48,263 bases of DNA from Candidatus Eiseniibacteriota bacterium (GTDB taxonomy: Bacteria; Joyebacterota; Joyebacteria; Joyebacterales; Joyebacteraceae), in assembly GCA_030622115.1 (NCBI GenBank), contig JAUXGN010000019.1, forward strand, positions 1-48,263. Reading direction: 5' to 3'. The position numbers were made by a program, and so were the translations under genes. The number at the start of each line of letters is the position of its first letter. The first letter of the stretch is position 1. Shown here in pieces: positions 1 to 48,263 of the stretch. The notes below the pieces were generated by a model. It did no database searches, was not told the DNA's origin, and saw only the letters and a program-made list of their open reading frames with translations.

Positions 1-2
1 CG

Positions 3-185
3 CGCAAGACAGGTTCACTGGCCGTGGCCAATCCGGTGCTGGTGACGGCACTGAGCATGGAACTCGGCGCGACCACCGATCCGCCGGTGCGCGGCGACAA
101 GCCGCTGGGTAGGGGTGATTCATACAGGGTCCTGTGCCCATCGTGCAGGCGCGAGGTGTACATCACGGAGGACTGGCAGGGCTAG
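3..185 (+). CDS. C-terminal end of an unknown protein with a CPSC motif (partial)
   Basis: The frame is open from the left edge of the window and ends at TAG 183-185, giving about 60 residues. A CPSC pair (two cysteines spaced CxxC) lies near the end, followed by a short hydrophilic tail, which looks like half of a zinc ribbon. The family cannot be named because the N-terminal part is outside the window. A hairpin terminator follows about 30 bases later, which supports this being the real end of a gene or operon. Identity unknown; only the frame and the stop are supported. Confidence 0.5.
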   Translation, partial: RKTGSLAVANPVLVTALSMELGATTDPPVRGDKPLGRGDSYRVLCPSCRREVYITEDWQG

Positions 186-213
186 TCTCGACCGCGCATA
201 TGAGAGTATCGGG

Positions 214-238
214 AGCGGGTCCCTACCGGGGGCCCGCT
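214..238 (+). terminator. Rho-independent-like terminator hairpin
   Basis: AGCGGG (214-219) plus CCC (221-223) pairs with GGG (230-232) plus CCCGCT (233-238), with one bulged T, followed by CTTCCTTT. It lies just after the stop of the partial gene and before the TetR promoter, so it separates the two units. The U-tract is interrupted. Confidence 0.6.
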
Positions 239-331
239 CTTCCTTTGCATTCCGATTGCATGTGGTACAGGTGGAGAAGGCGAAGAAAGGCCTCCAGGGT
301 GAGACCTCTGCCGCTGGAACGAGGAAATGCC

Positions 332-359
332 TTGACAAAGTGACACGCCCTTCTATATT
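332..359 (+). promoter_or_regulatory. Sigma70-type promoter for the TetR/radical SAM unit
   Basis: TTGACA (332-337) is a perfect -35 box. TATATT (354-359) matches five of six -10 positions, with a 16-base spacer. The expected transcript start is near 366, leaving a leader of about 55 bases before the TetR start codon. Confidence 0.7.
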
Positions 360-369
360 GTGACGTTGT

Positions 370-386
370 GTTCTACTTCTAAGAAC
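370..386. promoter_or_regulatory. Candidate operator: inverted repeat at the transcript start
   Basis: GTTCT and AGAAC form an inverted repeat with a 7-base centre, just downstream of the predicted transcript start. TetR-family repressors usually bind palindromes overlapping their own promoter, so this is the best nearby candidate for autoregulation. The half-sites are short and chance cannot be excluded. Confidence 0.35.
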
Positions 387-421
387 GATCAGTTGTTTGT
401 CGACTATGGGAGGACTTGGAC

Positions 422-1039
422 ATGGGGACAGGGCTCACACGCAGAGAGAGAGAGAAGCGTCGCCAGAGAGGAGACATGCTTGCGGCTGCGCTCGAGCTCT
501 TCTCGGAGAAGGGATACCATCACGTTTCCATGAAGGCGATCGCAAAGCGAGCGGAGTTCGCTCTGGGAACGGTCTACCGCTTCTTCTCCAACAAGGAGGA
601 TCTCTATAAGGCCGCGATGCGCGAGAAGGCGGGAGAGTACCACCGTACGCTGACTGATGCTCTTTCCGGGGAACAGGATGTGCTCGCGGCGCTCAACGGC
701 TACATTTCAGCGAAAGCGAAAATTTTTGCGCCCAACGCGGAGGTCTTCTATCTCTATTTTGCAGAGACGGGAGGCATCAGTTTCAATCTGAGAGCCGGGT
801 TGCATAAGGAGATAGGTCAACTCCACGATGATCTCATTGAGCGACTGGCATCGGTGATGGGGAAGGGTGTGCGGGCGAGGATCCTCAGGGATCTGGACCC
901 GCACGACATGGCTGTTGCGCTCGAGGGGTTGACGAACGCGTTCCTCTTGTCGTGGTTGAAGAATCCGGAGCGGCATCCATATGACGAGAGCATCAGTACG
1001 ATATCAAAACTGTTTCTTGAGGGAAGCCTGGCCGGATAG
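422..1039 (+). CDS. TetR/AcrR-family transcriptional regulator
   Basis: A 205-residue one-component repressor of usual family length. An N-terminal helix-turn-helix (about residues 15-60) carries the typical pattern: an Ala-rich helix, 'FSEKGYHHVSMKAIAKRA', then 'GTVYRFFSNKEDLY'. The C-terminal two thirds is an all-helical ligand and dimerisation domain whose effector cannot be read from sequence. ATG 422 is chosen over TTG 416 because GGAGG (409-413) is 8 bases from the ATG but only 2 from the TTG. A radical SAM gene follows 42 bases downstream on the same strand, so the regulator probably controls itself and that gene. The effector is unknown. Confidence 0.9.
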   Translation: MGTGLTRREREKRRQRGDMLAAALELFSEKGYHHVSMKAIAKRAEFALGTVYRFFSNKEDLYKAAMREKAGEYHRTLTDALSGEQDVLAALNGYISAKAKIFAPNAEVFYLYFAETGGISFNLRAGLHKEIGQLHDDLIERLASVMGKGVRARILRDLDPHDMAVALEGLTNAFLLSWLKNPERHPYDESISTISKLFLEGSLAG

Positions 1040-1081
1040 CGGCGTCGTTTCCCTCGGCGCGATGCGCGCAGGAGGTGCAGG

Positions 1082-2539
1082 ATGGGTAGGATCGCAACCA
1101 TGGCAGCTCGCCCGGTGCGGGGATTGGCCGCGCACTTGGCGAGGGAGCGACACGTGAGGAAAGTCGTCACCGGCAGCATCGGGCACAAGGTCTTCAAGGT
1201 GTTGGTCGAGCGGAATCCGACCAGGCTTCCTCACGGAGTCCACGAGGAGATCTATTCGTATTTCAGAGCCATGGTCATGGCCTTCGACAGAGCAGTTGAG
1301 AGATCGTTGATCAGCGAGCACGTTGCCCGTCGCATGACGGATGCCTTCTGGGGCAATGTCATGCTGGGCAAGGAGAGCAAGGAGGAGATCGTCGAGAGAC
1401 TCGGCTTCTTCCCACCGAAATTCGTGCTTGTGAGCCCAACCGGCAGGTGCAATCTGCGCTGCAAGGGCTGCTATGCGGAAAGCGAGCCCGGCACGCAGGG
1501 AAGTCTGGACTTCGATACCTTCGACAGGATTCTGACTGAGAAGCAAGAGCTTTGGGGATCACACTTCACGGTGATCTCGGGCGGGGAGCCGTTCATGTGG
1601 CGGGATGGAGAACGGGACTTTCTCGACATGGTCGAGAAGCACGATTCCGATATGTTCATGGTCTACACCAACGCGACACTGATAAACGATGCTGCCGCGA
1701 AGCGCATGAGTGAACTTGGGAACATCATGCCGGCGATATCCGTCGAGGGCTTCGAGAAAGAGACCGACGCGAGGCGGGGGAAAGGTGTTCACCGGAAGGT
1801 GCTTGCTGCGATGGAGAGCCTCCGGAAGTACGGTGTCCCCTTCGGCATCTCTGCGACACCGACGCGCCACAACTGGGAACTCATCACAGGTGATGCGTTC
1901 GCCGATTTCTACTTTGAGCAGCAGGGAGCTCTCTACGCATGGCTGTTCCAGTATATGCCTGTCGGCCGCGGACAGACGCTGGAGCTGGCGCCGACGCCGG
2001 AGCAGCGAGTTGAGATGCGTGAGCGGATGCGCCGACTGATGATGGAGAAGAAGTACTTTATTGCGGATTTCTGGAACAGCGGGGCCGCGTCCTCTGGATG
2101 TATCGCCGCTGGGCGCGGGGACGGCTACTTCTATATCGACTGGAACGGGAACATCACCCCCTGCGCCTTTGTACCGTACGTGTGCGGCAACATATATGAT
2201 GTCTTCGAGTCGGGGGGAGATCTCAACACGGTGCTCGATATGGACTTCTTCAAGCGCATCCGCAAGTGGCAGGATGAGTACGGATACGCGCAGGCAGCAG
2301 CGCAGGTCGACAACTGGCTGTGCCCCTGCGTGATTCGGGATCATTTCCCCGTCGTGAGGGAAGCCATTGAGAAGAGCGGCGCCACACCGTTGAACGAAGA
2401 GGCCGCGATAGCTCTCACTGACACAGCGTACTGTGACGGGATGGTGAAGTATGGGAAGGAGATAGGGCGTCTGACGGACCCGATCTGGCAGAGAGAGTAT
2501 GCCGACACACCTAGGGAAGGAACCAAGGAGAAACGCTGA
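1082..2539 (+). CDS. Radical SAM protein with SPASM-like C-terminal cysteines
   Basis: 485 residues. C123-x3-C127-x2-C130 (in CNLRCKGCY) is the signature that binds the SAM-cleaving [4Fe-4S] cluster, and 'SGGEP' follows it. A second cysteine set (C340, C361, C368, C414, C416) sits where SPASM/twitch domains hold auxiliary clusters. About 110 N-terminal residues precede the radical SAM barrel and are basic and helical. SPASM proteins often modify peptides or act as maturases, but no small precursor peptide is visible next to this gene. The start has a strong GGAGG 6 bases upstream. It lies 42 bases after the TetR gene and converges with the patatin gene. Substrate unknown. Confidence 0.9.
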   Translation: MGRIATMAARPVRGLAAHLARERHVRKVVTGSIGHKVFKVLVERNPTRLPHGVHEEIYSYFRAMVMAFDRAVERSLISEHVARRMTDAFWGNVMLGKESKEEIVERLGFFPPKFVLVSPTGRCNLRCKGCYAESEPGTQGSLDFDTFDRILTEKQELWGSHFTVISGGEPFMWRDGERDFLDMVEKHDSDMFMVYTNATLINDAAAKRMSELGNIMPAISVEGFEKETDARRGKGVHRKVLAAMESLRKYGVPFGISATPTRHNWELITGDAFADFYFEQQGALYAWLFQYMPVGRGQTLELAPTPEQRVEMRERMRRLMMEKKYFIADFWNSGAASSGCIAAGRGDGYFYIDWNGNITPCAFVPYVCGNIYDVFESGGDLNTVLDMDFFKRIRKWQDEYGYAQAAAQVDNWLCPCVIRDHFPVVREAIEKSGATPLNEEAAIALTDTAYCDGMVKYGKEIGRLTDPIWQREYADTPREGTKEKR

Positions 2540-2564
2540 GTGCGGTTGCCGGCACGGCCCGTGT

Positions 2565-3530
2565 CTAGTCGCGTACGAGGAAGCGGCCGCCGTCGGGGAG
2601 GGCATCAAGTCCGTGCATCGCAGCACGGTAGCCTTCGGCGATGGCCTCCTCCGCCTTATTGAATTCGAAGAAGCCGATGTCGCCGAGCGAGGGGCGGATC
2701 AAGAGATCGGCGGGTTCGGTCTTGAGCCTCGTCTCTGTGATCTGCATCTCCATGATACTGATCGAGGCCATGAGTACCTCGAAGATATGCGGGAGAGGCG
2801 TCCTCTGCGTCCGCTGGCGGAGGCGGGACAGAGGGGGGATGTCAAGTGTGGCGATGAGGTCGCTCAGAGACTCAAACAGCTGCAGACCTACCGAGGAACC
2901 GGAGGCATCCTTCTCTCTGCCGGTGTCTATCTCATTTGCCTGCAAGGCCGGTGGAGGTGTCTCGGTCGTGGCTGCACGACCGACATCCACCGCGATCACG
3001 AAATCCGCTTCCATCTCCCTTGCGACGCTGACAGGTAGGGGGTTGACCAGGCCACCGTCGACGAGAACTGTGCCGTTCATCTCCACAGGTGTGAACACGC
3101 CCGGTATGGCGAAGCTCGCTCGGAGAGCGTCGATGATGTCACCGCTCAGCAGGCAGACTTCATTTCCGGTGTTCAAGTCTGTGGCGACCACGCGGATCGG
3201 TATGGGGAGCGCTTCCATGCTCAGGCCTGATGCCCGGCTGCGGAGGAAATCCGCAATCTTCTTCCCGTCAACGAGCCCCGACCGGTGGAACGAAGGATCC
3301 GAGAAGAAGTACAGTACCCGCTTCCAGTCCAGCTTGAGGATCTCTCCCTCAAGCACGTCCATCTTCCGCGCGGCGTAGGCAGCGCCGACGAGAGCTCCAA
3401 TACTGGTTCCGGCAACACAGTCGGCGCGTATACCTCTCTCCTCAAGAGCGCGCATAACTCCGACGTGGGCCCAACCACGAGCGGAACCGCTTCCGAGCGC
3501 CAGGCCGATTCTGCGCGGGCGTTTCTGCAT
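2565..3530 (-). CDS. Patatin-like phospholipase (RssA/YlbK type)
   Basis: 321 residues. A Ser/Asp-dyad acyl hydrolase expected to act on phospholipids. Seen in the sequence: the glycine-rich oxyanion loop near residue 12 (GSGSARGW), the nucleophile elbow GTSIG with Ser43, and the DGG motif with Asp158. There is no signal peptide, so it is probably cytoplasmic or membrane-associated, as RssA-type patatins are. The C-terminal 120 residues are family-specific and less conserved. Its ATG shares one base with the TAA of the upstream nucleoside hydrolase (TAATG), which indicates translational coupling. Confidence 0.88.
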   Translation of the reverse strand: MQKRPRRIGLALGSGSARGWAHVGVMRALEERGIRADCVAGTSIGALVGAAYAARKMDVLEGEILKLDWKRVLYFFSDPSFHRSGLVDGKKIADFLRSRASGLSMEALPIPIRVVATDLNTGNEVCLLSGDIIDALRASFAIPGVFTPVEMNGTVLVDGGLVNPLPVSVAREMEADFVIAVDVGRAATTETPPPALQANEIDTGREKDASGSSVGLQLFESLSDLIATLDIPPLSRLRQRTQRTPLPHIFEVLMASISIMEMQITETRLKTEPADLLIRPSLGDIGFFEFNKAEEAIAEGYRAAMHGLDALPDGGRFLVRD

Positions 3531-4504
3531 TACGTGCTCCCCCAGACGGGTGCAAGAACCCTCTCTTCCAGAACCCTGTGAAACGCACCCGCGTCGAGAC
3601 CGATGGCTATGTTCACGGCCCGTCCATTCACGGGTGGAAGAACGAGGGAGCGTCCGCGCGCAGGCCCACTCGTTACGACCTCAACGGATGCCGGCCTCGT
3701 CGTGATCATGGAAGGGAAGAGCGCGGCTGCAACGGCAAGCGCATCGTGCATGAAACCGCCATTGAGCCCCGACTCGTCCTCCTGGAAGTTCATGTAGTAG
3801 TCGAGGGCGCGATAGAGGATCGCCGCCAGATTGCGGCCCGGCCTCGCCGGAGCGGGGATATCAGTTCGTTTCCCACTTTTCACAAGTGTTTCCAGCGTCT
3901 CTCTTGTGAGGGCGGTACTCGTCGTAACGTCGAGCGGGATGATGGTGATGTCGAGCCCTGAGCTCAGAACCTCCGATGCGGCTTCGGGGTCGACATAGAA
4001 ATTGAACTCGGCGACCGGTCCGGTGTTTCCAGGCACATTGAACGCGCCTCCCATTACGACAATTCGCCTGTAGGCCGCCATTGCAGTCGGGTCGGTTCGG
4101 AGCGCGATCGCCAGGTTCGTGAGTGGACCCGAAGCGACAAGCGACACATCGTCCGGGCCGTCGTGGGGGATGGCCGTGATGAGCTCGACGGCGGGTCTTG
4201 AGTCCGCTGCGTGGTGTGGGGTCGGGAGGGTGTCGAGAAGTCCACCTAAGCCATCGTGGCCGTGAACCTCGGGTGCGATGATGAGAGACTGCACGAGTGG
4301 CTCACATGCGCCGTGCGCAACAGGGGGAGGATCCCACGGTCTCAGAAGCTCGGTGATAAGGAGCGAATTGCGTGTGCATTGAACTACAGGCGCGTTCCCG
4401 GCAACCGTTGTGATGGCCTCGATCTCGAACTCCGGAGAGTTCATGGCGAGCACCATAGCGACCGCATCGTCTACGCCCGTATCCATGTCAAGGACCATTC
4501 TCAT
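3530..4504 (-). CDS. Inosine-uridine-type nucleoside hydrolase
   Basis: 324 residues. It would hydrolyse the N-glycosidic bond of ribonucleosides for salvage. The calcium-binding aspartate cluster is at the N-terminus (DMDTGVDDA, residues 6-14). The 'SGPLTNLA' motif, a GGA...EFN...DPEAA block and a late HDA motif match the IUNH family. ATG 4504 is preferred because it overlaps the upstream TGA as ATGA and follows GGAGGGAG at 4516-4523. The longer in-frame ATG at 4525 would put that Shine-Dalgarno inside the gene. It is translationally coupled on both sides. The base specificity cannot be assigned. Confidence 0.9.
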   Translation of the reverse strand: MRMVLDMDTGVDDAVAMVLAMNSPEFEIEAITTVAGNAPVVQCTRNSLLITELLRPWDPPPVAHGACEPLVQSLIIAPEVHGHDGLGGLLDTLPTPHHAADSRPAVELITAIPHDGPDDVSLVASGPLTNLAIALRTDPTAMAAYRRIVVMGGAFNVPGNTGPVAEFNFYVDPEAASEVLSSGLDITIIPLDVTTSTALTRETLETLVKSGKRTDIPAPARPGRNLAAILYRALDYYMNFQEDESGLNGGFMHDALAVAAALFPSMITTRPASVEVVTSGPARGRSLVLPPVNGRAVNIAIGLDAGAFHRVLEERVLAPVWGST

Positions 4505-5340
4505 GCCGTAAGAAACTCCCTCCATCGCATCGCCGGGCGAAAGCCCGTGAGGGCAACGAGTGTGTCGGATGATATGAGGCTACCGTATTTGGGAAACCCG
4601 CTCGGAAGCGAGAGATCAGGATACCATTTGTCGATCAGTTCGGCAGTGGGATAGATGGTCCCGTTGTCTGGTGCGCACACATATGCCGTGTGAGTTCCGG
4701 TGGGTAGCTCAGCCGTGAGCGTCCGCGCGACAGCCTCGGCGACATCATCGCCGTGCACGTATGCCCAGAGTCCGGCCGACCACTCATCGGGGCTCTCGAC
4801 CAGTGTGCGGTAGTGGTCGTACTCGCTGGGTACCCAGATCCATGGAGGGCGAAGGATGACGAGTGGCAGCGCGCCCCCTATCTGATGTTCGAGGAGGATC
4901 TCAGCAACGAACTTGCTGTCTCCGTAGGGTTCGGATGGAGATGTGGGATGGCCCTCGTTGATAGGCAGGTAGCGCGGCCTCTCTTCTCCCTCGCCAAACA
5001 CGAAACCGAGAACGGATTCGCTTGAGATGTAGATGAATCGCTGGACACCGGCCTCGAGTGCCGCACGGGCGACCTCGGCAGTCCCGTCGGTATTCACAGT
5101 GCGGAGTTCCTGGGGTGTGCCGAAGGAGGGGCCGGGGAGCGCGGCAGCGTGGACGACGGCAGTGGCTCCTCTCAAGATGCGCGCAACACCTTTGCTGTCC
5201 AGGATGTCACAGCGAACATACTCACCTATGTCATCCCGCGAAGAGCGGATGTCGAGGTTCACGACATCATGCTCGGTCGCGAGTCTGCTCACGACCCGTC
5301 GGCCAAGGAGTCCGCTTCCGCCTGTAACGACGACACGCAT
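4501..5340 (-). CDS. NAD-dependent epimerase/dehydratase (extended SDR)
   Basis: 279 residues. A Rossmann fold with TGGSGLLG at residues 6-13 for NAD(P) binding and the catalytic pair Tyr139/Lys143 (YGDSK), as in sugar-nucleotide epimerases. The start at 5340 places the fold at the very N-terminus and has AGGGGAG 8 bases upstream. The frame stays open a further 255 bases upstream, but that stretch is basic and unrelated to the family. It overlaps the nucleoside hydrolase by 4 bases. Substrate unknown: no sugar-nucleotide genes flank it, so a role in nucleoside or sugar salvage is only a guess from context. Confidence 0.87.
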   Translation of the reverse strand: MRVVVTGGSGLLGRRVVSRLATEHDVVNLDIRSSRDDIGEYVRCDILDSKGVARILRGATAVVHAAALPGPSFGTPQELRTVNTDGTAEVARAALEAGVQRFIYISSESVLGFVFGEGEERPRYLPINEGHPTSPSEPYGDSKFVAEILLEHQIGGALPLVILRPPWIWVPSEYDHYRTLVESPDEWSAGLWAYVHGDDVAEAVARTLTAELPTGTHTAYVCAPDNGTIYPTAELIDKWYPDLSLPSGFPKYGSLISSDTLVALTGFRPAMRWREFLTA

Positions 5341-5420
5341 TGTGAGAGCTCCCCTGAGGCGCCGTCCACACAAGGCCCATCCTACTGCCGGGATGCCGGA
5401 GGCGCAATAGCCTGATGGCG

Positions 5421-5840
5421 CTACTCGCCAATGAGCTGAACGATCACCTCGCGTGACCTTGGGCGTTCGTCGAAGTCGAGAAGAACAACCTGCTGCCACA
5501 TTCCCAGAACCGATTCGCCATTCAGGAACGGCACTGAGAGGCTCGGTCCCACCAGTGCCGAACGGATATGGCTGTGGCCGTTGTGATCTCCCCATCTCTT
5601 GTGATGTCGCCAGTCCCTGTCACTTGGGGCCAGCGTCTCAAGGACCTCCCTGACGTCCTCTATGACACCGGACTCGAATTCGATCGTGGTTATCCCTGCC
5701 GTCGATCCCCCGATAAAGAGTGTGGCAACGCCGTTCCTGAGCCCCGAAGCCGCAATAGACTGTGCCAGATCGCTCGTGAGGTCGATCGTGTCTCCGTTTC
5801 CGTCCGTATGACATCTGATAGTGTCGGTCGCGACAGCCAT
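5421..5840 (-). CDS. YjbQ/UPF0047 family protein (secondary thiamine-phosphate synthase-like)
   Basis: 139 residues, the usual length of the family. Conserved features seen: 'GSTAGITTIEFE', the acidic 'EDVREVLETLAP', histidines at 'GDHNGHSHI', and the C-terminal 'GESVLGMWQQVVLLDFDERPRSREV'-like block typical of YjbQ. Members of the family have a weak thiamine-phosphate synthase activity that is thought not to be their main role. It stands 80 bases upstream of the epimerase on the same strand and is probably the first gene of that unit. The methyltransferase is divergent, with 98 bases between the starts. Confidence 0.85.
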   Translation of the reverse strand: MAVATDTIRCHTDGNGDTIDLTSDLAQSIAASGLRNGVATLFIGGSTAGITTIEFESGVIEDVREVLETLAPSDRDWRHHKRWGDHNGHSHIRSALVGPSLSVPFLNGESVLGMWQQVVLLDFDERPRSREVIVQLIGE

Positions 5841-5938
5841 CTGCTCCTCCTATCTTGCTCAGTGAACTATCCCTGTCGCGCAGGTCATGTTATCCTGAAC
5901 AGGGCATTTGGAAAAGGTCGTTCTGGAGGATAGAGAGA

Positions 5939-6688
5939 ATGAGCTACGGCAGGAATTCCCAGTATGATGATTGCTTTGATACCAGGACCAGTCTCCAATT
6001 CTATCTGGATCTTGCACGGGAGACAACGGGTGACGTGCTTGAACTCGGCGTTGGCACAGGGGAGTTGCTATTCAAAATAGCGAAGCAGGGCCGTGACGTC
6101 TGGGGGATCGACCGCTCGTCAGAGATGATCAAGGAAGCAAAGAAGAAGCGGCGGAACTACTACCCCGAGATATCCGGAAGGAGCAGGCTGGTTGTGGCGG
6201 ATATGCTGTCTTTCGATCTCGGTCGCCGGTTTGGCTTCGTGTATGGGGCCTCCTCGAGCATCCAGGGAGACAGCGCCGACGATCTGAGAGGCATATTTCG
6301 CACGGCAGCCGATCAGATGGTGGAGGGCGGGACACTTGCTTTCGATATCATGTCCCCGCACAATCTCCGCCGCACAGTCAACGTACCGCCTGAGGAACGG
6401 GAACTGCCGGGTGGACGAATCGTGATTCGCTTTGTTGCCCAGAGCTACTTCGACGGTGACGAGACGGCAGCTTTCAATATCCTCTACAAGGAACACATTC
6501 CGGGCAGGACGAAGCACGACACACACAGAGAGGAGGCGGAGGTCGCCATCATCACACCTGGGGTCATAGATGATGCGCTTGACTACGCCGGGCTCTCTCG
6601 GAAGGCGATGTATGGTGATTTCGCCCACAGCCCGTACGGCGAAGAGAGCATGTGGATCGTCGTGGTGGCAGAGAAAGATCAAGCATAG
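5939..6688 (+). CDS. Class I SAM-dependent methyltransferase
   Basis: 249 residues. Motif I is 'VLELGVGTGEL' (about residues 33-43), followed by an acidic residue in 'GIDRSSEM' that would contact the ribose of SAM. A later 'VVADMLSFDL' matches motif II. The start at 5939 has GGAGGA 8 bases upstream. An in-frame ATG at 5855 would add 28 residues that do not fit the fold. The substrate cannot be predicted; the size and motifs resemble ubiquinone/small-molecule methyltransferases. Only 4 bases separate its stop from the convergent secreted-protein gene. Confidence 0.85.
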   Translation: MSYGRNSQYDDCFDTRTSLQFYLDLARETTGDVLELGVGTGELLFKIAKQGRDVWGIDRSSEMIKEAKKKRRNYYPEISGRSRLVVADMLSFDLGRRFGFVYGASSSIQGDSADDLRGIFRTAADQMVEGGTLAFDIMSPHNLRRTVNVPPEERELPGGRIVIRFVAQSYFDGDETAAFNILYKEHIPGRTKHDTHREEAEVAIITPGVIDDALDYAGLSRKAMYGDFAHSPYGEESMWIVVVAEKDQA

Positions 6689-6692
6689 AGAG

Positions 6693-8468
6693 CTATCTCA
6701 GAAGCACGAGCTTCTTTCGTGCTTCGTAATTGCCTGCCTTGAAATGGTAGAAGTAGACCCCAGAACCGACCCCCTCGCCGGATGAGTCCTTTCTGTCCCA
6801 TGTGACAGTGTGGCTTCCGGCGTCGTCTGTGCCCGAGACAATGGTCCGCACGGATTCACCCTTGAGATTGTAGAGGACCAGGCTCACCTCGGTGGCAACC
6901 GGGATCGAGTAGGTGAACTGGGTAAGCCCTGTCTGGCCTTTGACCGGATTGGGGAAGTTCTGGGATATCGAGTAGTCCGGCAGCAATGCGGTAAACGTAG
7001 TGTGGGCTACGTTATTATCCTCGTCGATCTCGGCCAGGAACGAATCCGGGTCGACAACCACATAGAAATCGTGGGGGTCGGTGTCCTGCGGTGTCCACTC
7101 ACACGAGAGAGTACCGACGCCGTTGCTCGGGATGTAGTACGCTTGGAACCAACTCTCGTCGTATTCGTCGAGCACGTCTGCCATGATGTTTGTGTCACCC
7201 ACAAAATCTTCGACAAGCAGCACGCCTCCAGCTCCGGGTTCACCGTTCCATATCTGTACCGTGATACGGGCACTGTCCGGCGGGTCGGAAGCTCTCGGCT
7301 CGACGCTCAATCCACAGCGATTGTAATCCGGGTTGTTACCGCCTGACCGAGTGTAGGTCTCTGCTTCGATGTGGACGTCTCCGACTTGGATCCAGTCCAG
7401 GAAATAGTCGGGGTCGTAGTCCATCTGGTACGTGCCCATGAAGATGCGGTGCGGCCCGGCCGCGATCGGCACATCGGAGATAGTGACCTCCCGCCAGATG
7501 TTCGTGTCTCCAAGGCCGGGCACGGTCGTCGTGACGAGATGAAGACCATCAAGTTCGAACCGCCAGTCAACGTCATGATTGTCACGGCAGCGGCAAGAGA
7601 TGTCGACCGTCTCCGAAGTGGGGTATGTGAAGTCCCATTCCCCCCAGCAGGAGCGGCCGATTGGCGAGTACCACCCGTGTGCGGCCTCGGCCTGACAGAG
7701 CCCGTAGTTGTGGATACTAGCTGTGATCGTTACTGTCTCACCGACAAACAGGGTCGGGTTGTCGGTGACGATGTCCAGCGGCAGAAGTCCATAGTCCCAC
7801 TCCTCCCATCTGGGAAAGCAATAGTCTTCGACCATTGAAACGGCATAGTCGGCTGAACCCGAGGTCTCGACGTCAAGGTACGGAGCGAATTCGCCGTACT
7901 CCTTGCTGCAGAGCTTCACCAACGGGATGCTGACATTGCCCCACCTGGTCGTGTCGCGGACAACCCATCCGTATAATCCATGTGGGTTGGTGAGGTAGTT
8001 GAAGTCCGCGGTCACATCGAAGGACAACCACTGCCCGGTTGAGCTCGGGACGGTGGCCATGGCTGTCGGATCGCTCGCGAATGCCGGCCGCGAGGTCCAC
8101 GTGACGCTATTCTCGATCCACGCCTCCGTCACCCGATGGCATGTGAGCGCACGGCCGGCGGGGTCTGTGTTGCCGTGCTCGCAGTAGTATAGATGAAGCG
8201 TTGCGGATGTTACCTCGCAGCCGTACTGGATCTCCGAGAGGAGGAACTGGACGAGAGCATCGTATCCGAAATCATTGTCACCCGGCGACTGCCCAGAACG
8301 GTTCCTCACGAACAGGAGTTCAGATGCTCCGTAGTTGACATTCGGCTCGTTCATCCGGATGTAGGCGTCATCAGAAGCGTTGATTCCGACGGCATCCATT
8401 GTGAACGCGGAGGAGACAAGAACAAGAGCCGTCAGCAAGGACATCAGAACAGCACGCACGCTCAACAT
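6693..8468 (-). CDS. Secreted DNRLRE/CARDB protein with FlgD-Ig-like C-terminal sorting domain
   Basis: 591 residues. In order: a signal peptide (hydrophobic stretch, residues 5-25); a DNRLRE-type beta domain (about 28-190, beginning 'DDAYIRMNEPNVNYGAS', typical of cell-surface carbohydrate or adhesive proteins); a CARDB-like beta-sandwich region ending in 'IDEDNNVAH'; and a FlgD-Ig-like C-terminal domain (about 501-591) with 'NFPNP', 'YNLKGE', 'GSGVYFY' and a basic end, KKLVLLR. This end resembles Por/type IX secretion tails. The start has AGGAGG 7 bases upstream. It lies 23 bases behind the oligoendopeptidase gene and is likely co-transcribed with it. No catalytic motif is seen; the function is probably structural or adhesive. 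Confidence 0.85.
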   Translation of the reverse strand: MLSVRAVLMSLLTALVLVSSAFTMDAVGINASDDAYIRMNEPNVNYGASELLFVRNRSGQSPGDNDFGYDALVQFLLSEIQYGCEVTSATLHLYYCEHGNTDPAGRALTCHRVTEAWIENSVTWTSRPAFASDPTAMATVPSSTGQWLSFDVTADFNYLTNPHGLYGWVVRDTTRWGNVSIPLVKLCSKEYGEFAPYLDVETSGSADYAVSMVEDYCFPRWEEWDYGLLPLDIVTDNPTLFVGETVTITASIHNYGLCQAEAAHGWYSPIGRSCWGEWDFTYPTSETVDISCRCRDNHDVDWRFELDGLHLVTTTVPGLGDTNIWREVTISDVPIAAGPHRIFMGTYQMDYDPDYFLDWIQVGDVHIEAETYTRSGGNNPDYNRCGLSVEPRASDPPDSARITVQIWNGEPGAGGVLLVEDFVGDTNIMADVLDEYDESWFQAYYIPSNGVGTLSCEWTPQDTDPHDFYVVVDPDSFLAEIDEDNNVAHTTFTALLPDYSISQNFPNPVKGQTGLTQFTYSIPVATEVSLVLYNLKGESVRTIVSGTDDAGSHTVTWDRKDSSGEGVGSGVYFYHFKAGNYEARKKLVLLR

Positions 8469-8491
8469 ACGCGGACCTCCTGTATCACCAG

Positions 8492-10306
8492 TCAGTCGAG
8501 TTCGCAATACCTGTCGATCTGCCTTGCCATCACATCGATACTGGCGTCCCAGAAGTCGCGCGAGCGGATGTCGATCCCGTAGCGCGCCGCCAGATCGGCC
8601 GCCTTTCCCTCGCCCGTGCTTCTGAGAAGCTCCTTGTAGCGCGGGAGGAACGACTCGCCCTCCTTGAGGTAGATCGCATATACGCCAAGCCCGAACAGAA
8701 GGCCGAAGGCATAGGGGAAATTATAGAAATTGTAGTCGTGGCTGTAGTAGTGCGGCTTGAGTAGCCACATGTACTCGTGTAGATGGTGCCTATCAAGCCC
8801 GTCGCCGTAGGCCTGGCGCTGCGCGTCGAGCATGATCTCGCAGAAGTCGTCCGCAGAGACAGTGGACTCAGCTCTCCGCGAGACCACCTCTGTCTCAAAG
8901 ATGTAGCGCGAGTAGATATCCACGATGACCTGGGCGGCGTCCATGATCTGGTTCTCAAGGATGCCGAGCTGCGCCTCCGGCGGTGATGACTCAAGCGCGG
9001 CGTTGATGACTATCGTCTGACAGAAGATAGACGCCGTCTCAGCAAGGGTCATCGGAGAGCCCTTGCGCATCATCGGGAGTCCAACCTGACAGTGGTTGTG
9101 GAAGCCGTGTCCCAACTCGTGTGCCAGCGTGCTCATCTGATCGAAACTGCCGTCGAAGTTCGCGAGGATACGCGATTCTTCGACTCCGGGAACGCTCATA
9201 CAGAAGGCGCCGCCCACCTTGCCGTCGCGCGGCTCCGCGTCGATCCAGTTCTTCTCAAAAGCATTCCTCGCGAAATCAGCAAGCTCACTCGAGAACGTCC
9301 CGAACTGCTCGACAATGTAGTCCCGCACTTCCGGCCAGGTGTAGGAGAGCTCAACCGATCCAACAGGGGCGAAGAGATCCCACCAGGGTAGACTCTCCTT
9401 GCCCAGTTTCTTCGCCTTGCATTTGAAGTACCGTCTGAAGGTAGGTAGGGAGGCCTTCATCGATGTCAGGAGCGCATCAAGCGTCTCCTTGTCTATCATG
9501 TTATCGTCGAGAGACTTGTCGAGTACGCCCTTGCGGCCGCGTCGCTTGGCGAGTGTCAAAGCAGTACCCTTGACACCGTTCAGGGCGAAGGCGACCGGCT
9601 CTCGTATGGACGCCCAACCCTCAAGCTCCGTTTCGTAGGCGCGTCGACGAATGTCCTCGTCCGGGTTGTTTGAGAGGTTGCGAATGGCCGTCATCGGCAA
9701 CATCTCCGTCTTCCCGTCGCGCTCGAACGGCATCTTAAGCTGGCTCGTGACCGTGCTCTGAAGCATGCTGAGATTGCCCCCGCCGGAGAAGACCAGGAGC
9801 TCAGAGGCGAGGTTCTCCATCTCAGGTGTCATCCTGTACTTGCTCTGTTCGGCGATATCTACAAGCGCCTGTTTGTGCTCCTTGACGACGGGTGATCGAT
9901 CGCAGAGCGCATCGAGGACTGGGGCGATCGAGCCGATCCAGGCCTCAAACAGAACGAAGGAACTCGAGAGCTTGACGCCGAGCTGTCTGAGTTCACTTTC
10001 CTTCTTCGCGGCGATCTTGTCGTACGTGTTCGTCGTGGTGAAGCCACCGATGAACGCTCCAAGCGTCCTTGCAAGAACCATAGTTCTGTTCAGGAGGTTG
10101 ATCAGGGCCTCGAGCGCTGCGGCCGCCTTGTCGAGGTCCTCCGGTACGGTATCAAGCCGCTTGATCCCCTTGTCCTCGATGAAAGACTCCAGATCTCCAA
10201 GAAGGCCCTCGTATTCCCTCTTTCCAGCCGCAAGGTCGTCTGCCTCAAGATCGGTGTAGATGTTGGACATATCCCAACAGGGAAGCTTCTCGGTCACATT
10301 CTGCAT
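8492..10306 (-). CDS. Oligoendopeptidase F-type zinc metallopeptidase (family M3)
   Basis: 604 residues, typical for PepF-like M3 peptidases. It carries the zinc motif HELGH (His396, Glu397, His400) and a downstream Glu423 in 'LAETASIF', the expected third ligand position. The N-terminal half is helical, as in M3 enzymes, which enclose the active site and accept only short peptides. There is no signal peptide, so it would act in the cytoplasm on oligopeptides taken up or made by the exported proteases encoded nearby. The start has GGGAGGG 5 bases upstream. It is divergent from the DUF4097-like gene. Confidence 0.93.
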   Translation of the reverse strand: MQNVTEKLPCWDMSNIYTDLEADDLAAGKREYEGLLGDLESFIEDKGIKRLDTVPEDLDKAAAALEALINLLNRTMVLARTLGAFIGGFTTTNTYDKIAAKKESELRQLGVKLSSSFVLFEAWIGSIAPVLDALCDRSPVVKEHKQALVDIAEQSKYRMTPEMENLASELLVFSGGGNLSMLQSTVTSQLKMPFERDGKTEMLPMTAIRNLSNNPDEDIRRRAYETELEGWASIREPVAFALNGVKGTALTLAKRRGRKGVLDKSLDDNMIDKETLDALLTSMKASLPTFRRYFKCKAKKLGKESLPWWDLFAPVGSVELSYTWPEVRDYIVEQFGTFSSELADFARNAFEKNWIDAEPRDGKVGGAFCMSVPGVEESRILANFDGSFDQMSTLAHELGHGFHNHCQVGLPMMRKGSPMTLAETASIFCQTIVINAALESSPPEAQLGILENQIMDAAQVIVDIYSRYIFETEVVSRRAESTVSADDFCEIMLDAQRQAYGDGLDRHHLHEYMWLLKPHYYSHDYNFYNFPYAFGLLFGLGVYAIYLKEGESFLPRYKELLRSTGEGKAADLAARYGIDIRSRDFWDASIDVMARQIDRYCELD

Positions 10307-10520
10307 TCTGACCCTCCCAGGTTCTTGATGTTATATCATCCCAGATACTACCATCGTTCGGAGGTATGCAAAAGAGCCACTCTGAGGGAAGCACCCGGCG
10401 TGCAGAGCCGGTGTATCGAGTGAAACACACAGGCCCGATCGGTGTCTAATTCAAGTACATGCTGGTGTATGATGCTCACGATGAGCTTCACAAGGACAGT
10501 CCTTCTCAAGGAGGTGTTCC

Positions 10521-11522
10521 ATGAAGACTGTTGCCGCTCTCGCGCTTGCAGGGATCGTGCTGCTGGCTCTAGCCGGTCCGGCGGATGCCAGGCTGATAGA
10601 GAAAGACTTCGAGGAGCATTTCGACGTCAGCGATGGTGTGCATCTCCACGTCACACACGGTGACGGAGATGTCACGATCGCTCCCTGGACGCGCGACATC
10701 ATCAACATCAAGGTGCGATACCGTGCCGAGATCGAGATGATAGGCTGGGGAAAGGAGCCCGATTTCGACGTTGAGTTCAGAAGCACGGACGATGCGGTCC
10801 ATGTCACAGGCAAGGAGAGAGATTTTCCTATTGTCGGATATCGGAGCATTCGGAGACAAGACTACTCGTACACGATCTCCGCTCCGTCCTACGCGATTCT
10901 CCACCTGAACGGAGATGATGGAGACATACTGATCGAGGACTGGAACGCCGACATCGAGTGTTGTCTGGACGATGGTGATATCTCACTTGCGGCGGTGTCC
11001 TGCGACAGAGTCCAGCTCGTGCTCGATGATGGTGACCTCGAGATACTACACTTCAAGGGAAGCTTGGACATCCGTGCCGACGACGGTGACATCACCGTTT
11101 TCGATGGGCAGATGGCTGACGTGTTGATAGCGGTGGACGATGGAGACATTGAGATCTCGGAGTCCACCGGGAGCTTCGAAATCCTGATGGATGACGGGGA
11201 TGCCACATTGCGGGCCGTGGGCGCCGACCATCTTGGAATGAGGGGTGATGACGGCAATATCAGCATCGAACTCTTGGGCGGAGGTGCAGTCGACATCGAC
11301 ATACTGATGGATGATGGTGACGTCTCGTTGAGTTTGGAGGATGATGTCTCCGCCACAGTCGTGATCACCATGGATGATGGAAGCGCGGATATCGACCTTC
11401 CTCGGATCGTCGATCTTGTGGAGGGAGAGCATCGTGTCAAGGGCCGGCTTGGAGAAGGTGAGGGTTCGATCAGGATCCAGACTGACGATGGTACAGTGCG
11501 AATCAGAGAGGCCACGAAGTAG
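10521..11522 (+). CDS. Secreted DUF4097-like beta-solenoid protein with regular DDGD repeats
   Basis: 333 residues with a signal peptide (residues 1-23, cleavage likely after ADA). From residue 132 on, DDGD or a close variant recurs at 132, 150, 169, 187, 206, 224, 243, 264, 285 and 322. The first steps alternate 18 and 19 residues exactly; an earlier GDGD sits at 47-50. Each unit has the form DDGD-I-x-I followed by a short strand, as expected for a right-handed beta-helix whose turns all carry acidic residues. DUF4097/GIN-type putative adhesins have similar repeats. Calcium binding at the aspartate row is plausible but not shown. GGAGG precedes the start, and a strong terminator follows. Confidence 0.82.
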   Translation: MKTVAALALAGIVLLALAGPADARLIEKDFEEHFDVSDGVHLHVTHGDGDVTIAPWTRDIINIKVRYRAEIEMIGWGKEPDFDVEFRSTDDAVHVTGKERDFPIVGYRSIRRQDYSYTISAPSYAILHLNGDDGDILIEDWNADIECCLDDGDISLAAVSCDRVQLVLDDGDLEILHFKGSLDIRADDGDITVFDGQMADVLIAVDDGDIEISESTGSFEILMDDGDATLRAVGADHLGMRGDDGNISIELLGGGAVDIDILMDDGDVSLSLEDDVSATVVITMDDGSADIDLPRIVDLVEGEHRVKGRLGEGEGSIRIQTDDGTVRIREATK

Positions 11523-11541
11523 CCTCAGTCCCGGCTTATCC

Positions 11542-11576
11542 AAGGAGCCCGCCCAAGATTCTTGGGCGGGCTCCTT
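11542..11576 (+). terminator. Perfect 16-bp terminator hairpin
   Basis: Bases 11542-11557 are exactly complementary to 11561-11576, around a 3-base loop. The stem is GC-rich and lies 20 bases after the DUF4097-like stop codon. The 3' side ends in TT, then CGGT, so the U-tract is poor. Confidence 0.75.
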
Positions 11577-11676
11577 CGGTCCACCATAGGGCACACCTCT
11601 TGCTAATCATATCCCCGATGAGAAGATAGGTCAGCACCTGTCATCGCATAGGTGCGTGGGGCGGGGGTTATGATTC

Positions 11677-13707
11677 ATGAAGGACGTTCAGCAGCTTGCA
11701 TATCGCATAGCCAACGCGGTGCATGACACCGCGGATATCGGCCATCTCTACCACACCATCAAGGATGAGCTGAGCGAATTTCTGGCCACCAAGAACTTCT
11801 TCATCGCGCTCTACGACAGGGCAGAAGACACGATCTCCCTACCCTACTTCGTGGACTCCGTCGACCAGAACGAGTTCCAGGTTTTTCCCGCCGGCAAGAC
11901 CATGACCGCGTATGTCATAAAGCGTAACAAACCCCTCTTCATCACCAGGGAAGAGGCAGATGTGATGATTGAAAGCGGTGTGATCGAGATGATCGGAACA
12001 CCTTCTCAGGTTTGGCTCGGAGTGCCGCTGCGGGTCAACGGGGAGGCTACGGGGGCCTTGGTTGTGCAGAGCTACATCGACAGCGAGGAGTTTGGCGAGA
12101 GCGACCTCAAGCTTCTGACATTCGCATCGGGTCAGATCGGTCTGGCCATCGAGCGGAAGCGCGCGATGGAAGAGCTATGCAAACAGCGAGAGGAGATGCA
12201 GACAATCCTCGATTCGGTGCCCGCGCTCATCTCCTACAAGGGTCTCGACAGGCGCTATCTCCGTGTCAACCGCGCGCTCGCGCAAGTGACCGGCATCCCG
12301 CAGGAACAATGGGTTGGGAAGACCGCCTTCGAAGTATTGCCGGATCTCGCAGCAGGCTATCACGAAGACGATGAGGAAATCATCGAGACGGGGCGACCGA
12401 AACGCGCGATCGTGGAACCGTTCAAGACAGCTACCGGTGACGGCTGGCTGATGACCGACAAGATCCCGTATCTGGATCAAGACGGAAACACAGCAGGTGT
12501 TATCAGTCTCGCGATCGACATATCCGATCGTGTTCGCGTAGAGCAGGAACTGCTCAACAAGGAGGAGGAGCTACGACAGTCTCAGAAGATGGAGGCGGTC
12601 GGGCGACTGGCAGGAGGAATCGCGCACGACTTCAATAATCTGCTAACGGCCATCTCCGGATACACGCAGCTCATGTTGTACAGGCTCGAGCAGGACGATT
12701 CCAACCGAGCTCTCCTGAAGCAAGTCGAGGAAGCGGCGGAGCGAGCGGCCTCACTCACACACCAGCTCCTGGCTTTCAGCCGGAAGCAGCCGGTTCAGCT
12801 TCAGGCGCTTCAGCTCAACGAGCGAGTTTCGAACATGCACGGCATGCTGAAACACCTGATTGGAGAGGATGTTATGCTCGTCACGGAACTCGATGACGAG
12901 CTGCAGATCATCGACGCAGATCCATCGCTACTAGAGCAGGTAATGCTGAACCTCGTCGTCAATGCGCGCGATGCGATACCGAAAGGTGGAACGGTTACCA
13001 TCAAGACCGACAGCACCGTTATTGACCAGGAAGCGAGCACGACGAATCAGGACGCGAGGGAAGGCACGTTTGCATGTCTATCAGTGCTGGACACAGGTGT
13101 GGGCATGCACAAGGCGACGCTCGATCACATATTCGAACCGTTCTTTACAACCAAGGAGAAGGAGCGGGGCACGGGCCTTGGCCTCTCGGTGGTCTACGGA
13201 AACGTCAGGCAGCACCACGGCTGGATCGAGGTGGACAGTGAGCCGGGGAAGGGATCCGAGTTCCGTGTCTATCTGCCGATCGCGGAGTGTGGAAGTGAGA
13301 AGCAAGAGGAGAAGAAGCCGGTCTCGCGGGATATCTCCGGGCACAACGAGCGCATTCTCATTGTGGAGGATGAGGACGTCGTCAGAAGCTTCGCATGCAA
13401 GGCCCTCCGCGACACGGGATATGACGTGCTCGATGTCGGAAGCGCAGAAGAGGGACTCGAAGTCTACGAGCGGGAGAACGGGGAGTTCGACGCCGTGTTC
13501 AGTGATGTCGTGCTTCCAGGGAAGAGCGGCGTCCAGCTTGTTGAGGAGCTTCTCTTTCTTGACCCGGAGCTTCGCATCCTCCTGAGCAGCGGCTATACCG
13601 GCGAGAAATCCCAGTGGACGGCCATCAGTGACAAGGGGCTTCGCTTCCTTCAGAAGCCCTACTCTCTCGCCGATCTTCTCGGCACGATCAGAGAAGTCCT
13701 CGACTGA
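11677..13707 (+). CDS. Hybrid sensor histidine kinase: GAF-PAS-HisKA-HATPase-receiver
   Basis: 676 residues with no membrane segment, so it is a cytoplasmic sensor. Domains: GAF (about 10-165), PAS (about 175-290), HisKA with phospho-accepting His317 in 'GGIAHDFNNLL', HATPase_c with the N box 'NLVVNARDA' (425-433), DTGVGM (472-477) and a 'GTGLGLS' G box (498-504), and a C-terminal receiver (558-676) with phospho-acceptor Asp610, the acidic pair in 'VEDED' and Lys660. The HDFNN pattern is typical of NtrB-like/hybrid kinases. No separate response regulator or histidine phosphotransferase gene lies nearby, so its output partner is elsewhere. The Shine-Dalgarno is weak (GGGGG), so the start is less certain than the domains. 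Confidence 0.93.
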   Translation: MKDVQQLAYRIANAVHDTADIGHLYHTIKDELSEFLATKNFFIALYDRAEDTISLPYFVDSVDQNEFQVFPAGKTMTAYVIKRNKPLFITREEADVMIESGVIEMIGTPSQVWLGVPLRVNGEATGALVVQSYIDSEEFGESDLKLLTFASGQIGLAIERKRAMEELCKQREEMQTILDSVPALISYKGLDRRYLRVNRALAQVTGIPQEQWVGKTAFEVLPDLAAGYHEDDEEIIETGRPKRAIVEPFKTATGDGWLMTDKIPYLDQDGNTAGVISLAIDISDRVRVEQELLNKEEELRQSQKMEAVGRLAGGIAHDFNNLLTAISGYTQLMLYRLEQDDSNRALLKQVEEAAERAASLTHQLLAFSRKQPVQLQALQLNERVSNMHGMLKHLIGEDVMLVTELDDELQIIDADPSLLEQVMLNLVVNARDAIPKGGTVTIKTDSTVIDQEASTTNQDAREGTFACLSVLDTGVGMHKATLDHIFEPFFTTKEKERGTGLGLSVVYGNVRQHHGWIEVDSEPGKGSEFRVYLPIAECGSEKQEEKKPVSRDISGHNERILIVEDEDVVRSFACKALRDTGYDVLDVGSAEEGLEVYERENGEFDAVFSDVVLPGKSGVQLVEELLFLDPELRILLSSGYTGEKSQWTAISDKGLRFLQKPYSLADLLGTIREVLD

Positions 13708-13846
13708 CAGGCCCCCCGGAATCACAGTACCGGACCATCTCATCTTGGCCATCCGACTCCTATGTGGTTGAATCAGGTACCACAAGTGACGCTAATCTGC
13801 GGTTATGCGCTGTGGGAAGCAGATTCCTGGTCAACGCGAGGGAGCG

Positions 13847-14326
13847 ATGCACGCGCTTTTCGAGGAACTTCAGGCAGCAATAGATGGAAATGTGGTTGTC
13901 TTAGGCGTGGGAAACACGATGCGCGCCGACGATGGAGCCGGCTGCCTTGTTGCGCGTCGTCTGGCCAAGACCTACCCGGAGCGCGCCTTTGATGTTGGAC
14001 AGACACCCGAAAACTACGTCGGTCCAATTCGCCGGGCAGAAGCCGGGACGCTGATCTTCGTCGACGCTGCCGACTTCGATGGCGCTCCGGGAGAGATAAG
14101 GCTTGTAACCCCCGACGATATCGGGGGTCTCATGATAGGAACGCACTCGGCGCCTTTGGGGCTTTTCATGAAGGCGCTCTCCGAGGACATGAGGTGCAGG
14201 ACAGAACTCATAGCGATCCAGGCAGCGAACACAGCACTGGACGGAGAGCTAACGGCGGAGGTGAGGCTCGCCGTCGGGGTAGTGACGGATGTGCTGCTGA
14301 AGATTCTTGGCTTGCACGGAGGTTAG
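13847..14326 (+). CDS. HycI/HyaD-family hydrogenase maturation-type peptidase
   Basis: About 159 residues. The N-terminal 'GVGNTMRADDGAG' matches the family signature GxGNxxxxDDGxG, whose acidic residues bind nickel in [NiFe]-hydrogenase maturation endopeptidases. A later 'THSAPLGLFMKAL' matches the second conserved histidine region, closest to HycI-type (membrane-bound hydrogenase) members. These enzymes clip the C-terminus of the hydrogenase large subunit after nickel insertion. No hydrogenase gene is in the window. The start is unsure: ATG 13847 fits the fold, but GAGGGAG lies very close to it; ATG 13805 would add 14 residues. It appears to be co-transcribed with the lipoprotein and HflX. 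Confidence 0.82.
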   Translation: MHALFEELQAAIDGNVVVLGVGNTMRADDGAGCLVARRLAKTYPERAFDVGQTPENYVGPIRRAEAGTLIFVDAADFDGAPGEIRLVTPDDIGGLMIGTHSAPLGLFMKALSEDMRCRTELIAIQAANTALDGELTAEVRLAVGVVTDVLLKILGLHGG

Positions 14327-14330
14327 CATC

Positions 14331-14807
14331 TTGAGGGCATTGGGATATCGTAGCGGTCTTCTCGCAGTGATCCTGGCAGCAGCCTTGGCGTTGTCATCAT
14401 GCTCGAGCTTCCGTGAGCCCGATGTTACTTTGATCGATGTGGACTTCGTGGGGATCTCGGGTGACGGGCTGAGATTTAAGATGATGGCCCGTGTGGAAAA
14501 CCCGAATGATTTCAGCGCGAGCATCGAGCGCGTGGAGTACAGAATCTACGGTGATGGGGTCGAGCTCGCGGAGGGGAAGTGGAGTGAGAGTGTTCCCGTT
14601 CCCGCACGCGGCAGCGTTGAGGTGAGGGTGCCCTTCGTCCTTAAGTGGAAGGGTGGGCAGACCATCTTGGAAAGCATGTTCGATGACGATGAGCACGAAT
14701 GGCGGTTCAAGGGCAGTGTGGAACTGAGAAAGGGACCGATCACCAGAGTCTTCCCGTTCTCAGAGAGTGGGACCATACACACGCCGTCCGGGCTGACGAA
14801 TCTATAG
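14331..14807 (+). CDS. LEA14/WHy-domain lipoprotein
   Basis: 158 residues. It begins at TTG 14331, which has GGAGG 8 bases upstream; the TTG at 14307 has no ribosome site and would overlap the previous gene. A hydrophobic signal (residues 9-21) ends in a lipobox LSSC with Cys24, so the mature protein is a lipid-anchored envelope protein. The remainder matches the LEA14-like 'water stress and hypersensitive response' fold: 'VENPNDFSASIERVEYRIY' and alternating beta strands. Such bacterial proteins are linked to desiccation or outer-membrane contexts, with no known enzyme activity. The gap to the upstream peptidase is 4 bases. Confidence 0.78.
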   Translation: MRALGYRSGLLAVILAAALALSSCSSFREPDVTLIDVDFVGISGDGLRFKMMARVENPNDFSASIERVEYRIYGDGVELAEGKWSESVPVPARGSVEVRVPFVLKWKGGQTILESMFDDDEHEWRFKGSVELRKGPITRVFPFSESGTIHTPSGLTNL

Positions 14808-14831
14808 AGCCGCCACATGGCGGCCCGGCTT

Positions 14832-14845
14832 GGAGGTTCACCATA
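14832..14845 (+). promoter_or_regulatory. Ribosome binding site and apparent ATA (AUA) start of hflX
   Basis: GGAGG at 14832-14836 is followed after 6 bases by ATA (14843-14845) and then the lysine-rich start typical of HflX. In frame there is no ATG, GTG or TTG between 14699 and this point. The ATG at 14699 lies inside the lipoprotein gene and has no ribosome site. A 7-bp hairpin (14809-14815 with 14818-14824) sits just upstream. Confidence 0.55.
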
Positions 14846-16111
14846 AAGAAGAAATACATAGCCAAAAGTGAGCGGGCGATCCTCGTGGGGGTCAGCCTGC
14901 CCGACACATCGGTCGAGGACGAACATGAGTCTCTGGACGAGCTTGCGCAGCTTGCAAGAACAGCCGGAGCGACCGTGGTCGATCGCTTCGTCCAGAACCG
15001 GACGAGAATAGACGGCAAGACATATGTTGGAAGCGGCATGGTCGAGCGGATCAAGCGAGCGGCGGACGTCCACGAGGCGAACCTGCTCATATTCGACAAC
15101 GAACTCAGGCCCTCACAGGGCAGGGAGATCGAGGCGGCCTCTGAGATCAAGGTCATCGACCGTACGGAACTCATCCTCGACATCTTCGCGAAACGGGCGC
15201 AGACGAAGGTGGCCAGGGCCCAGGTCGAGCTTGCACAGCTCGAGTATGAGCTTCCTCGTCTGAGACGACTCTGGGATCACCTTGAGCGTCTTGGTGGTGG
15301 GATAGGAACAAGGGGTCCGGGAGAGACCCAGCTTGAGAGTGACCGCCGCCTCGTCCGGCAGCGCGTCAAGGTACTGAAGAAGACCCTCAAGGGGGTGGAT
15401 GTGGACCGAGCGGAGCAACGCAAGCAGAGGAGTGCGATGACGCGTGTGGCGCTTGTTGGCTACACGAACGCCGGCAAGTCCTCAGTCATGAACGCGCTTT
15501 CCGGAGCGAGCGTGTTGACCGAGGATCTTCTCTTTGCGACGCTCGATGCGACGACACGTAGAATAGATCTGCCGGGCGGGCATGCGGCGCTCTTGACCGA
15601 TACCGTCGGGCTCATCAAGAAAATACCACATCATCTCGTCAACAGTTTCCACGCAACGCTTGAAGAGGTCGCGGATGCGGACCTCCTGCTTCACGTGGTT
15701 GACGTGTCGCGAGCCAATTGCGAGCGCTATCTGGAACTGGCGGAAGCCGTGATCTCAGATATCGGAGCGCGCGGCAAACCGACGCGGATCGTGTTCAATA
15801 AGACCGACCGCGTGCATGACGATGGAGCGCTTGATCGCCTTGGGAGGATGTATCCGGGGGCGGTCTTCACGAGCGCAACGGAAGGCTCTGGGCTCGATGA
15901 TGTGCGGGAAGCGATGCGCGCCTTCGTTGAGGATCAGGAGGAGATAATCGAAGCGACGGTGCCCAACGATGACGGCAGGACGATGGCTCTCTTTCACGAA
16001 CGGGGTGAGGTGCTGTCGAAGGAAGTGGGGGATGAATCGACTGTGATGCGCGTACGGCTATCGAAACCTGAGGCGGAGCGCCTGAGGAAGATGGGTGTGG
16101 TTGCGCGCTGA
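14843..16111 (+). CDS. hflX: GTPase HflX (ribosome-splitting/rescue factor)
   Basis: About 422 residues counting from the ATA at 14843, close to the length of known HflX. HflX binds stalled 50S/70S ribosomes and splits them, especially under heat stress. The HflX N-terminal domain is followed by the diagnostic 'GGIGTRGPGETQLE' segment (about 151-164). The G domain then has GYTNAGKS (206-213), DTVG (253-256) and NKTD, and a short C-terminal domain ends the protein. The start codon problem is described separately. The gene is third in a run after the hydrogenase-type peptidase and the LEA14 lipoprotein, and ends at a double hairpin. Confidence 0.93.
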   Translation: MKKKYIAKSERAILVGVSLPDTSVEDEHESLDELAQLARTAGATVVDRFVQNRTRIDGKTYVGSGMVERIKRAADVHEANLLIFDNELRPSQGREIEAASEIKVIDRTELILDIFAKRAQTKVARAQVELAQLEYELPRLRRLWDHLERLGGGIGTRGPGETQLESDRRLVRQRVKVLKKTLKGVDVDRAEQRKQRSAMTRVALVGYTNAGKSSVMNALSGASVLTEDLLFATLDATTRRIDLPGGHAALLTDTVGLIKKIPHHLVNSFHATLEEVADADLLLHVVDVSRANCERYLELAEAVISDIGARGKPTRIVFNKTDRVHDDGALDRLGRMYPGAVFTSATEGSGLDDVREAMRAFVEDQEEIIEATVPNDDGRTMALFHERGEVLSKEVGDESTVMRVRLSKPEAERLRKMGVVAR

Positions 16112-16129
16112 ACGTCGTGATGGATCCGG

Positions 16130-16181
16130 TTCGCGCAGTGCGCGAAACAGCCGGGTCCGGCATAGCTAGTGCCGGGCCCGG
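16130..16181. terminator. Two hairpins between convergent hflX and secreted-protein genes
   Basis: The first hairpin pairs TTCGCGCA (16130-16137) with TGCGCGAA (16139-16146). The second pairs 16151-16162 with 16170-16181 (CCGGGTCCGGCA against TGCCGGGCCCGG) with one mismatch, and is followed by TTCGTTTGT. The position between converging genes suggests use in both directions. Confidence 0.65.
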
Positions 16182-16269
16182 TTCGTTTGTCCGAAAGACG
16201 TTCTCTGCCGCAACGCTACGGTCAGGCCGCCAAGCATCGACCAGCGTTCAACCCGCCCGCCGGTTTCCG

Positions 16270-17883
16270 CTAGCGGAGAATCACTATCTTCGAGGAGATC
16301 TCTGTGTCTGCGGTATTGAGCCTGATGAAGTAGACGCCTGCAGCCACCTCCTCGTTGCCGATGCCACGGCCATTCCACTGAGCCTCGTGCATTCCCAAGG
16401 ACAACACTGCATCAACAATCGTCGCGACCTTTCGTCCTCCGGCATCGTACACGGCGAGTTCGACGTGTGCTTGGGTAGGAATGGAGAATCCAAAATGACA
16501 CGTGTTCCTAAACGGGTTCGGGGCTGGAGGCGCCAGATAGACGGCGCCATAGCTGTCGGCTCCGCTTCGTCCCTCAGCCGCAAGCAGCGAGCCTGTCGCC
16601 GACTGGTTCCAGGTAGGGATGTAGTCGTTGATCAACGCCCAGCGGACCTGGCGACCGAGCTTCTTGTGATAGTACCCCTTGTAGATCGTGGCGGCCGTGG
16701 CGGCGTGCTCGAGGAGTTCGTCCATTCCTGCTCCGCACACGACGGCGAAATCGACCACGAAGGTCTCACCATCCTGGACGTTGCTGAACGGCCCGGCGGA
16801 GATCGTGGTTCGCCAGTCCTTCGGCTCAACGTCCTCGAGATAGATGCCGGGCTCGCTGAGATAGACGTACCGCTCCGCGTCGCTGGCGGGATCAGCGGGA
16901 GGCCCTCCGGCGGCCTGTCCCCAAGTCCTGACGGCGCGTGGTTCAACAGAGATCGGAGCGTTCACCCCGGCTGCATCGATCGGGTGGCCAAGAAGCACGA
17001 ATCCTACGAGACCGTCCCAATCGCCGTCATCGCCGCCGGGGAAATCCCACGCGTACACCATCGTGATCCTCACGGGAGGGTAGTGGCCCTCAAGCCCCGG
17101 TGCGGCCACGGTGTCGATGTACCCGGTCGCATCATCGGCCCAGTTCATGGCTGTACCATTTCCCACGTCAGGATCTGCCAGGAGACCAACAAAGACATCG
17201 TCGAGCGGAGCTCCTGAGATGTTCGTGATGTGGTATCTCACGCCGACGAAATCGTCACGGTCATCCTCGCCCCAGGCGAACGTCTCTTCGTGCACCTCGA
17301 TGCCTATCGGTATATGGGCTTCTATCGGGGGAGGGTCCCCAAGATCTACGGTGTCAAAATACGTCCGCGCGTACATCTGCCTGGAGATGCCGCCGTAATC
17401 CTCATCGATCAACCCATCGCCATCATTATCGATGCCGTCGAGGCGTTCCTCGTCGATCAGACTGTCGCCGTCATCGTTGTGGAATCGGAAGCCCGGAGGA
17501 GCGTATCCGGTACCCGCGTAGACGTGGAAGATCGGATCGTCGAGCTTCGGGCGAAACTCCATCGCGTAGGCAGCTGTAGTGACGAGCGAGTCCCCATTCA
17601 CCTTTGCTCCTATCCACGGTCCAGCCACATAGAGATGTTCGTAGCCACTAGCCTTCGGCCACTCGGCTGACGGTCCGTCGCCGGCGCCGAACGTTCCCAG
17701 GAGGCCGATGTTGCAGACGTGGAGTACCAGCTCTCCGTCATCGTGCCACCACTCGTACCAATCGATATCCCGGGATGGTGACGGCGCTGTCATGGATGAC
17801 GCGAAGATGGCCGGCGCGACGATAAGCGCGACTACTACTGTGGCTGTTACGGAGGCGAACACGACACGCGTTCCGAGTCGCAT
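16270..17883 (-). CDS. Secreted protein with calcium-type repeats and FlgD-Ig-like C-terminal sorting domain
   Basis: 537 residues. A signal peptide occupies residues 1-29. Residues 136-163 hold two aspartate-rich loops ('NDDGDSLIDEE' and 'NDGDGLIDED') resembling the calcium-binding loops of thrombospondin type 3/dockerin-like repeats. The middle (about 170-440) is beta-rich and has no catalytic motif I recognise. The end (about 450-537: 'APNPF', 'YDAGGRKV', 'AAGVYFIRL', final SSKIVILR) is a FlgD-Ig/Por-tail domain that would direct export or surface attachment. AAGGAG lies 7 bases before the ATG. It converges with hflX. Function unknown; a surface protein is likely. Confidence 0.83.
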   Translation of the reverse strand: MRLGTRVVFASVTATVVVALIVAPAIFASSMTAPSPSRDIDWYEWWHDDGELVLHVCNIGLLGTFGAGDGPSAEWPKASGYEHLYVAGPWIGAKVNGDSLVTTAAYAMEFRPKLDDPIFHVYAGTGYAPPGFRFHNDDGDSLIDEERLDGIDNDGDGLIDEDYGGISRQMYARTYFDTVDLGDPPPIEAHIPIGIEVHEETFAWGEDDRDDFVGVRYHITNISGAPLDDVFVGLLADPDVGNGTAMNWADDATGYIDTVAAPGLEGHYPPVRITMVYAWDFPGGDDGDWDGLVGFVLLGHPIDAAGVNAPISVEPRAVRTWGQAAGGPPADPASDAERYVYLSEPGIYLEDVEPKDWRTTISAGPFSNVQDGETFVVDFAVVCGAGMDELLEHAATAATIYKGYYHKKLGRQVRWALINDYIPTWNQSATGSLLAAEGRSGADSYGAVYLAPPAPNPFRNTCHFGFSIPTQAHVELAVYDAGGRKVATIVDAVLSLGMHEAQWNGRGIGNEEVAAGVYFIRLNTADTEISSKIVILR

Positions 17884-18278
17884 GTGGAGACTCCTTTCGC
17901 AGTGTTCTTGGAGGGGGCGGGCTTGGGCGTTGAGCTTTCGGGGTACCTAAGAACAACGCCGGAGCGACCGCCCGTCATGGCGGCGCGATCCGGTCGCAAA
18001 CAAACGCTAGCACGATTCGCTATATCTTGTCAAGGGAGGAAAACAGAGGCGACATGTCGTGACCTTGACCGCCTCCGGCTATCTCTCTTTACACCCGTCA
18101 CACGTGCGTGCTACGCTTCCATGTTGAGAATCAGCCCGAATCAAGGGCCCTTTCTGAAACAAGCAGACTGCAGGCATAGGAATCAGAGCTGGGACAGGCA
18201 ACGCGGGACGACAGACGCGCACAGCTCGTGCGGAGAGTCACGTCCTGCGTCCAGTGAAAGAGGAGAAGGAGGACGAGC
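17884..18278. other. 395-base divergent intergenic region
   Basis: This separates the secreted-protein gene (minus) from transketolase (plus). It holds a candidate minus-strand promoter at 18004-18033. On the plus strand, TTGACC at 18065-18070 with TTTACA at 18088-18093 (17-base spacer) is a weak promoter candidate. I see no coding potential, RNA gene or repeat here. Confidence 0.5.
18004..18033 (-). promoter_or_regulatory. Candidate sigma70 promoter for the secreted-protein gene
   Basis: Read on the minus strand: TTGACA (18033-18028), an 18-base spacer, then TAGCGT (18009-18004). The -35 is perfect and the -10 is poor. It lies about 120 bases before the start codon at 17883. Confidence 0.4.
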
Positions 18279-20471
18279 ATGCCGATCATGAACTCGAAGG
18301 CCGGCAAGATTCGCAAGCAGTATACGGTCGAGCAGCTGGAGGACGCGGCGAGCCTCATGCGGGGATACAACTTGGTCACGCTCTGCGCGGCCGGGTCGGG
18401 TCACTCCGGCGGAACGCTCTCGATCATGGACATCACAGCCGCGCTCTATCTGCACGAGGCCAACCATGATCCCAAGGATGCGCTCTGGAAGAACCGTGAC
18501 CGCATCATCTGGTCGGCCGGACACAAGGCACCGGCGCTCTACATCGGTCTCGGCATGGCCGGGTACTTCAACATCGAAGACGTCGTCACGCTCAGGAAGC
18601 TCTACTCGCCGTTCCAGGGACATCCACACTGGTTGAAGCTCGACGGCGTTGAGGTTTCAAGTGGCTCCCTGGGACAGGGGCTCTCTGTAGCAATCGGGCT
18701 CGCTCTCGCGGCGCGCCTCGACAAGCGCGACAACCGCGTCTACTGCATCATGGGCGACGGCGAGCAGCAGGAAGGCCAGGTCTGGGAAGCCGTGATGGAG
18801 GCGGCACACTACAAGCTCGACAATCTCTGCGCCATCATCGACAAGAACCGGCTCCAGATCGATGGTTGGGTCGAGGATGTGATGGATGTGGACTGTCTTG
18901 TGGAGAAGTACCGCGCCTTCGGCTGGGAGGTCGTCGAGTGCGACGGCCACGACATGCAGGAGATCGTCGACGCGTTCGGCATGGCGCGGCAGGTCAAGAA
19001 CAAGCCGACGCTCATCCTTGCCCACACGGTCAAGGGCAAGGGAGTCGATTTCATGGAAGATGTGGCCGGCTGGCACGGCAAGACGCCGAGCGCGGGGCAG
19101 ATGCGGGACGGTCTCAAGCAGCTTGGCGTTGAGAAGAAGATTCCTGTGAAGCGCATGCTCCAGAAGGCTTCCGACTGGCAGAAGAAGGCAGAGAAGAAGC
19201 TCGCGCTCAAGCAGCCCGAGTTCTCGAAGGATTACTTCTGGAACAAGACCAGGAACATGAAGGTCGACATGGATCCCACAAGGAAGGGATTCGGTCGGGC
19301 CCTCGCCGAGCACGGCGACGACAAGCGCGTGGTGTGCCTGGGGGCTGATATCTCCGGATCGATCACGATCAGCCAGTTCTATGAGAATCATCCGGGCCGC
19401 ATGGATCGCTGGTTCTCGATGGGTATCGCCGAGCAGTCAGGAACCGCGGTGGCGGCAGGATTTGCCAAGGAGGGTAAGCTTCCCGTCTTCGGAACGTACG
19501 GAGTGTTTGCGTCCGGACGGAACCTCGATCAGCTTCGCACGACAGTGGCTTACGGCGACTTCAATGTCATGATCGCGGGGGCGCACGGTGGGGTGTCGGT
19601 CGGTCCTGACGGTGCGACACATCAGGCGCTCGAGGAGTTCTTTCAGATGTGCGGCATCCCAGGGATGCACGTTGTCGCTCCGTGCGACGCTCTCGAGACA
19701 AAGCGTGCGACCGAGCACCTGCTCTTCAAGGTGAAGGGTCCGAAGTACGTGCGGTTCGCCCGTGAGGCGACCCCGGTCGTCACGGACATGAAGACACCGT
19801 ACAAGTACGGCAAGGCCAACGTCATTCGCTTCCGGGGCGCCAAGGCGAGGTTCAAGGACGCGTTTGACCACACGCTCGCGTCTAAGTACAAGAACGAGGG
19901 TGAGGACATCTCGATCATCGCTTGTGGCCCATCAGTACCTGAAGCTATGAGGGCCGCGTGGATTCTCAAGGCGGACTTCGGTATTGAGACCAGGGTTGTG
20001 AACGTTCACACCATCAAGCCGCTCGATAAGACCGCCATCGTAAGGGCTGCCGTCGAGACGGGCGTTGTCGTGACTGCCGAGGAGCATCAGATCGGCGGGT
20101 TTGGGAACAAGGTTGCGGCTGCTATCACGAGGAGCACCAAGGCCTACGGCAAGCCAATCGTTGTCGGTATGATCGGTGTGAAGGATCGCTTCGGCGAGTC
20201 CGGAGCGGCGTGGGAACTCGTGAAGGAGTTCGAGGTTTCCGCGGAGCATATCGCTCTGGAGGCCAAGAGACTCTACGATCTCAAAATGAAAAAGATGGGT
20301 TCTCAAGCACTTGGTAAGGCTGCTGCCAAGCCCGTGAAGAAGGTGGCATCCAGGAAGAAGGCGGCCGCAAGGCCGAAGAAGAAGGCAGCGGCGAAGCCGA
20401 AGAAAAGAGTCGCCGCGAAAAGGGCGAAGCCAAAGAAGAAGGCAGCGCGCCGTTCAGCCAAGAAGAAGTAG
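18279..20471 (+). CDS. tkt: Transketolase with a histone-H1-like Lys/Ala-rich C-terminal tail
   Basis: 730 residues. The enzyme transfers two-carbon ketol units in the pentose phosphate pathway using thiamine diphosphate. The N-terminal diphosphate-binding domain has 'GSGHSGG' and the 'GDGEQQEGQVWEA' motif. The pyrimidine domain has the catalytic-type glutamate in 'GIAEQSGTAVAAG', followed by the C-terminal domain with 'EEHQIGGFG'. The enzyme body ends near residue 670. After it come about 55 residues made almost only of Lys, Ala, Arg and Pro (repeats such as KKAAAKPKK), like bacterial histone H1 homologues. AGGAGG precedes the ATG. The gene stands alone, with a terminator after it. The tail is in frame and directly continuous, so it is not a separate gene. 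Confidence 0.92.
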   Translation: MPIMNSKAGKIRKQYTVEQLEDAASLMRGYNLVTLCAAGSGHSGGTLSIMDITAALYLHEANHDPKDALWKNRDRIIWSAGHKAPALYIGLGMAGYFNIEDVVTLRKLYSPFQGHPHWLKLDGVEVSSGSLGQGLSVAIGLALAARLDKRDNRVYCIMGDGEQQEGQVWEAVMEAAHYKLDNLCAIIDKNRLQIDGWVEDVMDVDCLVEKYRAFGWEVVECDGHDMQEIVDAFGMARQVKNKPTLILAHTVKGKGVDFMEDVAGWHGKTPSAGQMRDGLKQLGVEKKIPVKRMLQKASDWQKKAEKKLALKQPEFSKDYFWNKTRNMKVDMDPTRKGFGRALAEHGDDKRVVCLGADISGSITISQFYENHPGRMDRWFSMGIAEQSGTAVAAGFAKEGKLPVFGTYGVFASGRNLDQLRTTVAYGDFNVMIAGAHGGVSVGPDGATHQALEEFFQMCGIPGMHVVAPCDALETKRATEHLLFKVKGPKYVRFAREATPVVTDMKTPYKYGKANVIRFRGAKARFKDAFDHTLASKYKNEGEDISIIACGPSVPEAMRAAWILKADFGIETRVVNVHTIKPLDKTAIVRAAVETGVVVTAEEHQIGGFGNKVAAAITRSTKAYGKPIVVGMIGVKDRFGESGAAWELVKEFEVSAEHIALEAKRLYDLKMKKMGSQALGKAAAKPVKKVASRKKAAARPKKKAAAKPKKRVAAKRAKPKKKAARRSAKKK

Positions 20472-20493
20472 CGACATAGAAGTAGATGAAGCG

Positions 20494-20524
20494 AGGGGGC
20501 GTCCCGTTTGACGGAGCGCCCCCT
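20494..20524 (+). terminator. Terminator hairpin after transketolase
   Basis: AGGGGGCG (20494-20501) pairs with CGCCCCCT (20517-20524) around a 15-base loop, followed by GTTGCATGTTG. It lies 23 bases after the transketolase stop codon. Confidence 0.6.
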
Positions 20525-20556
20525 GTTGCATGTTGCGTCGTAAGATGCTTCCGGCA

Positions 20557-20613
20557 GCGCGCCTACGCGCCATTGCCCAGGGCGCGCCTACGCGCCATTG
20601 CCCAGGGCGCGCC
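20557..20613. repeat. 25-bp tandem repeat across the GNAT-gene stop codon
   Basis: A 25-base unit containing CTACGCGCCATTGCCCAGG occurs at 20557-20581 and again without change at 20582-20606, followed by 7 bases of a third copy. One copy contains the stop codon of the minus-strand GNAT gene; the other lies just beyond it. It looks like a recent local duplication. Confidence 0.85.
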
Positions 20614-22042
20614 GCATCAGCGTGTCGATCGCCGCCCGGGCGCTTCGTCCGTGCTCTTCTTTTGAGAGGCGGAGCGTCACGGATTCATACATCTCCGTAT
20701 CGGGATCGAAGTGGCGCTCATCCAGGCGGACGGAGTCGGCAGACGGGCTGAATTCACGAGGGAAGCATGGCCCGGCGCCGGGGCCGAGAATAAGGTCGAA
20801 CGAACGAGAGTTAGGACGCATCGCAGCGATCTTTCTCCCGCGATACACAAATGAGACACTGGTCTTGCCGAAGCGAACGAACTCTCCAGCCATACCGTAC
20901 TCGGTCATGAAGTGCTCGAAGATCGCTCGTGCGATATTGCGAAGCTCATAAGTTTTGAGCCTCGTCGTCAAGACCTCCAGCTTTCCGTACATCTCCTTCT
21001 GGGTCCCGGGCAGTAGATGCCGCACTACGAAATCGCGGACGTTCTGTCCGGCAAGCTCCCGGGAAGCGCGTGCAACCAGAAGACCTGTGAGGGCATCGGC
21101 GATACTCTCCTCAGCGGAGTAGAGCGCTCGCCACATGGTTGCCTCGAACGACTCCCCGCTGTCGGAGAATCCCCTGGCCCCGAGTTCGTAGACCACTGCC
21201 CGCGCGGGTTCTATCAGGTTGAAGCCGGCATTGAACACAAGATCGGCCTGCCGCCCGTCCGGCAGCATGGCGCTTGCGTCGCTATCTCCAAGCCCTCCTG
21301 CGATGCGGAGCACATCACGTGCGAGAGTACCGACCTGAGAGCCGGGCCCGTCGATGAATCCAAGGCACACATCACCATCGATCGCGCCGATGTCGTAGAT
21401 GGCCACAGCCGTGAGGTGTCCCAGCTTCGGGTATATCAACACGCGCTCCTTGGTGATCAGGTCTCGCACGCGAGTCCGTGTGAGCTCGGGGAACTTCCAG
21501 CCCTGGCCGTAGAGGCCGCCAGTGGCCCTGCAGCAATCGCTGTCTGTGATGAACCTGAAGACGGCATTGAGTTCACGAACCTGAGCAGGTCGACTGTTCA
21601 GCCGGCCCCGCTTCCGTGCCTTCCCCCACATCCATCGTGCTCTTGCTATTAGCCAGAATCCACGGCTCTCACCGAGATGGCGAGAAGCGGCGTTCCCGGC
21701 GCCGGTCGAGTACCGGATGCTCCTCGGGTGATGCTTCGCAGCCACTTGGAATGAGTAGCGGTTGATCTGCTTCGTGAGTCCGTGGCCGTGAAGTCGGGGG
21801 TGAAGCCTGAGTCCTTCGAGCCAGACCTCTCCGGGTGCAAGAAGAGTGACCTTCGAGACGCCGACGGGTTCTCCTTCGAGAGTCACGGTCAGAAGTCCAC
21901 CGTTCGGGTCTACGAACCACTTGTCCCAGACCAGATGTAAGTAGTCGGTTCCGCCCCAGATCTCCTTCGACATCGCGAAGATCGCATCGCGATCGGTGAG
22001 GCGCGCCGGGCGGATGATCAGCTTCTCGATCTCGGAGGTCAT
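20588..22042 (-). CDS. GNAT-family acetyltransferase-like protein with a large C-terminal extension
   Basis: 484 residues, far longer than a simple GNAT enzyme (about 150-180). The first 170 residues look like a GNAT fold: 'IIRPARLTDRDAIFAMSKEIW' at the start, then a motif-A-like 'LRLHPRLHGHGLTKQI' where acetyl-CoA phosphates would bind. The remaining 310 residues match nothing I can name and may contain a second, degenerate GNAT unit. The start at 22042 is chosen because the GNAT fold begins there; only a weak GGGAAG lies upstream, and the frame stays open to 22183. The substrate is unknown. The 3' end is duplicated (25-bp repeat). Confidence 0.7.
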   Translation of the reverse strand: MTSEIEKLIIRPARLTDRDAIFAMSKEIWGGTDYLHLVWDKWFVDPNGGLLTVTLEGEPVGVSKVTLLAPGEVWLEGLRLHPRLHGHGLTKQINRYSFQVAAKHHPRSIRYSTGAGNAASRHLGESRGFWLIARARWMWGKARKRGRLNSRPAQVRELNAVFRFITDSDCCRATGGLYGQGWKFPELTRTRVRDLITKERVLIYPKLGHLTAVAIYDIGAIDGDVCLGFIDGPGSQVGTLARDVLRIAGGLGDSDASAMLPDGRQADLVFNAGFNLIEPARAVVYELGARGFSDSGESFEATMWRALYSAEESIADALTGLLVARASRELAGQNVRDFVVRHLLPGTQKEMYGKLEVLTTRLKTYELRNIARAIFEHFMTEYGMAGEFVRFGKTSVSFVYRGRKIAAMRPNSRSFDLILGPGAGPCFPREFSPSADSVRLDERHFDPDTEMYESVTLRLSKEEHGRSARAAIDTLMRRALGNGA

Positions 22043-22674
22043 CGGGTGAGTCTTCCCATCTGACCGCTCGCCGGCGCCATCGATGAGACGACGCCGGCGG
22101 TGGGATGGATTCATCGGATGGTCGTGCGCGCGTGCTGAAAGAAACTGGCGCCGCGTCTGGTCACGGTCCAGCCGATGGGGCAATAGATGATTTGGCTTTT
22201 CGGAGACGAGCCCTATTGTACACGGCAGTGGTGCGCCTTCGCAAGCGGAAGTCCGGCCGGAGAACAGCAGCGGGCCGCCGCTGGGACAATGACCCGCTAC
22301 CAGGCTAGAGGGGGACAGGGGGAGTGTGAGTCGAGTAGGAAGAGCAAGGCGCCTTGATAATAACTGAGGGGCCGCTCACATGGTTATGCCGGGTCCCTGG
22401 GTCGAGTCCTTATGTTTCATGTTCAGGAGATGGTCCGCGCGTGCTGCATGGGGGAGAGCTACATTGTCTTGACACGTGTCCCCGGGGAGGGGTTTAAGAG
22501 CGCGCCGGACGGCGTCCGTATCGCCGGTCGCGTCTCTTTATAGCGGCAAGACGCGTACTTGGCGGTGGCTGTGAAACTGCTCTGTTTGGGTAGGTAGATA
22601 CCGAATCACATGCAGTATACTCCTATCCTCACCGCGTCAATATTAGCGAATCATACCACAGGAACCGTTTCCCT

Positions 22675-22703
22675 TTGAATATGGACTTGCTAAGTGTTAT
22701 AAC
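22675..22703 (+). promoter_or_regulatory. Sigma70-type promoter for the C25 peptidase gene
   Basis: TTGAAT (22675-22680), a 17-base spacer, then TATAAC (22698-22703). The predicted transcript start is near 22710, giving a leader of about 200 bases. Confidence 0.6.
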
Positions 22704-22719
22704 CTATTAGAGATTACGG

Positions 22720-22752
22720 CGTTTCCACCCAGATTGCCGCACGGTGGAAGCG
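22720..22752 (+). promoter_or_regulatory. 10-bp stem at the start of the C25 peptidase leader
   Basis: CGTTTCCACC (22720-22729) pairs with GGTGGAAGCG (22743-22752), including one G-T pair, around a 13-base loop. It begins about 10 bases after the predicted transcript start. It could stabilise the 5' end of the mRNA; a regulatory role is unproven. Confidence 0.4.
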
Positions 22753-22911
22753 ACATGATGTTGACCCGCGATGGAACCGGTGCGTTTCTGGTGTTGTCGC
22801 GGGCCTCCACTGAAAGTGTCCGGTAGACGATGGCATAGCTATCTGCCTAGACCTATGGAAAGGGAGACTGCGTCGCGGCGGCGCGGAGACCCACCGTTGG
22901 AGGAGGACGAG

Positions 22912-25900
22912 ATGGTTTTGGCTCGAGTCCGGATGGCCCCGGTTGCGGCTATCGCGATCGTAGGTGCTTTCCTCGTGGCCGGCAGCGCAGTCGCCGGCAT
23001 TGTTACGCAGCACTACGAGTTCACCGAGCCCGTGGTGAAATCGGTCGGCGACTACGTTAGCGTTCAGATTGACGGCGCGTGGCACTACGGTGACCCGGGC
23101 GCCCCGGTTCTGCCCATGATGGGTGCACGGATTCTGCTGCCGCCCGGTGAGGTTGTCACTGATGTGACGATCGTACCCGGTGAGAAGCTGGCTCTCGGCG
23201 ACGGTTTCATTGTCGAGCCGGGGCAGATGCAGTATCCGCTGAGCTTCACGGGGCCCATCGACATCATCGTGCCGAATCCCGATGTCTACAACGTCCGCGG
23301 CGCGTACCCGGGACGGACTCACGACGAGGAAACCGTCGGGTCGTTCCGCGGCTACAGCATCGCCAACATCGCGCTTCACCCTGTCGAGTATGTCCCGGAG
23401 ACAGGAGAGCTCTCGTACTACTCAAGCATGGACGTTGTCGTGACGACGGCGCCGGAGACGGACGCGAGATTCAATGTCGAGAAGATGATCAGACACGATG
23501 AGTCGACCATGGTTCGCGTGGAGCGGATGATCGACAACGCGAGCGATCTGGCGGCCTACAGAAGTGTAGAGCGCGTGTACTCCGGAAGCCGCGCTCTTGA
23601 TCCGGCCGACGCTTACACATACCTCATTATCACGACCGAGTCGTGGGACGAGTATCTCGACACGCTCGTCGACTTCGAGACGACGATGGGACACAAGGCT
23701 GCGATCTTCCTGAGCTCGTGGATCCAGACCAACTACACCGGCGTCGATGAGCAGGATCAGATTCGCAACTTCATAATCGATGCGTACGGCACGTGGGATG
23801 TCGAGTACGTACTCCTGGTCGGTGACGCCCGTGACGCGAACGGCATCCCGCACAGGGGTCTCTACTCAACGACGACCTACGGGTACACGGATGAAGACAT
23901 ACCCGCCGATCTCTACTACAGCTGCCTCGACGGGAATTGGAACGATGATGGCGACGGCCGCTGGGGAGAGCCCGGTGAGGACGATCTCTATCCTGAAATC
24001 GGTGTCGGCCGCGCCTGCGCCAGCAATGCCACGCACGTTCAGAACTTCGTTACCAAGGTGATGCGCTACGTCAACTCGCCGGTCGTATCCGAGAGCGACG
24101 AGGCGCTGATGGTCGGCGAGCTGCTCTGGTCAAGTCCGCTCACCTATGGTGGTACGTACATGGAGCAGATCAGGCTCGGCTCGAGCGCCAACGGCTACAC
24201 GACCGTCGGCTTCCCGGGCACAATGAACGTGGACACCCTCTACGACATGGACGGCGGCACATGGAGCAAGAGCACGCTCATCAGCTTGATGGAAAACGGC
24301 ATCAACATTGTCAATCACCTCGGGCACTGTGGTGTTCAGTACTCGGCGAGGATGTACAACGCGGATATCCCTTCCTTCGACAACGACGGGACCGTTCACA
24401 CGTACAACTTCTTCTACTCGCAGGGCTGCTACAACGGGTCGTTCGATAACCGGATGGACACTGGTGACTACACCGGCGATTGCTTCGGCGAGGAGTTCAA
24501 CTGTGATGACGATGGCGCAGTTGCCTGCGTTCTGAACTCGCGCTACGGTCTCGGTGATCCAGGAGGAACCAACGGTTCGTCGCAGTTCTTCCACCGCGAG
24601 TTCTTCGATGCGATATTCGACGAGGATATCTACCCACTCGGCTTCGTGAACAGTGACTCGAAGGTAGATGTCATCTGGAATCTCGCCTACGGCGGGAACA
24701 GGTGGTGCTTCTACGAGCTGAACCTCTTCGGTGATCCGGCAATGCATCTCTGGACCGCTTCACCGATAGCGATGAATGTCTCGCACCCGAGCGGCATGGT
24801 CGTTTGTCAGCCTGACATAGTGGTCACTGTCTCCGACGGGAGCAGGGCGGCCGTCGTAGGTGCTGTCGTGACGGTCTACTACGATGACTACTCCGTCTAT
24901 GCCACCGGAATCACTAATGCGGCCGGACAGGTCACACTGAGTCCTGATCCGCAGGTTCCGGGCACGCTCTACATCAAGGTGAACGCGCACGACCGGCTCG
25001 TCTGGACGGGCGATCTTGAGGTTGTCCCGGCGTCGGGGCCGTATGTTGTCTACAACGACAGCACGGTGGACGACGATACGAGCGGCGAGAGTAACGGTAA
25101 CGACGACGCCATCGCGAATGCGGGGGAGACGATTGAGCTTCCTACGACACTTGAGAATGTCGGCAGCGATCCCGCTACCAACGTGCGCGCGACTCTCAGT
25201 ACGACAAGCGGCTACGCGGCGATTACCGATGACTATGAAGAGTACGGTAACATCGCGGCCACAGCCACGGCGCTGTCGTACGATGACTATTGTATCGTGA
25301 TCGCGTCCAATGCTCCGGACGGTGAGGTCATCACATTCGATCTTGCTATTGAATCCGACGATACCAGGATGAGCTGGCTGTCCGGCCTTACCGTACAGGT
25401 TTCAGCTCCCGATCTGATCTACGCCGACCATGAGGCCAGCGATGCTCCGAGCAACGGGAATGGGTGTCTTGAGGCGGGTGAGACAATCGATATCTCAGTG
25501 TCGCTTCTGAACGACGGGAGCGCGCGGGCCTCCGGGCTCACGGCAACCATCTCGACCAGTAGCCCGTACATTCAGATGAACAATGCGACGGACACCCTTC
25601 CGTTCATCAACGCCGGTGTGGTGGGAGACTTCACCGGTTTCTCGATAACTCTCCTGCCGGACACGCCCGATTATTACTCGATCGATTTCGATGTGGATGT
25701 TGTGGGTGACTGGGGTTACACGAGCAGCGCCTTATTCAGCATCTCCACGGCCGGTAGTGAATTTGCGGACGACGTCGAGTCCGGTCAGGGTGAATGGACA
25801 CACAGCAATGTGACCGGTGGATTCACAGATCAGTGGCACATCGATACGTACAGAAGCAACTCGACAAGCCACAGCTGGAAGTTCGGAGGAAACGGTTCTG

Positions 25901-26610
25901 CCAACTACACGGACTCGGCTGATGGCGCCCTGTACACGCAGGAACTCTGCATCGGCGCCGATGGGCAGATGACCATGTGGCACTGGATGGATGCTGAGGA
26001 GGAGAGCTCAACCTCGGCGTGGGATTGCGGCCTGGTTCAGATCTCCGATGACGGCGGCGCTTTGTGGGTGGGACTCACACCAGACGGCGGGTACTCGCAC
26101 GCCAAGAACGACAACGCCTCCAATCCACTCCCGACCGGCACGCCGTGCTGGTCAGGGAGTATCAGCTGGAGACAGGAGACGTTCGACCTTTCGGCCTACG
26201 AAGGCGGGACAGTTCAGATCCGGTTCCGGTTTGTATCGGACGGATATGTCACCGAAGAGGGGTGGTACGTCGATGACATCAACATAACGAGTTCGGGTGG
26301 CGGCACGGATGTTGAGGATCCTGTCACTCCTCACACGTTCGCTGTCCTGCAGAACGTTCCGAACCCGTTTAATCCAATGACGGCCATCAGCTACCAGCTG
26401 CCTGAGTCGGCGCGTGTGACCGTTGAGGTCTACAATGTCGCCGGCAAGCGTGTCAGCGTGCTCGTTGATGAGCATCAGGAGCCTGGCTGCAAGTCGATCG
26501 TCTGGGACGGCACCAACGACAGAGGCCAGAAGGTCGCGAGCGGCGTCTACCTCTACAGGGTGAGCGCCGGTGACAGAGTGGTCGAGAAGAGGATGGTTCT
26601 TCTCAAGTAG
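22912..26610 (+). CDS. Secreted gingipain-like C25 cysteine peptidase with Ig, MAM-like and FlgD-Ig tail domains
   Basis: 1232 residues. In order: signal peptide (1-28, AVA cleavage); propeptide-like beta region (about 30-220); C25 catalytic domain (about 234-610) with His472 in 'NHLGHCG' and Cys506 in 'YSQGCYNGSF', the expected dyad; an Ig-like segment; two related CARDB-like repeats, each with a 'GETI(E/D)' core ('ANAGETIEL', 'LEAGETIDI'); a MAM/immune-inhibitor-A-like domain ending 'GWYVDDINI'; and a FlgD-Ig sorting domain (about 1143-1232) ending VVEKRMVLLK. Gingipains are exported by type IX secretion in Bacteroidetes. GGAGGAGG lies 5 bases before ATG 22912; the frame is open further upstream without a ribosome site. 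It is monocistronic, with a strong terminator. Confidence 0.92.
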   Translation: MVLARVRMAPVAAIAIVGAFLVAGSAVAGIVTQHYEFTEPVVKSVGDYVSVQIDGAWHYGDPGAPVLPMMGARILLPPGEVVTDVTIVPGEKLALGDGFIVEPGQMQYPLSFTGPIDIIVPNPDVYNVRGAYPGRTHDEETVGSFRGYSIANIALHPVEYVPETGELSYYSSMDVVVTTAPETDARFNVEKMIRHDESTMVRVERMIDNASDLAAYRSVERVYSGSRALDPADAYTYLIITTESWDEYLDTLVDFETTMGHKAAIFLSSWIQTNYTGVDEQDQIRNFIIDAYGTWDVEYVLLVGDARDANGIPHRGLYSTTTYGYTDEDIPADLYYSCLDGNWNDDGDGRWGEPGEDDLYPEIGVGRACASNATHVQNFVTKVMRYVNSPVVSESDEALMVGELLWSSPLTYGGTYMEQIRLGSSANGYTTVGFPGTMNVDTLYDMDGGTWSKSTLISLMENGINIVNHLGHCGVQYSARMYNADIPSFDNDGTVHTYNFFYSQGCYNGSFDNRMDTGDYTGDCFGEEFNCDDDGAVACVLNSRYGLGDPGGTNGSSQFFHREFFDAIFDEDIYPLGFVNSDSKVDVIWNLAYGGNRWCFYELNLFGDPAMHLWTASPIAMNVSHPSGMVVCQPDIVVTVSDGSRAAVVGAVVTVYYDDYSVYATGITNAAGQVTLSPDPQVPGTLYIKVNAHDRLVWTGDLEVVPASGPYVVYNDSTVDDDTSGESNGNDDAIANAGETIELPTTLENVGSDPATNVRATLSTTSGYAAITDDYEEYGNIAATATALSYDDYCIVIASNAPDGEVITFDLAIESDDTRMSWLSGLTVQVSAPDLIYADHEASDAPSNGNGCLEAGETIDISVSLLNDGSARASGLTATISTSSPYIQMNNATDTLPFINAGVVGDFTGFSITLLPDTPDYYSIDFDVDVVGDWGYTSSALFSISTAGSEFADDVESGQGEWTHSNVTGGFTDQWHIDTYRSNSTSHSWKFGGNGSANYTDSADGALYTQELCIGADGQMTMWHWMDAEEESSTSAWDCGLVQISDDGGALWVGLTPDGGYSHAKNDNASNPLPTGTPCWSGSISWRQETFDLSAYEGGTVQIRFRFVSDGYVTEEGWYVDDINITSSGGGTDVEDPVTPHTFAVLQNVPNPFNPMTAISYQLPESARVTVEVYNVAGKRVSVLVDEHQEPGCKSIVWDGTNDRGQKVASGVYLYRVSAGDRVVEKRMVLLK

Positions 26611-26621
26611 ATGTTGAACAT

Positions 26622-26677
26622 ACCGGGGCGGTTAGTCATGTGCTAACATTCGGCTTGCTTGCCGCCCCGGTTTTTCT
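26622..26677 (+). terminator. Rho-independent terminator of the C25 peptidase gene
   Basis: ACCGGGGCGG (26622-26631) pairs exactly with CCGCCCCGGT (26662-26671), followed by TTTTTCTTTG. A smaller inner stem pairs GTTAG with CTAAC. This is the only terminator in the window with a clear U-tract. Confidence 0.85.
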
Positions 26678-26703
26678 TTGTCCGTTCACGGAGCATCAGA
26701 ACT

Positions 26704-27594
26704 GTGCTGAAGACGGTGGAACTGGAATACCCGAGACATCTCTCCGAAGAGACCGATCTCTTGTCCCTTGCACTGAGTGGGGCTGTCCGCGTCAGACTGT
26801 TCGTTGACTATGACGGAACACTCGTCTCGGGAACCAGAGACGCTCTCGTCCGGCCATCAGAAGACGTTCTCGATAGGCTCAGGGAACTCTGCGAAGCGGA
26901 GGGGTTCTCCGTGTTCGTCGTGAGCAGTCGGCCCGTCGCGGAGCTCAGAACACTCGTTGATGTTCCCGGCTTAGGGCTCATAGGGCAGCGAGGTTTTGAG
27001 ATAGCGATGCCCGGTCTGCCCATCCATCACCCGGTTGAGATGGGCGATGCCTCAGAACTCATCCACCGCATAGAGTTGGAGATGTCGCGGTTGCTCGATT
27101 CGAACTCCGGTGCCTGGCTGGAGAATCGTGGCTATGGCCTCGTGCTTCATACTCGCGGCTTGGCTCGGGAGGCCGGGAGCCGGGCGGTTCGGCACTTCGC
27201 CGAGCTTGTGAAGCGGCACGACGCGCTGCGCATTCTGGAGATACTCTATGGAGACGACATCGTGGAGGCACAGATCGCGGGGTGGAGCAAGGGGAACGTG
27301 CTCTCTCTCATGTTGACGGATGCGGATCCGGATCTTGAGCTCACCATCTACATGGGGGATGATGTGACGGACGAGGATGCGTTCGCCGCGGTCAAGCTGT
27401 GGTCGGACGAGGACGCCGGTATGGAACCCTGGTTCATGGTAGGCGGTGACGACGACGAATGGGCTCCGGGTGCAATCACCATCCTCGTGGCCGACAAGCC
27501 TCGCCCATCAGTCGCGTCTCTGTTCGTAAGAGATACCCACGAAGTCTACGAGTTTCTGTCGGCTCTTTCCCTGGCCGCCGCCGCTCGCCGCTAG
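26704..27594 (+). CDS. otsB: Trehalose-6-phosphate phosphatase
   Basis: 296 residues. A HAD-superfamily phosphatase that makes trehalose, an osmoprotectant, from trehalose-6-phosphate. The catalytic motif I is DYDGT (Asp35 nucleophile, Asp37 acid/base). A 'SSRP' motif II follows, then the magnesium-binding 'GDDVTDEDAF' diagnostic of OtsB. GTG 26704 is chosen because the upstream TTG at 26659 lies inside the preceding terminator; GGAG is 10 bases before the GTG. No trehalose-phosphate synthase (OtsA) gene is in the window. The stop codon overlaps the stop of the convergent UspA gene at the palindrome CTAG. Confidence 0.9.
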   Translation: MLKTVELEYPRHLSEETDLLSLALSGAVRVRLFVDYDGTLVSGTRDALVRPSEDVLDRLRELCEAEGFSVFVVSSRPVAELRTLVDVPGLGLIGQRGFEIAMPGLPIHHPVEMGDASELIHRIELEMSRLLDSNSGAWLENRGYGLVLHTRGLAREAGSRAVRHFAELVKRHDALRILEILYGDDIVEAQIAGWSKGNVLSLMLTDADPDLELTIYMGDDVTDEDAFAAVKLWSDEDAGMEPWFMVGGDDDEWAPGAITILVADKPRPSVASLFVRDTHEVYEFLSALSLAAAARR

Positions 27595-28028
27595 TCAGCA
27601 GCCTTGTCCTTCTTCACAAGAAGAACCGAACATCCGGCACCAAGGAGAATCGCTGTGGCGATCGAGCCCATGGGTCGCGTATCATCTTGCGCGCGTCCAC
27701 GGGCGCCTGCGACGAGCAACCCGACTCCCAACTCCTCGGCAAGTCGGATGATCGCCTCGGCAGGGTGTCCTTCGCTTACGAGCTTCGTCTCCACCTCCAC
27801 ACCTTCCTTGGCTGCAACCTTTGCTGCATGGGCAAGGATCTCCTCACCGTCATGACGAACGGACTCGCGCAACGGTCCGCTCATGTCCGAACGATAATGC
27901 TCCGGGATGTAGAACACGTGGGAGATGGTCATTTTCGAGCCGTGGACCTTGGCTATCTCCGCTGCCGCGGCTACGGCGCGATCGGCGTTGGTTGAACCGT
28001 CAACCGCCACCAGAATGCTTCTGAACAT
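27591..28028 (-). CDS. Universal stress protein, UspA family
   Basis: 145 residues. A single Usp domain that begins 'FRSILVAVDGS' and ends in the ATP-binding pattern GxxGx9G(S/T) ('GARG', nine residues, 'GS'), so it is probably an ATP-binding UspA-like protein. AGGAGG lies 5 bases before ATG 28028; a longer frame starting at 28049 lacks a site. It is 20 bases after MscS on the same strand and probably co-transcribed, which fits a general or osmotic stress role. Its last codon overlaps the otsB stop. Confidence 0.9.
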   Translation of the reverse strand: MFRSILVAVDGSTNADRAVAAAAEIAKVHGSKMTISHVFYIPEHYRSDMSGPLRESVRHDGEEILAHAAKVAAKEGVEVETKLVSEGHPAEAIIRLAEELGVGLLVAGARGRAQDDTRPMGSIATAILLGAGCSVLLVKKDKAAD

Positions 28029-28048
28029 CGTTTCCTCCTGATGATGCA

Positions 28049-29050
28049 TCAGTCTTCCGCGTCGATCAACCCACCGGATGGGTCCGGTTGGTGCGAATTC
28101 GTGGCCCGTGCACGATGTGACCCCGAGCTGAAAACAGGTTTCTCTACGAGATCTCCATCACCGACCAGCTCCACCTTCAATCGCCCACTCGCCGGCTCGG
28201 CCTCGCCGAGATAGATAGTCTGGTGGGGGAATGGGATCTCGATGCCCTTGGCATCAAACGTGTTCTTGATCCTGCGGCGGAACTCACGTCCGATTCCCCA
28301 TTGCTCCATGGGCTTCGTCGTGAAGAGCGATCGTATGACAACTGCGGAATCAGCAAGGTCCTGTACGCCAAGAACCTGAAGAGGCTCCAGGATCTTCCCG
28401 CCGAACTCCGGATCCGCCTGAAGCTCGGCGCCAATCTCCTTGAGAAGCGCCATGACCTCGTCCACATCCTCCTTGTAGGCCACACCGATATCGAGCACAA
28501 ACCGGGAGTACCGCTTCGTCATGTTCGTAACGACATCCATGCTGCCGTTGGGAATGATGTGGACCTTGCCCTCTGCGTCACGGAGTCTCGTTGATCTCAG
28601 GGTCACCTTCTCGACCTTGCCCGAGGCGCCGGCCACTTTGATGACGTCCCCAACGTCGTACTGATTCTCGACTAGAATGAACATCCCTGCGACTATGTCC
28701 TTGACGAGCGACTGGGCTCCGAAACCGACGGCGAGTCCGACTATTCCAACGCCGGCAAGAAGAGGTCCGATGTCGATCTTCAGTTCCTTCAGAATCATCA
28801 GAAGAGCTATTGACCATACGACTATCCTGAGGAGGTTTCTGAGGACTTTTCCCAGCGTTGCAGCACGCTTCTCGCGTTCGTTCATTGTCGAGGGGTCATC
28901 GTCATCGAAGGCGCGCTCGACTCTGCGAGTCACAAGCGCGGCGAGGTGGGTCGTGATGTAGGCGCCGATCGCAATGCCGAGTATGCGGAGTCCCGTTTTC
29001 ATTACCCACGTGGCTATGCTCTCCATATTAATCAGCTGTGACCAATCCAC
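28049..29050 (-). CDS. MscS-family mechanosensitive ion channel
   Basis: 333 residues, starting at GTG 29050 with AAGGAG 6 bases upstream. Three membrane segments (about 15-40, 72-95 and 97-125) end in the Gly/Ala-rich pore helix TM3 ('GVGIVGLAVGFGAQSLV'), the hallmark of MscS. A cytoplasmic beta domain (including 'VGDVIKVAGASGKVEKV') and an alpha/beta domain follow. The last 40 residues are extra and hydrophilic. These channels release solutes on osmotic down-shock in the inner membrane. It sits in the minus-strand run nadE, two aminopeptidases, mscS, uspA with gaps of 18-83 bases. Confidence 0.92.
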   Translation of the reverse strand: MDWSQLINMESIATWVMKTGLRILGIAIGAYITTHLAALVTRRVERAFDDDDPSTMNEREKRAATLGKVLRNLLRIVVWSIALLMILKELKIDIGPLLAGVGIVGLAVGFGAQSLVKDIVAGMFILVENQYDVGDVIKVAGASGKVEKVTLRSTRLRDAEGKVHIIPNGSMDVVTNMTKRYSRFVLDIGVAYKEDVDEVMALLKEIGAELQADPEFGGKILEPLQVLGVQDLADSAVVIRSLFTTKPMEQWGIGREFRRRIKNTFDAKGIEIPFPHQTIYLGEAEPASGRLKVELVGDGDLVEKPVFSSGSHRARATNSHQPDPSGGLIDAED

Positions 29051-29073
29051 AGGCTTCTCCTTCCAGGGGCTCC

Positions 29074-30180
29074 CTACGCGAAAGCGAACTTACCGTTGCG
29101 ATAGATGACCTTTCCGTCGGCATAGATCACCCCGCCGTCCCTCATGTCATTCACCATGTCCCAGTGTACACCCGACATGTTCGTGCCGCCGGATTCCGGA
29201 AGCGACGCGCCGACGGCCATGTGTATCGTTCCGCCGATCTTCTCATCGAAAAGCGTGTTCTTCGTGAACGTCTGAATGGAGTAGTTCGTTCCGACGGCGA
29301 ATTCACCGACACGTCTTGCTCCCTCGTCCGTGTCGAGTGTGGCGAGCAGGAAGTCCCTGCCCTTGCCGGCGGTCGCCTTGACAACCTTGCCCTTCTTGAA
29401 TGTCAGCGTTACGTTGTGCACCTCGCGGCCGGCGTAGCATGCGGGGAAGGAGAAAGATATCTTGCCCTCCACTGAGTCCTCTATGGGTCCCGTGAAGATC
29501 TCACCATCGGGCATGTTCGCGCCGCCGTCACAGTTTATCCACTTGCGCCCGGCAACGTTCATTGTCAGGTCGGTGCCCTTGGCAACGACACGGATCTTCT
29601 TCTTTGTGTTGAGGATCTTGCAGATCTTTTCCTGCTTGTTGTGGACTCGTCTCCAGGCCGCAATGGGATCCTTCACATGGACCATGCACGCTCGGAGCAC
29701 GAAGTCCTCGTACTCATCGAGCGACATCTCTGCGTCTTGAGCTGAGGCGTTGCAGGGAAACTGTGTACCGACCCACTTGAGCTCGCCCGCCGCCTCGCGC
29801 TCGAGGAAACGCGCGAATACCTTCTGACGCGCGCCGCCGGCGACTGCCATCTTCTTCGGGTCGGTTGTTGTGAGAGCCTTCGTGTTCTCATCCGCCCAGA
29901 GAGAGATGACCTTGTCGACCTTCTCGGTTGCGAATTCCGTTATCGGACTCACATACTTGAGTTGGTGCTGCTTCGCCGTTCTGAAGTAGATCTTGGCGAG
30001 CGAGGGGAAATGCAGCCGAAGATAGGGATGACCTCCCGCCTTCAGGACCTCGCTGTAGACCTCCCTGATGAGCGGTTCTGCCAGGTGGGAACCGTTGATC
30101 TCAACAAGGTCGTTCTTTTGGACGGTGACCGAGTAGTTGACCAGAACATCGGCCAGCTTTGCGTATCTCTCGTCTCTCAT
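29074..30180 (-). CDS. Family M29 aminopeptidase (copy 1)
   Basis: 368 residues. A cytoplasmic metal-dependent aminopeptidase of the AmpS/PepS type. The metal ligands expected for M29 are present in order: Glu in 'GEIFTGP', Glu in 'VGEFAVGTNY', His in 'GGTIHMAVG', and the His-x-Asp pair in 'VHWDM'. It has no signal peptide. It follows a second M29 gene of identical length by 18 bases and precedes mscS by 23. The two copies share many identical segments, so they arose by tandem duplication. Substrate differences cannot be read from sequence. Confidence 0.9.
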   Translation of the reverse strand: MRDERYAKLADVLVNYSVTVQKNDLVEINGSHLAEPLIREVYSEVLKAGGHPYLRLHFPSLAKIYFRTAKQHQLKYVSPITEFATEKVDKVISLWADENTKALTTTDPKKMAVAGGARQKVFARFLEREAAGELKWVGTQFPCNASAQDAEMSLDEYEDFVLRACMVHVKDPIAAWRRVHNKQEKICKILNTKKKIRVVAKGTDLTMNVAGRKWINCDGGANMPDGEIFTGPIEDSVEGKISFSFPACYAGREVHNVTLTFKKGKVVKATAGKGRDFLLATLDTDEGARRVGEFAVGTNYSIQTFTKNTLFDEKIGGTIHMAVGASLPESGGTNMSGVHWDMVNDMRDGGVIYADGKVIYRNGKFAFA

Positions 30181-30198
30181 GGTTCCTCCGGTGCTTCG

Positions 30199-31305
30199 CT
30201 AGTCGATGACGAACTGGCCGTCCTTGTAGAAAAGCTTCCCATCGGCGTAGATCTTCCCTCCGTCGCGCATGTCAGTGATCATGTCCCAGTGCACGGAGGA
30301 CTTGTTGAGGCCTCCGGATTTCGGATAGGAGGCGCCCACGGCAATATGGATGGTCCCGCCGATCTTTTCATCGAAGAGGATGTTCTTTGTGAAGCGTTGA
30401 ATGTTGTAGTTTGTTCCCACGGCAACCTCGCCCACGAAACGCGATCCCTCATCGGTGTCGAGTGTCGCGCGAAGGAAATCCTCGCCCTTATCCGCCGTGG
30501 CCTTCACAACCTTGCCCTTCTTGAAGGTCAATCGCACGCCGTGGACTTCGTGTCCACTCCATATCGCGGGGAAGGAATACAGAATCGTCCCCTCGACGGA
30601 GTCCTCTATCGGCCCCGTGAAAACCTCACCGGACGGCATGTTGGTTCTGCCGTCACTGTTGATCCAGGTTCTTCCCTCGACGCGCATTGTGAGATCCGTG
30701 CCCTCCCGGACGATTCGGATGGTCTTCCGCCCGTTCAGGAATCTGCAGAACTTCGCCTGCTTCCTGTGAACGCCCCTCCATGCTGCCACAGGGTCCTTTC
30801 TGTGGAGCATGCACGCACTGAACACGAAGTCCTCATACTCTGAGAGCGACATCTCCGCGTCCTGTGCCGACGCCTGGCAGGGGAACTGTGTCGTACTCCA
30901 TGTCAGCTCCTTCGCACTTGAACGCTCCATGAAGGTCCTGAAGATATCGTGCTGAGCTCTCCTGGCGCTGGACTGCTTCTTCGGGTCGACATTGCTCAGC
31001 GACTTGGTGTTGACTGATGCCCGGATGGACAGCATCTTGTCGATCGTCTCCATGTCGAACTTGTGGATCGGGTTGACGAAGGAGAGCTGGTGTTTCTTCG
31101 CGGTCTCGTAGAAAATGCCGTCGAGCTCCGGGAGACTCATCCTGACGAAGGGATGCGCTCCGGCTCGCAGAGCCTCCGCGTAGACTTCCTTCACCAAGGG
31201 CTCAGCCAAAGCAGAGGTGTTGATCCTGAAGAGATCTCCCTTCTGCATGTCGAGGCAGTAGTGCACAAGAACCTTTGCGAACTTCTCATAGCGTGCATCT
31301 TTCAC
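30199..31305 (-). CDS. Family M29 aminopeptidase (copy 2)
   Basis: 368 residues from GTG 31305, which has GGAGG 9 bases upstream; this gives exactly the length of copy 1. Upstream in-frame sequence is Arg/Gly-rich and not part of the family. The M29 ligand motifs are all kept ('GEVFTGP', 'VGEVAVGTNY', 'GGTIHIAVG', 'VHWDM'), so both copies should be active. Differences cluster in the N-terminal domain, which shapes substrate access in this family. It lies 83 bases after nadE. Confidence 0.9.
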   Translation of the reverse strand: MKDARYEKFAKVLVHYCLDMQKGDLFRINTSALAEPLVKEVYAEALRAGAHPFVRMSLPELDGIFYETAKKHQLSFVNPIHKFDMETIDKMLSIRASVNTKSLSNVDPKKQSSARRAQHDIFRTFMERSSAKELTWSTTQFPCQASAQDAEMSLSEYEDFVFSACMLHRKDPVAAWRGVHRKQAKFCRFLNGRKTIRIVREGTDLTMRVEGRTWINSDGRTNMPSGEVFTGPIEDSVEGTILYSFPAIWSGHEVHGVRLTFKKGKVVKATADKGEDFLRATLDTDEGSRFVGEVAVGTNYNIQRFTKNILFDEKIGGTIHIAVGASYPKSGGLNKSSVHWDMITDMRDGGKIYADGKLFYKDGQFVID

Positions 31306-31388
31306 GTTGTCTGGCCTCCGTGTATGCCGTCTGTCGGATCTGCCTGGTCTTGTCCGGGTCCGCGCAAGTAGTTGGCACGGTCTGCCGC

Positions 31389-33032
31389 TTATGGCCGGTA
31401 CTTCGCTGCGATCGGCATCCGCCGGCCCATTCCAAACGCTTTGCTCGTTACCTTGAGACCCGGGGCGGCCTGCCGGCGTTTGTATTCGTTTCTGTTCACC
31501 GCATCCACAACCCAATTGACAATCTCGGCGCCGAATCCTGAAGCTATGATCTGACTCGGCGACAAGCCTTGATCCACGTATTGGTCGAGAATAGCGTCCA
31601 GCACATCATAGGGGGGGAGAGTGTCCTGGTCTGTCTGGTGGGGCTTAAGTTCCGCCGATGGCGGCTTTGAGATAGTCGATCGCGGGATCACCTCCCTGTC
31701 GCAGTTGATGTGGCCTGCCAGCTCGTAGACCATCGTCTTAGGGACGTCCGAGATGACAGAGAGCCCCCCGCTCATGTCCCCATAGAGGGTGCAATAGCCC
31801 ACAGCAACCTCACTCTTGTTGCCGGTCGATAGAAGCAGATGCCCATGCTCATTGCTCAATGCCATCAGGATGTTTCCGCGGATCCTCGCTTGAATGTTTT
31901 CCTCCATGACGCCGACACCCTCTCCGCTCAGGTGACTGTCGAGCGAGTCCAGATAGGATGAGTACAGTGCCGCGATCGGGATCGTCTCGAACTCGATGCC
32001 GAGGCTCGATGCAAGCGCGCGGGAGTCGGTGATACTGCCCTCGGAGGAGTAGGGGGACGGCATCGTGACTCCAAGCACGTTCTCAGCCCCCAGGGCTTCT
32101 GCTGCAAGCGCAGACACCACGGCTGAGTCTATGCCGCCGGAGAGGCCCACTACTACCTTACTGAAGCCACACTTCCTCACGTAGTCGCGAAGACCGAGGA
32201 TGAGAGCGGAATGAACGGACGCGACCGGTGCGTCGGGAGTGAAGACCGTCCCGCCCCGGCTTTCGGTGTCCACTATCCGCACGGACTCCTCGAATCCGGG
32301 CAGATACTCGAGAAGGGACCCGTCAGGGGCGACGCACATGCTGTGTCCGTCGAAGATGAGTTCGTCGTTTCCGCCGACCTGGTTCACGAGCACCACGGTC
32401 ATGCCGTGCCGTGCAGCATGTCCCGACATCAGGCGGTACCTGGTCTCATCCTTCCCGGCATAGAATGGAGATGCGGAGAGATTGATGAGGAGCTTGACAC
32501 CGGCTCCGGCAAGTTCCTCAACCGGGTCCGTGCCATAGATGCGCGTGCGCCATAGTGACGGATCGTTCCACGCGTCCTCGCATATGGTGACACCGAGTTC
32601 CTCGCCCGCAAACGCGAAGCCGGCGACGGATTCTGCGACATCGAAGTAACGGGCTTCGTCGAAGACATCGTAGGTTGGAAGCAAGGACTTGCCTCTGACG
32701 GCCATGATGCGTCCGTCGAGAAGAAGCACTGCGGAGTTGACGAGACCCCTCCCTATGACGTGTCCGGTTCTCAGGACCGTGCCGACCAGAATCCCGATGC
32801 TTGGATAGCGCGTGGAAAGCTGTGCCAGCGATTCCAGCGCCTCATCCGCAGCATCGATAAACCAGCTCCTCTCCAGTAGGTCCTGTGGGGGATAACCCGT
32901 CAGAAACATCTCCGGAAGAACAAGCAGATCGGGCGACGCGGCACTCACCGAGGTGAGTGCATCACCGATCTTCGAGAGGTTTCCGTCGAAGTCCCCGACG
33001 GTGGAGTTGAGCTGGGCCATCGCGATCTTCAT
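31389..33032 (-). CDS. nadE: Glutamine-dependent NAD+ synthetase
   Basis: 547 residues. It performs the last step of NAD synthesis, amidating deamido-NAD with ammonia released from glutamine. The N-terminal nitrilase-type glutaminase domain has its triad Glu41, Lys115 and Cys151. The C-terminal synthetase domain has the ATP pyrophosphatase loop SGGIDS (298-303), 'STGNKSE' and the late 'KRRQAAPG' block. GGAGG lies 6 bases before ATG 33032. It is the first gene of a minus-strand run that continues with the M29 peptidases, mscS and uspA. The diguanylate cyclase is divergent, with about 280 non-coding bases between. Confidence 0.95.
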   Translation of the reverse strand: MKIAMAQLNSTVGDFDGNLSKIGDALTSVSAASPDLLVLPEMFLTGYPPQDLLERSWFIDAADEALESLAQLSTRYPSIGILVGTVLRTGHVIGRGLVNSAVLLLDGRIMAVRGKSLLPTYDVFDEARYFDVAESVAGFAFAGEELGVTICEDAWNDPSLWRTRIYGTDPVEELAGAGVKLLINLSASPFYAGKDETRYRLMSGHAARHGMTVVLVNQVGGNDELIFDGHSMCVAPDGSLLEYLPGFEESVRIVDTESRGGTVFTPDAPVASVHSALILGLRDYVRKCGFSKVVVGLSGGIDSAVVSALAAEALGAENVLGVTMPSPYSSEGSITDSRALASSLGIEFETIPIAALYSSYLDSLDSHLSGEGVGVMEENIQARIRGNILMALSNEHGHLLLSTGNKSEVAVGYCTLYGDMSGGLSVISDVPKTMVYELAGHINCDREVIPRSTISKPPSAELKPHQTDQDTLPPYDVLDAILDQYVDQGLSPSQIIASGFGAEIVNWVVDAVNRNEYKRRQAAPGLKVTSKAFGMGRRMPIAAKYRP

Positions 33033-33311
33033 TCGCAGCCTCCGCATTCCAGGAATAGATCAGATCCAGATGATAGCTCCTGAGTGCGGGGCATTCCAGC
33101 GGCAACTGAGGGGGGAGGGCTGCGGTCGGCAGGTCGCGCAGCGCCTGGAGAGGCCGGCCGTAGCCGATGATGGATGACCCGGCCAACCTGGTCGCCCGGT
33201 GAGTCCTTGGCCATTTGATGCTCTGGGCCCGAGACACAGGTTGTGGTATGTGTCTTGCATTGAGTTGTCTCAAGGGTGCAGTCACAGAGAAAACTGATCG
33301 GAGGCTCAGTA

Positions 33312-34889
33312 ATGCGGAGAGATACGCGCGTCCGTCCCACACGAAGCGTTTTCAGGGAACTACTGATTTCGATGCTGTTGTTTGGCACCGTGATAGGTGT
33401 TGTGTTTCCGCCGTTCACGGCCGTAGTGCTGGGGATTCCTGAGGCATTGGCGTTTCGCTTCTTCGCGATGTGCATGGGCGCCGGTATAACCGTGGGCGTG
33501 GCCAACTACTTCCTTTTTAGGTTCTTCGTCTCCCGGCACATGACGGGAGTGGTGACGGGGATGCGGCACATCAACGAGGCGGTAGCCGTTGCGGAGAGCA
33601 CGGAGTCCGGCTGCACGGCAGACTGTCTGCTCGAGGTCAAAAGCAACGATGTTGTCGGCGACATGGTTGAAGCATTCAACAGTATGACCGAGGCCATCGG
33701 TAGCCGTATCAGAACCGAGACAACGACCCGCCGTCTCTTGGCGGAACTATCCACCACGGTTGACCTGACTGAGACATCGCTAAAGGTCCTCGATGGAATA
33801 TCAGGGATCTGTGACGCTGCGGCGGGTGTTATCTATGTCGATCGGGATTCAAAGCTCGAGTACATGGCGAGCTTCGCGGTTGACGTGGGTGAGAATCTCC
33901 CGAAAACGCTGGATGTCGAGCATGGTTTGACAGCTCAGTGTCTGAGCAGCGGAAGTATCATACACGTCTCACCGGAGAAGGACGGCTACACATGGTTCAC
34001 GTCGTCTACGCCGCTGGGCAGGATGCAGCCCGGCGGGATAGTGCTCATCCCTCTTACCGCCGAACAGAAGGCCGTGGGACTCGTAGTCGTGGCCTGTCCT
34101 CAAGATGAGATCACGGAGGCAGAGCGAGATCTACTGGAAGCCGTGCGCAAGCAGGTGGCCCCCTACCTGGCCACCGCGATCATGCATCGCAAGGTCGAAG
34201 ACCTTGCAGCGATAGACGACCTGACGCGGCTCCTCAACCGCCGGTTCGGAGTGAGGAGACTGGGAGAGGAATTCTCACGTTCCGTGAGGCACGGCGTGCC
34301 CTTGAGCGTCATCATGCTGGACATAGATGATTTCAAGGGATTCAACGATACGTTCGGACACGACGCAGGCGACGCCGTCCTTATTGAGGTGGCGTCGGTC
34401 CTTGAGAAGAGCGTGCGGTCCGGTGATGTCGTCTGTCGGTACGGCGGAGAAGAGCTTCTCATCGTGGCACCCGGCATGGGTCTCAATGATGCAATCAAGT
34501 CCGCTGAGCGCTTGAGGAGACAGATCGAAGCAACGTCCGTGGAGTGGGGTGGGAAGGCGCTCTCGATCACGGTCAGTCTCGGTGTGGCTTCATGGCCGGT
34601 AGCTCATGCATCGACGCCGGAGGAGATCATTGCGTGTGCCGACGGCGCGATGTACTACGCGAAGGAGCACGGGCGAAACCAGGTAGCGCTGAATGACGGT
34701 GATAGGATAATGCCGGCGTCGAGTTTGCAGAAGGCGTTTGGTCCCGATCCGGTGTCGTGCGCCTGCCCGCAGTCGGATGCCGCCGGGACAATCGATGATC
34801 AGGCAGCATCAGCCGGCAAGGCGATGGCTCTAACTGACGACCAGGCAGTGCCGGCCGATGATCCGGGAGTTACCGGAGGGGGAGCTTAG
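33312..34889 (+). CDS. Membrane diguanylate cyclase (TM-HAMP-GAF-GGDEF)
   Basis: 525 residues. Two membrane helices (about 15-40 and 45-70) with almost no periplasmic loop, then a HAMP-like linker, a GAF domain (about 145-295), and a GGDEF domain with the active-site variant GGEEL at 378-382. The preceding RSGD fits the RxxD inhibitory site for c-di-GMP feedback, at the usual distance. It should make the second messenger c-di-GMP in response to a small ligand or the membrane state. About 60 C-terminal residues are Ala/Asp/Pro-rich and low in complexity. GGAGG lies 7 bases before ATG 33312. Its stop overlaps that of the convergent transporter gene. Confidence 0.92.
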   Translation: MRRDTRVRPTRSVFRELLISMLLFGTVIGVVFPPFTAVVLGIPEALAFRFFAMCMGAGITVGVANYFLFRFFVSRHMTGVVTGMRHINEAVAVAESTESGCTADCLLEVKSNDVVGDMVEAFNSMTEAIGSRIRTETTTRRLLAELSTTVDLTETSLKVLDGISGICDAAAGVIYVDRDSKLEYMASFAVDVGENLPKTLDVEHGLTAQCLSSGSIIHVSPEKDGYTWFTSSTPLGRMQPGGIVLIPLTAEQKAVGLVVVACPQDEITEAERDLLEAVRKQVAPYLATAIMHRKVEDLAAIDDLTRLLNRRFGVRRLGEEFSRSVRHGVPLSVIMLDIDDFKGFNDTFGHDAGDAVLIEVASVLEKSVRSGDVVCRYGGEELLIVAPGMGLNDAIKSAERLRRQIEATSVEWGGKALSITVSLGVASWPVAHASTPEEIIACADGAMYYAKEHGRNQVALNDGDRIMPASSLQKAFGPDPVSCACPQSDAAGTIDDQAASAGKAMALTDDQAVPADDPGVTGGGA

Positions 34890-36754
34890 GCTTCGCGTAC
34901 GTCGCGGCGTCTCTCGCCCAGGAGGACGATGCTCCGAAGATCCTCAGGTCCGCGAGCGGCCTTCCAGCGGCGATCGAAATCTGAGTGCTGTGTGATCTGC
35001 GCGATGTGCATGAGCGCGCGCAGGTGGTAGTTCCTCTCACCCCGAGAGCCGATGAGCACGAACACTGCGTGCACCGGCGGCACGTCATCAGAGAACATGA
35101 TGCCCTGCTGGGAGCGGGCGAGAAGTATGCTGAACACGCCCTCGCCTTCAACTACGATATGTGGAATGGCCAGCCCGGGGCGAAGCGCCGTGGTCGACTC
35201 CGCTTCTCGCTTCACAAGAAGATCAAACACCTCATCAGATCTCATCCTCAGCTCGTGGCCGAGCACCTTTGAGAGCCGCTTGAAGAACGCATCGACAGGT
35301 TCCCCGTGATCCATGTCCATGACCGTGCAGGTCTTGACGAGCCCGTCGAAGCGATCCTCCTCGATCTCATCGCGTTCCTTAAGGATCTCTCTGAGTTCCG
35401 CGTCCAGTGAAGACGTCCCGAGTTCACGAGACGTGATCCTCCGTACGACCTGGATAAGAGCTGAGTCCTGCCGCCCATGGAGTCCGACATAGACGACATA
35501 CCAGAGAAGGCTTCCGGCAAAGAAAGCGGCAGTGATGACGAGCGGCAGTGTTCCCATCTTGAACACAAGGAAGCCGTATATGACGACGGCGAGGATCTGT
35601 ATCCATGGATAGAAAGGGGACCGGAAAGTCGGCCGGTATCCCTGCATCTTACTCTCCCGCATCATGATCACTGCCACATTCATGAGCAGGAAGAGAATGA
35701 TCTTCATGGTCGAGGCTGTCTTGATGAGTGTTTCCAGATCGAGAAGGACTATGAGAGCTATCATGAAGGCACCGGTCATGAGGATGGCCACGTGGGGTGT
35801 GCCGTGCCGTGAGTTCACCCGTGCGAGGCTGCTCGGCAGAAGGCCGTCACGGCTCATGGCCAGGGGAGTTCTCGATGCGGACAGTATGCCCGCATTGCCT
35901 GTCGTCGTGAAGGCGATGAGGGCAGCGATGGTCATGATGATAAGTCCGACCGGCCCTGCGAAAGCGTCCGCCGCCAGAGAGATCGGAGTCCGCGAACCGC
36001 TGAGCAGGCTTGCGGGGAGTGTGCCGACGGCAGTGGAGATGGCCAAGACGTAGATGACGGTCACAATTGTGAACGCGAGGAACATCGCGAGCGGAACGTT
36101 GCGCCCCGGATTCCTGACCTCTTCGGCCACGCCACTGACCTTGGTGAGGCCGCCGTATGATACGAAGACGAGTCCGGCTGTGGCGAAGAGCGAAGACGTG
36201 CCGTGCGGCATGAACGGAGCGAAATTCTCAACGTTTACGGACGGAAGCCCACGTACAATGAAATACCCTATTGCGACGAGGAGTCCGATCACAAGGACCG
36301 ACTGAAACCGCCCCGCGTGGCGCGCGCCTACCAGATTGATGACCACAAAGACCAGACAGAGGCCGGATGCAATGGCCTTGACCTGCCACACGCCGATATG
36401 AGGGAAGAGCAGCACGGCGAAGGAGCCCATACCGACGAGGGCGAATGCCGACTTGAGAGTCAGCGATAGCCACGAGGCCATCCCCCCGATCGTGCCGAAC
36501 GCGCCGCCGAGGCTGCGCTCAATGAAGAAGTATGCTCCCCCCGCCTTTGGCATCGCCGTCGCGAGCTCGGCCTTGCTCAGGAGCGCAGGGATGACGAGTA
36601 TGCCTGCCAAGAGGAACGCGAGAACAACTGCAGGGCCTGCTGCAGCATAAGCGATTCCCGGCAGCACGAAGAGCCCGGAACTTATCATGGCTCCTGTCGC
36701 TATGCAGAATGCGTCAAGGAGCGTCAGTTCTCGCTTCAACCTGATTCCAGGCAA
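34886..36754 (-). CDS. APC-superfamily amino-acid transporter fused to a PTS EIIA type-2 domain
   Basis: 622 residues from TTG 36754. Residues 1-430 form an APC permease of about 12 membrane helices, with the family's first-helix motif 'GAMISSGLFVLPG' and 'SVNSRHGTP'-like loop sequences. The C-terminal part (about 475-620) resembles the PTS EIIA (fructose/mannitol, type 2) domain: 'REAEST', then 'GLAIPH' with His532, the residue phosphorylated in PTS EIIA proteins. A fused EIIA could let phosphotransfer state or a bound ligand regulate amino-acid uptake. No EI, HPr or EIIBC gene is nearby. It converges with the diguanylate cyclase. The substrate is not known. Confidence 0.88.
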   Translation of the reverse strand: MPGIRLKRELTLLDAFCIATGAMISSGLFVLPGIAYAAAGPAVVLAFLLAGILVIPALLSKAELATAMPKAGGAYFFIERSLGGAFGTIGGMASWLSLTLKSAFALVGMGSFAVLLFPHIGVWQVKAIASGLCLVFVVINLVGARHAGRFQSVLVIGLLVAIGYFIVRGLPSVNVENFAPFMPHGTSSLFATAGLVFVSYGGLTKVSGVAEEVRNPGRNVPLAMFLAFTIVTVIYVLAISTAVGTLPASLLSGSRTPISLAADAFAGPVGLIIMTIAALIAFTTTGNAGILSASRTPLAMSRDGLLPSSLARVNSRHGTPHVAILMTGAFMIALIVLLDLETLIKTASTMKIILFLLMNVAVIMMRESKMQGYRPTFRSPFYPWIQILAVVIYGFLVFKMGTLPLVITAAFFAGSLLWYVVYVGLHGRQDSALIQVVRRITSRELGTSSLDAELREILKERDEIEEDRFDGLVKTCTVMDMDHGEPVDAFFKRLSKVLGHELRMRSDEVFDLLVKREAESTTALRPGLAIPHIVVEGEGVFSILLARSQQGIMFSDDVPPVHAVFVLIGSRGERNYHLRALMHIAQITQHSDFDRRWKAARGPEDLRSIVLLGERRRDVREA

Positions 36755-36924
36755 TCAACTCTCCCTCGCATGCGGGGGTTGACACTCTCGGAGATACTCA
36801 CCGGGATGCCATCAGGATCGGCAAACAGGGCCCACCAGCCGATCGTAGGGATCTCCATCTTTGGAACCAGTGTCTGTCCGCCGCCCGTTCCGACAACTCC
36901 GTAGAGCCCGAGCCAGGCACTAGA
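36736..36924 (-). pseudogene. Remnant of a VOC (glyoxalase/dioxygenase-fold) gene, C-terminal part only
   Basis: On the minus strand, about 62 codons from just after an in-frame TAG (36927-36925) to TGA 36738-36736 read as a VOC-superfamily C-terminus: 'GGGQTLVPKMEIPTIGWWAL' then 'FADPDG'. Such a Gly-rich turn followed by 'G..a.f.DPdG' is typical of the second half of glyoxalase-like domains. No start codon with a ribosome site is seen, and the N-terminal half is missing because the metallo-hydrolase gene ends there. It overlaps the start of the transporter gene. Likely the relic of a deletion. Confidence 0.6.
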
Positions 36925-37630
36925 CTAGCTGGATCCGGCGCCCCAACCCACTGTCTATGAATCCATTGCCAAAGCTCTCTGAAAGAATCTGTATGCCGGT
37001 TTCTCCCGTGCAGTGCGACGGCGCAACTTGCTCGACACCCAGATCCTTGAGGGTCCTCGAAAGTGCAAGGATCTTCCTTCTGCTGCTCTGGCCGAGATGC
37101 ATGCCGCCTATGACAAGCTTGACCGGAAGACCAAGAGATTCTCTGGCCGCCGTAATCAGCTTGCCTACACCGGGATGGGCGCATCCAGTGATGAGTGTTG
37201 CGGCGCCGTTGCCGGCAAGCACCAGGCCTTGCTCCGAAGGTCTTTTCCCCAGGGTGCCCGTCGTACCAATGCCGGGCAGGATTTCTCCTTCAGATACGAG
37301 GACGGTCGGGAGAGCGCCGGCCTCATCGATTGCCACAACGGTTCCTATCGCTACATCCTCAGGAAGGAAGACCTCAACCCTGTGGTTGGCGCGAAGGAAC
37401 GCGTGGAGCCCTCCTATGTGATCATCATGCGTGTGTGATATGAAAACAGCGTCGATCTCTGAAGGAGACACATTCAGAGTGAGCATGTTCGAAAGCAACG
37501 TATCACCCACGGAGCCGGTATCGAAGAGTACTGTCTTCGAGTACCCGCGGATGACAGCTGCGAAGCCCCATCCGGGCTTGTAGCCGCGAGCGAACGCGAC
37601 GTTGTCGAATACAACCTGCGCATATCTCAA
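36920..37630 (-). CDS. Metallo-beta-lactamase-fold hydrolase (MptB/dihydropterin phosphate synthase-like group)
   Basis: About 236 residues. The metal motif HTHDDH is present in 'FISHTHDDHIGGL', with further ligands in 'ITGCAHPG' and 'GGMHLG' and a late 'SHCTG'. This arrangement fits the MBL group that includes a methanopterin-related 7,8-dihydropterin phosphate synthase, many of whose members have unknown roles. TTG 37630 is preferred because the fold starts there and GGGAGGGG lies about 9-11 bases upstream; ATG 37723 has no ribosome site and adds 31 basic residues. The stop overlaps the VOC relic. Substrate unknown. Confidence 0.8.
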   Translation of the reverse strand: MRYAQVVFDNVAFARGYKPGWGFAAVIRGYSKTVLFDTGSVGDTLLSNMLTLNVSPSEIDAVFISHTHDDHIGGLHAFLRANHRVEVFLPEDVAIGTVVAIDEAGALPTVLVSEGEILPGIGTTGTLGKRPSEQGLVLAGNGAATLITGCAHPGVGKLITAARESLGLPVKLVIGGMHLGQSSRRKILALSRTLKDLGVEQVAPSHCTGETGIQILSESFGNGFIDSGLGRRIQLV

Positions 37631-37776
37631 CAGCGCGCACCCCTCCCAAAAGGCCAGGGCGTGCCCAAACGTGCGCCCTCGCCGGCAAAGCGGGGGTCTC
37701 TCCGAGGGAGATTGGGAGATCATGATCCGATTGCTATTCTACTGTTGCATGACGCTTAGTGCAAGCAGGAGTGATC

Positions 37777-37802
37777 GCGGCCCCCTTGAGCAGGGCGGCC
37801 GC
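37777..37802 (-). terminator. Hairpin downstream of the prolyl oligopeptidase gene
   Basis: GCGGCC (37777-37782) plus CCCT pairs with AGGG plus GGCCGC (37797-37802), with one bulge. It lies within 20 bases after the oligopeptidase stop codon on the minus strand. There is no U-tract, so terminator function is uncertain. Confidence 0.4.
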
Positions 37803-37819
37803 AAGCGCTGAAAGGCGCC

Positions 37820-39937
37820 TCAATCCGCCTCGATACCGAGCGACATGAAGAGGAAAGAATAGTAGTCCGCGTACTGCTCCTGCATTCTACTCATTCTCGC
37901 GGCAAGGCCGTGGCCGGCATTGCGTTCGAGTCTCAGGAGAATCGGCCGGTCCGGCGATGCCAGTGCTTGCAGTTTCGCGGTCATCTTCATGGCGTGAGAC
38001 GGATGGACCCGCATATCGGACTCCCCGGCAGTGAAGAAGACAGCCGGGTAGGAGGCGGTTTCGTCAACACGATGATACGGTGAGTACTTGTAGATGTAGT
38101 CAAACTCGTCCGGGTTGTCCGGGTCTCCGTACTCGGCCGTCCAGATACGGGCGCCGTAGAATGTGTGGTAGCGAACCATATCAAGAAGTGGGACATCGCA
38201 GATGGCGACGGCAGCCAGCTCGGGGCGTTGAGTGATGAAGGCACCGACGAGAAGGCCACCGTTACTCCCACCCCACACAGCAAGATGGTCGCTGTCGGCG
38301 TAGCCCGCGCTCGCCAGCCATTCGGCCGCGGCGATGAAATCATCGAATGAGTTCTGCTTCATGTCGAGCATGCCGCCCCGGTGCCAGTCCTCGCCGTATT
38401 CGTTGCCGCCCCTGAGATTGGGAGCGGCGAAGACGCCGCCACGCTCGAGCCAGAGAAATCGGTTTCTCGCGAACCCCGGCCTTATCGGAACCGCGAATCC
38501 ACCGTAGCCGCTCAAGAGAGTGGGGTTGGTTCCGTCAAGCGTGAGATCTTTCCTGTGGACCAGGAACATGGAGATCCGCGTCCCGTCCTTCGATTCGTAC
38601 CACACCTGTTCCGCGGTGTAGGGAGTCACGTCGATGGGGGCCTCGACGGTCATCACCTCCGACACGGCTCCCGTTGAGACCGTGTAGCGGAAGACGGTCG
38701 GTGGAATCAGGAACGAGGTGACATTGAAATAGACATCATCCTCGGTATGGTCAGCGGTCCAGTCGGCCACAGATGAAAGAGCTGGAAGGGATACGTCCGA
38801 GACGTAGCGACCCTCCAGAGAGAAGACGCGCAATCTCGACTGCGCATTCTCCATGTAGAGGACCATCAGCATGTCGCCTGCGTCGGAGAAGCTCTGGATG
38901 GCGTGTTCAGACTCCGGAACGACCGGGGTCCAGTCGATGGCGGCAGGATCATCGAGATCGACACGCACAATCCTGCCGTTCGGGGCATCCTGCGTCGTCA
39001 GCATGTAGAAGTGCGAGCCGATCACAACTCCGTACGATCGAGCATCAAGTCCCTCGACAACGGGGATGAAGTCGCCTCCGCGATCGAGATCCTTCACGTA
39101 TATGTCGTTTCGCGCGGCGCCGAGATAGACGTAGATGAGAAGAAAACGCCCATCGCGTGACAGTGAAAGGGAGGGCCACGCCGTCATGTCATCTTCGTAT
39201 GCGAAGATCTTAGGGTCGAGTGAGGGATCATCGCCGAGCGTGTGGTGGTAGATGGTCCTGTGATAGAAGAGTTCGTCGTCCGGAACGTCGCCGGCCAGAG
39301 GGAATCGCGTGTAGTAGAACCCCAGACCATCAGGCTCCCAACCGATGCTGGCCGCGCGCGTCCCCGATATCTCGTCCTCAAGGTGCTCCATCGTGTCCGT
39401 GTTGAGAACCCGGAGTGTGCTCAGCTCGCTTCCGCCAACGGATGTCCCGTAGGCGAGAAGCCGTCCATCGAGTGACGGATGCCACCAGTCGAGGTGAACG
39501 GGAATCTCGTCTCCCAAGAGGTCGGGATCGATAAGGATGCGAGGATCCGCATCGGGGTTGTCACGGACATAGAGCACCATCTGTTCATTCTCGGGATCTC
39601 GTCTCGTGAAGAAGAGGCGGCCGTCTCTCAGCCAGAGCTGTCCTATCGCCGGGATCTCGAAGAGTTCGCCCAAGCGCTCGTATATGTCACTGTGACCGGG
39701 GACTTGTGAGAGAAGGGCCTCCGTGCGGGCACTCTGGGCATCGGCCCATTGCTGGACCTCCTCAGAGTCCAGATCCTCCAACCACCGGTAGGGGTCGTGA
39801 ATCCGGACGCCGTGAACGGTGTCAGCGACGTCCACCGAGCGAGTCACAGGCGGAGCCTGTGCCGCGGCCGCAGGTGCGAGAACGGCGATCGCTGCAATGA
39901 CCAGCACAGCCCCGGCCGCTACGCTTCTTCTCTCCAT
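37820..39937 (-). CDS. Secreted prolyl oligopeptidase (family S9A)
   Basis: 705 residues. A signal peptide (1-26, AQA/AAA-type cleavage) sends it out of the cytoplasm, unlike many S9A enzymes. An N-terminal beta-propeller ('HDPYRWLEDLDS' opening motif, about 40-420) is followed by the alpha/beta-hydrolase domain with Ser558 in 'GGSNGG', Asp641 in 'AGESDM' and His676 in 'NAGHG'. It cleaves after proline in short peptides, probably in the periplasm. AAGGA lies 8 bases before the ATG. It follows feoB by only 22 bases on the same strand, so it may be read through from the iron operon. Confidence 0.94.
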   Translation of the reverse strand: MERRSVAAGAVLVIAAIAVLAPAAAAQAPPVTRSVDVADTVHGVRIHDPYRWLEDLDSEEVQQWADAQSARTEALLSQVPGHSDIYERLGELFEIPAIGQLWLRDGRLFFTRRDPENEQMVLYVRDNPDADPRILIDPDLLGDEIPVHLDWWHPSLDGRLLAYGTSVGGSELSTLRVLNTDTMEHLEDEISGTRAASIGWEPDGLGFYYTRFPLAGDVPDDELFYHRTIYHHTLGDDPSLDPKIFAYEDDMTAWPSLSLSRDGRFLLIYVYLGAARNDIYVKDLDRGGDFIPVVEGLDARSYGVVIGSHFYMLTTQDAPNGRIVRVDLDDPAAIDWTPVVPESEHAIQSFSDAGDMLMVLYMENAQSRLRVFSLEGRYVSDVSLPALSSVADWTADHTEDDVYFNVTSFLIPPTVFRYTVSTGAVSEVMTVEAPIDVTPYTAEQVWYESKDGTRISMFLVHRKDLTLDGTNPTLLSGYGGFAVPIRPGFARNRFLWLERGGVFAAPNLRGGNEYGEDWHRGGMLDMKQNSFDDFIAAAEWLASAGYADSDHLAVWGGSNGGLLVGAFITQRPELAAVAICDVPLLDMVRYHTFYGARIWTAEYGDPDNPDEFDYIYKYSPYHRVDETASYPAVFFTAGESDMRVHPSHAMKMTAKLQALASPDRPILLRLERNAGHGLAARMSRMQEQYADYYSFLFMSLGIEAD

Positions 39938-39959
39938 TGCGCGCGTCCTTACAATGATG

Positions 39960-42101
39960 CTACGTGATGAAAAGAAGACCGATCCTATAGACGCCGAAGC
40001 TCACAAGCCAGGCAAGCACGAACTGGTAGAGGATGGAGAACCACATCCACAGCGTACCGATCTCGCGTCGCGTGGCCATTATGGCGACGACGCACGGAGT
40101 GTAGATGAGAACAAAGAGCATGAAGCCGAACGCTGCGAGAGGAGTAATGCCGCTTTCCGGGGCACTGATCGCCGTTGCGAGTGAGTCCTCCGAGTCAGTG
40201 CCGACCTGGTAGAGTACGCCCATGGTTGACACGACGACTTCCTTCGCCACGAAACCCGTGATGAGGCTCACTCCCATCTCCCAAGTGAACCCGAGCGGCC
40301 GTATCAGGGGCTCTATGGCCTTTCCGGTTCTTCCTATGTACGAGTTCTCGATCTCCTCGGCCGCACGCATCGTCGCAAGCACATCAACCTGCTCGGTCGT
40401 CTCAGAGCTACCGAGGGCCAGAAGCGTCTCTATCTCAGCATCGTAGTCCCGCGAGAAATCTGCGGTCTTTGGGAAGGCGCCGAGGAACCAGAGAATCACG
40501 GAGGCAACAAGGATGACGCCGCCCATCTTCTGGAGGTAGATTCTCGCACGTTCCCACATGTGGATGAGAAGCCCCTTGCCGGTCGGCATGCGATATGGAG
40601 GGAGTTCCATTACAAACGGAGCCGACTCGCTTCGGAAAAGGGTGCGTGAGAAGAGACGGCCTATGAGAAGAGAGAGAGCGACCCCGATCGCATACATGAG
40701 AAAGACGATGCTCCCTGCTTGTTCAGCGAAGAACGCTCCCGCGATGAGAATGTAGACGGGGAGCTTGGCGCTGCAGGACATGAGCGGCACGAGAAGTACG
40801 GTGAGGATCCGGTCTTTCCTTGACTCGAGTGTGCGCGTCGCCATTATGGCGGGCACCGAGCATCCGAACCCCATCAGGAGCGGGATGAACGACTTCCCGT
40901 GGAGGCCGAGTGCATGCATCAGCCTGTCCATCAGGAACGCTGCCCGCGCCATGTACCCCGTGTCCTCGAGTATCGCGATACCGAAGAAGAGGATCATGAT
41001 GTTTGGAAGGAACACAATGACTGAACCTACACCTCCAATGATCCCATCCACAATGAGGTCTGTCAGAAGAGATGGCGGAAGAACGCCCAAGGCCGCGCCC
41101 GACAGCCATTCCACGAACGACTCGATCCAGCCCATCGGATAGCTGCCCAGCGAAAACGTCGCTTGGAAAAGCAGCCACATGAAGATGAGGAAGATAGGGT
41201 AACCGAGGAATCTGTTCGTGAAGACGTCGTCTATCCGTCTCGACAGCTCCATGCGATCGACCGGATCATCGACCGCAGTGAGCGCCTCCCTGAGCGCGCC
41301 TTGAATGTACCCGTAGCGGCCTTCTGAGATGACCTTCTCGGGATCGGATCCCGTGGCCGTTCGTATATGTTTCCCGGCCCTTGTGACCATCTCTCTGATT
41401 TGATGCGTCTCTTCTGAGTCCGGTCGGAGTCTCTGAAAAACCTTGGTATCGCCTTCCAGAAGCTTGATCGCCATCCAGCGCGGCGGGTAATCGCCCGTAG
41501 TCTCCGGGCCGGCCTCCAGGAGGTCGGTCAGTTCAGCGAGGACATCATTGACGTGGGATCCATACGAGACTGGTACGTGCCGGTGGTGCTCTTCACGGTT
41601 CTCGAAAAGCGTGATCGCGGCATCCACGAGTTCCTCCACGCCGCTGCCGCGATGCCCGACCGTCGTCACGATGGGGGCGCCTGTGAGTCTGTGAAGCTTC
41701 TCGATATCGAGTTTCGTGCCCATGCTCTCAAACTCATCCCACATGTTGAGGTCGAGAACAAGATCAACGCCGAGTTCCATGAGCTGCACGGTCAAGTAGA
41801 GGTTGCGTGCGAGATTGCCCGAGTCAATAACGTGTATGACGACGTCGGGATGCTCGTCGATGATGAATGAGCGGGCGGCCCGCTCCTCGACGGAGTAGGC
41901 AGTGAGACTGTAGGTTCCGGGCAGGTCCACCAGCTCGATCGAGTACCCGTTCTGCTCGAAGTGGCCCGTCTTCTTCTCGACAGTGACGCCCGGGTAGTTG
42001 CCGACCTTTTGGCGGGCGCCGGTCATGGCGTTGAAGATGGTGGTCTTGCCGGAGTTAGGGTTGCCGGCGAGGGCTATTCTGAGCGTCTTGCGATCAGTCA
42101 T
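39960..42101 (-). CDS. feoB: Ferrous iron transporter FeoB
   Basis: 713 residues. The inner-membrane Fe(II) uptake protein. The N-terminal G domain has GNPNSGKT (13-20), the switch sequence 'GNYPGVTVE', DLPG (about 59-62) and 'NMWDE' as the usual FeoB G4 variant. A helical regulatory region follows, then the membrane domain with the conserved 'GFGCSVPAIMATR' and 'SAKLPVYI' gate motifs and a second gate repeat near the end ('AKEVVVSTMG'). The start overlaps the current feoA reading frame. Upstream are feoA, a Cys-rich Feo partner and a DtxR-type regulator. Confidence 0.97.
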   Translation of the reverse strand: MTDRKTLRIALAGNPNSGKTTIFNAMTGARQKVGNYPGVTVEKKTGHFEQNGYSIELVDLPGTYSLTAYSVEERAARSFIIDEHPDVVIHVIDSGNLARNLYLTVQLMELGVDLVLDLNMWDEFESMGTKLDIEKLHRLTGAPIVTTVGHRGSGVEELVDAAITLFENREEHHRHVPVSYGSHVNDVLAELTDLLEAGPETTGDYPPRWMAIKLLEGDTKVFQRLRPDSEETHQIREMVTRAGKHIRTATGSDPEKVISEGRYGYIQGALREALTAVDDPVDRMELSRRIDDVFTNRFLGYPIFLIFMWLLFQATFSLGSYPMGWIESFVEWLSGAALGVLPPSLLTDLIVDGIIGGVGSVIVFLPNIMILFFGIAILEDTGYMARAAFLMDRLMHALGLHGKSFIPLLMGFGCSVPAIMATRTLESRKDRILTVLLVPLMSCSAKLPVYILIAGAFFAEQAGSIVFLMYAIGVALSLLIGRLFSRTLFRSESAPFVMELPPYRMPTGKGLLIHMWERARIYLQKMGGVILVASVILWFLGAFPKTADFSRDYDAEIETLLALGSSETTEQVDVLATMRAAEEIENSYIGRTGKAIEPLIRPLGFTWEMGVSLITGFVAKEVVVSTMGVLYQVGTDSEDSLATAISAPESGITPLAAFGFMLFVLIYTPCVVAIMATRREIGTLWMWFSILYQFVLAWLVSFGVYRIGLLFIT

Positions 42102-42549
42102 TGCGCTTCACTTCCCCTCGCCTGCGGAGGCGGTTCCAGAACCCGGAGCCGGAAAGGCTCTGTCCGGATCCTGCTCGAGCGGAGCGGCGTCGCGTGCCGG
42201 CACCGTCGCGGTGACGTCCTGAGCCGTCTCTTCGGCGAGGTCCGAAGTCGGAGCCATCACGCTGCCCGCGCCGTCTGCCGACCGGTCTCTGCCGGCAGTA
42301 GGGGATCTCGTGTGGACGGACGAGTACCTGCTCTGCCTCTGTCTTCCGAAGCGTAATGTGAACGCCGCCGATGCAGTATTCGATAGGATCGTCAAGTGGA
42401 GCACGCTTCACAACGCGGACGAATGTTCCGCTTACAAATCCCATGTCAAGAAGCCTGCGCCGAAACGCACCTTCGCCGCGCACGTCCACGACAAGCGCTC
42501 CGTCACCGGGGGAGAGGGTGCTAAGAGATATCGCTTCATTCGAACGCAT
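42094..42549 (-). CDS. feoA: FeoA, probably frameshifted near its C-terminus
   Basis: As sequenced, 151 residues. The first 80 are a normal FeoA SH3-like domain ('LLDMGFVSGTFVRVV', 'DPIEYCIGGVHITLRKTEAE'), a small cytoplasmic partner that activates FeoB. After 'VRPHEIP' the frame becomes an arginine-rich run unlike any FeoA. Removing one base from the GGGG run at 42301-42304 (CCCC on the coding strand) moves into a frame rich in Ala, Glu, Asp and Pro that ends at TGA 42110-42108, 6 bases before the feoB start. That looks like a real C-terminus. Either a sequencing or natural frameshift is present, or the tail is unusual. Start at ATG 42549 with AGAGGA upstream. Confidence 0.85.
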   Translation of the reverse strand: MRSNEAISLSTLSPGDGALVVDVRGEGAFRRRLLDMGFVSGTFVRVVKRAPLDDPIEYCIGGVHITLRKTEAEQVLVRPHEIPYCRQRPVGRRRGQRDGSDFGPRRRDGSGRHRDGAGTRRRSARAGSGQSLSGSGFWNRLRRRGEVKRND

Positions 42550-42742
42550 TGCAATCCTCTCTGTTCTCGGTTGGGTCGTCGGTGGAGGTGGTACACGAGG
42601 ATGCATGCATACAGCCTGCGCACGGAACCCCACCGCGAACTCCGTCGTGAGCACTGTCTGGTGGCCGGGTCGATATCCACACACGGCGCGCCAGCCATGC
42701 GATGGCTCCGACCAGGATGATCCCCAGAGTGAGTGTCTGCAT
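42536..42742 (-). CDS. FeoB-associated Cys-rich membrane protein
   Basis: 68 residues. One N-terminal membrane helix ('TLGIILVGAIAWLARRVW', residues 3-20) followed by a short tail with cysteines in 'CAGCMHASSC', which matches the small FeoB-associated Cys-rich family. It probably helps iron delivery or FeoB assembly at the inner membrane; the mechanism is unknown for the family. AGGAG lies just before the ATG. It starts 6 bases after the DtxR stop codon and its end overlaps the feoA start by 14 bases, which supports translational coupling. Confidence 0.85.
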   Translation of the reverse strand: MQTLTLGIILVGAIAWLARRVWISTRPPDSAHDGVRGGVPCAGCMHASSCTTSTDDPTENREDCNAFE

Positions 42743-42748
42743 GATCTC

Positions 42749-43117
42749 CTACCGCTCCTTCTCCATGAACCTGGTGAGTCTGGCAACAGTGTCGGCGCTG
42801 AGATCGTGCTCCAGCCTGCATGCTTCTGCGTCGGCTCTCTCGTGTTCAACGCCCAGCGTGTCGTGAAGGAAACGGAAGAGCAGGGTGTGGGTCCTGTAAA
42901 TCTCCGCTGCCCGAAGTCGCCCTTGCTCTGTGAGAACGACCTTGCCGTAGTGCTCCTGGCGAACAAACCCTTTCCTCTTCAGCCTGTCGACGCCGGAGCG
43001 TGCTGTCGGGATTGTCACACTCCTCTCGGCGGCGACCTGCGAGACCCCGACCGTGTCGTGCTTCAGAGAGAGAAGGTATATCGTCTCCAGATAGTCTGTT
43101 GCTTTGACCGAGAGCAT
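42749..43117 (-). CDS. DtxR/MntR-family metal-dependent repressor
   Basis: 122 residues: a winged helix-turn-helix and the dimerisation/metal domain, without the SH3-like third domain of IdeR/DtxR. Visible metal ligands: Asp8 and Glu11 (as in MntR), His77, and Cys100/Glu103/His104 in 'EACRLEH', which copies the IdeR/DtxR pattern rather than the MntR glutamate. The gene heads the feo operon, so it most likely represses Fe(II) uptake when iron is plentiful, and itself too. The Shine-Dalgarno is weak (GAGGAC close to the ATG). A consensus promoter lies about 30 bases upstream of the start codon. Confidence 0.9.
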   Translation of the reverse strand: MLSVKATDYLETIYLLSLKHDTVGVSQVAAERSVTIPTARSGVDRLKRKGFVRQEHYGKVVLTEQGRLRAAEIYRTHTLLFRFLHDTLGVEHERADAEACRLEHDLSADTVARLTRFMEKER

Positions 43118-43143
43118 GTGTCCTCACAGAAAGTAAGCCTGTT

Positions 43144-43164
43144 CATACTTTAGCTGTTTGTATG
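43144..43164. promoter_or_regulatory. Candidate metal-repressor operator over the feo -10 box
   Basis: CATAC and GTATG form an inverted repeat with an 11-base centre that covers the -10 box and part of the spacer of the dtxR-feo promoter. That is the expected position for a repressor site. It does not match the known iron-box or Mn-box consensus, so the assignment rests on position only. Confidence 0.35.
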
Positions 43165-43175
43165 CCTGCTGTCAA
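43147..43175 (-). promoter_or_regulatory. Sigma70 promoter of the dtxR-feo operon
   Basis: Read on the minus strand: TTGACA (43175-43170), a 17-base spacer, then TAAAGT (43152-43147). Perfect -35 and four of six -10 positions. The transcript would start near 43140, about 23 bases before the dtxR start codon. Confidence 0.7.
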
Positions 43176-43198
43176 ACCGAATCGGTACACAATGTGGC

Positions 43199-43227
43199 GA
43201 ACCGGTCGCCGTGTGGGCGACCGGTTC
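43199..43227 (-). terminator. Perfect 12-bp hairpin after the beta-helix genes
   Basis: GAACCGGTCGCC (43199-43210) is exactly complementary to 43216-43227 around a GTGTG loop. It lies about 55 bases after the stop of the downstream beta-helix gene and before the feo promoter, so it probably separates the two units. It has no U-tract. Confidence 0.55.
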
Positions 43228-43282
43228 ATGTAACTACTTATGGAATAGCAAGATGAGCGAAGCTGCGACTTCCCGGCCAATT

Positions 43283-44515
43283 CTATCTGTACATCGTCTT
43301 GATCGTTCCCCAGGACGTCTTCCTGACGGGTGATTCCACACAGCCCTGTAGGTAGGCACCGATATCGGCAGACCAGTCGTTGTGACCGGGCAGACAAGGG
43401 GACGTCGACGCCAGTGTCAGATCATCGATCGTGACATCACAGAAGAGCGGGTCGGAGATGATGTATTCGATCGTGAGGGCGCCCGGCAGCGTGTTACCAG
43501 GGGCGTTGCCGTAGGAGCAGCACCGCTGGATGTCCACGTCGCTCGAGACATCGACATAGATGACTGAATCGTCACACTCGGCTGTGAAGGCGAAGATGCA
43601 GTTCCACGTGTTCGGATATGAACCCGTGTTGACGTGGAGCGTGCCGCCTTGCTCTGATCCACTGTTCGAGACGAACGTGCAATTCATGAAGATGGGCGTG
43701 GAGCCGCTCGTGATATGCGCGGCGCCTCCCCAGACGTCGCCGGTATTTCTGATGAACGAGCAGTTGAGGAACCAGGGCGCAGCATGTGAGCACGTCAGCG
43801 CTCCGCCTGCCAGGTCCGTGATGTTGTCTGAGAACACGCAGCGTCTGAACTCGGCGTCGCATTGCCACCCGAAGTACGCAGCGCCACCCTCGTCGCCGCC
43901 GGAATTGCCGGTGAATGTAGTGTCAAAGAACCTGGGTTGTGACGCGTTGTCGCAGTAGACGGCGCCGCCTCTCGACGCTTGGTTTTCGTCGAACCTGCAG
44001 TCCCGGAAGACGGGTGAGGAGTTATCACAAAACACCGCACCTCCATTCTGTCCGGAGCACGTGTTGCTGCTGAAGATGCAGCTGAGGAATCGCGGACTCG
44101 CGCCGACACACCGGACGCCGGCACCGTCACTGCCGGATATGGTCATTCTTCCGTTCGCCAAGGTGAACCCCTCTACGACACACGTTGTATCCTGTCCTCC
44201 GCCGTTGAAGTCGATGCAGCGATGATTATGCTCTGTCTCACAATCGATGATCGTGAGGATGGCCCCCGACTCGCCTCGGAGCACGAGGTTCTTTGTGCCG
44301 AAGTCAAGGTCGCGATTGCCGTCACCGGTATAGGTGCCCGCGACGACGAGAACCGTGTCTTCTTGGGCTGCCTCATCGAGACCCTCCTGGATCGTCAGGT
44401 ATTCGCCACCGCCGGCGTGGTCAACGATGTGCGTCTCGGAATGGCTTAACGCCGCGCAGGCAAGCAATCCCGCGCATCCAAGCAGTGCAATCGTGGTCTT
44501 GGTGCCTCTGCGCAT
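43283..44515 (-). CDS. Secreted right-handed beta-helix protein (copy 1), C-terminal WGxIKxxYR motif
   Basis: 410 residues. A signal peptide (1-25), then a pectate-lyase-like right-handed beta-helix with repeating 'GGA', 'F.(N/D)C.F' and 'NN/DN' turns (Pmp/DUF1565 style: 'GGAVFCDNSSPVFRDCRF'). About six cysteines line the turns. The end is 'SWGTIKTMYR', shared with its neighbour. No catalytic residues for polysaccharide lyase activity can be assigned; a surface adhesin or carbohydrate-binding role is equally likely. AGAGGAG lies 6 bases before ATG 44515. Only 11 bases separate it from copy 2, so the pair is one transcription unit. Confidence 0.85.
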   Translation of the reverse strand: MRRGTKTTIALLGCAGLLACAALSHSETHIVDHAGGGEYLTIQEGLDEAAQEDTVLVVAGTYTGDGNRDLDFGTKNLVLRGESGAILTIIDCETEHNHRCIDFNGGGQDTTCVVEGFTLANGRMTISGSDGAGVRCVGASPRFLSCIFSSNTCSGQNGGAVFCDNSSPVFRDCRFDENQASRGGAVYCDNASQPRFFDTTFTGNSGGDEGGAAYFGWQCDAEFRRCVFSDNITDLAGGALTCSHAAPWFLNCSFIRNTGDVWGGAAHITSGSTPIFMNCTFVSNSGSEQGGTLHVNTGSYPNTWNCIFAFTAECDDSVIYVDVSSDVDIQRCCSYGNAPGNTLPGALTIEYIISDPLFCDVTIDDLTLASTSPCLPGHNDWSADIGAYLQGCVESPVRKTSWGTIKTMYR

Positions 44516-44526
44516 TGTTGTCTCCT

Positions 44527-45762
44527 CTACGGCCGTCTGTACAAGGCCTTGATGGCGCCCCAGCTCCTGTTCTGAACCGGTGAGAGTGTGCAACCCTGGC
44601 CGAGCGCGCCGAGCGCGACGCCCCACGGGTTGCGTGGGGGCGACGGCATGCAGGGCGAGTTGGCGGCCAGCGAGAGTTCATCCTCCGTGATGTCGCAGAA
44701 GAGAGGATCCTCGAAGATAATGCCGTCGACGTTTCCACAGACGTCGTTCCCGTTGGGGTTGGCGAAGGAGAGGCAGTAGTGGATCGTTGGCGTGCTGGTT
44801 CCGTCGCAGTAGAACGTCGAGGCACCGTCTTCGTGGGAGAACGCGAAGATGCACTTGTCGAAGGTCGGGTTGGATGTCGACCACGCGTAGTAGACGGAGC
44901 CGTCGCCGAGCGAGCGGTTCTTCACAAATGTGCAGCTGGTGAAAATGGTGTCCGAGACTTGGTCATAGACAGCTCCGCCGACCGTTGTTGCAAGGTTGTT
45001 GAGAAAGACCACTCCCTCGACAGTCGCCGTCGACTGCCAGGAACCGAACGCGCCGCCTTGATCGCCGGACGTGTTTCCCTCGAACCATGCCGTTCTGATG
45101 ACGGCGTCGCAGTCGTAATTGCACGCCATGCCCCCGCCAAAGCCGGTGGAGGCGGAGTTGTTCGTGAACGTGCAGTTGCGGACGATGGCAGGCGAGTTGG
45201 ACCCGCAGTAGAGTCCACCGCCGCTTGAGAGGGTGGTGTTCGATTCGAAAACGCAGTTCTCAAAGACGGGTGCGCAGAAGTTGCTGACATAGACGCCGCC
45301 ACCGTTGCCGCCGTGGTTGGCGTTGTTCCTGATGATGAGGTTGACAAACTTCGGGCTGGTCAGCATCTCGATGCGGATGCCGGCGCCCACGTCGCCCGCT
45401 TGGACGAACCGGCCCCCCGCGACTGTGAATCCGTCGATCACACAGGTCGTATCCTGGCGTCCATTGTAGAAATTGAAGATGCGATGACCGCCAACGCTGT
45501 CGTTGTCGATTATCGTTGCCTCCGCCCCTGATTCGCTCACGAGCAGGAGGTTCTTTGTTCCGAAGCTGAGGTCGCGGTTGCCCTCGCCGGTGTAGGTGCC
45601 GGCGACGACGAGAACGGTGTCCGCTTCGGCCGCCTCATCGAGGCCGGCCTGGATCGTGAGATGATCACCGCCGCCTGCGGCGTCGACCGTGATGACGTTG
45701 GCAGCCAGCGGAAGCGCCGCGAGCATCAGGAGTGCAAGCAGAACCAACAGCAATCTGTTCAT
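44527..45762 (-). CDS. Secreted right-handed beta-helix protein (copy 2), C-terminal WGxIKxxYR motif
   Basis: 411 residues with a clear signal peptide (1-21, cleavage after LAA). It has the same architecture as copy 1: an opening 'DHLTIQAGLDEAAEADTVLV', 'VAGTYTGEGNRDLSFGTKNL', then repeated beta-helix turns, then a 'DPLFCDITEDELSLAANSPC' end block and final 'SWGAIKALYR'. The opening and closing blocks are nearly identical between the copies, while the helix turns differ, so the ends are under stronger constraint. AAGGAGG lies 8 bases before the ATG. It is the first gene of the pair, 29 bases after the PLP enzyme on the same strand. Confidence 0.86.
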   Translation of the reverse strand: MNRLLLVLLALLMLAALPLAANVITVDAAGGGDHLTIQAGLDEAAEADTVLVVAGTYTGEGNRDLSFGTKNLLLVSESGAEATIIDNDSVGGHRIFNFYNGRQDTTCVIDGFTVAGGRFVQAGDVGAGIRIEMLTSPKFVNLIIRNNANHGGNGGGVYVSNFCAPVFENCVFESNTTLSSGGGLYCGSNSPAIVRNCTFTNNSASTGFGGGMACNYDCDAVIRTAWFEGNTSGDQGGAFGSWQSTATVEGVVFLNNLATTVGGAVYDQVSDTIFTSCTFVKNRSLGDGSVYYAWSTSNPTFDKCIFAFSHEDGASTFYCDGTSTPTIHYCLSFANPNGNDVCGNVDGIIFEDPLFCDITEDELSLAANSPCMPSPPRNPWGVALGALGQGCTLSPVQNRSWGAIKALYRRP

Positions 45763-45791
45763 GTGTGTCTCCTCCTTGCGTGGCCGGAGGA

Positions 45792-47183
45792 TCAGAACCC
45801 CCGCGCCTGTCTGAGCATTCCGTCTATTTCATGCGCGCGCTCCTGCTGGGCTATCCAGTACTCGGGGGCGCGTTGAGCATCGAGTTCTTCGATCGACTTC
45901 CCCTGCTGCTCAACCCACGTATAGTACTTCAGGTTGAACCAGTTCTGCTTCACGTGCTGTGTTCCCTCGCTGATCCAGTCGAGCTTGGCGCCGTGGAAGA
46001 TAGATCCCATGCGAACGGCGGCTTCCATCTCGTCCATGGCTCCATAGGTGTCGTCGAGCTGCTTCATGACCGAGTGGTACCGGTCCATCGTGTCGGTCGC
46101 GATCGTGAAGATCGACTCGTGGTCGCGGAGGCCGTAGAATTTCGCGGTCTTGATGGCGGCGAGGACGTTACAGACACCCGAGATACCCATGATCTCATTG
46201 AGTTCACGTATGCTCTCTTCGGGGACGTTGTAGCGATTCGCCAGCACTTCCCAGCCCGGTTCCTCAGTGAGGAGCTGGAGGCCCTTCTTGGACTCGATGT
46301 CGTCAATGCACATGATGGCGTCCATATTGAAAACGTTGTGAATCCAGGTGACGTGCTTGTCACCTATGCCCTGAATATCGTGTCCACCGTAGCCGTTCCA
46401 GTACATAGTGGGGCACTGGATCGGCTCGACGCCGACGGTGCGTGACTCGTGGTACTCGTGCTTGATGCGCTCGGCCGCGGCGATCGTGCCTGCCGAGCCC
46501 ATGGCGGAGACGAACGCCGCAATGCGGCCGTTGCCGATATTCTTCGAGTTGAGTTCCTCCGCCACCTCGATACACGAATTGCCGGTGCAGTGGTAGTGGA
46601 AGCGATAGTTCCCGAACTCCTCGAACTGGTTCATGATGCGGTTCTTTGGGTCCTTCCGGAGTTCGTTGGCGCGGTCGTAGATCTCCTTGACGTTGCTTTC
46701 GCACCCCGGCGTCTTCTCGTAGCGCGCGCCGAACCACTCGATCTGCTCGAAGCGCTCCTTGCTCATGAGCTCGGGCAGAAGCACAAGCGAGTCGAACCCC
46801 ATCCGTGGCCCGACGTAGGCGCCACCGATCCCGTAGTTGCCGGTCGACGGCCAGACGAGTGTGTGCTCGCCCGGTGTGATGTCGCCAGTGAGCTGGTGCT
46901 CCAGGCAGACGGAGTATGTCGCACCTACCTTGTGGCTCCGTGTCGGGAAGTCCTTGCTGTAGAGGACAACGATGTTGGCGTCGACCTGTGTGAGTTCCTT
47001 CGGAAGCACCACGTAGTAGATCCGGCCCTCCGGGTTCCGCCACGTGATGTTGTAGAGATTCCAGGGGCTCAAGGGATCGTCCTTCGCCGCCTTCAAGGCT
47101 TTCGCGCGAATCTCGGGGTCGACGCGATCCGGGTGGAGCATCTCCTCGAAAGTCGGTCCGTAGATCAGTTGCTTCCCGCTCAT
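45792..47183 (-). CDS. Fold-type II PLP-dependent enzyme (cysteine synthase/threonine synthase-like)
   Basis: 463 residues, longer than O-acetylserine sulfhydrylase (about 310). The PLP-binding lysine is Lys85 in 'TRSHKVGATYS', the substrate loop is STGN (113-116), and the phosphate cup is 'GSAGT' (229-233), all standard for tryptophan-synthase-beta-like enzymes. The extra N-terminal 60 and C-terminal 100 residues mark a less studied subgroup. Cysteine synthase, diaminopropionate-type or another beta-replacement activity is possible and cannot be decided here. GAGGAG precedes the ATG. It lies 38 bases after the TGS GTPase gene, on the same strand. Confidence 0.85.
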   Translation of the reverse strand: MSGKQLIYGPTFEEMLHPDRVDPEIRAKALKAAKDDPLSPWNLYNITWRNPEGRIYYVVLPKELTQVDANIVVLYSKDFPTRSHKVGATYSVCLEHQLTGDITPGEHTLVWPSTGNYGIGGAYVGPRMGFDSLVLLPELMSKERFEQIEWFGARYEKTPGCESNVKEIYDRANELRKDPKNRIMNQFEEFGNYRFHYHCTGNSCIEVAEELNSKNIGNGRIAAFVSAMGSAGTIAAAERIKHEYHESRTVGVEPIQCPTMYWNGYGGHDIQGIGDKHVTWIHNVFNMDAIMCIDDIESKKGLQLLTEEPGWEVLANRYNVPEESIRELNEIMGISGVCNVLAAIKTAKFYGLRDHESIFTIATDTMDRYHSVMKQLDDTYGAMDEMEAAVRMGSIFHGAKLDWISEGTQHVKQNWFNLKYYTWVEQQGKSIEELDAQRAPEYWIAQQERAHEIDGMLRQARGF

Positions 47184-47221
47184 GTTGTTCTCCTCACCGC
47201 CCCTGTTCCCATCCTTAGAGG

Positions 47222-48229
47222 CTAAATGTCCACGATGTCTACATGTATCTCCAGTATGTCGCCATCTTCAACGATGTGTTCCACGTCCACTACCTGGCCG
47301 TCGAACTTCCCGGAGCCCCAAACGCGCGCCGACTTCAGGTGGTCGCTGAACTCGCGGTGGATCTTGCCGGCCACATCCATGACCGTGCTTCCTCGAGGAA
47401 CGATGAACGGCTTCTTCATGTCCGCCGTCTTGCCCGGGATCTTACTGTAGACTCGCACGACGTCCAGAAGCTCGTAAAGCGCCTTCTTCATTTCCGGAAG
47501 GCCTTTTCCCATCTCCGCGCACGTCGGGATGATCACGAACTCGTCACCGAGCACTTCCTTCAGGAACTCAAGGTTGTCATTCGCATTCGGGCTGTCGAGC
47601 TTGTTGGCGACGACGATCGTCGGTTTGACATTTCTTGGGGGTTCATCCTCGGCCGGGTCGTGGGACGAAGACAACCGGATTCCCTTCTCGAGAAGTGCAG
47701 CTCGCACAAATTGAAACATGTCGATACAGTCGTCCCTCGAAAGATCGACGACGAAGATCGCGGCGTCGGCGTTTCGAACGATCTCCGGGACCCACGTGTC
47801 CGTGTGGTCGGGCGAGAGAGGAGGGATGTCCACGAGCTGAATGAAGATATCCTCATGCTGCATCATGGCCGGGAGTGGCGCTCTCGTTGTGAACGGGTAG
47901 TTTGCGACATCGGGCGTGGCGTTTGTCGTCGCCGCGACTATCTGAGACTTCCCCACGTTCGGGCTTCCGATCAGGACGACCTGGGGATTCTCCTCCTTCG
48001 GAACGTGATAGGAGGGACCGCCGGATCGTCCCTTCTTCTGGTCCTGCTGCAGTTCCTGGCGAAGCTTGGACAGCTGCTTCCTCTGGTACGCGCGGATATG
48101 GTCCGTGCCCTTGTGCCTGGGGCAGAGGGCCATCATCTCCTGGAGGGCCGTGATCTTGTCCGCGGTCGTCACGGCTTGGCGGAAACGCTGTTCCGCCTTC
48201 TTGTATGGTGGTGGCAGATTCGCCGGCAT
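47222..48229 (-). CDS. Obg/DRG-like GTPase with C-terminal TGS domain and altered G3 motif
   Basis: 335 residues. A basic helical N-terminus (1-75), then a G domain with GSPNVGKS (G1), 'YPFTTRAP' (G2, as in Obg/DRG proteins) and NKLD (G4), and a TGS domain at the end ('KPFIVPRGSTVMDVAGKIH' to 'VEDGDILEIH'). The DxxG motif (G3) reads DIPP, so the conserved glycine that contacts the gamma phosphate is replaced by proline. Family members bind ribosomes, and the same role is likely here. GGGAG precedes the ATG. The 34 bases to the window edge hold nothing recognisable. Confidence 0.88.
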   Translation of the reverse strand: MPANLPPPYKKAEQRFRQAVTTADKITALQEMMALCPRHKGTDHIRAYQRKQLSKLRQELQQDQKKGRSGGPSYHVPKEENPQVVLIGSPNVGKSQIVAATTNATPDVANYPFTTRAPLPAMMQHEDIFIQLVDIPPLSPDHTDTWVPEIVRNADAAIFVVDLSRDDCIDMFQFVRAALLEKGIRLSSSHDPAEDEPPRNVKPTIVVANKLDSPNANDNLEFLKEVLGDEFVIIPTCAEMGKGLPEMKKALYELLDVVRVYSKIPGKTADMKKPFIVPRGSTVMDVAGKIHREFSDHLKSARVWGSGKFDGQVVDVEHIVEDGDILEIHVDIVDI

Positions 48230-48263
48230 CTTGGGCTCCCGTGGTCATTCTTGACTGAGCCTA

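Follow-up and report, generated by a model that had tools for sequence, protein, structure and literature searches.

Two adjacent genes for exported proteins in a 48,263-nucleotide stretch of DNA (hereafter, the window) end in nearly the same ten residues, which raises the question of whether this short C-terminus merely reflects shared descent or is a sorting or anchoring signal, as a preliminary description of the locus proposed. Both genes lie on the minus strand. The ORF of gene 1 (44527–45762, 411 aa) and that of gene 2 (43283–44515, 410 aa) match the Beta_helix family PF13229 (E-values of 1.6e-11 and 1.7e-11, respectively), and the two proteins are 44% identical, so that the description of the pair as right-handed beta-helix paralogues is borne out; judged by this identity, the pair is not a very recent duplicate.

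The two beta-helix genes and their C-termini

The mechanical ORF of gene 2 (43283–44626, 447 aa) reaches upstream of the likely start, the ATG at 44515, which is where the signal peptide begins and which lies 11 bases past the stop of gene 1. The likely signal peptides are MNRLLLVLLALLMLAALPLAA in gene 1 (45700–45762, minus strand; from the translation) and MRRGTKTTIALLGCAGLLACAALSHS in gene 2 (44438–44515, minus strand; from the translation, a hydrophobicity rule and a helix at residues 7–22 of the model), the end of each being an estimate. The AlphaFold2 model of the gene 2 protein is a beta-helix with a mean pLDDT of 90. Polymorphic membrane protein (PMP) repeat models match the window proteins, yet the 410-residue model is a beta-helix without a barrel, in contrast to the C-terminal beta-barrel domain that follows the PMP repeats in polymorphic membrane proteins or autotransporters of the Chlamydia type. 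Downstream of the pair, on the same strand (39960–43117), inspection by eye identifies an apparent DtxR-type regulator, FeoA and FeoB (iron uptake).

The proteins terminate in SPVRKTSWGTIKTMYR (SWGTIKTMYR) and SPVQNRSWGAIKALYR-RP (SWGAIKALYR-RP). In gene 2, the tail PVRKTSWGTIKTMYR (43286–43330, minus strand; motif match at 43287–43312, with the translation) is followed directly by the stop, and in gene 1, the tail is PVQNRSWGAIKALYRRP (44530–44580, minus strand; motif match at 44537–44562, with the translation). The near-identity of the ten residues noted originally is confirmed, and gene 1 runs two residues past the motif. As also noted originally, the tail is distinct from the C-termini of three other window proteins (6693–8507 and 16270–17883 on the minus strand, 22771–26610 on the plus strand), whose C-terminal sequences contain a long FlgD-like domain of the type IX secretion system (T9SS) type and whose ends read KKLVLLR, SKIVILR and KRMVLLK.

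A short C-terminal tag on many exported proteins

A search of the 2.63-Mb source genome for signal peptide proteins with this C-terminus, as suggested in the preliminary description, is positive: a DNA pattern that includes the stop identifies 36 ORFs ending exactly in WGxIKxx[Y/F]R, and the reversed pattern, used as a control, gives 0 matches. When the stop is not required, the motif is found in 46 places, most of them at, or a few residues from, the end of an ORF; it is followed by the stop or by a few residues at most, with no transmembrane segment. Under a simple hydrophobicity rule, a signal peptide is present in 24 of 24 tail proteins and in 15 of 16 proteins with FlgD-type ends vs 67 of 193 others (counts that cover the genome stretches read around motif matches). 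Over all loci, the 185 distinct tail proteins form 50 clusters of passenger sequences, of which 27 are singletons, and the passengers include adhesin-like beta-helix, FG-GAP and cleaved-adhesin families. These sequence statistics show that the tail is a modular tag at the C-terminus of Sec-exported proteins from many families. The possibility that the similarity is mere descent of recently duplicated beta-helix proteins agrees with the paralogy of the window pair but has a negligible probability, with about 50 unrelated passenger clusters, the 27 singletons and stronger conservation of the tail than of the passengers against it.

The tail consensus is [ST]PVExx[ST]WGxIKA[LM][YF]R-COOH (about PVExSSWGxIKALYR), with a conserved part of approximately 15 residues. 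About 145 of the 185 tails have proline at -15, valine at -14 and glutamate at -13, an enrichment that comes partly from loci picked with a PVE pattern, although the tails of the source genome found without it agree; serine or threonine is found at -10 in 177 of 185. The lysine at -5 is present in every tail and is required by the search patterns, yet the single-copy orthologues described below, including those found with an HMM, all have it as well. On average, the helical hydrophobic moment of the last 11 residues is 0.48, compared with 0.30 for shuffled sequences, whereas the strand-like moment is not raised, and 174 of 185 proteins have a tail with a net charge of at least +2. In the model of gene 2, the tail forms a helix at residues 402–409 (pLDDT below 50). 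Searches of family models, and of a library of papers by motif letters, found no curated family or paper describing the tail.

The preliminary description held that confinement of the motif to the window duplicates, or its occurrence inside other proteins, would make a sorting role unlikely. The spread over the passenger clusters removes the first objection, but the second applies to three MAM-like paralogues of the source genome (L012:1117–2529, L184:3–1310 and L175:1027–2490, on contigs C42 and C26), in which the motif sits inside a loop (e.g., ..SQTTVENISWGAIKARYRESDEGERPSGVRDERP..), while homologues about 50% identical to them bear it at the C-terminus. With the genome-wide motif, the 50 clusters and only these three internal copies, the duplication-only and mid-protein readings are mostly rejected. 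The internal copies are odd for a terminal secretion signal and suggest that the peptide is a binding element, perhaps without need of a free end. They likewise count against the idea that a periplasmic protease or quality-control factor recognizes the C-terminus as a tag, a role for which the short, strictly placed and conserved terminal residues would be suited; given that the internal copies look functional and that stable repeat proteins have no reason to carry a degron, this role appears very improbable.

Association with type IX secretion and a single-copy bearer

The tail was found in 58 of 386 sampled genomes, with 0 matches to the reversed pattern. All 20 genomes of the window phylum (one family, eight genera) carry it in 12–58 copies; outside this phylum, it is multi-copy in families f67, f99, f135, f174 and f215 and in one f26 genome, with single or few copies in other families. 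The motif-bearing contigs are labelled Eisenbacteria, Effluviviaceae, UBP1, Krumholzibacteriia and Coatesbacteria, among others. In genome G167, which is SprA-positive and fails the strict pattern, the protein L275:1495–2493 has the variant end SSWGEIKAEFK, and there are several similar HMM matches; the strict tail count is therefore a lower bound.

The T9SS translocon protein SprA (TIGR04189) is encoded in 55 of the 58 tail genomes vs 62 of the 328 others (Fisher p 7e-30) and in 27 of 27 tail-bearing families (p 2e-17), these p-values overstating independence, as the genomes are related. Three tail genomes lack SprA: two incomplete ones from the window family, and G121, in whose congener G258 SprA is present. 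The PorU sortase (NF033707) was detected in each of the 25 tail genomes tested for it, and all genomes tested have PorV-family proteins; among SprA-positive, tail-less genomes, G080 has no PorU and G130 gives a weak match, and G170 has both SprA and PorU, yet lacks the strict tail. In the source genome, contig C74 encodes SprA, and contig C77 encodes PorU and an adjoining PorV, all complete. In the sample tested, the tail is confined almost wholly to genomes with T9SS, as shown by these gene counts. The sortase associated with the tail is PorU of T9SS; a dedicated new sortase was not found. None of 14 tail genomes has a match above the cut-off to PorP/SprF, the type B shuttle family. Consistent linkage of tail genes to PorV-family genes was considered and rejected, and no dedicated shuttle is claimed because only one PorV-family place of the source genome (on C33) adjoins a tail gene. 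On the whole, the genome-wide occurrence of the motif, its location at the extreme C-terminus of signal peptide proteins and its tracking of T9SS genes support the initial proposal, and the tail is a candidate signal for sorting, anchoring or docking.

Homologous passengers provide another connection. For 58 of 156 tail proteins, there is a homologue that ends in a long FlgD-like domain instead; the one related to the window protein is encoded on contig C5 of the source genome (37% identity over 355 aa, 5e-50). None of the 185 tail proteins combines the tail with the long domain, the exception outside this set being L004:3–620 (contig C16), in which the tail PTTWGRIKALYR, with eight more residues after it, comes immediately behind a FlgD-like domain. 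These alignments show that homologous passengers bear either the tail or a long T9SS domain, the two being interchangeable. A linker motif of the [ST][GDPS]V.[DE] type precedes 33 of 88 long domains, compared with about 3 expected from shuffles and 2 of 83 for a control stretch; as [ST][GD]V.[DE], it lies 16–24 residues before the PNPF of FlgD-like domains, e.g., in the window protein at 22771–26610. The second residue of this motif is mostly glycine, whereas the short tails carry [ST]PVE, i.e., proline. At T9SS cleavage sites in other species, position +1 is usually a small residue, and in Prevotella intermedia, +2 is a conserved isoleucine (PMC11969387). It is possible that the linker motif is a T9SS processing site in these phyla and, further, that a processing site is common to the short tails and the long domains; the proline in the short tails could equally mean that they are not cleaved.

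The co-occurrence with T9SS might also result from the common ancestry of the phyla, with the tail serving as a basic amphipathic-helix anchor to the outer membrane or LPS that does not involve T9SS. The positive charge of most tails, the strong helical moment and the relatedness of the genomes are compatible with such an anchor, but the constraint on the tail (W, G, I and K invariant, the aromatic residue and R nearly so) is far stricter than membrane binding needs, the SprA association is complete at the family level, and the tail exchanges with T9SS domains, all of which makes an anchor of this kind quite unlikely.

In many genomes, the sole motif match is a protein of about 130–160 aa that consists of a signal peptide, an FN3-like domain and a TWGSIKA[ML]FR end (loci L216, L217, L218, L219, L226 and L319–L334). 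Among 36 sequences, most of which were picked by the motif, the domain has a mean consensus agreement of 38%, whereas the tail has W, G, I and K in every sequence and F and R in 97%. An HMM search that does not require the exact motif, with a profile that includes the tail region, adds eight orthologues, six with standard tails and two with altered ones (TWGSIKAIFTNRKNN and TWGSIKALLK). The AlphaFold2 model has a short helix at residues 118–128 with moderate confidence. No NCBIfam or Pfam model names this protein, and a Foldseek search with its model yields only generic FN3/Ig-type matches and FN3-containing enzymes.

In the phylum of genome G222, which is inferred from a full-length SprA match to be Bacteroidota, a count of the motif alone gives exactly one match for 55 of the 248 genomes and for 43 of the 123 genera. 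All 16 neighborhoods fetched from this phylum contain the FN3-like bearer, several beside a Maf-like gene, as do five of six short loci from the same search (L313 does not), and a few of the single matches may be due to chance. In five genomes from three families, porD is located near the gene of the bearer, adjoining it in three, about 1 kb away in one and less than 7 kb away in one; this amounts to 5 of 12 neighborhoods outside the Bacteroidota-type phylum and 0 of 16 inside. The periplasmic protein PorD is bound to SprE and belongs to the extended T9SS translocon (PMC10994853). With one tail protein per Bacteroidota-type genome, the bearer looks more like a machine part than a general signal. 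This context bears on the hypothesis that the tail docks, as a helix in the periplasm, on the inner face of T9SS barrels or the translocon and that its passengers are not secreted. The single small bearer near porD, the helix prediction, the internal-loop copies (if functional there) and the precedent of the SkpA C-terminal helix, which contacts the periplasmic side of PorV (PMC10994853), all point in this direction. Nevertheless, the passengers are adhesin-like and have homologues with long T9SS export domains, and it would be surprising if dozens of different clients were periplasmic, so that we regard periplasmic docking as unlikely.

Proposed role and relation to known sorting signals

The reading that we favor, with about even chances, is that the tail is a minimal, transplantable amphipathic-helix signal that docks passengers on the T9SS outer-membrane apparatus and leads them to the surface. 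After export to the periplasm, a passenger bearing the C-terminal tag would be recognized through the predicted positively charged amphipathic helix by an outer-membrane component of T9SS, most plausibly a complex of a PorV-family shuttle with SprA as the candidate receptor, and would thereby be sent to, or held at, the cell surface. The tail would then be a minimal alternative to the long FlgD-like domain of other proteins in the same genome. Its distribution suggests an origin in one conserved small FN3-like protein, probably followed by copying onto many passengers in the window phylum and a few others. More tentatively, with the balance tipping somewhat against it, the tail could be a new class of T9SS signal, far shorter than those described, that forms a helix where they form a beta domain; the conserved FN3-like protein, as yet undescribed and associated with T9SS, would be the ancestral bearer. 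Several points count against the favored reading: the strict tail is missing from many SprA-positive genomes, the predicted helix differs from the folded beta CTD, and proline follows the putative cleavage position, where long domains have glycine. Confidence in the favored reading is moderate because docking accounts for the internal copies somewhat better than a classical signal with cleavage would.

If the proposal is correct, dozens of hypothetical exported proteins per genome in several uncultured phyla would be assigned to one sorting route, and a peptide of 10–15 residues would do the work of a folded T9SS domain or dock proteins on the T9SS machine. The FN3-like protein, of which many Bacteroidota-type bacteria have a single copy, would be a candidate factor in lineages that likely include cultured species.

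The T9SS signals described so far fall into type A, B and C domains of about 70–100 aa (PMC10202324), and the folded beta CTD binds SprA and PorV (PMC10994853). Like the type A CTD (TIGR04183/PF18962; FlgD-like here), the tail is C-terminal on Sec-exported, often adhesin-like proteins with homologous passengers, carries a lysine close to the C-terminus and occurs in genomes with SprA, PorU and PorV. In contrast to the type A CTD, it comprises about 15 residues vs 43–80 or more, is predicted to be helical, with a short helix (low to moderate confidence) in place of a C-terminal beta-sandwich or three-stranded domain in the models, and has proline instead of glycine in the entry motif; the type A models match neither the window proteins nor ten other tail proteins, a 15-residue tail being a hard target. 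The short type A CTDs of P. intermedia (43–55 aa; PMC11969387) are likewise reduced T9SS signals, still predicted to bind PorV, but they keep three beta-strands and motifs B, D and E, none of which is present in the tail. For Hbp35, the last 22 residues are reported, in work cited in PMC11969387, as absolutely required.

The type B CTD (TIGR04131) is an alternative signal class too, with its own outer-membrane carrier PorP/SprF, but it has about 100 residues and five motifs, differs from the tail in size and sequence, and has no match in the tail proteins tested; PorP/SprF was not found. Because the tail does not pass the tests of the type A model and fold or that of the type B shuttle, it is not assigned to either type. 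PEP-CTERM, GlyGly-CTERM and LPXTG-type signals are also short C-terminal signals common to many unrelated exported proteins, but they combine a transmembrane helix with a basic tail, and the present tail has no transmembrane segment. Accounts of the tail as a known CTD or CTERM signal or through PorP/SprF were rejected for want of a match. The C-terminal helix of SkpA on PorV (PMC10994853) is another short helix of an exported protein that touches a T9SS barrel; SkpA is a single dedicated chaperone on the periplasmic side, and it is likened to the tail by description rather than by sequence. Taken together with these systems, the tail may work like a C-terminal sorting tag and may represent a new class of T9SS signal.
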